In this document: positions 1 to 64,000 of the stretch, piece by piece
How positions within the stretch are numbered: the first letter of the stretch is position 1
How the letters are laid out: every line of letters begins with the position of its first letter
Source: Owenia fusiformis
Lineage: Eukaryota; Annelida; Polychaeta; Sabellida; Oweniidae
Reading direction: 5' to 3'
Length of the DNA stretch: 64,000 nucleotides
Assembly (NCBI GenBank): GCA_903813345.2
Contig: CAIIXF020000009.1
Location: forward strand, 11,650,030-11,714,029
Made by a program: the position numbers and the translations under genes
The notes under the pieces: generated by a model
Database searches by the model: none
What the model was told of the DNA's origin: nothing
Seen by the model: the letters and a program-made list of their open reading frames with translations, nothing else

Positions 1-255
1 GACAGTGGAACAATAGTATGTGGAAGAGAAGAAGATGAAGATCACTATCCAACCTGTTTGATGATATTTGCGGGATGGGACAAAGCAAATATATACAATG
101 CATGGAAGAAACCAGTGTCTCTAGCATTCTCACTGCCTGAAGCCCTGGAGAAGCTTGCTGAACAAGTCCCTGGAAAAAATGGGAAATTGAAGAAATACAA
201 GAAAAAATTTAAGTTATCTTGCTGCAAGAAAGTATTTGAAGAAGCAGAGCAATGA
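1..255 (+). CDS. 3'-terminal coding exon of an unrecognised gene (partial)
   Basis: The frame is open from base 1 and ends at TGA (253-255), giving 84 residues. It begins DSGTIVCGREEDEDHYPTCL and ends in a lysine-rich stretch followed by KKVFEEAEQ. No start codon is needed if this is the last exon of a gene entering from the left; the upstream acceptor is outside the window. Composition is less AT-rich than the flanks and looks like ordinary protein, with an acidic cluster, a helix-prone middle and a basic tail. A polyadenylation-type AATAAA lies 280 bases downstream. It points towards MRPL1 (tail to tail, or nested if MRPL1 extends further left). I do not recognise the family. The alternative is a chance ORF or gene remnant. 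Confidence 0.4.
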   Translation, partial: DSGTIVCGREEDEDHYPTCLMIFAGWDKANIYNAWKKPVSLAFSLPEALEKLAEQVPGKNGKLKKYKKKFKLSCCKKVFEEAEQ

Positions 256-307
256 ATGGAAGAATGCTCAGACTTTTTATGCTAAATCACTATACATGGA
301 TGTGGCT

Positions 308-432
308 AGCTGAACAAGTCCCTCGGAATAATGAGGAATCATGGAATTCAAGTTGTCTTAATGTAAGAAAGTATTTGAGGAAATAGAAAAATAACCAGAG
401 CAATTAAAGGAAGAATGCTCAGACTTTTCCTT
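308..432 (+). pseudogene. Decayed tandem duplicate of the preceding exon's 3' end
   Basis: Bases 308-432 repeat, with small gaps and substitutions, the segment from about 150 to 282 (the last codons of the preceding exon plus the start of its 3' UTR). Shared landmarks are GCTGAACAAGTCCCT, AAGAAAGTATTTGA and GGAAGAATGCTCAGACTTTT. The copy is not open in the original frame, so it is a non-coding duplicate probably lying in the 3' UTR. Confidence 0.6.
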
Positions 433-531
433 TCCATAGAATGTAGGTTCTTTTTGTTAAAAACAATTATGTGGATTTTTTATTATGACATTACTATATA
501 GACACTATAAAACACCCAGCTACCAGTTGCA

Positions 532-537
532 AATAAA
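532..537 (+). terminator. Possible polyadenylation signal
   Basis: A canonical AATAAA lies 277 bases after the stop codon at 253-255, downstream of the duplicated tail. It is the first clear signal after that stop. AATAAA is common by chance in DNA this AT-rich, so support comes from position only. Confidence 0.3.
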
Positions 538-925
538 TCAACTAAGGAAACATCTAGTCTCATACTGCCATGAAGTTGAATAATCTTGACACAAACAATA
601 GATTGCTATTAGATGAAAACTTAAACAAACATTAATTTTAAATTGAATTTAATGATTTTATGTATGTAAATATTTAATGTAATTCTTTAAATAACCATAT
701 ATCAAAACAAACAATATATTCATTCTTTATTTGTAGATATGTGCGCATTCTCAATTTCCTAAAACTATTATGTTAAATTGTACAATTTCTAATAGTCATT
801 TCAGATAATGAGTTTAAAAGTTCACTCAGCATTTCTGGGAAGACTTTTTATATTGAATGAATGTGAAAGTGGACTTCCCAAATGAAATGTTGTTTAGACC
901 TTGGCTATTTAGCACTTCATATAAA

Positions 926-1126
926 ATATATAGAGGTTATTTAATGGGAGGGATGGAATATGAATTTTATTCCGAGGGAAAATATGATATTGGCCATGGA
1001 AAATATCATACTGACCGAGGGCGATAGCCTGAGAGTCAGTATGATATTTTTCGAGGCCAATATTATATTTTCTCAAGGAAAAAATTCATATTCCATCAGG
1101 GCCATCAATAACCTATTTATTCTATA
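926..1126. mobile_element. Palindromic MITE-like foldback element
   Basis: The left arm (about 926-1020) and right arm (about 1030-1126) are imperfect reverse complements. Each carries GGAATATGAATTTT, an (A)ATATNATATTGGCC block and TCAGTATGATATTTT or its complement. The centre reads CCGAGGGCGATAGCCTGAG. The same kind of centre occurs in the palindrome at 22355-22505. There is no coding capacity. The outer edge is taken as TATAGAGGTTAT on the left and the matching AATAACCTATTTATTCTATA on the right. Confidence 0.6.
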
Positions 1127-1689
1127 ATAATTTCCTAAACTTATTTATTTTTAATTTTACCCAATGATTGTGACATAAAATGATACAATTTATCATATAA
1201 CATTTTCAGAAATTAGAAATTACTGAGAATAGTTCTGATACGGGATCTGATATAGGATTTTTGCTGATAGGGGATCCAATACTGGATTTCTTTGAATATC
1301 AATTTTATTCCCTGTTATTTTCCGGGGAAAACATGTTGTTATTCTTATGGAATAAATATATATATCACTACATGAAAAATTATTTAATCTTCCAAGGCAT
1401 TTTCTGTCTGTAAACTTTATTGTATGTTATTATATCAAGCAGAATCAAGTATGTTACATTTGTATTGTAAAAAAGGTTTTTACGATCCCTGAACTTTAAT
1501 TCATATTATTTAGCATCATCAACTAATTTCTATTCTATTCTAATTTCTATTCGCTTAATAATATACAGTTTAAATCAAAAAATAGACTGACCCAAATGTG
1601 TAAATTATGATTACTAACCAAAGAAGATTTTGCTTTAAGCCCTTCATTGTTGGGGTTTTAGTAGAATTTGATTAAATTTTAGCATTTTT

Positions 1690-4110
1690 TGAATGTATTT
1701 TAAAGCGCTTATTTATATATTTGTGATCTTTATAATTGTAATTAAAACAAATTACTATTATATATTTTTAGCCAAAAGCTTATTTTATGTAACAATGACA
1801 AAAATCTTTTATAACCTGATCAACTGAATATGAGCAAAGTAAACTACAATCTTCTTAAGAACAAAGTTGAACCCGCTTACTGTGCAATGTAAATTGCAAT
1901 TATTGAATGTATTTTTAGAGCATTTATGTAAATCGATGATCTTTAAGATTGTTATTGAAACTTGCTATATATTTTAGCTTATATCTTATTTTATAACAAT
2001 GCCAACAGTCTTTTAGAAGCTAATGAACTGAATATGAGCAAAGTAAATTGCAATCTTCTTAAGAACAAAGATGAACCCATTCAACTGTGTAATGTAAACT
2101 GTAATTTTAGAAGAGCACTTCATATATATTGATAATCTTTAAGATTGTTATTGAAACTTATTATATATTTCAGCTTATATCTTCAGAAACAAGTCAAATT
2201 CTTTACTTCAGAGAATATTTTTAATTTATTGAGACTTTCGACTAATATCCCTTAGTCTTTTTCAAAATATAACAGCATGTATACATTTATGTGACGTCAT
2301 AAACAGACAATGGAAAATTTAATTATGTAACAAATGACCTAGTAACCTAAAAAATAACAACAACAAAAAACATAGATACGAAAAAACGAATGACCTAATA
2401 ATAACCTTAAGATAAATATATCATCTTATTTTGTAACCATGCCAACAGTTTTTAGAAGCTAATGAACTGAATAAGCAAAGTAAACTGCAATCTTCTTATG
2501 AACAAAGTTGAACCCATTTAACTGTGCAATATAAACTGCAATTTTTGTATTTAGCTTAGAGCTTATTTTATAACCATGCCAACAGTCTTTTAGAAGCTAA
2601 TGAACTGAATAAGCAAAGTAAACTGCAATCTTCTTATAAACAAAGTTGAACCCATTTAACTGTGCAATGTAAACTTCATTTTTTTTATTTAGCTTAGAGC
2701 TTATTTTGTAACCATGCCAACAGTCTTTTAGAAGCCAATGAACTGAATTTGAGCAAAGTAAACTGCAATCTTCCTATGAAAGTTGAAACAATTCAACTGT
2801 GCAATGTAAACTGCAATTTTAGAATGTATTTTTAGAGCACTTCATATATATTTGTGATCTTTAAGATTGTAAAATCCACTTACTACATGTATATTTTAGC
2901 TTATAGCTTTTTTATAACCATGCCAAGAGTCTTTGAGAAGCTAATGAACTGAATAAGCAAAGTAAATTGCAATCTTCTTTAGAACAAAATTGAACCCGTT
3001 CAACTGTGCAATCTAAACTGCAATTTTGAATGTATTTTTAGAGCACTTATGTAAATTGATGATCTTTAAGATTGTTATTGAAACTTACTATATATTTTAG
3101 CTTATAGCTTATTTTTAACCATGCCAAGAGTCTTTGAGAAGCTAATGGACTGAATAAGCAAAGTAAACTGCAAATTTTGGAATGTATTTTAAGAGCACTT
3201 ATGTAAATTGATGATCTTTAAGATATAGTTATTGAAACTTACTATATATATTAGCTTATAGCTTATTTTTAACCATGCCAAGAGTCTTTTAGAAGCTAAT
3301 GAACTGAATAAGCAAAGTAAACTGCAATTTTAGAATGTATTTTTAGAGCACTTCATATATATTAGTGATCTTTAAGATTGTAAATGAAACTTATTTTAGC
3401 TTAGGGCTTATTTTATAACCATGCCAACAGCCTTTTAGAAGCTAACGAACTGAATATGAACAAAGCAACTGCAATCTTCTTTAGAACAAAGTTAAACCCA
3501 TTTAACTGTGCGATGTAAACTGTAATTTTTGTATTTAGCTTATAGCTTATTTTATAACCATGCCAACAGTCTTTTAGAAGATAATAAACTGAAATAGCAA
3601 AATAAACTGCAATCTTTTCAAAAACAAAGTTGAACCCATTCAACTATGCAATGTGAACTGCTATTTTAGAAGAACACTTCATATATATTGATAATCATTA
3701 AGATTGTAATTGAAACTTATTGATGTATTTAGCTTATAGCTTATTTTATAACCATGCCAAGTGTCTTTTAGAAGCTGATGAAGTGAATAAGCAAAGTAAA
3801 CTGCAATCTTCTTTAGAACAAAATTGAACTCATTCAACTGTGCAATGTAAACTGCAATTTTGAATGTATTTTTAGAGCACTTATGTATATTTGTGATCTT
3901 TAATATTGTAATTGAAACCTATTTTAGCTTACTAGGGCTTATTTTATAACCATGCCAACAGTCTTTGAGAAGCTAATGAACTGAATAAGCAAAGTAAACT
4001 GCAATCTTCTTAAGAACAAAGTTGAAACAATTTAACTGTGCCATGTAAACTGCAATTTTTGAATGTATTTTTAGAGCACTTATTTATATTTGTAATCTTT
4101 AAAGATGCAT
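1690..4110. repeat. Satellite-like tandem array, about 12 irregular units
   Basis: The array is built from one degenerate unit of roughly 130-210 bp. Successive blocks are ACCATGCCAACAGTCTTTTA, GAAGCTAATGAACTGAATAA, GCAAAGTAAACTGCAATCTT, GAACAAAGTTGAACCC, AACTGTGCAATGTAAACTGC and TTAAGATTGTTATTGAAACT. The first block recurs near 1996, 2441, 2575, 2714, 2920, 3120, 3276, 3420, 3559, 3754 and 3951. Some units lack the middle block, so spacing varies. A 220-bp unrelated stretch (about 2190-2415) interrupts the array. Short ORFs here are by-products of the repeat. Confidence 0.85.
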
Positions 4111-4276
4111 TATGCCATAGGCTTCTCCCCCAGACAATCAATGATGTCCTATTGTTATTGCTCATACAATATCTCACATACCATCGATCTATCTTGAGAA
4201 TAACTTTTGGGTATATTATTGCCGAAATATAGGAAATAATCAACAGAACAACCAAACTCCAGAATTAAACACAAAC

Positions 4277-4301
4277 GATTCCTCGGCTAGCGAGGGGAAT
4301 C
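4277..4301. other. Short GC-rich hairpin
   Basis: GATTCC-TCG and CGA-GGGGAATC flank a GCTAG centre, forming a 25-base near-perfect inverted repeat in AT-rich surroundings. It sits between the satellite and MRPL1 exon C (4551-4643). The function is unknown and it may be a transposon end. Confidence 0.35.
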
Positions 4302-4550
4302 CCAATTGAGTCACACAGGTGCCCACAAGCGCCTTGAACCAGGCAGCCAATCAGGTTTATGATAAACAAATTCAACGACCAATCAGATAACAGGAGGACT
4401 TTCCCGGTATATTAAAACTTCAGATTCAACTTGTGGATAAAAATGATATCCCTCAAAATCATAGGATATCCTATACATATTCCATGCCATATGGCAATGA
4501 CTAAAATTCAAACTCCATCATTTCTCTTAAATATTTTCATTAGTGCTTAC

Positions 4551-4643
4551 CTTGCTGAATGCAATTACTCTGTTGTCAGGGTTACCATCATCAAACCAGT
4601 GCGGCATGGCAACAATGTTGTTAATACGTTTGATAAACTTTGT
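4551..4643 (-). CDS. MRPL1: MRPL1 exon C
   Basis: The acceptor ATAATTCCAG precedes 4643, and the donor AGCAAG|GTAAGC ends the exon at 4551. It is exactly 31 codons, phase 0 at both ends, and fits exon B. It reads TKFIKRINNIVAMPHWFDDG and then NPDNRVIAFSK. In human MRPL1 the equivalent segment is NVEPFTSVLSLPYPF followed by INKVAVF, the first beta strand of the L1 fold. The following exons (the Gly-Gly loop and the rRNA-binding lysines) were not located between here and position 256. Confidence 0.8.
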
Positions 4644-6825
4644 CTGGAATTATAGCAAATACGGCATGAACACCCAGGAATAGCCTGACAACAGTAAAGT
4701 CAGATACCGTTGTCACAAATGGCGTACATAACAATCGCTCCAATTAGATTTTCATGAACTGTATGTTTAACAGAGCACCTAGACTAAATTCATTTGGAAT
4801 AACAATTGATCAAAGTGCCTTGATACTCATTGTACAATTAATAATGCTTTACCATCGAAATAAAATCTTTAATTTAACTGATCAAAGCAAATGGGATATC
4901 ATATGATACATTATCACATGAGCTTAATACATGCAAAGAATAAGCATGAAATGAGGACCAAGTGATTAAACAGTTGAAGCGACGGTTATGTCAGCCATTT
5001 GTGACAACGGTCTCTGACGTTACCTAATCAGGATATTCTGCTGTTATGAAGTAAACCAACTGTAATGTGTTTGAATTGTTTCCCGGTAATTTAACAATTT
5101 ATATATAAGTTCATTCAGTGTAATTATTGCTTGCACGCTTCCCAGCATGCAACAGTTTGTACTTTCACCCAAAGTAAAATGAAATAAAATGTTTAGTGCT
5201 TTGATTAAAACATCAGTTTATGTTTAATACAGAACACCAACAAAGCCAACTAAATCAAAACTTGTAAAGTGGATGCCTCTATAAGTAGAACGCCCTTCAT
5301 GAATCATCTGTGAAACATTTTTCTAAGTCGCATTTTGAATTAATTTTATTGTTGAATGAACCTCGAGGTCGATACATGGAGCTGCATTTCCAAAAAGAAT
5401 TTCACTAGATATTGTATTTGACTCAAGTATCATCCTTTACAGAATACTAACCTTTTTAGATGTAGTAAAGTCAAGTCGAAAGGTAACTTGAACGAGACCT
5501 TCCATGTTATCTAGCATAGAGGGATCAGCAAACTCTCGATGCATTTCAATGGCTTCATTAAAATCATGTATTGTAGGGCTATAGAATAATTTGAACCAAA
5601 CATCATCTACTGGGACTTTGTCATTGGCACGTCTTAATTTTTCATCTAGTAGTTGAATTTTCCTCGCTAAATTTGGCAATACATATCTGGAAAAAGAAAT
5701 GTTAACTGCGTGTAGCATTGAATGCATCAGAAACATCAGTATAAGGGTCTCGTCATGTCGATAACAGATATTGACAGAAAATGTTCATATATGTTCACAG
5801 TAAAAATTTGTAGTCAGTCAAAACAGTACTTGTTGAGTTATTGGAAGTTTTACGAACTTGTTACACAAGAATTTGTTACAGACACCAAACAACAACTGCT
5901 GAACACTATCCCCAAAAAAGTTGGGAGACTATAACAATATGTCAGCACTTTTTGTGGTGACATGAAAATCAAAAAATAAAAACATAAAGGGTTGAGTTTA
6001 ATCGATTAGTGAAATGCATCAAAAACCTTACTTGTTTCATTAACTTAAACTCAAAGTGTTTCTATAAATATTGAATGATTGGAGTTATCATTTCCATTGA
6101 TCAAGCACTATCTTAAATATTGAATGATTGGGGTTATCATTTTTATTGATCAAGCACTATCTAAAATATTGAATAATTGGAGCCATCATTTTTATTTTTA
6201 TTGATCAAGGGCTACCTTAAATATTAAAAGATTGGAGCTATCATTTTTATTGATCAAGGGCTACCTTAAATATTGAAAGATTGGAGCTATCATTTTTATT
6301 GATCAAGGGCTACCTTAAATATTGAATGATTGGAGCTATCATTTTTATTGATCAAGGGCTACCTTAAATATTGAATGATTGGAGCTATCATTTTTATTGA
6401 TCAAGGGCTACCTTAAATATTGAATGATTGGAGCTATCATTTTTATTGATCAAGGGCTACCTTATTTGCTTTCAAATCTCTCATTTTCACTATTAGTCTT
6501 CTGATATCAAAGATCTTTAAACTTACTTTCAATTTGCTTTGATCCTTTCAAGTTTCTACTCCATTTAATAAACATAAAACGTGTAAAATGGAGCATAATA
6601 TTACATAAATATTTTGGACATACTTTTTCTTTTGTGCAATCCATCTTTTATCCTTTGCCTCTGTTGGAGCTTTGAATCGTTTACCACCTTTATGTCGGAC
6701 TAGCTGTAGTATGGGCTGTCTCACATTTGGTTGTGCCACATTTGGTTGTGCCACCACATTTGGTTGTGCTCTATTGCATCCAAGACAGCCATAATGATAA
6801 TGCGGTGATATCAATCTATGTAGAA
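4551..6825 (-). CDS. MRPL1: Mitochondrial ribosomal protein L1 (uL1m), three internal exons, incomplete at both ends
   Basis: Three minus-strand exons, 6825-6624, 5686-5452 and 4643-4551, join with matching phases (2, then 0) and clean GT/AG borders. Together they encode about 176 residues. The second and third exons align by eye with human MRPL1: VPVDDVWFKLFYSP corresponds to the human PEDDVYLKRLYP segment, and INNIVAMPHWFDDGNPDNRV to the strand before the L1 fold's INKVAVF. MRPL1 binds 16S-type rRNA at the L1 stalk of the mitochondrial large subunit, near the tRNA exit site. The start codon exon (expected above 6826) and the last ~190 residues (expected below 4550) were not found. The left part may lie beyond the window edge. 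It is divergent from CNOT6. Confidence 0.8.
5452..5686 (-). CDS. MRPL1: MRPL1 exon B (start of conserved uL1m region)
   Basis: The acceptor TTTCTTTTTCCAG precedes 5686, and the donor AAAAAG|GTTAGT ends the exon at 5452. The length is 1 + 234 nt, so it accepts the phase-2 end of exon A (completing a Lys codon) and leaves phase 0. It encodes YVLPNLARKIQLLDEKLRRA, then NDKVPVDDVWFKLFYSP, then a helix HDFNEAIEMHREFADPSML and a strand LVQVTFRLDFTTSKK. This matches the human MRPL1 order of DDVY..LYP, an E/A-rich helix and YLDLTLDMALGKKK. It is the most diagnostic exon of the gene. Confidence 0.85.
6062..6465. repeat. 49-bp minisatellite in MRPL1 intron
   Basis: There are about eight tandem units with period 49, each containing GATCAAGGGCTACCTTAAAT followed by ATTGAATGATTGGAGCTATC. 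The last four units are nearly identical (for example GATCAAG at 6252, 6301 and 6350), while the first two or three are diverged (GATCAAGCACTATC) and one has a short insertion. The array lies in the intron between exons A and B (5687-6623). Confidence 0.9.
6624..6825 (-). CDS. MRPL1: MRPL1 exon A (mitochondrial targeting / N-terminal basic region)
   Basis: The acceptor is a T-rich tract ending in CTAG just before 6825, and the donor is AAAAA|GTATGT with GT at 6623-6622. The 202 bases comprise 2 nt finishing a codon, 66 codons and 2 nt. The protein runs VLHRLISPHYHYGCLGCNRA, then three AQPNV-type repeats, then VRHKGGKRFKAPTEAKDKRW and IAQKKK. It is basic and poor in acids, as expected for a mitochondrial presequence and the adjoining linker. 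This N-terminal part is poorly conserved in the family, so assignment rests on the phase-matched splice to exon B. The upstream exon carrying the ATG is not identified. Confidence 0.65.
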
Positions 6826-7306
6826 CTAGAAAAAAACAATTAGAATGAGTCAGAGAAAATGAAGTAAAATACAATATAACAGGAATGATTAGAATAGAGG
6901 AACTTCATCTTTGTCCATGAATATACATTTACTCTGCATCACATAAGCCATTGCTTAGAAGATAATACAGTAACACCTGCTGCAATGCAACTAGAGCCAG
7001 CCAAAAGTATTCATGTTGGCATTTCAATTTTTTAAATGGAAATGTGTCACAGATTAAAAAATGGTATAAAAAATGTTCAGATTAGAGAGGTGTTCAGATA
7101 TATTAGTTTCATTGTACTACTAACTTGACGGAAATCGTACCAGCTAATAATAATACTAAATAAATAAAATTTAGAATGAATCAATCAAAAAAAAAAAATC
7201 ATCGACAGGCCAGATGGTAAGAGGAAATGATGTCCATTTTCGTCATTAAACATTCAAATAGCATATTTGAAATATACATATAAAAGTACATCTAGAATTT
7301 ATGTGG

Positions 7307-8141
7307 AATTAGAGAGATTTCGCACATAAGTGAAAGTACAACTTATACTTTTACGTATAGTTTAAAGGGTCATGTCGAACTATTATATTTACTAAAATCA
7401 ATTTTAAATTGTACTTAATTGAACATAACTATTCCCGTTATAGAAAAGCTTCATCAACTAGAGACTGTGAATGCACTGTCATCTGCACGTGTAGATTATG
7501 CACATTATAATTAGATGCTTGCTTCCGTGTCCTCGTAGTTGTCGTGTATTATGAACACAATCCTTTAAAGTGAGTCATGATTCTTTCAAGTGAGTCATTA
7601 CATAAACGAGTTGATTATTTCAATGTTTTCATGATCAGTATAAGTTCAATGAACTTACAAAACGGTATATTTACGTAGATGATAACGTATACAGTTGGAT
7701 CTCCATATAAAGATTTGCCTACATGTGTGTGGAACAATTGACCGCAAGCATTTTTTGAAATTAATTGGCTGAGTGGGAACAGTATCCAATCAAATACTTT
7801 AACCATCAATTTGAAACACCAATCAAACCAGTAGGTTCTAGCAATTCCTGGAAACAGTAAATTCAGTAGCTCAACATATGACATACAGGGTGTTTCATAA
7901 CGAGCATCTCCAAAAAGTCAATTTGAGAAGAGATGGGTCTATAACATATGTACTATATGAGCCTATTTTATTCTAGACAAAGACATTTGGATCAACTAAA
8001 CATGCTACAATTCAAGAAAGTACAAATGGCATCCCTTTGACCTGTATTTATTACAGTCCGAGAAACACCTTGTACGTTTACCTATAAGTATAAGTATACG
8101 TTATAAGTTGTACTTTCACTAGGTGCGAAATCTCTCTAATA
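7307..8141. mobile_element. Inverted-repeat element with ~45-bp arms, probable non-autonomous transposon
   Basis: The left arm (7307-7357) begins TTAGAGAGATTTCGCAC and continues GTGAAAGTACAACTTATAC. The right arm (8093-8141) is its reverse complement, with a short insertion. The 835-bp interval has no convincing coding sequence. A second smaller element (7884-8074) has inserted within it. The target duplication is not clear, though AAT-rich flanks are present on both sides. Confidence 0.6.
7884..8074. mobile_element. 191-bp MITE with mariner-like ends, nested in the preceding element
   Basis: The termini are TACAGGGTGTTTC on the left and GAAACACCTTGTA on the right, an inverted pair with one mismatch. 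Each ends in TA, as expected for Tc1/mariner-type TA target sites. There is no transposase ORF. The terminal sequence resembles ACAGGGTG-type ends of non-autonomous mariner-like elements, but the superfamily assignment is by eye. Confidence 0.55.
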
Positions 8142-8596
8142 AGATCATTAATTGACTCAAAAACTTTAATTTTTTAGAAAATGTGATTTCAGGGCCCGTT
8201 AGAGTCCTCATAGACAAAGAATGCCATCACCTAATTTAGTCAATTTTACAAAATATTTCCAGGTTTTCACATTATTATTTAACTCAAAAGCTGCTATATC
8301 GCAGACAAAATGAACAAGCACATGCAGTAAGAATGTTATGCTAGCTATACACAATCTAACATACTCGCACAAGAGAGTTGACGTTTTGACATAGAGTTAT
8401 GCAGATCAGAGATTGTGGAAATTTTGTTACAAACGAACTTACCTCAAATAAAGAAAAAATGTAGAAAACGGCAAATTGAAAAAATAAAAAGAATTTTTCA
8501 GTGACGAGTTAAGACTATAGTAAGTTTAGACTAAAAGCTTTAGACTATTTTGACCCTCAATAGAAAGTTGCTACTATGGTCTCAGCTGTAGTGGCT

Positions 8597-8665
8597 AGAC
8601 CCATTGGCTCAGGGGTAGAGCATCTGACTCGTGAGTAGAGAGCCAGTCATGGGTTTGATTCCCTT
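8597..8665 (+). repeat. tRNA-like SINE head
   Basis: TGGCTCAGGGGTAGAGCA (A-box type) is followed 35 bases later by GGGTTTGATTCCC (B-box type), the internal RNA polymerase III promoter layout of a tRNA. The acceptor stem does not pair and the B-box GTTCGA core is mutated, so this is a tRNA-derived SINE remnant rather than a functional tRNA. The 3' extent is undefined. Confidence 0.55.
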
Positions 8666-9369
8666 ACAGGACAGCTCCCTGGATGGGCATGCACACAGGT
8701 CGTTACAATACAAAGAAAATGAAAAATTACAAGCCCAAAACTTTTCTGGATTTTTTTAAACGTTCCACCAAGCCATTTTCCAGTATATAAGAATAGTTTA
8801 TACACTTCTATATTAAATTCAAATGTTTCAAGGACTTCAGACCAGGGTGCATGTTCGGAATTTTTCTGCATTCCTCAGTTAAGTCACATGTTAATTTTCA
8901 AACAGGAATCACTCCTTCCACACATTGTCTACATCTTCCAGTTTTGCACAAAGAGTGCACTTATGTGCCTGGAAAAAACTGGTGAGAAGATTGTTTCTGT
9001 AAAATGTATAAGAAAAGAGAAAATTGAAAAAATTCTGAATTCATCTTTTCTAAAATATTTTTCAGTTGCTGTCCAACGGTCGAAAATAGACACATAGATC
9101 CGGAGCCAGATCCAGCCCCCTTTGGTATTGGCTCAAAGAATAAATGAGAAGATAAGACACCAAACAAAATGGCACATCCAAAAAATGACCATCCAAAAAT
9201 ATGACGCTCATACTGACCTTTATCTTTTCCATATTTCTCAAACATTGAGTGATCAATATTTACCCTGTAATCTCTTCTTTATGTATTAGTTTGAATGGTT
9301 GCATGATATCAATTATTGACGCTGTAAATTTTCCCAGGACATTTATTTCAAATTTTCAGAGCGTAAAAA

Positions 9370-9638
9370 TAATGGAGTGCTTCGGTAATTTCCGGCAGTG
9401 TCCGATGTTGTTCGTCTCTTGAATAACGTCACATCACAACAAACAGCCAATGAAAGTAAAGGATCGCGTAGCCTAACAAACCATTGTTATTGTTTCTACA
9501 GGCGTTTAAAGAAACTTCATGGGATTTCTCAATTATCTCTGATGTGACGTCATCCGGAGTGGCATCACATTCTCAGAAAAGGCATTTGACTTCGGGAATA
9601 AACATTTGAACAACGTGAATAGCCGAAGCACTCCATTA
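9370..9638. mobile_element. 269-bp MITE with near-perfect 16-bp terminal inverted repeats
   Basis: The left end TAATGGAGTGCTTCGG and right end CCGAAGCACTCCATTA are exact reverse complements. Inner portions also pair partly: AACGTCACATCAC near 9424 against GATGTGACGTCAT near 9541. The right inner arm carries the CRE palindrome TGACGTCA (9545-9552). The ends are flanked by T/A-rich DNA compatible with a TA target. There is no ORF. It lies in the gap between MRPL1 and CNOT6, where a shared promoter region might be expected. Confidence 0.7.
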
Positions 9639-11605
9639 AATATACGATCGCTTATTTTATGCTTTTATCAACAGACGCTTTCTTGAACATGTTGTTTTAG
9701 TGATTGGAGATGAAGCTAACAACAGAACGCATCGTTTGAGGAATGACATGTGATATTTATTGATAAACTTACTCCAAAATCAAGGAAATATAAATTTTCC
9801 GAAGACTTTGTGTCTTTTCCTTGAGCATATTTATTGAGCCTAGAAACTACCAAGAAGAGGTAAACTGGCATAGGTATGTGATACCGAATGGGCACACATT
9901 TGACTTCAAAAAAATAAGTTGTGTAAATATAAGTAAACCGTGGGGAAGGAGTGATTCAAATTTGAAAAATAACATGTGACCCTATTGAGAGTTGCAGCAA
10001 AATTCCGAACATGCACCCTGACCTTCATCAGCAGCGAAAGATTCAGAAAAAACTTCTTCACTTGACTCAAATTTTTGTTGTTTTCTAAATTTCAGAGAAT
10101 GGTTCCATCGTAGTTAAGCCAAATGTATGATACACTATTAAAAGCAGTTTTAGAAGTTATCTTTGGAATTAGGGCGATCGATAAAGCATTTCAACATTTA
10201 CAAAATTTACATAAAGTGAGAAAAATAGGTTTTCACCTTTTCGTGTTAAGGGCGCAGACATCTTGAATGTGAGTATTTTGCGGATAATACAAGAATAAAC
10301 AAAACTCCTTACATGGACTCACTCGTTCACAGAGCTGATACGAAATCTCTCACTTGTCAATTAAAATGACTTATATTTCAATTAAAATGAAAACAGATTT
10401 AAAATGATATGTATCATCATATTCATTACTAATATTATTAGTAGTTCACAAACCAGAATTTAAAGCATGCTATCTGAAATTTAGCCCAAGTCGAATCAGC
10501 CAATCAAAACTTTCTTAGAGGCAGCCATAATTTGTTAAAATCAAGTTCAATCTTTTTATGCATCTTATTCCATATATTTGTCATTTCCTCTCATGTATAA
10601 AGGTAAATATTATTTATTTATTTCTACATGTCATATTCTCAGTGTAAGGAGAGTGTCAAAAGGTTAATTTAGCATAGGTAACTCAAGAAATGTGGTACCT
10701 TTGTTTACAGAATTTTGTCACAAAAAGTTTTTGTTTTTGTTGGAAATTCTGTGACTCCAGTACTTTAGACATTGGTCTAAGATGTATCAAAACCACTGGT
10801 TATTGTTTGTTTGTAGTGAGGCTAACAGCATGAAAACAATTCATAGTTTATTTCTTCTACTTCTTCAAACAAACTTCCGAACTTTCAGCATGGGCATTCA
10901 GGAGACTCTCGAAGCCCATGCTTTCAGTGAAAATTTTGTATAACCCTTATTGATCATGCATTCAAAATAAGCAAAAGTAGGTTATCAATGTTTTTTTTTT
11001 AACGTCAGTCAAATAGAAAAGTGAGATTTAGCCAAGTGTCACAGTTTACCTTCCAGGATTTAGTAAACACTCATGTATGTTCCTATGTAATGACAATTTA
11101 GGAATTATCATGAATATAGCAAAACACCCTAATTCTCATTCTGTAGCTTATTTGATGCAAAACTAAATCATGAACCTAACCTCTTCAATTTTATTTATTA
11201 TATCGACTGCAAGCCAGACATACTCTTTTTATTTTATGAAATTATCATTTATTAGCAAGGTTTTAAATATCATGTCAAACGCCAAAATGCGAGTCTGAGA
11301 AAAATTAAGCGAGTCAAAATCAAAATATGTTTCTAATTTTTGCCAGACATGAGCCAAACTGTGGATTGGTTTGATTGCTGTTTTTTATGACTCATAATGC
11401 TGCCTGGAGGATGATTCAATAAAGCATCTTAAGTTCACCATTCTTATATAGGCATAACATTTTTATCACAGAATGACTCAATTTCTATAGCAGTAGCAAC
11501 GAAGCATGTTCAAATGTGCCCAAGTAATTTCTCGAGCCACCTTATTTATATGCTAAAAAAAAAATTGTTTCCATTTGAAATTTCAATCAGACTCAGCCTG
11601 AAACC

Positions 11606-12252
11606 TCTTAGATTCTGGTCTTGCAAGCTACATAAGATTTCAAAAGTAAAAAAATGGCACTAGCAATGCACATATTTCAAACCTAAATCGATTCTTAATA
11701 TCACTAGAAATGTTCTTTCAATGTCAAAAAGACGCGGCTGTCTCATATTGCAGTAATATACACTTCAATTTTTAAATCAGTCAGTATTTCAAGATGTCTG
11801 TCATGACCACAGGTATTATATTAACGTCACTTCCTGGAATACATGTGTAGTGATATATAAATAAATCATAGGTGTAAACATTCAGCTTTGGCAGTTTACA
11901 CATTTTTACCTAACAACACATCAAATACAACAGTAATTCTATTGAAATTATTCAAATACATTGTTGTGTTTATAACACTCACAATTTTTCAATATTGTTT
12001 GACTTGATTCCATAAAAAGTATAATGTTCCTGGTAATAAAGATATATAGAAATGTTCATGGCCTCTGATGGCGAACATCTTGTAATACTGGTCTATCTAG
12101 AGATCGTGGTGCATATTACTGCAATTTAAGACAGCTGTCTCTTTTTACAATTGGAGGAATGTTTGTGATGTTAAGAATCTATAGAGGTAAGAAATATGTG
12201 CAGCTTATGCAGTTTCAAGATTTGAAACATGCGCAAGACCAGAATCAAAGAG
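11606..12252. mobile_element. Foldback element, ~155-bp inverted arms
   Basis: The left arm 11606-11765 and right arm 12098-12252 are reverse complements at moderate identity. Shared landmarks are GATTCTGGTCTTGC, CACATATTTC, GATTCTTAA, GACAGC(T)GTCT and TTGCAGTAATAT. A 330-bp AT-rich spacer separates them. No coding capacity was seen. The arms are too similar for chance and are typical of a decayed non-autonomous DNA transposon. Confidence 0.65.
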
Positions 12253-12261
12253 ATGGTCTTG

Positions 12262-12900
12262 GTATGAGACATTTGAACATGTTATGTTTAGCACATTTGA
12301 GCGTGCTGCCTTGAGCACATTTGAACATGCTACATTGCCACCTTGAACACATTTGAATATGCTACATTGCCGCCTTGAGCATATTTGAATGTGCTACCTT
12401 GAGTACATTTGAACATGCTACATTGCTACCTTGAGCACAATCGAATATGCTATCTTGAGCACGCTTGAAAATGCTACATTGCTACCTTGAGCACATTTGA
12501 ACATGCTACTTCAGAGCATTTGAACATGTTACATTGGTACCTTAAGCACATTTTAACATGCTACATTGCCACCTTGAGCACATTTGAATGTGCTACCTTG
12601 AGCACATTTAAACATGCTACATTGCTACCTTGAGCACATTTGAATATGCTACCTTGAGCACATTTGAACATGCTACATTGCTACCTTGAGCACATTTGAA
12701 TGTGCTAATTGAGAGCATTTGAACATGCTACATTGGTACCTTAAGCACCTTTGAACCATACTACCTGGAGCATATTTGAAGATGCAACCTTGATCACATT
12801 TAAAAATGCTACTTTGAGCACATTTGAACATTGCTACCTTGAGCAAATTTAAAATACAGCTCTATGGAGTGCATTTGAACTTGCCACCTTGATCACATGT
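12262..12900. repeat. Minisatellite of CTACCTTGAGCACATTTGAA-type units
   Basis: About 25 short units alternate ACCTTGAGCACATTTGAA and CATGCTACATTG, with spacings of 22 and about 33 bases. The array grows more degenerate towards its 3' end. It ends about 700 bases upstream of the first CNOT6 coding exon. Confidence 0.85.
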
Positions 12901-13154
12901 TGGAGCATTGGTCATCTTTTCCTTAACAAGTTTTTCTCTAACATATATTTAACACCAGAATGCATGAAATGATAGTCTCTGGGTTTTCAATAAGATAATG
13001 GTTTCTTAAGGAGTATTAGAAATCATGGTTTCGGATGTTGAGAGTTGTTTTATAAATGTCTATTGTAACATTCCATTATCTTATCATGTTTTAATACTTT
13101 TTCTCTCCCCTTTGCCACTTGTGCTTACATATTTGCATCATTGGTGACTTTTTT

Positions 13155-13321
13155 CAGGGGTTTCATTAGCAGCAGGCAACAGGCGATTTTCACCAGTTTT
13201 CAAAAAATCGCCTGTTGTTTTTAAGGACTTCAACTTTTCCATGTTGATTTAATGATTTCCATTTGTTTTGCCTGTTGTTTTTCATTTTTTAGCCTGTTGT
13301 GAGAAATTAGTGAAACCCCTG
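13155..13321. mobile_element. CAGGGGTTTCA-ended MITE, copy 1
   Basis: The termini are CAGGGGTTTCATTAG and GTGAAACCCCTG. The interior repeats the word CAACAGGC in both orientations four times. Five T's flank both ends, compatible with a 5-bp target duplication. Related copies are at 31526-31630 (internally deleted) and 45311-45474. The CAGGG ends suggest a hAT-like element, by eye only. Confidence 0.65.
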
Positions 13322-13593
13322 TTTTTATTATCACACTTTTTGAAGTGCTATATCGTCATAGTCTTTTGCTGATGGGGATTCATTCATGGGTCTGTCTGTC
13401 CGGGCAGATGGGCACCACCTTGTCATCAAAATTCCTCGAAAACTGCTTATCTGTTCAACTTGAAATTTGCACAGATGCAAACTCAGACAAGTCACCTTAT
13501 AAGGTTTTTGTATACTTGGTAGGTAACTTGGTGGCCATTTTTAACTGCTGTTTAAAAAGATGTGATATTCATCACTCTGTGTTATGTTTTCAG

Positions 13594-13706
13594 AATGCCA
13601 AAGGACAAATATGAGCCTCCAGATAGACGGAGATGTCACACTATCATGTCACCTGAAGATCTAGCTAGAGGGAAACAATCAAGATGGTTTGAGCTCGAAA
13701 TCAGCG
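13594..13706 (+). CDS. CNOT6: CNOT6 coding exon 1 (start codon exon)
   Basis: The acceptor TTATGTTTTCAG is followed by one noncoding base and ATG at 13595-13597, so at least one 5' UTR exon lies upstream. The donor is ATCAGCG|GTAAGT with GT at 13707. It encodes 37 residues plus one nucleotide (phase 1): MPKDKYEPPDRRRCHTIMSP, then the EDLARGKQSRWFELEISG segment. Human CNOT6 has MPKEKYDPPDPRRMYTIMS and a matching WAELEISG. The start is fixed by homology. Confidence 0.93.
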
Positions 13707-16700
13707 GTAAGTTTGATTTGTTTGATTTTCCACACAATTTATATCTCCTCTACTGAATGATATGTGATATCAGATGATGTTTTCATTCTTTTAAAATAAT
13801 GTGCCAGAGAAAGTCTGTATTTTATCCTTTGAGGGCACAATATTTTTAATTTAAGAAAATTGATGGACCAGAATTTTTCCTTAATCAAAATTGTCACCTT
13901 CCAATAAAAAACTACTGCACTTCAATTTAATTTTTAATAATCAATAGGAAATTTTCTGTATTCTCAGAATTGCAACTGAGACTGTCCCCTCCATACCGAT
14001 ATTTTCTATATTGCTACAGAGATGATCAATGGGGAAAATCTCAGTTGCAACACATATTGGTATAGCACAAGAACTGACCAATCAGAAGGCTTCATTTGAC
14101 AGATCAATAAATTGTAACATTTGATGTCCGTCAAATGAAGTAGCCGCCAAATGTTCAAAACAGCAAATCCGTCAAAATTAGTAGTGCCAAATTAAGTAGA
14201 AGTACAGTATATATCAAAACACATCTCAATGTGAACACTTTTTGGTTTAATTTGTAATCTGCCAAAGACTTTCATGTAAAGAAAAACCTTGAAATATGAA
14301 CACCTAAGTCCTACCTATCTGAACATTTTTAGCCAGTCTCAGTAGCGTTTAGACTAGACAAGTTTTACTGTATATTATCTCCTATGATTAGTACAATAAC
14401 GTCATTTCGAAGGGCAATATAGTGAAATATTGGACCTAGGGCCGATGCTATATTGACCGCCACTATGACGTCACATATTGCTCAGGTCGATATAGTAAAA
14501 TGAATGCCTTCTAAACTAGCACTAAAACCCCTAGAACCGGCCTGGCAAGGTGGTAATAATTATACTTTTATATATTTCTAGGTCCAATTCGCAATGTGAG
14601 TCCAAAACTCTGGGAATGGCATCACCTGACCTCATTATTCCTTAATGATAACAATCTTCACCTTGTCCCGCCAGAAATCTGCCGCCTCGAGAATTTGATG
14701 GCGCTAGATCTGTCTCAAAATAAAATCCGAAGTTTGCCGGCTGAACTCGGGGACATGTATCAATTAAGAGAACTTCTTCTGAATAATAATCATTTGAGGG
14801 TATTGCCCTATGAAATTGGAAAGCTTTTCCAGCTCATATCATTAGGTACGTATAGAAATATGGATTTTTAAATCTTAATAAGTTTGAATGAATGTACATT
14901 GTATTATCATTGTATTATCAATGACTTGTTATACTTGCCTAAAGGAGTAATCTTCCTAGTGTTAAAGCAGCTGCTTGCTGTATTCAGTTGTGAAGTTTGA
15001 AATTGCATTGTACCCTGGTGAAAATTCCTTTTGACCTTGAGATTCTAAATTATCATGATCATTTTTTCCGAGTTGATGAAATGCTTGAGGGAGAATACTA
15101 TAGAATATGAAGTTTATCCAGTTTCCTGAATTCTTTATTAAATACATCCTTGTCTCTGTATCTTACATTCTCCAAATCAGTGATAAGAAGTTGCAAGTTA
15201 AGACCTCTTGATAAATAATTATTATTGACTATCTGAGAATTATGGCCATATAAAGTAGAAAATGTGTTTCACAAAATTAATTTGTTGTCAGTCTCCAACT
15301 TTTTTGTGGATGATGTTTGGCGGTATGCGTTTCGCATTTGGCAGTCAGTGTCTGTAACAAATGGCAGGTGGTTACATTTTGCATGTTGATTGCTCTGCTA
15401 AATTATAATATTGTATGTTATCTTTTAAGGTCTTTCTGGTAATCCATTGAATCCAGAGATTCTGAACTTGTTTAACGAGCACAATGGTACAACAAAACTG
15501 ATGCAGTATATGTTAGATAACTTAGCAAGTAAGTTAACATTTTATATACGCATACACTCTTGTTCATATTGCATATTGGATCAGTATTTCAGTATGATGG
15601 GCATATTGCACAAGTAATCCCAAATGGATACACTCTTGTTCATATTGGACAAGTAGTTCAGTATGATACACTCATGGCCATATTGCACAAGTAATTCCAA
15701 ATGGATACACTCTTGTTCATATTGGACAAGTAGTTCAGTATGATACACTCATGGCCATATTGAACAAGTAATTCCAAATGGATACACTCTTGTTCTTATT
15801 GGACATGTTGTTCAGTATGATACACTCATGGCCATAATATTGGACACATTTCTATATTATGCATACACTCTTGTCTTTAACATTGAACACATTTGCATAC
15901 ACAAACTACATTTATATATTCTGTTACATCCATACTCTTATTCCTGGTCAAATCATGCATACGTGTCGTAAAACTCACATTTATAAACATACACTACCTA
16001 CATGTCATAATTTTGTATAATTTGAAAACATGAAGGATAAGAGCTTACCTGATAATCCAGACTGGGGAGTCATTAAGCAATAAAGCATGTACCTCTCAGT
16101 TCAGTGGTCATCAGGTTTGATTCCCCTTTTGACGAAACAACCACATACAATTGTATATTTGTACACAATGGGTACTTGGTTGAGTGGTCCATTATTAGTA
16201 ATGTAAAAAGCAGTGATTGGGTGTCTTTCTATCAGTGCTGATGAAGAAGACACTTCCCTTCAGGGAGGGGTTTCTGGGTCTATTTTCCAGTGTAAATATG
16301 TTCAGTACTATATTACTAGGGGTGAGATGGGTTTGGGTTAAAAATGCACAAGTTGGGTTAGGTTGTGTACAATTTTCCATCTCACCCATATAAATTACCA
16401 ATAAAATATCACTCGTTTTAGTCGTAAATAAAATAGTAGCCTGGCCAGAACAAGTCATGCCTCTCTATTTTCTCAATAACTTTCTCAATTTTGAATATTT
16501 TTTCATGAAATTTTCACAGAATAAACCTTAAAGAATTCCTAACATACAAATATTTTTATATGGTAAATGCCCCATTAATTTCATTATTACAATCTTTTAA
16601 AAAATAATGTCATATTCTGTTGATGGGTCATTTTTATCACCATTTTTTCTAAAAAGATACGAAAAATCTCCTATTACGTTTTGTCCTAATATGGTCTACA

Positions 16701-19700
16701 AATTTGATTGCATTTGATAGGGGATCATTTATCTTTTTTAGTGTTCTAAACCCACCATACTATTTCAAGACCTCATGATCCCAAGCCTCTATACTGCTCG
16801 TCCCATAAAAGGCATTACTACTCGCCTGTTGTCATACTTGATGGAGATAAAAGATGCTTTCAAATGGCGACAAAAATGACCCATCAACAGAATATGACAT
16901 TATTTTTTAAAAGGTTGTAACAATGACATTAATGAGGCATTTACCATATAAAAAAATTTGTATGTTAGGAATTCTTTAAAGTTTATTCTATGAAAATTTC
17001 ATGAAAAAATATTCAAAATTGAGAAAGTTATTGAGAAAATAGAGAGGCATGACTTGTTCTGGCCAGGCTACTATAAAACAATACAATAAATGTGAAGAAA
17101 AGGAGAAACACAGAAAACAGAAGTGTTTGATACCCTATTTCAGGAGAGACATCTATTTATTTTCAACAATCTTTAACTACATTTTTTTCTCCATAAGTAA
17201 CTAAAGATGCCAGTCTTTTCTAGTTTCCCCTTCATTTTATTTCCAACATAGTTTTTATTTCCCCATTAGAGCCTACCAGAAGTGGTCTCCAACGTTGTGG
17301 TAGACAGTGATTTGGGTGATTTTCAGCATTTGTTGTTTGGTGTTCATTGACTGTAACAAATGGCAGGTAGTGATATTATGCATTGATGTATTATTAAACA
17401 TTGTTACATGTTTTGTTTTCAACAAAAGCTAACTATGGTAGAGATAATGCCCATCTTAATTAGAAGTAACATTGAAATAAATGAAGTCAACATGCTATTT
17501 TCCATAAAAGTCAAAATTGCTCTTAATATTTTGTTCCAGTGTTTAATGAAAGAATTTAGACAGGTCTTTTCAAGTACATGTATAGGCTACTTTAACCAGC
17601 CTTTTACTATTTTTTCACCCATAAAACTTTTAAAACTTAAATATTGGGTGGCCATGGTAACCCTTCTCAGGTAAACCCTACCTTTTCTAGTATTGTTTAT
17701 TTTATATAGCATGAAGGTATTTTGTATTGAATTATGTTGATATTTAATACAATACTGGTATGTCTGATTTGCATTTTATTTTGTTTGTTTATAATGTCAT
17801 GACAACATGTTAACAGTTGAGGTGAAAGGTTAAGTCAATTTAAGTTTGTTTATTTTTTTGACAAATATTATACTCCCACAGCATTTTAGCATTTCCCTTT
17901 AGAATAACACAGACAAGGAGCTGATGCAAATATTTTGATTATAGCAATTTTATCCTTGCTTTTGGTCCTTAATATCTTGTTTCATGGTATTCCCTCTTTC
18001 CTCGTTTCATACATTCAAATAGACTCACATTTTCCTCTTTATACATATATTTCATTGTGTATCCCTTAAGAAACACTGTTCATTTACTTACTTTGAAATC
18101 TTTAAAGATGCAAGAGCAGACAAGTACCAAATCTGATTAGGTTTTGGGTAAATAACAAGATTGAGCTTTTGAATTTCATGTATGATTTTTATCACTTCTT
18201 ACTTGCCTTTTAGGCTTTAAAGGGGAACATAAATTTTTACAAGTATTTTTGCCATTTTTAAGAAAGAAAAAAGCATGGATAATAGGACATTTTCATAAAG
18301 AAATCCTAAACAGACAACTTGATAGTTGTGCCTTGTTGATTTTGTTACAGAGATGAACAGGAAAATCTATTTATCCGAAAACCACTTTAATCCAAATATC
18401 CCTGGAGATTAACACCTCTTATGTCTTATTTTTAGTCTGCCATAGACATCCATGTAAAAATCAAAATTAACATTTTCCAATCTGAAAATGGTTGGCTGGT
18501 CTAAGTAGCATTCAGATTTGACAGGTTTCATTGTTTATTTCGGTGATATTAAATCCGATGTATAATGAAGAGTTGTTATATGTACTGGTTGCCTTATGAA
18601 AGATCTACATGTATGTGTAAATTATGACCTATTACAGAGATTGCATGCAAACGTCAGAAATTGCCTAAATAAAATGCGTCATTCACTGCAATGTTTTGCC
18701 CATAAAAGTTTGTTGACTTTTATTTCTGTTTGTTACTTTGATAGTAAGGGTAAATAAGATAAACATAAAGCCATTGGAAGTTTATTCTATATTTTTAAGA
18801 TATAAATCTTTGAACATTTTGATATATGGGTAGAATTTAATTACATGTATATTTTATTTCACTGCTGTGGTGTATTTTTTTATTTTAGTCTATATGATCT
18901 GTAGTGTATGTTACCATTATCTATGTGTTCCATATGGTTTCTCACTTCAACTGAACCATTTTTGTTGGTAATTGTCTCCAGATTTTTGTGACGACAGTTA
19001 TGATGACATTTTGCATGTTAATGCCTTGGTAGATTTGTTTATTAATGGATGTACTAGACTGCATGGAGCATAAAAACTGAAACTTTGTATTTCAATTGAT
19101 AGATGGCAGTTCGGTTGTTTGAAATTAGATACTTAGTTACTGTTTTGTTGTTAATTGCATCAAGTTCTTTCCCCTACTCCCACGCAGTCACGATATATTC
19201 CATTTATCTTCGGGAAGAGTCACATGATATTTACCTATTCACAGATGGCTCGTATAATTCACATCATGTATTAATGTAATATAGATGAATAATGATATAA
19301 TTCTACAAACATGCCAGGCATTCATGCTACCTCCTGGAGCCACCACCTACAAAAATGATGGTTGTGGCATGTTTTGAATATGGGGTATATCCTGAGGGAA
19401 ATATAGATATCTTATACCTCATTTGTCATAGGAAGTATACTTCTATACATTGACTGTTTTTTGTGATATCCTTGATGTAATATAATGAAGCTGCTATATA
19501 ACAGGGCGAGATTTGGGCTTATATCCAAGCATAGGTGAATTCATCCTCATGAGGTGTGAGTCAAATGCAGTTGGGAATTAAAGAATTCAGTCAGTCATCA
19601 TTCAAGCTCATTGTTGTGCTAGTGCATATTTCAATGGTTTATCACAATTTTAATGCTTTATCATAATTTCCCTCACCTTTCAGGAGGCACACCATTAGAG

Positions 19701-22700
19701 ATGGTTTATCACAATTTCCCTCACCTTTTATGAGGCACCCTTCACAAGAATGTTCACCATTAGAAATGGTTTATCACAATTTCTCTCATCTTTCAAGAGG
19801 CTCCCTTCACAAGAATGTTCACCATTAGAAATACATGTACCGTATTCTCTGTAATTACCGCCCACTCTCTAATAAGCGCCCACCCCGCTTCACAAAGTTC
19901 AAGAAACATCGAGGAATCATAATAATCCATAATGAATGAAGGAATTGTTCTTTATCGGCATTCAGAAATTTCAAAAGCTACTGCGCAGATGTTCTGCGCA
20001 TGTCAAGGTCGTGAACTTTCTGGTTTCTTTTTAATGTTTCTCGACTTTTACACGACTTTTGCACGAATAATGATGATCTCTCATCAAATTAGAAATAATG
20101 TATAACTTTAGATCGATATCCAGCAGTCTCTAGTGGAAATATTGAAGGTAATCGGCGATAATGACAAAGTGGGCGTGCCGGAAATAAATTAGACATAGAC
20201 GGGTCTTCAACCACTGTCAATATTGTCTAAGCGATCTTTACCGTATTCTCTCCAATAACAGCACTTGTCATATTATTATAAAAATATGTTGAAGAAAATG
20301 CATTCTTGTCAAGAAAAATTGCCATACATGAAATTCCTCGGGATTTCTGATTTCTTTCATACATGGGCGCTTATTAGAATGGTCTAAATAATGTATTTTC
20401 AATTTTCTAAACGCCCTGGGCGCTAATTACAGAGAATACGGTAGCAAAATCTGGCTAATATGAACACTAACTTGAATCAACCAAAAGTGAGTGTTCAGAT
20501 TAACACATACTCATATTTCAAGCTTTTTAACATGGAAGTATATGTCAGATGAACACATGGGACCAGAAAGTGTTCAGGTTAATTGGTGTTTAGATTATAT
20601 GTTCAGATTAACAGGTATTCATATTTCAAGCTTTTTAACATGGAAGTATATGTCAAATGAACACATGGGAACAGAAAGTGTTCAGGTTAATTGGTGTTTA
20701 GATTAGATGTTCAGATTAACAGGTATTCATATCTCAAGCTTTTTAACATGGAAGAATATGTCAAATGAACACATGGGAACAGAAAGTGTTTAGGTTAATT
20801 GGTGTTTAGATTAGAGAGGTGTGATTTTCTGTACAGTATATGGAACCATATTTTTGTACTGTACATTACAGATTCGTATGGTACAATACCATACTTTTTA
20901 AGTTAGTATACATAGATCTAGTCTCTTTAAACTATAGTTGTTTGCTTAAACTTATTTAGATGATAAAATTTGAGAGAGATTGTTCAGGTCTTTTAACAAT
21001 TCCTCTAGGGTTCACTAAAAATCCTAATTTATTCAGATTTGTATTTCACCTGTTACCTTATATTTAACATAATTAACCCATTGGCCTCGTGTTAATACGG
21101 TTACAAATTAAGATTTTAGTATACATGTATTTTTACAGCAACGTGTTACATGCATCAACCAATGAGAATTCACCACGTTTATTTTGACAAACAGGTGAAT
21201 TTAGCATAACAAAGGATTTTATTTATATCTCATATCCTGTTTTTGTGCTGAAAATATCTGTTTGCCATTTATTTTACTCCATTTCTCTCTAAAAATTGAA
21301 TGAAGTGCGTGAATTTCAGTTTTTTTATTTATACAATTTGGATCGTTGACTACATGCCTGCTTATTCCATTCTTGTTGATTTTCATCATTTCCCTTTCAA
21401 TTTTGCTTTTAAAATATTGATATTGACATTGGGATTTTAATTGAAGTATTCAAGGATACTGCATGTACAGTGCTGATATTTGCATTAAACATTTTACTGA
21501 TAAATTAAAAATGACATAAATTGGCTATTAAACCTTGTCTCCTTTTTGTGTCTCTTTCCTTGCATGGTATTTGAGGTCATTCAAGTCAGATCATTCATAT
21601 AGACAGACAGATGCCAAACAACACAGAGGCCTTGAAAGGAACATTTTTTGCCAGCTGCCAAAATAGCAAACTTTCAATATCCAAGGTCCAAGGTTATATG
21701 ATCAAACTGGTAATCAAGTAAAAAAAACATGATTTTCAGGTAGTAACTTGCTTCTTTTGGGAAGTTTATGCCAGTTTTGGTAAAAAATATTCTGTGATCA
21801 GACAAATCACGACCCTTCAGATTTTATCAGGACCTCAAAGCAGCATATCCAGTATCAGTTAGATAAAATAAACAAAAGGTTAAAACAACTCAAGTGTTTA
21901 ATACTTAAGGTAGTTCAGCAAGATTATAATGTTTCATTTAATTTTCATGATCATTACAGTTATCAACAATCAACTAAAATTTCACATTTTAATGCAGATT
22001 TTTATATATTATGAAAGAATACATTAGTTAAAATAAAAATTGTGATTAAATGAGATTATATGACATTTCTGCATTTTCTACAATTTATTGTTTTTGAAGT
22101 GCAGAGCTTCCTTAAATATACAATCATTCAATTATTCCACACATGTATGGCTGCTAATGATTGCTGAAATATGTGAAGTGCCAGGGTCAAGTATCTGCCT
22201 AATTATGAACTAATCAAAGTTAATTTCCTAATCTAGTTTATATAGTTGATTGGTTAATCAAAAAAATGTTCTGGTCGTTTTGATGTACATGTACATGGAA
22301 CAGTCATTTATTATGAATTAAGTCTGGCTTGGGGCAAGATTTGTAGAATATATAGAGATTATCCTATATGAGGTTCAGGATATTGGGATTATCCCGAGGC
22401 CAATATAATATATCTGCCCGAGGGCCGTAGGTCCCGAGGGCAGATATATTATATTGGCCAAGGGATAATCCCAATATCCTGAACCGACTGTAGGATGATC
22501 TGTTTATCCCATACCAATCACATTGTTCAATTCAGTGTTGCAACCAATCGTGGAATTATTTTTAAATATTCATGTCCAGTTTTTTATTCTTGTCCGTAGC
22601 CGGATTTTCCTGTTCAAATATTTGATTGTTAACGGGCATACTGCTCCTTCCCTTCTCTAAAGCATCAAACAGATCGTGATTGTTTACGTTTTTCTCCATT

Positions 22701-25700
22701 GTCGTTTACAGTATGCGAACGTTACAAAAAGAACCAATACGGGAACAGCGATTATGACGTAGCGGGCAGATATACTATATCTGCCCGCTCGGAGCGGGAC
22801 GTAAAGCTATATCTGCCCGCTGATGAAAATATAAGTTTTTACAAACCGGCTTTATGTACCCGTAACACATCCAAGTATGGGATAAAAAGGGTTATATACT
22901 AGATATAGTATGTTCTTAATGAGTGGTGGGGGTTGAAAGTTGCTGTGCTCAATGGTTGTGTTCAAAAGTGTTTTTTATATGTTTAATTTTTTATTTACTA
23001 GTTATAATTCAGATTAATACAATAATATATTGAATGTTTGTCTCCACCCCTAACCTGCCCCTAGGAACATGTATACAACTTTCATCCAAATATGGATAAT
23101 GAGTTTTGTTAGCCCAGGTCTGTTGAGTCACTACAGGTTTATACACTGAGGGTGAATATACGTTAGCCATATAATTTGCCAGGTTGGCTGTCAGTTCATT
23201 GACTGATTGGCACCCAGTTTTTGCATGTTTGTTATGAAAGTAAAATTGATGCCATTGGCATTGCGGCCAATTGTGAGTTTAAAAAACTGATTTTCTGTTA
23301 TCTCTGCATTTAAATCATGCCCATGAACATTGATAATAATGTAAAGTCTAGCCTACAAATAGTTCAGTTCATACTTTTTAGAATAGCTAAATCAAGCCAT
23401 ATATGGTGGCAGCGGCTTTGCAGTTTATTGACATCTGTTTTTCGCAGATAAACTATTTTTTTATCTCATTATCTTAGATCTGCATTGGTCAACATAATAA
23501 TATGTTTATTTCACATGCCTTTTAGGGAGTAATCTGGATGTATTTTAAACAGGTGATGATTACACACATAACTTGCCACATTCATTATTTTGGATTCACT
23601 TTGAAGCTAATTAGTCCTGGTCATCTTTCTTAAATGAACTCTGAGCTTCAACAATGATATCTCTTTGGCTATCAACAGAAAGGAATAGCCCCCCCCCCCC
23701 CATCTTTATATGTTTTTTATTGACTCCTTGTTGTTTATGCATATAAGGATATCTGACATTAAGATTCATATTGTGTAAACATGATGCAGCCTACACTCTT
23801 TGAGTCGAAGTGGGATGTCTCTAGAGGTGTTAAGGGACAATGACTTTGGACTGTTGGGTGGGCTCGATGGTTGTTGCCATTGTGTCGTCAGCAGGCAAGC
23901 ACATGCACCACACAGTGTTTTAATCCATTGTCATAATAAGAAATAATGAAACAAAAGAAACAATCTTGGGTTCTCTGGTTTAAACTATTTTACACTATTG
24001 AAATATTGAATGTTCAACACTATTGACTACAGATGTAACAAATCACATTTAGGATTGGCTTCATTTCTACAATGGTATCAGGTACCTTGACAATTTTGGT
24101 TTAAGGTTTCACAGAAGTATCATATATTGACCACATTATTGGTATCCATATAGAAACATAGGTGTCATGACCTGTCGTGCTGCCTACTTGGCCACTTCAT
24201 TATTAGCGCTATCCTATCAGCATAAGCCTGCCTTACTCTGTATTCTGAAGGCCATATTAATATTATATCCTGATGCAGTGAGTAGGAAGGGCATTATGCA
24301 GGATCAAACGACTCAAAACAATCAAATATCTGTGATTTCTGGAGATTATAGGGACTTAACGTTTGGGACAGCTGGGGTTTAGGATTGTAGCTATTGTAAG
24401 CTATATAGAGGTATAGAAATTGTTCATATTCATACATGGTTGCTGTAGTAAACTGGCTTTCTAGGCTTGTTGTTATTGCAAGTACATTATTATAATTAGC
24501 AAGTTGCAGTGATTTTCTCTATATACTGTTTTAATAAGGAGCTACTACAGGTCTGAGATTGAGATTTATATGTGAATATTCTAGTGGACTTTACCCACGC
24601 TTACTGGCAGCCAGGTAGATACTTGAATCAAACTTAAACGCTGCTTTTAGTCATCACATTTTATTTAACATATATAGATAGACACAAATTTTTGATGTAA
24701 CATTGGAAGGAAATATATATGGATGGGGCATTTGTCCTAAATGCACACAAAATTTGGAGATTTAGGCATTTCTCCAAAATACACAATTGCAAATAAACAA
24801 TTGCAGCTTTTTAGTTGATGACCATGCCATATTGACCACGCTTTGTGCCTTTTAGATGATTACCTGGCATTCACCTGCACTGTTCACCTAAGTTTGAACT
24901 GATGTGCTTTTACTTCAATCATTTTCGTGTTACCTGTAGGCAGTGGCACATGGCCAGTGAAATATAGAAACTGCTATTTCACATGGGCAAACTCAGGAAT
25001 TATTTTCACATACTACACAAGCAAAGATAGCCAGAACATAAACATTTCTGAAATCAAAATAAAAGGTACATCAAGGAGGAGAAAAAGTATTGGAGTTATT
25101 AAATGCTGCAGAAGCAACGTTTTCAAGCTAATGGATGTTTAGAAAGATTGAACTTGATTAGTGATAATCGCTAATTAACAAGTTGATGGTGCTTATTGAC
25201 ATTACATACAGGCATATAGGTACATAAAGTTTAAAATTTGGCATCAGGGTGTAGTTTATATGGACTCTGCTCGCGCATATGACCCTATTTGAGAGAGCTA
25301 GATAAAGATTATGTCTAGCACTCCTGCAATATCAATAATTCTGTTTTACTATCACTGATCTGCAAGGAGTGTGAGATCTAATAGTAAACAGTCAACACTT
25401 CCAAAGTACAGTACAATATTTGATAGGCACATCATCCTACAAAGGGATATCCTCTTTATATTGGTGAGTCACTCAGCAGGGTTGCCTATTATTCATCCTC
25501 AAGATTTCTACTACACGTGGCCTGTGTAATATATAAACACAAAGCACCAGGAAATGCAGGCAGTAATACTACATCAGATACAGCATGTGGATATAACTAT
25601 TCAACACGACTTATTATCATTCAGATTTGCAATCACAATTGGAATATAAAATTGATTGCTCGAAAATTATTCAGGTGAGTTTATTTTTATTTTTTTAAAA

Positions 25701-28700
25701 ATATATTTTAGATTTCATTTTTTCTTTGTTTGTGGAGATCTAGTTTGGATGATATTACGTTTACGCTATTGTTTATAGTCTTATTGATTTTTTTACAACA
25801 AGGCGTTCATATTTGTAGTATTTAATAATGATGTGTATGATTGAACAAAGAACTTTGCCTTATAATTACCATCATCTCGAAGTGCTCTCATTTCATTATT
25901 CATAATATGAAGTATTTTCTGTCAAAGATCCAAGTTTATATAATTAAACAAATGATCATGCTTCGATGACTAATCCAAATCCAAACAATGTAAACAAAGG
26001 AAAACTGAAGCCTGCTTTTTATAACAAAGAACTCAACATCATTCCAAGATCTATTTTATAAAGAACTAATGAAACTAAGTTGACATAAGTAAATTAATAA
26101 ATCGTGTCACATGGAAAGAGTGAAATGTCCTGAAAAAAGAACAAAGCAGTTTCGGATTAACCCAGAAATATACTCGAGGCTAATTAAACTCCATAAACTG
26201 ACAGACTGAGAAGAATATTGAAAAGTAATAAGATTAATACCTATAAGAATATACCACTTAAGCCATTGTCAACTGAGGTCACAAAAGATAAAAAAAAAAT
26301 TGTATAGCTAAGGCCAATTGGGGGAAATTGGTCATATTGATTTAAATCAAAAAAAATTAAAGAACGTTCACCTTAGCAAGTTCATTCTTACTTTGACTTT
26401 CATCAAACCAGACAGTTTGAAAAACAGGTATGCATTTTTGTTAGTTCTCTTATTCATGGTGACTTAAAAAGGTATTGAGTTTAAATATTTTACATTCAAG
26501 ACATGAACAACTTTCCTAATATAGAACCTACAAGGTAATTTTAAAACATCTTATCAGTAAAAGTTTCAGATAACAATCAAATAGCGAGTAAAATAGCTTT
26601 CTAAAATTATATTATTGACTTCACTTCATACATGTTAATCTTCCTTAAAATAAAATTGAATTTGTTTATATTTACTTGAATATTTTTTGAATTTCAATAT
26701 CCTACCAGGATGTTTTTATAATCCATTCATTGTTGTTCTTAACAATTGATTACTGCTTTTCAAATATGTTTTTTACTTGCAACTCTAGTGTATTGTTTAA
26801 TAGTAAACAAAAATAACATTGATGCATCATGATCACTGCACTGTATAAGTTTCCTGGTTTCTCTTTTAAACAATATTTATCTATGGACTTGTTCCATTTC
26901 CATAGCTATATCCCAGTGCAAATCTATTTAATGATGAACTAATGTTTGAAGTACAAATGACTTCATGATGAGAATAAATGTTCCTAAAAGTTCTTAATTG
27001 TTTAACTCTTGCTACAAGCCCTTGCCTTTTGACCCCTCCCCCTCTTCTACACTTCTTCACAAGAAATGGCAATGATTTGAAGATGGTAGGGGGGGGGGGG
27101 TTCCAAAGACTTTGTGTGTTAATATGTTTTTTTTGTACTTCGATCTCATGATCATGATGGGAATAAACTCTTACTTTTCCATTTCTGAATCCTTGTTGAT
27201 TAGAAAGACATGGTTATTTTGGGACATATTTTAGGATGGGACACTATAAGAGGTTATTAACTAGGATGTTGGTGATAACACTAAACCAAGTTGTAACCTT
27301 AAGCAGGAAATTGCGTGACCTTTATCAAATGTACATAACATACTTAAGATAATCTCAAAAAGGTTCACTTCAGTTTATTGGCTTTGTTTGGACTTTGTTT
27401 TTTCTGTTTGTCTTCATTAAAAAGTAATTGTTGTTCTACAAAATTAGGGTAATACTTGTTCTGTTTGTTTAAAGCTTTTGTTGTTCCAAAAAACTTGAGA
27501 GCTTAATTAACCGAATAAGGAGAAAGTAAGCTAATATTTTAAATACATATTTGGTTTTGATTTGTTGTTGACACAAACTAAAATTAAAATACACTTTTCA
27601 TTTATTTCAGAAATTGAACATTGTAAACATCACCCCAGGGTTATTGACATCCATGATGGGGAAGAAAACGAAACGCAAAGGAAGTCAGGATTTACAGGCC
27701 TCCAATGGTCTTGAGGTCGTCAGTAAAGAACATTTTCTAAATCGCCTTAAGGGAATGACAAGCACATGTGTAGAGTGCGAGAAAGAACGATCGAAACCAG
27801 TCAAGTCACGAAGACGTCAGAGCAAGGTTAACAGCCCTATTGTAATCAAGCTTAAGGACTCATTAAAACAGGCAGCGACAAAAGCTAGCCACAAGCGCAG
27901 CGCTAAAGAACCGAAGAAAACAGAAAATAGCCCTGCAATGCTCAAATTTAGTGATCTCCTATTCGCTCACACGGAGAGTACTTTCGATCTGAAAGATGCG
28001 AAGAATTGGAAAAATTTCAATTCATTTTTGAGCGCAATAGAAAAGGTGCATCATAAGGACCATCATCCGGAAATGCTCCTTGCGAATCTTGACCCGGCTT
28101 TTTGGGTGAATCAGGATAAACTCAGTCTCCAAATGCTCAATAATGTTGTACTTGGGAACGATAAGGATCTGAAACTAGGCAGCAGTAACAACTCCAAACC
28201 AGGGAGTTTCATCCATAATAACATTGATGTTATTTGTAATGATCTTTCATCTAGTAGCTCCAAGACCAACGATGACCAGAGCACAACTAGTGAAGATATC
28301 TCCGAGGTGTCTTCTGTTGTTTCGGATGTCTCAGAATCTCAAACCGAATCTGATTCAGTCGCATCATGCACTGGTGAAGAACTGGTGCCTGAGGAAATTG
28401 AGAAGCTTGTTGAGTTCACATCTGGTTTTTCTCTGACAAAATATGACTGCCCCCAGCAGGAATGCCCCGAGTGTCTTGCTATGTTCTACAAATCATTCCA
28501 GAATCAGGAAAAATCTGATGCAACATCGTCAAACGACGATCAGCAAAAAGAAAATGAAAGACCAAAACCAAAACAACAAAAGCCACATAGCAAGAAAAAG
28601 GCTAAGAAAGTGACTGCACCATCTCCTAGGAAAGTCCTGGCTGACAAAGTGAACACTAGTATTAACAAAAAGTCAACAGCTGTGACTGTGAAGCAGCAGC

Positions 28701-31700
28701 ACAAAACCAGACCAGTTAAGACTTCAGTTGTGTCTGTTGCGAGTATTATTAAGGACAAACCTTTAGAACCAGTTATAGTTGAAACCCTCAACAGTGTATA
28801 TGTTGATCTCACAGACAGTGACATATCATTCACTGTTTATAAATCCGAAAGTCCCAATCCCCCTCAGCTGATGGACTGGTACTACAACCAGCACATGTAT
28901 AACACTAGTAATTTCTGGTACCCTCATTCTTACCCCCCGTACAACCAGCCATACGGTGGGCACGGTGGCTATAACTACTTCAACCCGGGAATGTACTATC
29001 CAACCCATGTGTATACAGTACCACGACCAATTTGTGTGCCTCGAGACCTGGAATGTCTGCAATCTTCAAAGCTTTGTATGATACCAGCCCAGGATATTCG
29101 AAAATGTAAGACTACTTTTTTCTTTTCAAGAAAGCCTGAGTGGTTAAGCATGAAACTCTTGTGTATGAAGTACCAAGTTCAGTTCCCAGTAAAAATGGTG
29201 GTAAACAAAAATGATAAATCTTCTCAAGGGTCATGGTGAGACTTAATCCTTTTAGCCAATGACAAGAAATTTCATTATTATCAAACTGCAATGGTTGCCT
29301 CTATCATTGCGGGTCATCAGTAAATTAACCTTCATGTTTGTGATGGGGATTAGATTTTATTAAGCGTATTTGGAATGAATGATACTTTTATATACCTGAC
29401 ATATATGCTCCATGCAGAATGTCTATTTAAGATGACCTAATTCATAAATCTAGATTTTTCTGTGAGTATTTTTTCTGCTCTATTTCTGCAACGCTTGATG
29501 ATATATGAACTTGATCGACTTTCCAATATTCCTGGGCTCATTCATGTTTTTATCAGTCATTGATTGCAAAACCAATACGATTATAAAGACAGGTTTCACT
29601 GTGTATGTTCGTATATTAACATAGGGGGGGGAGGTAATGAGGGCATTCCTAGCTAATGAGATTGGGGAGACGGTTAATACCTGGGTGGGAGGGGTGGTTG
29701 CAAAGAGATGAAAAGTAAATTGCTGTTATTACAAATTCTGCTTTGGATTCAATTTTAAACCCTTATTACCATCTTTCAATGACCAATAAGATATTTATTA
29801 GAAACATTTTGACTTTTTTAAGAAGGTTTTATATAACTCAGAAATCCTCTCAAAGAGAAAAATATTTTTCTTTGTCATTATCATTCAAAGTTAATAAAAC
29901 AATGTAGGTTTACTGTATATGTACCAAACAAGTACTGACCAACCAGGCAATTCTATACTGCACTACACTAAACTACACTACACTATACTGGCATTTATCA
30001 AAATAGGATTCTTCTCAATGGATCTTGACTAAAACATCTAATAAAACCTTAGCTTAATAACATCATATAATTAGATAAGGCTGCTTTGTGAAAATTAGTG
30101 AGAAGTATGCACTGGGACTAGATTAGGTACAATGTAATATGTGGCTTGAAACTCGGTTAATTGTACGATGGTAAACTTCTAGGTTGTACTCGATTGTAGT
30201 AAAAGTTGTATTATTTCTGATAAATTGATAGCTTAATCAGTACAATCAATGATTGGGTTAGGCAAAGTCCGTTTGAACATTTTCGACCTTCAATCTTACA
30301 CGAGTTCTGTGCATTTCTGTATTGCATGAGATTGTGCAGAATCATCGCCATCTGTATAAAATATATAACCTTTTTGAGAAAATCTCATGGGTTGCCATGT
30401 GATTTTAAAACCAATTATTCATTTTTTATTTAGTCATGCAATTTTACTTTTATATTTGAATAAAGTATCTCATTATTCGTATATCAGTATAATTTGGAGT
30501 TTTTGACAATATGCATGTTTATTTTGTCCTTGTTTATTCTGCTCTTTCCTCATCTATTTTGCATTTTAAAACAACAGCAAATCCAAATGTTTTGTCCTCT
30601 TACTATGATAATAATTTATTTCCTAGGACTTTGAACATTGCCCTTAAGGTCATACAGTTTACAACCAAAAAGGACTATAAGTTCATCGTGGTCTTGTTTT
30701 GAATCACAAAAGAGTGAAATTAGCGAGGAATAAAATTAAACATGAGTAATCCAAATTATGTAGAAATGCCCAAAATCTTAAAACACAAACCCAGTCTTGT
30801 CTGATTTCCTTCGTCAATTGAATTTATATTGAATATATTGAAGCCAATTTGAATAGTTTGATGTATAAATTGCCAAAATCCATATAATAGTACTCCACAT
30901 TTAGCTAAATTATTACACTTTTTATATTCATTTGACTTGAAAAGTGTACTTTGTATGTACTTTGCTTCAAACTTTGAATTTGATGGACTAACCAGAGCTT
31001 ATCATACAAGAAGGATGATTTTCTTGGTACTTCGATTGTTGACCCAGTAAAGACCAATATTAGGTCCTTGTTATTGAGATGTCAGTGCTTTGGGTTTGAA
31101 TTGATTAATGACCTATGGTGTGACAGCCATTGGCAATCGGGGTAGGGCTGCTAAACTGCAAAATCTTATTCAGAGATTAGTTTAGAACTTAACATTGTGC
31201 TTAACCAGGGTTATGTATAGTATGTGCATCTCTTTTTCTTCCTCACTTTCAAAACCTGTGAAAATTTATAGTTTGCCCAGCATTTTCTTTATGAGCAGGG
31301 TTCCATTTTATTACAGTTTTAAAAGCTGTTTGTCTGTTAAGGCTGAAATATAACATTTCAAGAAGCAATTGTTGTCTAATAAACATGCAGTTAGACACAT
31401 TAAGACACAAATGGTTCAAGTGATCCAAACTACCAAAGGAAAACTAGGATAGAACTTTCTTTCTTCTGATTTTTCCATCAACAGTTACACAAATTGCTAT
31501 ATGGCAGTCATGTTTACACTATACTCAGGGGTTTCATTAGCAGCAGGCAACAGGCGATTTTCACCAGTTGTTTTCACAAAATTTGTCATCATTTTTTAGC
31601 CTGTTGTGAGAAATTCTGGTGAAATCCCTGCAGAAAGTCCAGTTAAAGTATTGCACCTGACCAAAATAACTCCCCTTCTTAACATATATAGGGACATGTG

Positions 31701-34700
31701 TCATGGAATGGGGAACGGGTGCCAAATAGTCATCGTGAGATATCACAGCCTTCTCTCAGTTTACATCTAGAACGCATCCTTGTGCATTGCAGAGATGGTC
31801 TGAGTATCAGAATGCCAGATAGTGCATAAAACCTCAGAAAGTCAGTGACCTTTTTGGTGATACGAGTGAAAGTATTGCACACAACCGATATAAGTTTTTG
31901 ATTCCTCCACATGGCTTTCAGATGAAATTCCAGAGATACTCAAAGCAGGATGTTCAGTTTTAACCTTGAAATCTCAACTCAGTCCTGACATAATTCAGAA
32001 AAAAACATTATCCTCTTCAGTTACATGGATCAAAAACTAAACATATTTAGAGGTTATACGCAAAACTGTGAGCAGATTATTTTCAGCAGTATAGCTTGTG
32101 GAATCAGAAGCACCTGTTGTAAATTCAGGTGTGATAAAAATAGTTATTAACGTGATGATCGCTTTGGGAAACATATTGGTATATGCACTTTTCATGCCTA
32201 GAATTCATTACAAGCCCATAGTGAGAATTTATTTTATAAGCAAAGGGGGGTGAGGATTTACCAAGGCCAAGGGGGTTCACTTTTTGAAAAATTCCAGAGG
32301 TTTCACTTTTGACAATTTTGGTCCCTCCCCCCCCCCCTGACTACAGGCCTGATACTCTGTTTTTTGCATGAGTTCTCCAAAATTGTGGATCAGTTAGCTT
32401 ATCTTGCACTTCAAGTGAATCAGCATTAACAGAGACAAGTAGGCATGAAGTCATTCGAGTCAATACATTGTATTCATATTCAAGAAAATCTAATATTTTT
32501 CCAAATTTTAGGGAGAACTGGCAGAGAAAAGCTGTGATCCGAAAAATAGAAATTTTGGGGATAGGTAGCAATGAAGATAACACCTTGTTGAAACAAGTAA
32601 ATCTACACCTTGGTATAAATGCACTGCTATGTGGAAGCATGCCAGGAATTTTGAAATTCCTTTTATGTTTCCTCAAAAATCAAGTTTACTTGGCATGTTC
32701 ATCTATTTGGGAAGTTGTGATTTAATGAAGGGTTTTGAGGATACCAAAAGTCTATTGCAAAATAACTTGAGCCAATTTTTTGTTTCATTTCAACATTTCA
32801 AAGTATTAGTTATAAAGTTTCACACATGGTTCTTATTAATATGGTCTGTAATTTTGTACTTTTCTTATCACACATTTGTTCAAAATCAACATTTTTGGGG
32901 CTGACAATCGCAGGTAGACTCATCTGTTTTGAACATTTTTCATCCTCCCTTATGAACGAGTCTGTCTGCTCATGTTTTTCTCAATATCTCTGAAAAATTT
33001 GAATGACGTGCCTGTTTTTCTTGCATTTTCATACAATTTAGAGTGTGCATTAAATGTCTATCTATGTCATATTTTTCTACTTCTACTTATTTTTACTATA
33101 TTTTGAATTAAAATACAACCATCTATAACATTTTTGTGAGAAAACAGGTTCCACCTGAGCTGTAGGAAACAGATATCTTATCGTTGGGAAATTAATTTTC
33201 TGAAAAGATAAATCGTTTGAAGTTTTACACACATCTTAGAGCACAATGTTGAGAAATACTGGCTCGTTTTATCTGTGACTTTTATAACTTTTGCAAGCTA
33301 TAAAACCTATCCCTGTCATCTAGTTGAAAGTTAATAGCTTCCTGAAGGTCGTTTAAATCCATATTATTCATATGATTTCAAGAATATCATTCTGAGGTCA
33401 CATCATTGAGGTAGAAATATTAAAGTAAAGATGATGCTCTCAAAATGAAATGACAGCATTAAAAGGGGTTCTATGCTACCTCTAGGAGATGTAATATTTT
33501 CTCCCTATAAATATACAGAGTGTAGCATCTTCACAAGTTGAGGTCTTTACTTAATCACTCGTCTGTATCATGTTTTACTTGACAAGACAGACCTGGGGCG
33601 GGCGGGGGGGGGGGAAGTTTTTATGTTATATATACTAAATGACATATTGTTATGGTCTCCGTTTTTTTGTAACGGCTGTTGGCGATCTGCAGTTGGTGTC
33701 TGTAACAAATGGTGGTGACATTTTGCATGTTAATGCCTTGTTTGGTATTATTGTCGTGGGATAATTTAAAGTTACGATAGTCGCAAAATAGAAAACTGAG
33801 GGTATTTAAAGTGCGTTCATCCCAGTCATGTCAACTTGTCTTTTCCCTGTCATGTTCTCTTGGTCCTTAAAGGAAGTCTTTTGAAAGCTTTTAATATCTA
33901 GATTGATGGATTGCAATTTTGGCTGCCTGTGTAATATGCAGAATGTCAGTGTGGCCGTACTTCTAAGGGAACTGCTAGTGGAATGGAAAGATGTGTTGAT
34001 TGTCAGAATGAGGTGGTCACGATCTGAAACACAAATTAGAGCAGAAAATGGAATTGGAGAACGGTGAAGTAATCTAGCAGTTACTATCATCAAAAGTTTG
34101 ATTTTGCATCTTGAATATCTTCAATTACGATCTTTAGATGATCTTCTAGATCGAAGTTTGTCTAATCATATGAGGCGAATCAAAATGCAACTAGCCAATC
34201 ATATTTGCAGCTGCTTTATTATTATCAGCATCTGAACTATAGAATTATCTTCTAACAAGATATAATTCCAACAAAGCAAATAACTAGTTAGTATTATGAG
34301 CTTCAAGATGTGGGCTTTCAGGTATTGGGTCAACATTCTAAATTGCATAAAATGCAAGTTAAAAAGAGAAATTTAGAGAATTTAGAGAAAATTATAGCAT
34401 GACCACTTAAAACTATGTATTTAAAGTCCTCCTAGATCTTCAAACTATACTCTTACCAGGTTAAAAACTTTGTTTGACATTTATAGCTACTTTACATGTC
34501 AAAATCTCCTCTTGTCAAGTCAATTCTGAATATACAATATTTGTCAGGACTGTCTATGTTTATTATACATTCATGCATAAAACACTATTCTTGTCTGGTG
34601 CTGAAATCTGTATATGACAAACACCTTCAATGGTCCTTTAGAAAACATTATGATCATACTATGAGGTGTACCCTTCTATTTGAGTAATGTTTTGTGCCGT

Positions 34701-37700
34701 TGGCCTTGAGCCCTTGTGACCTTGAGCCCTTGTGACCTTGAGCCCTTGTGACCTTGACACCTTGTGACCTTGACCTTGAGGCGAGTTGATAGGAGGATCA
34801 GAGGGCTTAATGTAAGGTTAATTGCTTTAATTGTGAATTATTAGAATCCTCCTAATACTCTGTTCTCCATCTTCCAGACAAAGTGGATGTTATAGAATCA
34901 ACAAAAATGCATTGATGTGATTTTCCTAGAGAACGCTTCTCAACAGAAAACCCGAGGTCAATGTCTTTCAGAAATACTCAATTTATGAAATATAAGTTTT
35001 GTTTTACATCCATGTCTAGTGTCTCCCATCATATAGTAAACAGTAAACCTTTGTGTTAAGTTTGAGTTTTATTTCATCTTCAAGGTTTATGAAGTAGTTA
35101 TAAATTTTAGATGGTTCACCAGTTGCTAAGTTGTATGATATTGGATAGTTTTAACTTCAGCAATGCTGTGTTTTTCAACTTCAATGTCAGTGTCCTCCCT
35201 TGGTTGAGTTAGATTAATTTTGTTTCGGGTCAAACATGAATTTTAACTGACAGTTTATCCTATTTGGATTTGTATCAAATTATTATGTTGCCTCTATCCC
35301 ACAGCCCAGGACTCTGACCGGATAAGTTTTGAGAGGATTAATCGGAGGGAGACACAGGTTTAGAGAGCTGATTGTGTACCAGAATTGTTTTCAGTAACAC
35401 CTTGGTGTAAACCTATGAAACACTCTCCCTCTTAACTGAGAGGTGTTTCTTACAGGTAAAGAATTGTTCCCAGATACACATTTTTCATTGCAGAAGACAC
35501 TCTTATTTTAAGAGTTGAAGGTATTAAGAGTGCATATATTTACCTTAAACCATCATGATCATTGATCTCTTTTTATTTGAATGTAACTGAGGGTGAAATT
35601 GACTTGGAACAAAAATAGCTGCACAGGTATTTTATATTATTTATTTTGTATGTTCAAATGTCTACATTCCTGCAATGCCCATTAATATAAAGTGATAACA
35701 TGAATTTATGGCTGAATTACCTGCACAGCATAAGATAAGAAATCTATGCATGTTTCAGGTCACCAAGGTCTTTCACCTGAGTATGTCTTCACCTGGTGAT
35801 TTGGTTTGAGTGTTTTTGAGAATTCATGGCCTTCTATCTACCCTTGTGATCAGAGTCAAGTTTCATACCTGAAGACGAAGCTCTCTTTTAAGAAACGTAG
35901 TCAGAAGAATGCAATTGGGTACCTCCTATCAGTTCCTTGTCGAAATATCTCATATTGCTTGTTGAAAAAAGTAAAATGGGATGAATATCAGAATGGTTTG
36001 TGTTTGGTTTCTCGCGATGAGCTTTGCCAGATGCTACTTGTGCCAGATATGTTTGTTAAACTAGATTGATGAGATCCACTGATTAGAATCAAACCTCACA
36101 GGGCTTTTGCTGAAATGTTTCTGTAGTCTTCTAGACCTCTGCTCTTATACAGCAAGACATGTCAAAGTCTCTCTCTCGAAGATTTGCATATACGAGGGTT
36201 GATCCAAAAGTTCTGCACTGTTTGCTCTAAAAATCTTAATACTTTATGACTATCTATTGTTCATATTTGGTTTCAACTCGTATGAGCAGCAAAAAGAAGG
36301 GAAGAAGTGGTCATTCCCTAGATGTAGGCTATGTAGTCTATTTCACACTCTTCCTATTTGTTTTATTTTTCTTCCCTAAAAGAGAGCTTTATCTACACTA
36401 AGAACCTAATTTACTAAGCTCTGAGACTATTTTTACAGATATCTCAATTTCACAAATACATGGAATGAATTTCCTAAATAACCCAGGTGCAAACAGCAGC
36501 CATTGAAAATGTTACCAATTAAAAACTGACATTTTTCTGCTTAGATTTCTCCAAGATTTGTTTTTTCTGAATTTGTAAACAACTTGCAAAGTTAGCTACT
36601 GAACACTTTTTCCCCAATTGATTTGCTTAGACCAAAAGGTTATAAAAATAATGGGCCAGAGTGCCATGGTATTGGCAGGTATGTACCATACTAATTAGAA
36701 AATCCTAGTCGGGTTAAGGCAAATAAATATAAAGAAAAACATTTCCTTTTTTGCATCAAGTCATGTTTTCCAGTACTTCATACGTGTTTGTTTATATTTT
36801 GGATAAATAAATTGATCAATGTGTAAACAAACTAAGCTTAAGATGTTTTTGCAAGCTGTTCTTACTTCTGTGAAAAAACTATTTAAGCTTTTGATAAAGA
36901 AGGGCAGATGTAAGATGTATCTCCATGTTTCTTTTGAGGGTTTTTTATTGAGAGGTATTTTTGATTGATTGTCTCGAAGAAAGACAGAACCCTTCATTGG
37001 ATTCAATAAGATGTCTTTTATCATAGAACAAAAGGCCCTATTTAAATTCTTCTTCAGAAAAATATCTGGAAATATAATATAACATTGTAAAGTTTGTAGA
37101 CACCTTCAGATTACCCCCCCCCCCCCCTTCTCCATCTTCATCGTGGAAATTCATGACATTCATTCATAGGCAGATGTTCCCATGAATTATTGCTAAAACT
37201 AGTCTTCTTGGGTCAATCCATCTATCTCCAACAATTGGGAATTCATGTGGGAGGTTGTTGCAATGTATCTCTGATATAAGCTTGGTACGACAGGTGTATC
37301 TTTGTCTATCTGCTCCCGCCTGCTCTCTCTTATTTTACACAACTTCTCAGTAAATTTGAATGAAGTGTCTGATATTCTGTCATTTCTATACAATTTAGAG
37401 TGTTGACTACATGTCTGTCTACTTTATTCCTTGCTAATTCCACAATTTCTACCCTATTTCGCATTTTAAAAAATTGAGTACAATTAGAGTTAACGAACAG
37501 GTTCTTTTAGACAGGTGGTGTTTACTCATTTGTGAGTATCATAATAAGAGTTCTGAGTTGTTTCTGAAAAAATCATACTGTTCTCCTGTATAAACCTCTT
37601 AATAATCATTCTATCACTTTTGCATGTACAAATTTATGGCTAAAAAAATTGAAATACATATCATGTTTTGTTCGTTTTTTGATTCATTCAAAAGGTTTTT

Positions 37701-40700
37701 ATAATGTGTCTTTGTCCCTTGGCAAGTAGCAATGTGTGGGGGATGACAGATGTTTCATATCTATATGTTGCGGTTAATATAATTGGCCCCTTCGGTCACT
37801 TCTAAAAACATCATATTTGGTTTATCATTTGAAATGTTTTAATATAAGTGCATTTAACTATTATCAAGAACAAATCTAGAGTACTGTAATCAATAATGAA
37901 ACATATATTAATATTTGTTATATTTGATGCTTGTTTAAAATTAGTTCAAATGTCAAAGTGCTCCTGTATTGAAGATACACATGATTTTTCATAGTATAAA
38001 ATGGAAACAGTGGTTAAATTAATGACTCCATTTTTATTATGATTTATTGGTATTGAGTGGGTCACATTTATTGGTATTGAGTGGGTCACATTTATTGGTA
38101 TTGAGGAGGTCAGATTTATTGGTATTGAGGGGGTCAGATTTATTGGTATTGCGAAGGTCATAGTCATTGGTATTAAGGGGTCACAATCATTGGTATTGAG
38201 AAGGTCACAATCATTGGTATTGAGGAGGAGGTTACAATCATTAGTATTGAGGAGGAGGGTACAATCATTGGTAATGAGAGGGTCACAATCATTGGTATTG
38301 AGGAGGAGGTCACAATCATTAGTATTGAGGAGGGCACAATCATTGGTATTGAGAGGGTCACAATCATTGGTATTGAGGTCACAATCATTGGCATTTAATG
38401 GGTCACTAATATTGGTATTGAGAGGGTCACAGTCATTGGTATTGAGGGGATAACAAGGGCAAGAAGCAAGATTATTTCTCAATGGTTCTATCATTTTGCC
38501 TCTTTTTTATTATTTTATTTTATTATTGAGAGGGATGTGATATATAGCATCTACTCTCATCTGTGTCAATTTTCTGGGCTGCCTACATGTCTAAATGCAG
38601 TATGCCACCCAGACATCATGATGTATGTGTAAGGATGAGATTATATAAAAGGCATTCAGTTATTTGTGTCAAATAAGGCAAATATTATGCTGGCAAGAAT
38701 GTCTTATAATGATGTGTGTTCTTTTGAGGATATTATATTTTTTCTTTATTTTTGCGTAAAGAAAACTTACATAAAATTTACACAGTGTTTCTTTCAACTG
38801 TTTATTACTAACACATTCTAAATAGATTTTCAAGAAAATGATGCTACAGATATCAAAGATTGTGATATGGAAAGAAAATTTGCCACAGATATCAAAGATT
38901 GTGATATGGAAAGAAAAAGATGCTACATATATCAACGATTGTGATATGGTGACATCGAATTGAAATACATTTTCTATAACCCTGCGAAAATATGTAGGAT
39001 AAAACGTCACACCGCGGTCAATCAGATCATTAGAAGAATTCACTTCATTGAATAAATACTTCACTTTGATGTGATTCCTGCTAACTTTCAAGAAACACTA
39101 AATCTATTCAAAATTGTCGATTTTGTGTTAAATTAAGTGAAACAGCTAGATAATTGATCTAAAATTGAATGACCTTAGCTTGCTAATAGACAATTGATCT
39201 AAAATTGAATGGCCTTAGCTTGTAAATAGACAATATTAATCTAAAATTGTATGGCCTTAAGGTGAACAATTGTTTGAACTGGGTTAAATGATATATGTAT
39301 TTGTGTGTCAAATGTAATTATTTATTTTTTTATAATTTATTTATATACATTTATTTGTATGTGAATATATCTTTTACTTATCAATCATCCTTTTAAATGC
39401 TTAATGATAATATGTTAACTAAATAATTAGTATGTATCGATTTATCAATTAAAATATAAACTATATTTTACATTAACTGATGAGAATATTTTACAATGGT
39501 CATGTTCTGAAATTATGAAATATGAAATAGAATGAAAAAGAGTAGAATTAGCAAGGAATAAAATAAACAGACATGTAGTCAACACTCTAAATTATACAGA
39601 AATGCAAGAGAATCAGAGACTGGAGGTGAAATTTTTGGCAAAACATGTTCTCAGAAGATGTAGCTGAAATTTAAGATGTGTCTAATCTCTAAGGTCATTT
39701 AGGGCCTCTAGTTCCAATAAGTGAATCTCAACAAATCGATTTTCTAGCTTGGGTGCCTGGACCAATCAATATATTCAATAGAGAAGGAACTTCACTGCAT
39801 ACTTGAGAATGTACCGACATTCTTAAAGATGTTCTTTGTTGTATTGCATTTGTATAAAGAACAAAAAATACCATTGCGGTATTTGCATTCTCGACTATCT
39901 CTGAAAATTGTAGTGGTCTCGTAACTGTTCCATGAAGATGTACTCTGGTGAACCATTTTCTCGCAGAAAGTCACTCCCTGATCCACTTCTCGTCTCTGTT
40001 CTCAGGCAGGGTGGAAAATAGATATTTGGGGTCCATCTGGCTTGATTTGATATGCTGTAATTTAATAAATCTATATTGAAAAATGTGTTTGATTTCCGCA
40101 CCCGGTTTGGTATAATATTTGGAGAATGTCTGCAAGTAATTGGAATCTATTGATCATGATAGTTAGTTCCAAAATGTCAGGTAGTTATAGATATTTCAAG
40201 AAGATATCTATGATATTTCTATATTTCAAATCACCTGATGTTTGCCATCTTCCAATTCCAAGTTTAGAATAACCTAAGCTCTGTAGATCAAGAAAATATT
40301 TGCTGAATTTTCCATTAATTGACATTATATTGGCACTTAAGGACCTTCTGCTATGTTGAACCTTGTTTGAGAAATACCAGCAAAAATTATTGATCAAAAA
40401 TGCATTTCGCCCAATTTCTCTCATTCTATATGATTTAAAGTACCGGTATGTGTGCCATTTACAATAATTTACCTTTGAAATATAGTTGGTATTTAGACAA
40501 TTTAAAGTCCATTTTGTGATGAGATAGTCTCAAAGGAATATTGATTTAAAGGAGGTAATCTCCCCATGGTATATTCTGGCAAATTCGATTGCATTCAAGA
40601 TTGTTGGCTGTTGTAGAAAGGATATGGATGATTTCTGTACAAATGTTGTCATCTCTCCACCCCCCTCCTTCCTCTCTCATATACTCTTTCTGGGTGGATG

Positions 40701-43700
40701 TTTCAATACACAGAGATCAGCAAGATGACAACCGTTCATGTGATAGGGAAAATTCATACATGCCAAACACCTAAGCTGAACACCTCCAGAACCAGAACAC
40801 CTCTCAGCATATTAAGAAATGTTCATTTTTGTCAATCATTACTCAAACTTGTGGTAACCTGAATTGATTACTCAAACGTGTGGTAACCTGAATTCGACTA
40901 TTCAAACTTGTGGTAACCTGAATGTTCATGTTTGACAATCATTACTCAAACTTGTGGTAACCTGAATTCGATTACTCAAACTTGTGGTAACCTGAATTCA
41001 ATTACTCAAACTTGTGGTAACCTGAATTCAATTACTCAAACTTGTGGTAACCTGAATTCAATTACTCAAACTTGTGGTAACCTGAATTTGATACTCCCAC
41101 TGTGAGGAAACTTCATAAAAAATTCATTACAGATTGATGGTCTACATTCAGGTAGGCATTTCTTGATCATTTGTGTTTCTATTCTATATAGGTTTGCATA
41201 AACGTCTTTATTGGTATAATATTATATCATTATGGTTATGTTGCAGTTGTTCTAGGAAACATAAATCCCTTACATAAGACATATATTTTTATAATGGCAA
41301 TTAATGCTATCAGCTGTTTGTTATGCGTAAGGGTCTAGCAAATTGTGCAAGATAATTCATTCTGGATGAGCTTTGATAATTCTCCTCTATCAAGAATTCG
41401 AATATGTTTGCCCTCTTAGGATGAATGTGATTAGTATCCATATACAAATTACAGTGATCACCCACTTGAGATTTTCAAAACAGGCTTGCACCCACCGGAA
41501 ACTCCATTTGCAGTTTGCACCCACTTGAAAATGAGAAAAATCATGAAAAATTGGCATATTTTGACCAATTTTGCTGTTTTGTGAAAATGAGAATTTTATA
41601 CCCACCTGAGAAAAAATCCTGGGGAGATCACTGATATACATGCATAGTATATAGTAAAACACATTAAGCCAGGAACACCTTATCAGTTTAGAACACTTCA
41701 GAGTCCCATAACCTTTTGTCTTCATGTTAAGTAGAACAGCCCCAAGTAAAAACTTTAATAGGAACCAAAGGTATTCCACTGGTTTTACTGTATATTTTGT
41801 TTTACTGTATATTTTTGTTAGTCTTGCACCAAGGCACCCCCCATCCCATTCTCCCACTGCCCTTCAATCTAAATAATGTATTACGTATTTCATCTTCATT
41901 TCTTCATCAAAGTGCTGGAGTGAATGGCATATCAATTTATCAAATTACATGAAACCTAATAACAGCTTTCACTTGTTCTTTTAATATGATTTGCGATAGA
42001 AAGATTCTGACACACATCCTTAAAGGGATTATTCCAGTTGATATTTTTGGGCCTTGTATTCAATAAGGACTCTGTAGATAATGTATTCCCTAATATGGGC
42101 ATATTAAATCAGCATTCGTTGACACTTTCATCAGCATTGCATATTGAATTGTAAGACATTATCAATTTACTTGTGCCAGGCATGTCAGCCGCATCAGGGT
42201 CCTGGAACTTTTATTGGTAAAATGATATATCAGCAGTTCGTAGAAACACCATTTTTATAGACCAATATTCATCTTTCCACAAAATTTCTGTCTGTGCGTC
42301 TTAATTCTTTGCCATTTCTTACTTAAACTTGAATAAATTGTCTGGTGTACTGAATTACCCCTTTAATTATACTTCACTTGAGAAATAGTTTCATGTCCAG
42401 TTAATTGTCATATCTTGATCAAGCCTTGAACTTCAAATCCTTGATGACATCTACTTTTGGGGTCATAAAAAAGAACTTAGCATCAGGACTGTTGTTATGT
42501 ATCTTTATTTGTCTTACTCAGACAGTGGTTATTGCTATACTAACTTTGTGCCTCAGGGTAAGAGAAAAAATGTTGATTTTGAGTTCTTATGTTTTTTCTC
42601 ATATTTTTTCTGAGATCATAAGGGGAATTCTTCATAGAGCTTGCCCCTCTGATATTCTGAATGGCACTTGTTTTCATTCTGACCCCGTTTTATATGTTTT
42701 GACGCCCAGCCTTTCAGATTAAGGACATTTACAGGTGGAATTGAAAACACCTAAGAACTCCACTCGTATAAAATAAATGGTTGCTAAAGAACTGAAGTTA
42801 ACTTGAAGATATAATGGCAAATTGCTTTGAATACCACTTGACCCAGATATTACACTTGTCTTTTATTGTCTTATTCTGTGGTTTTTAAATGGATTGTTTA
42901 CTATATTTGACCCGATGAGGGTAGGATCACATTCTATTTGTTCTGTCTGTTCTCTCTTTCGGGTCACCAAGTGCAAATCTGGAGACACAGAGTCCAAAAG
43001 GTTTCACAAAACATGTAGAAAATAAGAATCACAATGGTCAACTTTTTAAAGAGGAATATCACAGAAATATAGAGAAATTAGAAAGAAATGAAGTAAATAG
43101 GCTTAAAGTTGGTACTCTAAATTGTATAGAAATGTAAAATTATCAGCAAGTTCATTCAAATTTTAGAGAGAAATCTGAGAAAATTGCAAGGAATTGGTAG
43201 AAGCAGACGGATGGATTGAATAGAGTAATTCCAGTGCAGATGAGCTGGTCCTGTTTATTTGATGGATATGACCAAAGAGATAGAATTACAGACTGTAACA
43301 TATTCTACTAATCACAATTATTGATTTTACCTTATTGCGGTATTTGTGTATGGGTCTTTGGGTCTTCTTCGGTTTAAGATTCGTTCATCTTTCTCTCGCT
43401 TTTGTTCTTTCTTGTACATAAGTGTTTTTTCAGACAAGGATCTCACGTCTTGGTCTTTGGAGTATTCTATTTAAATATGTTTTTATTTTCTACATGTAGG
43501 GTTAATCCTCCCTTGACAGCCATACATTCTGAATTTATTACAAGTTTAGGTATTAGTATAGCAGAAATATACCACAAATAAATCAATTCCGTGATAATAT
43601 TGGTTGTTTTGGATTCCAATGGTTTAATAGATTTGTCTTAGTTATCCCTCGGGTGCCATTTTCGTTTTCCAGGGTCTTGTTTAAACCTCTCACGCATGGA

Positions 43701-46700
43701 AGATATTAGAGTTACCCAACTGTATTAAATGCATACCCCCAGGCATTCTCTTCCAAAATATATTATTCTAGATTTGCATATCCCTTATTGATAAACCCAA
43801 CTGTTTCATTTTTTGTGTTTATGGGATACGGATGCTTCATGGTTTCCTTGGATACCCTGTATTTATTTCCAAATAAGGATATGGTTTCTCTTCATGGATT
43901 GGCATGATGTGGCTGGATCTATCTCTACTCATCCGGCTTTTCTAATCATGGGGCAATCTAACTTAACTTGTGTCAGCTTGAAACCCGGAGAAGACCCACA
44001 TACTTTTTGATATTCATGTCTATCTACTTTATTTTTCTCTAAAATTTGAAGAAAGTGTATTATTTTTGGGGTATTTCTATACAATTTAGAGTTTTGATAT
44101 CATTCCAGTGATCTCCCTAGGAATTTTTCTCAAGTGGGTGCAAAATTCTCATTTTCACATTTCAGACCAAAATTGGTCAAAATATGGCCATAGATTTTTC
44201 TCATTTTCAAGTGGGTGCAAATGGATTTTCAGGTGGGTGCAAGCCTATTTTCAAAATCTCACGTGGGTGCTGCGCCCACTTGCTTTAATGCTGGGGAGAT
44301 CACTGCATTCATCATTTCTTGCAGTCTCTTCTCATTTCTACTTATTTTTATAGTTCAAAATATAATCATGAAATGTCTCACGAAGATAACTAGCTAAAAA
44401 TAGCTGAGACATTTTGTCCTTGTGACACTTAAAATGTATTCTCTTTTGTCAACATCAGGTTCTTTCATTTCGGTATTTTGTGATGTCCTGAATAGGATGT
44501 TTAGATTGAATGTCAAAGCGACATCAAACGTAAAGTCCTCTTTTGCACCAATTGTGTTAAAAATGGATGTCATCTGCTGAAGCTTATCAACCCCATTTAA
44601 AAAAAATGAATGAAGGACACATTGTTTTCTTGCTTTTTTGACATATAACAGTATCTGCTACACGAAGCAATATAAAAAGTATAAGTGTTTGATATCATAC
44701 TTATTATCTTTGAGTTGAGATGTTGATAGATGCTTGAAACTATTATTTATGACACAAAATTGTATTTACATCATATTTTAATGTAAAAAATTCAGTACAT
44801 GAACTTCCCTGCAAATAAAGACAGAAAATCCAGGATTCAAACAAGGATATACAAATCCATACAATGACTTAATAATAGTGAAAATATCTATATAGTCTAA
44901 TAGAGGAAGTCATGAATGTCACATTTAAGGGCTGGTCACGAGTACATATTTTTTCTCTGACAAGCCGCTCGCAAGTTAGAAATGAAATATTTTCAGATTT
45001 GACAAATTAATCTTAATCAAATACCAGTGCACGTATCACGTATTTGAGGACAACGTTCAAGGATTAATGTGACTTGAATATATATCCTATATTATATTCG
45101 TTTTTCTCATCCTTCATCAAAAACCTTCATTTATTTTTCAATTCAGAATTTAGATATGCTTGGACCGAGGAATGTTTTTGTGTCGCCACCATAGCAGGTC
45201 GTGACGTTTTGCATGTTAATGCCTCGTGTAGGTTTTGAAAATAGAATTTAGTCACGAACACCTGTCTAGTGAACACCTCTCTAAACAGAACACTTTTTCA
45301 GCACATAATTCAGGGGTTTCATTAGCAGCAGGCAACAGGCAATTTTCACCGGTTGTTTGCACAAAATCGCCTGTCGTTTTTAGGGTCTTTTCCATGTTAA
45401 ATTTATGATTTCCATTAATTTTTCCTGTTGTTTTCATTTATTTAGCCTGTTGTGAGAAACTATTGAAACCCCTGTAATTGATGTCTTTATCAAATATTCT
45501 CTCTGTTTTGAATACCTACCTACTGTTTTAGGGAACATCTGCGAACCATCTTACATTTTAATGTTATTAACCCCTATTCCCAAAGGCCTGTCTGGAATCA
45601 TGCTTTTATTCTGGTTGAACACCCTCTGCTATGACATGCATGTACGCTATCCCATTTTTTATAGTACCTAAAATGGGTATGTTATTGTCGTCAGCTTGTT
45701 ATCCTATGTAAACAATGTAATTGCCAAATTAAATAGTCCAATTTACGTCATTTTACGTCAAGCTAGGTGTGATATCATTTTATCAGAAGCATTAGTAGGT
45801 AGAAACGGCATTGATAATTGAAACTGCTTAATCTCGAGTAAGTCTATTTTAAAGGTCAGGATCAAGAATCTTTTAGCGATAACATTGGGATTTTTTTTTG
45901 AACAATACAATCTTTCTAGTTATGTTTTCTGTAATTAATCACTGAGAACAATAGGGGTATATAGAACCTGTGCTATATTTCTCTATGTTTCTGCCTTGTG
46001 AACTGATCCTTATGAATTGAGTATCTAATTTTCTTGCATTTGAAGTACAGAGAACTGAATACATATCTGTTTACTTATATGTCGCATACTTACTTCATTT
46101 TTGAGTTCAAAATATGACTGATATAATATTTTTTTATTAGTTGAGACAATAAGAGAAACTTAATGAACTGTGGCATCTCATTTCATCTCAGCTGTGAGGT
46201 GCAGTTTGGAGATACTGAGAGGCTCAAGTTTTACAACTCATATATCATCTAATTAAGGGTAGTGAAAAGTGTAGTGTTGAGATGGTAGCAAATGACATTG
46301 TCAATATATTATATGTCTTGTAATACATAGGAGCAATGATAACATAATTATCATCACACTTAATGACATAGATTGCTTGTCACATCAGATTGCAGGATAT
46401 CAAAGGTGTGCCAAAGTATCGGAGCATCTTGCTAACATTCTGATTTCCCATTTCCACAATTTAGACCAAAATTGGTCAAAATATGCCAATTCTTCATGAT
46501 TTTTCTCATTTTCAAGTGGGTGCAAATGGATTTTAAGGTGGGTGCAAGCCTATTTTCAAAATCTCAGGTAGGTGCTGCACCCACTTGCTTTAATGCTGGG
46601 GAGATCACTATACTCTATTGACTTCTGTTTAAGTTACCCTCTTTGTGAACTCCTACCAACACTGAAGATTTTTTCTCGACTAGAAAAATGTTCAATATAT

Positions 46701-49700
46701 ACAGGTTTTACTGTATCTTGCTTGTGAGACAGAAATATGTGTGATGGGTTTCTGAATATATCTTAGTTTAAGTTGTAGAAGCTCTTAATTAAAGAACCAA
46801 GTTGACTGTTGGAATAGTAGCTGATTTGTAAATAACAAGCATTTCTTTATGATATGCTTGCCTTTCACTAAATGAAGAAACCATGAATTTTCTTGAATTT
46901 AATATTATTTGAGGGAAATATTATTGCAGGAAATGGGATGGCAAATGCACTTGGCCATAGATATAATAGGACCAAGTCAGACTAGTCCTTGAGGAGTGAA
47001 AAACACTTCCATGCCACACATCGTGGAATGTCTCATGATTATTAAGGAATACTTGATTTCTACCATCTCCTATCTAATTTCCATGGTGATACATAAAGCC
47101 AGAAAAACAAACAGTTGATGACTTATAAGGGTAAAATGTAAACTGTTTTCTTATAGAAAAGCAAACCCCTACAAATAAGAAGAATTATATCAAACCTATT
47201 GAAGGGATCCTACCCATATCTATAAAATGCAACATTGCAAACTCTAGGTTTTACCTAAAACACTTTATACCTACAGGATTAGAAAAATATTAGAGGGGGG
47301 TATGATGAACTATTTCATAGGTTTGAACCCTTCCCTCCATTATACATGCTTCGTCACCATAAGTATAGAGAAGTGGTTTCATAACTGAAAAATGGACATA
47401 TCAAGAAGTGAATAACTTATCAGATAAGAGATTTGTAGCTAGATTAACAACCAACTAACAATCTATGGATTTCCCCTTAGAATTCCATTTCCTGTTAGTA
47501 TATGGGTATTAGAGTATAATAGTATCAATAACACTGCTATCTTTATTTTTATAGGTCATTTATTAAGATTGAAAATAGAGTGGAATTCGGAGGAATAAAC
47601 TAAACATGCTTGTAACTTGACATACTTCAAATTGAAATTCCAGAAAAAAAGATACTGTTTGCATTTGTCGACTTCACTTCTTAAAAGAGAGCTTAGTAGT
47701 TAATTAGTAAAAGTGAATGTAGAAAATCAGATACTTTATTTACTGCAAAATTAAAAGCGATGTGATAAGCTCGACTTCATATTAATTAACCTATTTTACA
47801 CTATACTAGAGATCAGTACCTAGATCAGAATGTGATTTACAGTAAGGTAATATCTATAGATCAGTATATGATAATATGCTTTTTATTGAGCCTCTCAATG
47901 GCATCATTAGCAGAAAATCATCTTTCTTCATTTTGGTGTTTCTGTCTGAAATTTGAACGGACTGTCTGATTTTTGGGGTACTTTTAAAAAATTGAGAGTT
48001 TCTGCTACATGATTCTGTGTTTTATTCTTTGCTAACTCCTCTATTTTTGTTGATTTTTGCATTTCGAAACACGGCAGCCATAGTTTTTTAGATACGGGTA
48101 ATATCATCAATCACATGATATTGGCTGAAGCACTATTAGGAGATGTCCTGAAAATGAAATTCTAAGATGTCATGTTATTCCATGGATGAATGGAGCAAAA
48201 ACAGAGAAATAAGCATTAACTTTTTACAGGGTCATAAGGGCTATATTTAAAGTTGTATAAAAATGTACAAAAATCCAACAGTTCATTCAAATTTTATAAA
48301 GAAATTGCTTAAAATGTGAATGGATTATGTATTTTCCCAAAGCTAGTACGTTTCCCTCATAAATAATTTTCTCCAGGGCATAACCTCCTGAATTACATGT
48401 AGAGTTATAGAGAGTTATGGTTCAATCATGATAATTAAATGGAATAAAACCAACAAAAAAGACTAATGTAAACATGCCTCAAAGTACAATTGTAAGTGCA
48501 ATTGTCTAAATTATACAAAAATGCCAAATGAACAGTTTAATCTGACTTTGGCCAAAATTATCTTCAGTAAAGTGAGTGAAGAATATCTGATCTAAAAAGT
48601 AGCCCAACTTGAAAAAAATAACTCAATATGAAAACATTTTAAAATGCAAATTATTGATGTAAAGATTTAATTATAATGAAAATGTTATTCTTTAAATCAA
48701 TCTTTTATGAGCTTTTCAATGTGGCTATATTTTCCTCCCAACAAAGGAATGTCTATTGTATGAAATCAATAGAACTTGCATGTTTTAAAATGTCTATTGT
48801 ATGATAAAACAGAACTTGCATGTTTTAATTACAAAAAATATTAAGAACACACAAGCAAAGCTTATGCTACTATCTGCAGTCCGCACGCTATTGGTTTTTT
48901 AAACAGATGTAAGTGACAACATTTAAGGTAATCAACTTCCTAAATCCCATAATCCTTTGCAGACGTCTGCCAGTGACATGTCAGAAAGATTAAAGATTAA
49001 ATATTATTAAAATATCAAAAATCTATTTATATGTGAGAACAGAATTTCTGGCAACAAAATTGATATCATGTATACATGTAGTATATTTTGCGCATAATAA
49101 GAATAATGTATACATATAAACCAATGGGACAGGAAGTAGGGAAAACTCTGCCATCTATACAAGCCTTTATCCTCAATCGAGCCTTTAACCTTCTCAACTC
49201 AACTCAACTACAATTGACAAATGTTGAGATTATATATACGTGGCAACACGGCATGTTTCATATGTCATTATTTAAAGGAATAAACAACCTTATGGCATCA
49301 CTTCCTTTTACGTTTTCATGTGCTTTATGACATCTTCTTATATTTATGGAAGATCATATAAAGTGCTAAATGAAATTTTTTTAAGAAACTTTCAAAATGT
49401 AGCACTTGATCGTTTTGTCACTTGTCAGTATGAATGTAATCTTCTTAGAAAATGTTTCAATAGCTCCATACCTGGTAATATCTAACTTTGTAATGTCATA
49501 TCATGGTTTAAAATTGTACACCAGTTATAAGAAGATTATACGTCTCAGTTGTCTCACTCTGTTCATCATGTTTCTAATTATCCATGCATTGTCTTGTTCC
49601 ATATGATATTACACATTTAATTTGAGATTTTGATTCATGTGGGATTCATCATGCTTTGACTTAATAAACTCTGGAATGATTCAAAAACATGTTCTTGGGA

Positions 49701-51256
49701 TTATTCATCTTGTAAGGGGTATTCTAGATAACTAGAATTATTAGAAATCATGCTATGTATCATCTCCCTTGTAGAAAATGTTCAGAGGTCATTTTATTTT
49801 TTTATTTTATATTTGGGAAAGAAGGATTTGTTATCTCTGTTCATATTTTAACTGACAGCTTCTCCAGATTCTTATCTTTTTGGTGTTTAGCTTCATGCTT
49901 ATCCCTTGTTAATTTCACATTTTAAAACATTGTCATCATTTCCATTGCTCTCCTGTTAGATTGATTCATTGTCCAATCTTATTTTAGCATGAAAATAAAA
50001 TGACAAAATGACACAAATGGAGTCTTATTAATGAACGGCAAAGGATGGGTAATGCTCATAAAATAATTTTTGAAAAACAAGTTGTGTAAAAGGTACAAGT
50101 AGAAAATTAGCCTGGCAGGATACACCCCCAAAATGCAATCTGATTTTCGACGCCGTATCGGTGCCAAATTTCGATGGACTGACTAGTCCTGTAGCAACTT
50201 TTGGTGTTGAAAGGTTTCGGTGCTGGAACGGTGCCAGAACAGCGCCAAATTTTTTCGATGCCGAAACGGCGCCAAATTATATTGGCTGTATACAGCAGAT
50301 AGATGTCTTGGTCCCAGTTAGGGTGTTGTAGGGTGTTTGACATAGAGTAAAGTAATGATAGTAGGGAGAAAAAGTGCATCAACTTGAACTAATAATCTAT
50401 AGGTACAATGTCTAAAGTTTCAGAGTCCTATAAAATAGATCAACCAAGTCCTTCAGATTTGTTTTTGTTTTAAACTACAATTCTTAGTCCACTATTTCCA
50501 ATCAAGGTTTATTGCTGATAGTTGTTATTGAGTTGTCATTGAAGTGCTTAAATTATAGTACATTGCATTGATAAATCTACTCATGGTGTCCTTATCTTGC
50601 TTGATATACTAGAAAAACTACTAGTTTGTTGGATTAATTACCTGATAAATATGATGAAAGATCTTGATAGCCGGGCAACCAGGGCAACACCTATTTTTGA
50701 ACATAGATTCAGATTTGTCTTAATAATTTGAATGAAGTGTCTGATTTTCTTGCATTTCTGTACAATTTAGAGTGTTGGCTACATGCCTGGCCATGCTCTT
50801 TCATGTTAATTCTACTGTTTTAAACTGTATTTTTCATTTTAAAAATAACCATTGAACAGGCCCGTAGCCAGGATTTGCCGAGGGGTCATTTAAAAAAATT
50901 CTGGGGGGTTCACCTTTGACAACCTTTGCCCAAAAATGGTCAAAATCATTTGAAAAGTTCAGATTGTTATAAAAATTGCATGATTTTGAAATAATGTTTG
51001 GCTAGGGGGGGTTCACTTAATTTGATATCGTTTCTTTTATTTGTGTTAAAGGCCATGAGGTTAGCATGCACTGTACTCTGCTGATCAAGATTGGCAATTT
51101 CAACATCAATGTCATTTCCAGTACCTGCATTCATATTGCCAACACATCTCTAAAGTATCCCATCATGAAATGAGATACTGTTTTTCCTGTTCTTTGCATC
51201 ACGAACAACACACATGCACATTTTCAGGAACATTATATATAAAGTTATTCAATCAA

Positions 51257-51291
<35 letters not shown>

Positions 51292-54200
51292 CTATTGTTT
51301 TGTTTTAAAGTACATCTATCTGAAATCGTCAAGTAATCCCAAATATGAACACTTTTAATTGCAATTCAAACATGCCAAGTGTGTCTCAGCCAATCAGCTT
51401 AAAGCATTTCAGTGTGTTAAATTATTTATATATTCATGGAAATGATTTTGCTGTGCATTTAATTTTTGATACGTGCACGGGTTGAGCAGGGCTATTCTTT
51501 AAAAAGGGGTGACAGCTATATATCATACATGTGTTCATGTCAGTCAATGCAATGATTTTCCAACTAAGTTTTCATAATTTTTCTGCATCAAATTAATCAT
51601 TTCATTTCCTATATAATATCTTGACAAACAAAACCTTCTTAATAGTTTTCAAACGAATATCAGTTGTAACCCAGCACCCCTATTTAGTATTTCTAAATAA
51701 TAAACTTGTACAAAAACATATAAAATTTAATTTCTTCAAAGACAACAATCTTGTAGATGTAAATGGTGAACTATTCTACTTCATCATTGACCAGAGTCAT
51801 GTTTGAATTGCAATAAAGAATCATGTATCATTTTATATTAGAAATATAAAAGCATTCTTGTATGTACTGACCCATTCTGATAATGCACTCAGGCTCTGCC
51901 TTCATGCATTATGTGTATGGGTTGGTACATACACTCATGCTTTTATATTTCCAATATAGTATGATACATGATTCTTTATTCCTTAAATAAATATATAAAT
52001 AGAGATATGAACAATTCAAATATTAACACCTTCAATTATGATATCTTACAACCAGTAACGATATTTCTAATACCCGATTATTAAAATAAACTATAACTTC
52101 CTGTATTATTAGTTAATTGTTAATTAATAGTTACACAGATCAATAAATCTCTGTTTGACAGGATATACACAACATAATTCACGCTTGATTGAATATTATA
52201 ACAACAAAGTATCCATTAACATATTCAGTCAGTTTATGTATAGTACGGATTTGTTATCATGCTTGATTGAATATCATGATAACAAAACATTTATTATCAT
52301 ATTTAATGAGTCAGTTTAAAGTTAAAGTAACATGATTTCATCAAATGTCTATCTGTCTTTATTAATATTATTATTATGGATTTTTATTATATATTTATTA
52401 TATATTTATATGAACTTTTATTTGACTTGTTTAATTAATATTTATTTCTTTGTGTTTTTCAGTTACGTCTAGTCAGCCACCTCAAAGACCATGGATTCCT
52501 CTTGCAAATCCCGAGCGCAGGAAGCCAACAGGTGAAATTTTACAAAATTCAAATATTTAAAGAAAAACGATGAATTTGGAAGAATTAATTAAGTTTTATA
52601 TAAAACAAGATGGGAATGTTTAATTCGTGGAATTTGATTATCATAATCAAAATGTATGTCAAAACAAACCTACTTTTGTACATGAAGAGCCCTTGACATT
52701 TTTTGAAACATGTTTTGTTTGGCATTCTTTCTTTCAGATAAGACATGTACATCGTACATGTGTTAGACTTTGTCCCAACGAGGAATGTACTAATGTTGCA
52801 CTGACCCAATATTTCACTAAAGTTGACAACTTTCTACATCTTGTAAAAACTTGAAAAATACTATGTTCTTCATGGGCAATTTGTCATTTTACATGGGTTT
52901 TGTCAGAAGTTGAAGCACCTTGTGGTAGAGTTTGGTATTTGGACCATTTGCTTTTTTATGTGACACAATGCCAACAGCACAACGGACTTTCACCTCATTA
53001 TGTCATCTTGACATGTCAACAAAAATGTCACTATAGCCATGCTTTAAATTGCAAAATAAACCAGAAAAAAGTTTAATTAGCAAGGAATAAACTAAACAGG
53101 AATGTAGCCAACACGCAAAATTGTAAAGAAATACAAAAAATGGACACCTCGTTCAAATTTTAGTGAGTAAAATAGCACAAGCAGATAGATTTTATGATAG
53201 ATTACACATATAGAAATTGTATAGTTTATGGAGTTATCTAATCTGGAGGATAAGGATTATTTTAGTGCTTTTTTTAGCTACTTGAGTGATATTTATAAGC
53301 ATGCGGTAGTATCTCTTCGGGACGTATCGAAACCACTCCGTCCCGAAAAACCGTTAATTTGAATTTAAAACCAACCCCAGTGTTTGAAAATCAAGGATTG
53401 TGAGTCTCAAACTTCACCGTTTTTCTTCAAACTTGTTCCGTACAAAGCTTCACAGAAATACCTTTCAGTCGATACATTGTTTTCATGTACAAAGTACCTC
53501 GTTTTAGCGGCGTTTTGGTCCCCAGCTGTGAGATAAAGCAAATTTTCATAACTTTCAACTGTAAGTCAAGTTATCTCGCCAGTCTTTTACCAATTCTCGC
53601 CCATAATTTCAGAATGGACTCCCATTACAACCTTCCATCGCTACGTCTTGATTTTTGGGCACCAAACGCAGCAGTTTCTAAATCATCCACACATCTCTTC
53701 AAATTTGACCAATACGTCCCGTCATCTTCCACTACGCCCCGCCGAGTCTATCACTATACACGTAGAGTTGCATTCTAAAACAATTTGTTTGTAGGTTGCC
53801 ATTGTCGATTCTAAATACCAATCAGATTGTGTTTTAAGATTCGCCGTTTAAGATTTACCCATTCTTGTCCATTTTCAATATACCTATAATAGGGTGATCC
53901 AAAATCTCCCTAAAATTTAGATTATCCGATATTGCAATATAAAGATTTTAATTACTGAACAATTGAAAATTGTAAAAGCGTATTACATGTTAGTGCATAA
54001 AATTCATAGCCAGATCAATAATTCGGAGAGAATACGCTGGACGATAGAATATTAAAAACTATAAAAACATTCTTCATAGAATTAAGCAAACAGTGTTATT
54101 ATCATTTAAGTAGTAACTGCATATGTTTAAACCACTCTGTTTAAATACAGGTAAATAAATAAATATGATGCAATGAAAATTGAAGCTTTCTGTCGAGAGC

Positions 54201-57200
54201 AATAGTCATCACAGCGTTTTTTCTTTTACATGTTACTTTTTGTACATCATTGATTGATCCGCTCTAATCTGCCCTCGGCCGATAATTTATAAATTATTTA
54301 TGTTGAACATTAGCAAAACAAGATTCCAGATTTTATTGTGTTTCAAACCAGACACTTGGTTTCCTCACAAAATCAAATACAGGACAATTACATATAATTA
54401 AAGTTAAAAAGCAACATCTTCACAAACATTTAAATTATCAATTTCATGCAATCAGTTATAGTTATACTCCGTATGTATGCTAAACTTAAGACTGGTGTTA
54501 AGAATCGACCAAGGCAAACCTATGTAAAATAACACAACGATGAACAAAATGTTTTAGAATACAACTCCACGTTTGTAGTCATAGACTCGGCGGGGCGTAG
54601 TGGAAGGTGACGGGACGTATTAGTCAAATTTTAAGAGATGTGTGGATGATTTAGAAACTGCTGCGTTTGATGACCAAAAATCAAAACGTAGCGATGGAAG
54701 GTTGTAATGGGAGTCCATTCTGAAATTATGAGCGAGAATGGGTAAAAGACTGGCGAGATAACTTGACTTACAGTTGAAAGTTATGAAAATTTGCTTTATC
54801 TCGCAGCTGGGGACCAAAACGCCGCTAAAACGAGGTACTTTGTACACGAAAACAATGTATCGACTGAAAGGTATTTCTGTGAAGCTTTGTACGGAACAAG
54901 TTTGAAGAAAAACGGTGAAGTGTGAGACTCACAATCCTTGATTTTCAAACACTGGGGTAGGTTTTAAATTCAAATTAATGGTTTTTCGGGACGGAGTGGT
55001 TTCGATACGTCCCGAAGAGATACTACCGCGTGATAAGGAGTGGTTGTGTACATATATATCATACTTTACATACTTAGTTGATAATTCACTGACATGTATA
55101 ATAGATTGAATAAACAATTGAAAAGTAAATAGACTTGATTTGTATAAATTACACGAAAATGTACTTATGTATTACATGTTTTATTGATTTGCGATGTTGT
55201 ATCACATTCTATGTCATTTCAGCTATTTCACAGTGATATGCTAGAATGTTCTATGTCATTTCAGCTATTTCGCAGTGATATGCTATGATGTTCTTTGTCA
55301 TTTTAGCTATCTTCATAGTGATGTGCTACAATGTTCTATGTCATTTCAGCTATCTTCACAGTGATACGTTACAATGTTCTATGTCATTTCAGCTATCTTT
55401 AAAGTGATGTGCTACAATGTTCTATGTCATTTCAGCTACCTTCACAGTGATGTACTACAATGTTCTATGTCATTTCAGCTACCTTCACAGTGATAAGCTA
55501 CAATGTTCTATGTCATTTCAGCTATCTTCACAGTGATGTGCTACAATGTTTTATGTGACAAATACTGCACCAGTCAGCTCTATGGCTACACTGCCTCTTG
55601 GGCTCTCAACTGGGAATACAGGAAGAAAGGGATCATAGAAGAGATTAGACACTACAGCGCAGATATTATCACACTGCAGGTATTTGAAAGAGATTTCATG
55701 AGTTTGTTATTATTACATGAAGGGGTCTTTGTCATCTGCAATGTAGGGCCTGATTAATATGTCACAAATCAAAGCTTAAACAAAGTGATGTCATAAAGTA
55801 GAATTTATGAATAAGATGAGTTATAATGATGGGAAGTGTTCTGAGACATTCATTGTGAAGCTTTGTGTACCTTTTAGACGAATTGAAAAAATGCAATCAT
55901 TCATATTTGAGCGTAAAAATAATTCATATAATTTCATTGTTGTTATGTAGGGTTCAAGGTAACATAACTGCCATTCATCATTCATCATTTGTTTAATTAT
56001 CGAGTAAGCTCAAATGGTTATATATTTTTTTATCTCTATTATCATTAATTACACTTCACTTTTATAAGGATAGGAGTGTTTCGTTTTATCGGAAATTCAT
56101 TTTTTGTTATATTGATCTCAGTATTTAGTTAAGAGTTCCTAGATCCTGTATATACAGTGAAACTTGTAAATTGTATTGTATTTTGTTTGTTTACCACCAA
56201 TGAAGGTGAGCAATACCTCTTGGGTATGTCCCGTATATATACGGTCGTAATTTACATAATTAACATGGGAGATAGACCCAGAAACCCCTCCTTGAAGGAG
56301 CCCTGTGTTCTTTTATGTGCACTTATACATAGGCATATAAGTACACACCACAGCCTTTTCGAACGAGTTGCGAACCACTCAGTCAAACACCCTGAAGTAC
56401 TTCACGCAAACGAGCAAATTTAGTCTTGCCTGAACCGGGGATTGAATCCGGGACCTATTGCGTAAGAGGTACTTGTGCTGCCACTGAGCAACACGGGTGT
56501 AAAGTGGAACACCTCTTGAAGTGTAACACTTCAGAATCCCAAGACCAACTGATTGTAATGTTACATGAACCTCTGTTAGTGGAATACCTCCCAAAGTGGA
56601 ACACTTTCTAGAGGTACCAAAGGTGTTCCACTTAGACAGGTCACTCTGTACATTTAGCAATGTGGGTGAATTATAGTTTTGGCTTTCGGCTCTTATCTCT
56701 ATTTTACTTTTATGAGTAAAATAGGAGGAAAGGGTTATGGGGAGGTTATAATAGCAATTTCATAGCAATTTATTTAATTCCGCCTCATAAATCTCACACT
56801 GATAATATGTGTAAATAATAGAACAGATATTTGTAAACAAACAATATAAATATTCCAACTTCATTTTTTATTTTTTTCTATTCTATTTTAGTATGAACAT
56901 ATCACTCAAATGTTGAATGTTTAATGGAATTCACAGTAAAGTTATATGGTACAATTTGGCAACTGTACATTCAAGAGTCCCCCTATAGGCAATATAATAT
57001 TTTATGTTTTTGAAAAGCAGACCTGTCACCATGGTAGTTTTAAAAAGCAAAATAGAGTACAAAAGAATGAAATCAGCAAGGAATAAAGTATATAGGCATG
57101 TAGTTGATACTTTCAATTGTACAGAAATGCGAGAAAATTTGACACTTCATTCAAATTTTAAAGAGAAATTGTAGCAAGAAAGAGTGAGCAGACGGACAAA

Positions 57201-60200
57201 AAGTATGCTCTAATGTCAGTAAAATCAAGTGCAATATTGAAACATGCAAACTAATATTGCACCCAGATCTAGTATCAGATGCATGTCTCTGTTATCTTTA
57301 TGAAATAACAAATGGATGTTATTGATTTTTTTTCAAAAATCAATAAACTGATATCACTTGGTATATGGGTATGGTATCAACTAGTTACTGATATCATACC
57401 AATGTGTATGGTATTACCAATTGCATTGACAACCTCGCTGTATATATTGGGAAATGATTATTAGATATATCAAATATCTCATGTTTTTTTTATAAAGATA
57501 TTTCATTTCATCAACAATTTACAATATAATCTAGTTGAAAGCCCATGACCATATTATATTAGAATTTCATTTCTGTCAAGAACTTTTTATTGAGGTCATA
57601 TGTATCATTTTCTGGGTCACATGTCATGCTAATTAATGCAAAAATCTAAACGGGATATTTGATTAACCAATGATGATTCTGCTACTGACAGGTCATGAAA
57701 ATCTGAACAGGAATTTACACTTCGTGGGAGAGTTTACGTCTTGTGGTTTTCAATTTTTGATTTCCGTTTCTTTATAAGCGTAGCTTTACCTGAGGAAAAA
57801 GGTGGCACCCCACTATTTAAAATTCAACAAATGTCATGCTGACTTCTCGACGTTTCTCTCTAAAATTTGAATGGAGTATTTGATTTTCTTGCATTTCTAT
57901 ACAATCCACAGTTTTGATTTCATGTCTTCCCTGCATATTCATTTCAGATTCTCTCAAAGATTTGAATGAAGTGTCTTTCTTATATCTCTGTACAATTTAC
58001 ACTATTCAATTTATGGCTTTCCTTTTTTCCTCGCTAATTCCTCTCTTTTCTCTTTTGAATTGATTTTGCATTTAAAAAGATAGCCATTATGCACTTTTTC
58101 TCATGGACCAAAACTTCAGGATGTATTTGGAGATGTAGTTAACATTTGTTTGATTTGCATTATTTACTTTGATTGTTATAAGTCATGGGAAAAGTCCCAT
58201 TTTTTAACATGGATACTTCCATATGTATCAATTATGATAAGTAGAACACCTCTGTCTGTAAGTAGAACACCTGTCTGTTAGTAGAACACCTGTCTGTATA
58301 AGTAGAACACCCCTATAAGTAGAACACCTTTATCTGTAAGTTGAACACCCCCATAAGTAGAATACCTCTATAAGTAGAACACCTTTATCCGTAAGTTGAA
58401 TACCCCCATAAGTAGAATACCTCTATAAGTAGAACACCTCTATACGTAGAACACCTCTGTCTGTGAGTAGAACACCTCCAAGAAAGAAACACTTTTTAGA
58501 AGTTCAGTACTACCAAATGTCTTCCACTTGCAAAGGTTTTACGTAATGAAACGCTTCTTTGAGAAAACGGGATGAAATTTTTGAGTAGATGGAATTGAGT
58601 TCATGAGCGGGCACATCATTTTTGAGTTACCAGACAATGCTTAGTTCACACTGGCACAGATGTTTCTACTAATTTCATTTTAATTACATTCAGTAAAATA
58701 TTCACCTGTGTATTTATTGATTTTGATAGTTATAGTGAACATATCTTTAAGCTATGTTTAAATATAGCCGAGTAACCCTTTGATTTTTCCATAAACACAA
58801 GTTGTTTTTGCTTCATCGATTAATCAGTCAATCTAGGGGCCAATTAATACAGGGCAGTATAAACGAAATATGTCGATTCTCATAGTACGATTTTCCATCA
58901 AGATACATGTTTTACTCCACCAGTATTGATATTTATTAAAGTAGACAATGCCATTGCTTATACTCGTATTGTTTCCTTGGAATTGAAAGTAAGGTGTGGA
59001 AATTGCATGGATAATGATTTTTCAAGGTGTGTGTGTCCGGAACAATAGTTTTATAATGGTTTTATCAAAGTCTATATTGACTTTAGTTTACAGCTTTCAG
59101 CGGCTGTTTGTTGTTTACGTGTCATTCTGATTATATTTCTGTAAAATTCAAATATGTCTTAGTTAAGGTATTTCTTTATGATCAAAAGAATGGATTCCAG
59201 TCCTGTACTTGTTATTCCCCTCTCAATCCACCATTTTTAATGTACTTTACAATTTATAATATGACCAAATTACAGTTTTTGTATGATACCATTTTCTATT
59301 TATTTACAAAGGCCTGGATCTTCCTAAGGCTAATATGCTTTCTCACAACTATCAACGCAACGTAATGAGATGGGAACCTAAAATATATTGGCACGTATTG
59401 ATGATTTAGACATTCATTTTGCCAATTTCCAGGTTTCTCATTGTTTTCTTGGCCAGTATTATGTGAAAAAATTACACTAATATTTTTTTGATTTATAATT
59501 GCCGCAGTTTAGAGTTGATTAAGTCACGCTAACTTATATAAATCAAAAATTACCATTTTGATTTAATGAAAGAATCGCAATTTGTCAGATATTTATCTCC
59601 ATTTATCTGGATCACAATTTATCAGCATCCTGAACTGTGTACAATTTCATTATCTCCTGGATTGTAAATATTGTTGTACGTTCGTCCTTTTGTCGTAATT
59701 TAAGGTTTATCGTCCTTGAAGTCTAATATCTCTTGTCTCTTAATGTGTAATTATTGTGTAGAAAGATAAACGTGTCTTGATAGACATTTTACGAAATTTT
59801 GCATAGCCTTTGACAATTAGAGGTTAAGCAAGATATTAAACCACATAGTCAACTAATTAAAATTGTGATTTTATCCAAAATTTTAAAGATAATTTTCAGA
59901 TTTGGGAAAACCATCCTTTGACCATGTCGTGGATTTGATATTTTTCAACATCAGTATTTGAGTTTCTCTAATGTTGCGGATATTCCAAGTATCACATTGA
60001 TTTTTACCTACATAGAAAATCATGAGGGCACTAATATGCTTAATTCCAATTTTCCCTTAAAATATTTTGAATAAACTGTCTGATTTTCTTAAATCTTTAA
60101 TACGTAAGAGTTTACCGACAAAACCATTTCTTACTGATACCCTTTTCACTCTTTTATTTCAATATTTTTAAAGGGGTGGTTTAATGTCACCCTACAGAGA

Positions 60201-62559
60201 AGACAAAGTCGGACATCCTGCTCAATATTACATTGTTATTGTAGCATTTACTAATCCCGTCAAATTGTTTTACCATCGTCAGATGTGATAAGTATATTGA
60301 TTAAAATAGAATCTGCTATGATAGAAACAAAAGAATCAGTAAAAATTTTATGAACATGCCCCAATTTTCTCTCAAAAGTAAAAGGTCAAATCTTGCACAA
60401 GATGAATGATAGCCAAAAAAACGCCACTTTTTTTCAAAATGCTATAACTTTTTTAATTTTTGATACAAAATCATAATTCACATACCAAATAAAACTTGAG
60501 GTTGTTATCTACTATCTAGCCATTGATCATGAATTATACACTTTTACTTGAATAAAATATGTCACCAGCATCTCACTTAAACATGTGGTGTGCCATGAGA
60601 AATAAGCATAATTTGCATAATGTTCCTAAACTGATACGCCCTTATGACTGCAAGCTAATAGCCCTAATTCAAACCCAAGTGAGTATAGGGCATGGGGAGG
60701 TCTCCAGGAGATGGTATGAAGGCACCCGATCTAAAAAATTGCTTAACTAAAGCTGGCAATTAAGACACATTGAAAAAAATATAGCTAACATTTCATTGAT
60801 ACTGCTATATCAGCAAGGTGACTAAAACTAAAATCTATCATCAAATGGGGTGGCGGACCAATTGAACTCCTCTTTTTAGATCAAATATAATCCCAGTTGA
60901 AGGATTTGTTACATAATATTATTACTAAGAACCCTTGGCACTATATAACTGCAAAATTTGGGGTATGTAGGTTGGAAAATAAAAAAGTTATAGTGTATTT
61001 TTTTGGCCCACCCTGTATATACAAAAATTGAGTAAAATGTGCAACAGGGTGAAGAACTCTAGCTATATTTTTGCATATTTAAATATGGGACAGAAGGGAC
61101 AGGGACAGAACCACATGCAATGAAATTGATTCTTCACTTTTATTAAATACATTAACCATGGGCACGTTATTTTCCATCATAGAAATTCTAGGCTAATAAT
61201 CATATATTTAATCTACATAACATATAATACCTAAACTATTTTCTATTTATTTATTTATTTAGAAATATACTTTTCATCTTTTACATCTATGATTGCTGTG
61301 AACTTTTCATGTAAATGTGTTAATAAATTAGCTTTGGTCACTGTAACCTATCAGGAATTCAAGCAGATGAAATATTAACAAGTTTGAAACATAATATAGC
61401 ATATAATCAAATCATGTTTTATAGGGAGATATGATAACAATCAGATATATTAAATAATCAATACTCATGAACCTTTGTTGCTAAAATGTAATTTACAAAT
61501 GAAATGAGAAAATTGGTTTGAAGGTCATGCTTTGGAATGAAAAATTGAATGAAAAAGAGTGGAATCAGCAAGGAATAAAGTATACAGGCATGTAGTTAAC
61601 ACTCTAAATTGTATAGAAATGCAAGAAAATTAAACAAGATGGTCATGTTTTAAAATGCAAAATAGAGTGGAAAAGAGTGGAATTAGCAAGTTATAATGTT
61701 AACAGGCACATAGATATTACTTTAAATTATATTGAAATGTAACATAGTTTAATTGTTTATTCACATTATAGTGAGGAATTAGGTGAAATAGCCATGCAGA
61801 GAGGATAAAAGGCCATTACAAAATAATTGTCTGTAATGCCTATCATATTGTTTCAACCCAAAACTGTCCTAATCAATTCTTTTCTTGCTTTTCATTTTGA
61901 CACATCTTTTTGCTTTTACAAGTACAAGAAATCGCCTGTTCATCCCCCCAACAAAAAAATTCCTGTTAAGCAAAAAATTAACCAGGTAGACCTCATTATA
62001 TGTGTTACAGGGACGGTTTCTTAGAATCACTTTCACTCATGTCATGCAATCCAATTAGAAGATATCAGAATGTCAATTTAGTTTTAATGTGACACACCCT
62101 GATCGGTGTCATTATTGATGTCACACTGGTGCCTGGATACTAGATAATACCTGTATGTGTCCATGTGAAATTTATACATGTTTTTTATAATTCTGTAAAT
62201 TATACTGAGATTCCATCATCATTCTTTGAAGTTTTAAGGTACTGTTAAGTTTGATCCATATAAATCCACCAAAATTCTACTTAAAGAAAATATTTTCAAA
62301 ATTGCATGGGGATTTTAAGCATGACTAGTAGCCATTATGCTATAATTCATAAATGGGATTTTCAGAAAAATAAGAAGTTAATTGTTCTGTTTATGTATTT
62401 CCAGGAAGTGGAAACTGAGATGTACTTTAATTTCTTCCTCCCAGAACTCAAAAGAGATGGCTACGACGGTATATTTTCCCCGAAATCTCGTGCCAGGACT
62501 ATGAGCGAAACGGAGAAGAAGCATGTCGATGGTTGTGCTGTATTCTACAGAACAACCAA
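13595..62559 (+). CDS. CNOT6: CCR4-NOT complex deadenylase CNOT6/CNOT6L (CCR4), residues 1 to ~285, six exons, continues past the window
   Basis: This is the 3'-to-5' poly(A) exonuclease of the CCR4-NOT complex, which shortens mRNA tails in the cytoplasm. Exons are 13595-13706, 14582-14845, 15430-15528, 52463-52531, 55522-55679 and 62405-62559; all junctions are GT/AG and phase-consistent (1,1,1,1,0). The protein opens MPKDKYEPPDRRRCHTIMS, as in vertebrate CNOT6. It then has leucine-rich repeats (about residues 45-125, the CAF1-binding region), a proline-rich linker, and the endonuclease/exonuclease/phosphatase domain from about residue 180 (VMCYNVLCDKY, LQEVETE, FSPKSRARTMSE, KHVDGCAVFY). 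The metal-binding Asn and Glu are present. Human proteins are about 555 residues, so roughly half is here. One ancestral gene is expected outside vertebrates, so CNOT6 versus CNOT6L is not meaningful. Confidence 0.95.
14404..14512. repeat. Partly palindromic repeat with CRE site, CNOT6 intron 1
   Basis: AACGTCATTTCGAAGGGCAA at the left and TATGACGTCACATATTGCTC at the right show inverted similarity. The words CAATATAG and CGATATAG flank the centre GGACCTAGGGCCGATGC. It resembles the foldback families at 926-1126 and 22355-22505. TGACGTCA lies at 14466-14473. Confidence 0.4.
14582..14845 (+). CDS. CNOT6: CNOT6 coding exon 2 (leucine-rich repeats)
   Basis: The acceptor TATATTTCTAG ends at 14581 and the donor TCATTAG|GTACGT has GT at 14846. 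It is 88 codons, phase 1 to phase 1. It contains three to four LRRs of the CNOT6 type: LTSLFLNDNNLHLVPPEI, LMALDLSQNKIRSLPAELG and LRELLLNNNHLRVLPYEIG. In yeast and human CCR4 this surface docks onto CAF1 (CNOT7/8). Confidence 0.95.
15430..15528 (+). CDS. CNOT6: CNOT6 coding exon 3 (last LRR)
   Basis: The acceptor TATCTTTTAAG ends at 15429, and the donor GCAA|GTAAGTT has GT at 15529. It encodes LSGNPLNPEILNLFNEHNGT and then KLMQYMLDNLA, matching human GNPLSQDILNLYQDPDGTRKLLNFMLDNL. It leaves phase 1 and joins the exon at 52463 after a 36.9-kb intron. Confidence 0.93.
15550..15840. repeat. 77-bp minisatellite
   Basis: Just under four units of period 77 begin TACACTCTTGTTCATATTGG (15629, 15706 and 15783) and include GTAATTCCAAATGGA. 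Half-units are related to each other (ATTGGACAAGTAGTTC versus ATTGCACAAGTAATTC). It lies just inside intron 3. Confidence 0.9.
16075..16345 (+). mobile_element. SINE-like element copy with tRNA-type head
   Basis: A B-box-like GGTTTGATTCCCC (about 16113) is followed by GGTTGAGTGGTCC and the block AGGGAGGGGTTTCTGGGTCT. The same order appears on the minus strand at 56190-56505 with a better preserved tRNA head. Two copies at unlinked sites sharing a body of about 270 bp with a polymerase III head indicate a tRNA-derived SINE family. Conserved short ORF fragments here (RPRNPSLK on the opposite strand) come from this shared block. Confidence 0.55.
16435..17073. mobile_element. 639-bp foldback element with ~210-bp inverted arms
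   Basis: The left arm starts TAGTAGCCTGGCCAGAACAA and the right arm ends with its exact complement GGCCAGGCTACTA. Arms 16435-16645 and 16860-17073 match at high identity, including AATATGACATTATTTTTTAA and complement. A 215-bp non-coding spacer lies between. The flanks read TAAAA on both sides, a possible 5-bp target duplication, though TA inside the termini is an alternative. Confidence 0.8.
18975..19040. repeat. Dispersed ~100-bp family ending TTTTGCATGTTAATGCC
   Basis: Copies of one family share GGTCTCCA(A/G)..TTTTTGTG, GTCTGTAACAAATGGCAGG and GACATTTTGCATGTTAATGC. They occur at 15291-15395, 17285-17390, here (internally deleted), 33655-33750 and 45180-45232, all on the plus strand. The first two read TGGCAGTCAGTGTCTGTAAC or close variants. 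The origin is unknown. Confidence 0.6.
19637..19842. repeat. Short tandem triplication, variable ~50-80-bp unit
   Basis: Three units carry GGTTTATCACAATTTCCCTC, an ACC(T)TTTCAGGAGGCACCC variant and CACAAGAATGTTCACCATTA. The first unit lacks the last part. It abuts the inverted-repeat element that starts at 19848. Confidence 0.75.
19848..20446. mobile_element. ~600-bp element with ACCGTATTCTCTGTAATTA ends
   Basis: The left terminus TACCGTATTCTCTGTAATTA and right terminus TAATTACAGAGAATACGGTA are exact reverse complements of 20 bp, each ending in TA. CGCCCAC / GGGCGCT words extend the inverted similarity. A third internal copy of the terminal word (ACCGTATTCTCTCCAATAAC) lies near 20240, suggesting a composite or nested insertion. 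There is no transposase. TA-flanked termini fit a Tc1/mariner- or IS630-like non-autonomous element. Confidence 0.7.
20470..20815. repeat. 108-bp tandem repeat, three units
   Basis: The period is exactly 108 (CATGGAAG at 20531, 20639 and 20747). Each unit holds TTCAAGCTTTTTAACATGGA and GAACACATGGGA, ending TTAATTGGTGTTTAGATTA. Because 108 is divisible by three a short repetitive ORF spans two units; I do not consider it a gene. Confidence 0.9.
22355..22505. mobile_element. Perfect-arm palindromic MITE-like element
   Basis: Arms of about 70 bp, 22358-22430 and 22434-22505, pair closely. Each contains GGTTCAGGATATTGGGATTA, GGCCAATATAATATATCTGC and CCGAGGGC, around the centre GGCCGTAGGTC. The centre words CCGAGGGC and TAG resemble those of the 926-1126 palindrome, so both may belong to one family with different arms. 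Confidence 0.75.
22761..22789. other. 29-base perfect hairpin in a related foldback remnant
   Basis: AGCGGGCAGATATA and TATATCTGCCCGCT pair over 14 bp around a single base. A further TATATCTGCCCGCT follows at 22808-22821. The stretch from 22506 to about 22910 seems to be a second, rearranged part of the preceding palindromic element and ends with a GGGATAAA word like that at its start. Confidence 0.5.
25514..25537 (+). promoter_or_regulatory. Candidate internal promoter: E-box and TATA-like box
   Basis: The E-box CACGTG (25514-25519) lies 10 bp upstream of TATATAAA (25530-25537). About 110-140 bases further on is a strong consensus splice donor (CAG|GTGAGT at 25674/25675). This is the expected layout for a first exon starting near 25562. 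It is the best candidate promoter for the large coding exon at 27653-29105. Confidence 0.35.
25562..25674 (+). other. Candidate 5' noncoding exon of the nested transcript
   Basis: The sequence ends AAAATTATTCAG|GTGAGT, a consensus donor with GT at 25675-25676. The next good acceptor on this strand that opens a long frame is TTTCATTTATTTCAG at 27610, giving an intron of 1.9 kb. The exon start is set only by the TATA-like box 25 bases upstream. Confidence 0.35.
27653..29105 (+). CDS. Large coding exon nested in CNOT6 intron 3, unrecognised protein (484 residues to the donor)
   Basis: An exon from 27611 (acceptor TTATTTCAG) has its first ATG at 27653 and stays open to the donor AAAAT|GTAAGA (GT at 29106), phase 1. 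This is by far the longest frame in the window. I do not know the family. Visible features: basic N-terminus MMGKKTKRKG; CVEC (C39, C42) then a basic RSKPVKSRRRQSK stretch; a serine-rich acidic part (198-240); a cysteine cluster CPQQECPEC (C266, C271, C274); a lysine-rich nuclear-signal-like HSKKKAKK; YVDLTDSD (384-391), which fits the SUMO-interacting motif pattern; and a tyrosine/proline/glycine-rich region (410-450). It is likely nuclear and largely disordered. The frame runs on to a TGA at 29237-29239, but that tail is tRNA/SINE-like, so I end the exon at the donor. Reading it from CNOT6 exon 3 gives an early stop, so it needs its own start. Confidence 0.75.
29128..29190 (+). repeat. tRNA-like SINE remnant after the nested exon's donor
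   Basis: GCCTGAGTGGTTAAGCATG (A-box type, as in Leu/Ser tRNAs) and, 35 bases later, GTTCAGTTCCC (B-box type) give a polymerase III promoter layout. It begins about 20 bases after the splice donor at 29105/29106. It supplies most of the ORF extension beyond the donor, supporting the view that those 44 codons are intronic. Confidence 0.55.
31526..31630. mobile_element. CAGGGGTTTCA-ended MITE, copy 2 (internally deleted)
   Basis: It starts CAGGGGTTTCATTAGCAGC, ends GTGAAATCCCTG and keeps CAACAGGC and AGCCTGTTGTGAGAAAT. It lacks about 60 bp of the interior seen in the copies at 13155 and 45311. No target duplication is visible. Confidence 0.65.
34704..34779. repeat. 16-bp tandem repeat
   Basis: CCTTGAGCCCTTGTGA repeats at 34704, 34720 and 34736, then degrades through 34779. 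It is non-coding. Confidence 0.85.
36190..36225 (+). mobile_element. Mariner-like terminal repeat fragment
   Basis: TACGAGGGTTGATCCAAAAG, preceded by ATA, matches the general form of mariner ends (TACGAGGG followed by a CAAAAGTT-type word). No opposite end or transposase could be found within several hundred bases, so it is probably a broken copy. Confidence 0.4.
37320..37475 (+). repeat. ~130-bp dispersed repeat, reference copy (family of about 20)
   Basis: The consensus order is TTTCTC..TAAATTTGAATGA, AGTGTCTGATTTTCTTGCAT, TTCTATACAATTTAGAGTGT, TGACTACATGCCTGTTTACT, TTATTCCTTGCTAATTCC and TTTTGCATTTTAAAA. Plus-strand copies lie near 21275, 30430, 32965, here, 44015 (interrupted), 46010, 47925, 49835, 50710, 57845, 57952 and 60050. 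Minus-strand copies lie near 30700, 39500, 43020, 47565, 48195, 48425, 53045, 57035, 61530 and 61640. There are no inverted ends and no tRNA-like boxes that I can see. None was found before 21 kb. Confidence 0.8.
38035..38455. repeat. 21-24-bp minisatellite, about 18 units
   Basis: Units are of the form TCATTGGTATTGAGG(AGG)AGG followed by TCACAA. Because most unit lengths are multiples of three, repetitive frames stay open on both strands (minus strand NTNDCDPL heptads, plus strand SLVLRRR). I regard these as by-products of the repeat and not genes. Confidence 0.9.
38845..38950. repeat. Triplicated ~40-bp unit
   Basis: Three units contain GCTACAGATATCAAAGATTG followed by TGATATGGAAAGAAAA, the third diverged. 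Confidence 0.8.
39130..39262. repeat. Triplicated ~40-bp unit
   Basis: Three units contain AATTGATCTAAAATTGAATG followed by GCCTTAGCTTG(C/T)(T/A)AATAGAC. The last is degenerate. Confidence 0.8.
40815..41090. repeat. 30-bp minisatellite, about nine units
   Basis: ATTACTCAAACTTGTGGTAA followed by CCTGAATTC(A/G) repeats with period 30. A longer spacer unit with GTTCATGTTTGACAATC interrupts it near 40925. Confidence 0.9.
41452..41633 (-). mobile_element. CAGTGATCTCC-ended MITE, copy in reverse orientation
   Basis: It starts CAGTGATCACCCACTTG and ends GGGGAGATCACTG. The interior repeats the word CAAGTGGGTGCAAA/CACCCACTTG several times. It is related to 44106-44305 and 46440-46613. Flanking bases AATTA and ATATA do not form a clear duplication. 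Confidence 0.7.
44106..44305 (+). mobile_element. 200-bp CAGTGATCTCC-ended MITE with 5-bp target duplication
   Basis: The termini CAGTGATCTCCC and GGGGAGATCACTG are inverted repeats, and CATTC occurs directly on both sides. It has inserted into a copy of the ~130-bp dispersed repeat, whose two halves resume cleanly at the duplication. The inner sequence repeats CAAGTGGGTGCAAA. The 5-bp duplication with CAG ends suggests a hAT-related group, unconfirmed. Confidence 0.85.
45311..45474. mobile_element. CAGGGGTTTCA-ended MITE, copy 3
   Basis: It is full length, from CAGGGGTTTCATTAGCAGC to TTGAAACCCCTG, with TAATT directly flanking both ends, an apparent 5-bp target duplication. It is closely similar to copy 1. 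Confidence 0.75.
46440..46613 (+). mobile_element. CAGTGATCTCC-ended MITE, 5'-damaged copy
   Basis: It matches the interior of 44106-44305 (ACCAAAATTGGTCAAAATAT, TTTTCAAGTGGGTGCAAATG) and ends CTGGGGAGATCACTAT. The left terminus is degraded or lost. Confidence 0.75.
51258..51290. repeat. (ATCA)n microsatellite
   Basis: About eight uninterrupted copies of the tetranucleotide ATCA/AATC occur in intron 3. Confidence 0.9.
51808..51990. mobile_element. ~183-bp full-length palindrome
   Basis: The two halves are reverse complements at high identity from end to end: AATAAAGAATCATGTATCAT on the left and ATGATACATGATTCTTTATT on the right, with AATATAAAAGCAT and GCTTTTATATTTCC inside, and TGTATGTACTGACCCAT opposite ATGGGTTGGTACATACA. 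Only about 20 central bases are unpaired. It is consistent with a small foldback element. Confidence 0.75.
52180..52325. repeat. ~78-bp direct duplication near CNOT6 exon 4
   Basis: CACGCTTGATTGAATATTAT and ATGCTTGATTGAATATCATG begin two tandem copies. Each contains AACAAA(G/A)(T/C)AT.CATTA and TCAGTTTA. The array ends 140 bp before exon 4. Confidence 0.7.
52463..52531 (+). CDS. CNOT6: CNOT6 coding exon 4 (linker)
   Basis: The acceptor TTTGTGTTTTTCAG ends at 52462 and the donor CCAACAG|GTGAAA has GT at 52532. The 69 bases encode ITSSQPPQRPWIPLANPERR followed by KPT. This is the short linker between LRR and nuclease domains, equivalent to human EQPPPRSWIMLQEPDRTRPT. It is too short for a simple ORF search but clear by phase and homology. 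Confidence 0.92.
53300..55032. mobile_element. 1.73-kb inverted-repeat element with ~520-bp arms and 5-bp target duplication
   Basis: The left arm (53300-53820) and right arm (54492-55032) are reverse complements at roughly 95% identity. The termini are CA(T/C)GCGGTAGTATCTCTTC. ATAAG directly flanks both ends (53295-53299 and 55033-55037). The spacer is about 670 bp of AT-rich non-coding DNA. Each arm has the same short frame beginning MYKVPRFSGVLVPSCEIKQI; both are the same sequence seen from either end, and I see no transposase motif in it. GC-rich words GGGACGTAT recur in the arms. High arm identity suggests a recent insertion. It sits in CNOT6 intron 4. Confidence 0.88.
55201..55521 (+). 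repeat. CNOT6: 43-bp tandem array of duplicated 3' splice sites ahead of CNOT6 exon 5
   Basis: Eight AG acceptors at 55222, 55264, 55306, 55349, 55392, 55435, 55478 and 55521 are spaced 42-43 bp. Each unit reads TGTTCTATGTCATTTCAG then CTATCTTCACAGTGATGTGC. It thus carries a pyrimidine-containing acceptor plus the first codons of exon 5 (AIFTVMCYNV). Only the last is followed by the rest of the exon. The array evidently arose by tandem duplication across the intron-exon border. Confidence 0.92.
55522..55679 (+). CDS. CNOT6: CNOT6 coding exon 5 (start of catalytic domain)
   Basis: The acceptor GTCATTTCAG ends at 55521 and the donor CTGCAG|GTATTT has GT at 55680. It encodes AIFTVMCYNVLCDKYCTSQL, then YGYTASWALNWEYRKKG and a helix ending DIITLQ. 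The Asn of CYNVLCDKY is the metal-site Asn (N195 in human CNOT6L). The acceptor used is the eighth of eight near-identical 3' splice sites in a 43-bp tandem array (55201-55521). Only this last one keeps the frame open. Confidence 0.95.
56190..56505 (-). mobile_element. tRNA-derived SINE-like element, minus strand
   Basis: Reading the minus strand from 56505: GTTGCTCAGTGGCAGCA (A-box type), then CCGGATTCAATCCCC (B-box type), then a body with AGGAGGGGTTTCTGGGTCTA. The body block is shared with the copy at 16075-16345. The tRNA-like head is recognisable but mispaired, so it is not a working tRNA gene. Confidence 0.65.
58235..58475. repeat. AAGTAGAACACCTCT minisatellite
   Basis: About twelve units of AGTAGAACACC plus CTCTGTCTGT, CTATA or CTTTATCCGT repeat at irregular 17-35-bp spacing. 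The same GAACACCT word occurs in degenerate dispersed copies near 20470, 40770, 41690, 45260 and 56507, often ending in a TTTTACTGTA-type tail. Confidence 0.8.
62405..62559 (+). CDS. CNOT6: CNOT6 coding exon 6 (catalytic domain, continues beyond the window)
   Basis: The acceptor TATTTCCAG ends at 62404. It encodes EVETEMYFNFFLPELKRDGY, then DGIFSPKSRARTMSETEKKH and VDGCAVFYRTTK. The first codon is the catalytic Glu (E240 in human CNOT6L). The donor is taken as ACCAA|GTAGGT with GT at 62560, since reading on gives an in-frame TAG at once. That leaves phase 2, and the next exon must complete the Lys codon. The remaining exons, including the Asp/Asn and final His motifs, are past 64000. Confidence 0.92.
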
Positions 62560-63857
62560 GTAGGTGTTAAAAAAATGAAACAAACATTACCAGGTTTTCT
62601 TTGTTCAGCAAATGGGTCAGAGTTTATTGGAAAGGTCTATACTACTTCTTTCTCCAGTTAGAATATCTTGCATTGCTGATCCAAGAAAAGGAGCCCAGAC
62701 GCTGGACAAATGAACTGGTTTAAATAAAATTTGTGAGGACGAATTCTCTGGGGATAATCGATATTTTCCTCAGCATTGCTTCGATTACAACATTTTGTCC
62801 ATTTTGAAAAGAAAATCTCCAGGGTGTTTTAGAATGTGAAGACAAAATCAGGCACAGTAAAAGCCAATAACCCGCTCTAATTGCAATGTAGAAAGGTTTT
62901 CACCTTGTCCTGTGTGGGTTGTACCTGTAATTTGTAGAAGCTCTTGAAATATGTATGTCAAGATGCCTACAGGTTAATTAGTGGTACCTGTTCGCTCTAG
63001 ATACAGTGTATAACAAAAACCTTATTTATTTTCTTTGTTATGCTTATTTCGTTAATTACAGTATACCATTACTTGAAAAATACTGATTTTGACATTTCTG
63101 AGTAATTTTGACTGCACATGGTTCACTTTCTATTACATTGTATATATTTTCCAAAAGTGATTACAACATTTAAGATTTTCTCAAGGGTATATTATGGTAC
63201 GATAAATGACGAAGAGAAAATTATCCTTTTACTAGGGAAAGTTTCTACGTTTGTTTGCCTGTTTGCTCGAATCATGAACTTCCCATGATCTTGTAACTAC
63301 AATTCAGACTACACACAACCTAATCAACCTTGAATTTGGAATTAACCTTGAATTAGGGAATTAACTTTAAATGTGTTTTACTACACCATAAGGCATAAAT
63401 AAAAGCATCCTAGAATGTTAGTTGTCTCATCTCCAAGGCAACAATCCAGTGAAGCCTGCATCTTTTGTTGTACTTGGCAGTTTCAATGGGCCTTGATAAT
63501 CCCATTTGTCTTTTCTCGTTTGTCAGGTATGCAATTGACCTTGGCTCACTGAAACTAATCTAGAATAAAGAGAATTATGTCACTATATAGTAAGGGTTCA
63601 CATTTCTGTACTGGAAGGGAGTTTCAGTCTTCCGTAAATGCTTGGAATTTTTCGCACTCAAATGTAATCGGTTAAAACAATCTATTGATACTGCGTTCCC
63701 ACTTTATTTATTTCTAATTTATTTAATCATTCATTGGCTTAATTATATGTTTTTAGTATTTTTGCTTCATATGGGGGAAGTTGTGTCTGCTTTTACCAAT
63801 ATTAATCATTATTTTAATGAGAATATGATTTAATGATAAATATAATCTATAGCTAAG

Positions 63858-64000
63858 TCATTGGAGGATTTTATGGGCCCATAATAAGGTGGTATATGGT
63901 CATTGGAGGATTTTATGGGCCCATGATAAGGTGGTATATGGTCATTGGAGGATTTGATGGACCCATAATAAGGTGGTACATGGTCATTGGAGGATTTGAT
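63858..64000. repeat. 42-bp tandem repeat running off the window end
   Basis: TCATTGGAGGATTT(T/G)ATGG followed by GCCCATAATAAGGTGGTA repeats at 63858, 63900, 63942 and 63983. The array continues past the right edge, in CNOT6 intron 6. Confidence 0.9.

Follow-up and report, generated by a model that had tools for sequence, protein, structure and literature searches.

Eight tandem 3' splice sites before the nuclease-domain exon of a CNOT6/6L gene, a probable splice-border mirage

Mirages are minisatellite-like copies of intron-exon borders in amphioxus. In the passages of PMC3087553 and PMC3902484 that are drawn on here, they are described in Adh3, the globins BflGb6 and BflGb9, and troponin C, with a similar arrangement in PGBD5. 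The repeated units measure 10-160 bp. The BflGb6 array is on the acceptor side, is made up of the 3' end of an intron and the 5' part of exon 2, and has 6 units in one haplotype and 3 in another. The same passages mention RT-PCR results that suggested normal splicing and cite somatic instability for Adh3. Among the papers listed in a literature search, "mirage" in the splice-border sense was found only for amphioxus (PMC3087553, PMC3902484), and none was recognised outside it.

Other minisatellites are also found at splice sites. The human IFI6 (6-16) minisatellite contains multiple splice donors, and the extra sites are used, giving three mRNA species (Turri 1995, as cited in a passage of PMC4526556). 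At their exon-intron boundaries, human segmental-duplication genes carry variable tandem repeats of ~30 bp, and alternative transcripts and novel introns often accompany these (PMC2812944, in part). In an earthworm, minisatellites are described in introns, not at splice sites, in the part of PMC12783039 consulted.

The array described here belongs to a CNOT6/6L gene and was found in a stretch of 64,000 nucleotides (the window). It is composed of eight head-to-tail units, two of 42 bp followed by six of 43 bp, that fill positions 55207-55548 (Table 1). TRF reports a period of 43, 8.2 copies, and a score of 546, and similarity extends to 55556. Each unit contains TTCTATGTCATTTCAG, the last 16 nt of the intron with its pyrimidine tract and AG, and then the first 26-27 nt of the exon. 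The acceptor AG is kept in 8/8 units, as CAG in seven and TAG in unit 3. Pairwise identity between units is 81-95%. The true unit, unit 8, shares 88-95% identity with the other seven, and for six of them no unit is closer. A 129-nt stretch of the array recurs at six registers of 43, with 66-90% identity to the reference copy. The first-pass annotation had described seven near-identical acceptors spaced 42-43 bp apart before the true exon, which TRF, unit alignment, and reading frames confirm. The array is present where that annotation had placed it, and its end is at 55548, not 55535.

Table 1. Coordinates of the CNOT6 array, its gene, and other splice-site arrays in the same genome. Positions are those of the window unless a contig is named; the last number given for an acceptor is the last base of its AG.
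Feature	Position	Strand	Acceptor AG	Remark
Upstream CNOT6/6L exon	52463-52531	+		phase-1 donor ...CAACAG/GTGAAA; joined product aligns to CNOT6
Unit 1, 42 bp	55207-55248	+	55221-55222	if used, stop after ...PTAISQ
Unit 2, 42 bp	55249-55290	+	55263-55264	if used, premature stop
Unit 3, 43 bp	55291-55333	+	TAG 55304-55306	if used, premature stop
Unit 4, 43 bp	55334-55376	+	55348-55349	if used, premature stop
Unit 5, 43 bp	55377-55419	+	55391-55392	if used, +129 nt in phase, hits TGA
Unit 6, 43 bp	55420-55462	+	55434-55435	if used, premature stop
Unit 7, 43 bp	55463-55505	+	55477-55478	if used, premature stop
Unit 8	55506-55548	+	55520-55521	true intron end and first 27 nt of true exon
True CNOT6/6L exon, 158 nt	55522-55679	+		start of nuclease domain; then donor GTATTT
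Proposed duplication seed (putative)	55549-55558	+		exonic TTTTATGTGA; 8/10 like unit start TTCTATGTCA at 55207
Next CNOT6/6L exon	62405-62559 (end approximate)	+		joined product aligns to CNOT6
Sushi (L038)				TTTCAG acceptor array; Pfam E 4.4e-4
Relaxin-receptor-like GPCR (L039)				TTTCAG acceptor array; PDB sequence E 2.9e-8
Cys-loop receptor (L040)				TTTCAG acceptor array; Pfam E 1.1e-14
Glycosyltransferase 64 (GT64)/EXT (L042)				TTTCAG acceptor array; Pfam E 6.7e-8
UBX (L044)				TTTCAG acceptor array; Pfam E 0.0016 (below cut-off), family best 6.4e-4; PDB weak, E 0.031
mTOR (L049)				TTGCAG acceptor array, only three units, without TRF call; E 5.6e-17
Kynureninase (L053)				TTGCAG acceptor array; E 3.1e-15
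Muted/BLOC1S5-like exon (L096/L100)	C1:2574650-2577100			donor side; ~29 52-bp GTAAGT units over 1.5 kb; E 5.9e-15
Tetraspanin-like gene (L095/L099)	C1:442200-444100			donor side; 54-bp GTAAGT units; preceding exon E 1.3e-4, below Pfam cut-off
Unnamed exon ending MFAAFMNITQPDNE (L098/L052)	C1:10224900-10226700			donor side; 54-bp units

The reading frame at 55497-55679 matches CNOT6L (E 2.9e-24) and CNOT6 (E 4e-22) in the PDB. The three joined exons give 128 residues, the first of which depends on one intronic base, and align without gaps to CNOT6 (PDB 7ax1, which we take to be human) with E 8.7e-60. The junction 52531^55522 joins G and CT into an Ala codon. The gene name, the splice phase, and the donor at 52531 had been given correctly, and frames and the PDB alignment support the earlier placement of the ladder before the nuclease-domain exon.

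Joining 52531 in silico to each unit acceptor leaves the frame open only with the last, at 55521. With all seven upstream acceptors a stop is reached before the end of the exon, including 55392, three units up, where the added length is a multiple of three. None of the seven can therefore add a full-length protein isoform. Transcripts from the outer acceptors would be expected to be targets of NMD, and coding logic points to 55521 as the acceptor in use. The true exon also has an internal AG at 55533, and use of this site would drop four codons in frame.

NAGNAG-type tandem acceptors are AGs a few nucleotides apart that compete before one exon. The CNOT6 array also places several AGs before one exon, but here whole acceptors recur every 42-43 nt. 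The array resembles IFI6, as that gene is described in the passage cited above, in being a minisatellite that multiplies a splice site. The IFI6 unit is a donor, whereas the unit of the CNOT6 array is an acceptor and not a donor. Minisatellites at exon-intron boundaries are shared with the human segmental-duplication genes, but those cases are recent paralogs in the part of PMC2812944 consulted. The closest likeness is to the amphioxus mirages, as far as the passages cited describe them. The repeats cross the intron-exon border of a real gene, the splice signals lie within the repeated unit in all eight units, and the array is on the acceptor side, as in BflGb6. Unlike the amphioxus cases, the array lies in another gene, has eight units, and is known from DNA alone, and its genome has other arrays at both splice-site sides.

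The best explanation of the CNOT6 array is a mirage: a minisatellite with a unit that spans the intron-exon border, tolerated as a by-product rather than kept as a dedicated device; we put the probability of this reading at roughly 0.8. Mirages are a kind already known from amphioxus, and the CNOT6 case is a further example that is not unique in its genome. Slippage or misaligned repair involving TTCTATGT at the intron end and TTYTATGT in the conserved Val-Leu-Cys codons of the exon may have produced the first duplication. Further slippage or unequal exchange would then have multiplied and homogenised the units. Added units would land on the intron side and be spliced out while the exon-proximal acceptor serves, and use of that acceptor would make the array tolerable. 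Selection would purge alleles in which an outer acceptor is chosen, since these would lose CNOT6. On this view the array is a tolerated product of a minisatellite-rich genome.

A match as good as that between the proposed seed of the first duplication and the unit start is reached by 0.11% of 10-mer pairs drawn at random from the window and by 0.5% of those spaced 43 apart when arrays are counted. The exon side of the seed encodes NVLCD, which is conserved in the CNOT6 alignment. Because this side is conserved coding sequence, the short homology probably predates the first duplication and may have seeded it.

Minisatellites are common in the window, where 17 arrays with a TRF score >100, picked by hand, make up 8.3% of the sequence. 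Besides the CNOT6 array, long minisatellites are found at 2425-4102, 6065-6464, 12290-12855, and 38046-38456. The intron that holds the CNOT6 array also contains an inverted repeat ~170 nt upstream of it (53300-53789 and 54543-55032), with arms of 490 nt that are 96% complementary. The first arm has at least 42 other matches in the genome at 96-99% identity, which points to a young repeat family. GC content is 33.2% in the window and 34.8% in 194,673 sampled bases that include the window. The GC content of amphioxus is ~41%, so the DNA, at 33%, probably comes from another lineage.

When the genome was searched at the DNA level, two matches scored, the window locus and C3:16548350-16548595 (71%; L002/L003). 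The second is a decayed CNOT6 exon with adjoining parts of both introns, aligned in two BLAST blocks of ~70% identity that lie within window positions 55098-55941. The exon is broken by insertions and deletions. The relic is a DNA duplicate, and a retrocopy origin was ruled out because parts of both introns are included. Decayed units are found upstream of its exon, with a score of 145 against the repeated consensus when five units are allowed and 86 with two; the maximum in 200 shuffles was 67. As read by eye from this alignment, what was once the true acceptor and the two units nearest to it each have an altered or interrupted AG. At the seed position the relic reads TTCTATGTGA, one match closer to the unit start. 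Since remains of the array are present in the relic, the array was probably already there when the copy arose and is thus probably older than the duplication. The living units are 81-95% alike while the flanks are ~70% identical to the relic, which is compatible with turnover within the array. The first-pass annotation had also proposed that copy number varies. This is plausible, as the relic has fewer recognisable units and amphioxus mirages vary (PMC3087553, passages cited).

The genome, 498.26 Mb in 525 contigs, was searched for triplets of the hexamer TTTCAG, spaced by 26-50 nt. This gave 6174 matches, compared with 2037 for the reversed hexamer. Samples were chosen by eye: 10 of ~20 distinct places among 100 of the 6174 TTTCAG matches, in the first 3.45 Mb of contig C1, 20 of 27 places for TTGCAG, and 12 of ~25 for the control TTTGAC. 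Places left out were apparent dispersed elements, chance matches, and one coding repeat among the controls (C1:1027476). Five of the ten TTTCAG arrays end in a real exon, and their unit consists of the intron end and the first bases of the exon. A further one (L037) stops ~57 nt before a Sushi-like exon, as judged by eye. Among TTGCAG arrays, 2/20 run into exons. At C1:2604182 there is an array whose units resemble a serine protease motif by eye, and no exon was seen at its 3' end. Donor-side arrays are also present (Table 1). One of these was considered as a set of tandem mini-exons (L052), a reading that was dropped because its other end (L098) is a donor-side array. The tetraspanin-like exon has its own acceptor and start duplicated once directly upstream. 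At C1:256085-262533, more than 6 kb is made up of ~55-bp repeats with GACTTTGATGAGGATGGGAGC.

Open reading frames around the acceptor arrays (30 regions) gave 8 Pfam families in 68 ORFs, reported by family rather than by matching ORF. Four of these families are at E 0.0019-0.005, as marginal as two matches among the control ORFs (E 0.0015 and 0.0033). The 12 control TTTGAC arrays, scanned at both ends with 57 ORFs, have no Pfam match <1e-3. The scan left out L041, L046, L050, and L056, where the array fills the region, and L055 had no ORF. Frames after the last acceptor were compared with Pfam for 8/10 TTTCAG arrays, those of L037 and L041 being only 11 residues long, and the PDB comparison covered L039, L044, L049, and L053. 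The TTTCAG result, 5/10 against 0/12 controls, has p=0.0096, and on Pfam evidence alone (4/10) p=0.029. For all acceptor arrays together, 7/30 against 0/12 is not significant (p=0.16). A fixed edge took the place of the TRF edge, where no TRF array lay near it, in one acceptor region (L049) and 10/24 control regions, and the PDB comparison was restricted to acceptor arrays, so the control is weaker than it appears.

Scaling five cases per 100 of the 6174 matches suggests ~300 TTTCAG cases genome-wide, a crude figure that comes from one chromosome end and a by-eye choice. At 30 P450 loci (110,673 bases; six look single-exon), no array was found <=130 bp from the end of the matched stretch, which speaks against a high frequency per exon. 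Searches of the genome for the COX1 and hemerythrin families returned no match. Triple-hexamer counts per single hexamer, with singles taken from the 194,673 sampled bases, are 26.5 for TTTCAG, 29.3 for TTGCAG, and 80.9 for the donor GTAAGT. The control ratios are 12.3 for GACTTT, 11.9 for TTTGAC, 14.0 for CAGTTT, 4.1 for GACGTT, and 25.3 for TGAATG. These counts were rejected as a genome-wide measure, as the TGAATG control comes so high and giant arrays inflate the counts, which makes their support weak. The chances are about even that hundreds of acceptor- and donor-side ladders, with 3 to ~30 sites, are present at core genes such as mTOR, CNOT6, EXT, kynureninase, and BLOC1S5, and that the spliceosome reliably takes the exon-proximal copy.

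Some outer acceptors of the CNOT6 array may be used at a low level and without benefit, with a mild load set by array length, in a ladder that is neutral and leaks harmlessly. This reading is compatible with the tolerated mirage and is a possibility to be taken seriously, though the balance is against it. The acceptor cores are nearly identical among units, and splicing to unit 7 or unit 6 would lengthen the exon to 201 or 244 nt, which is within the usual size range. For 66% of the intron changes linked to boundary repeats in human segmental-duplication genes, the other transcript was supported as well (PMC2812944, in part). However, amphioxus mirages are reported without disturbance of splicing in the passages of PMC3087553 and PMC3902484.

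Partial use of the outer acceptors could also set the level of CNOT6, with early-stop mRNAs degraded and array length tuning output. CNOT6 is an mRNA deadenylase and acts in mRNA decay. The AG is intact in 7/7 outer acceptors, and each leads to an early stop. However, the 43-nt unit is not a multiple of three and has a TGA in one frame, so early stops are expected anyway. Compared with the true unit, the intron half of the other CNOT6 units differs at 2/112 sites and the exon half at 19/189 (p=0.005; p=0.03 on minimum changes and p=0.018 without the hexamer), which would be a weak hint of selection on the outer acceptors. The same leaning is seen in the arrays of the GPCR (p=0.045), EXT (p=0.33), and Sushi (p=0.56) genes, and the UBX array leans the opposite way (p=3.8e-5). 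In these four arrays the units were delimited by exact hexamers, the division into halves was made by eye, and the hexamer was excluded; pooled, they do not confirm a constraint on the acceptor halves (p=0.47). Acceptor-half constraint was dropped as evidence of function given the pooled value and the opposite result in UBX. Similar arrays at unrelated genes favour a general mutational cause over regulation of splicing, and a role in setting CNOT6 levels is improbable. The earlier suggestion that the ladder could regulate splicing is not supported so far, and nothing found calls for it.

It is very unlikely that the array is an early step toward a new intron or exon, by intron gain through tandem duplication of the Rogers type. 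The same model was put forward for amphioxus mirages (PMC3087553, in part), but here the extra units sit inside an existing intron, with no sign of a new one. Least likely of all is a ladder created or lengthened by misassembled reads, for although the array is known from a single assembly, its units carry their own substitutions and a decayed array remains on C3.

As a tolerated mirage, the CNOT6 array extends the kind to what is probably another lineage. Eight acceptors with a near-identical core, only one of them productive, pose a clean question of splice-site choice. Use of the last acceptor would mean that exon definition or the placement of the branch point outweighs the order of sites in the RNA. 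What gives the array wider interest is how numerous its kind seems to be in the genome. Many arrays of varied unit length and copy number in one genome, as spot checks suggest, would be natural replicates of the choice rule. If there are hundreds of ladders, mirages would impose a load across a whole genome beyond amphioxus and would amount to a large natural experiment in the choice of one splice site among many identical ones, set against the simple rule by which the AG that comes first downstream of the branch point is taken.
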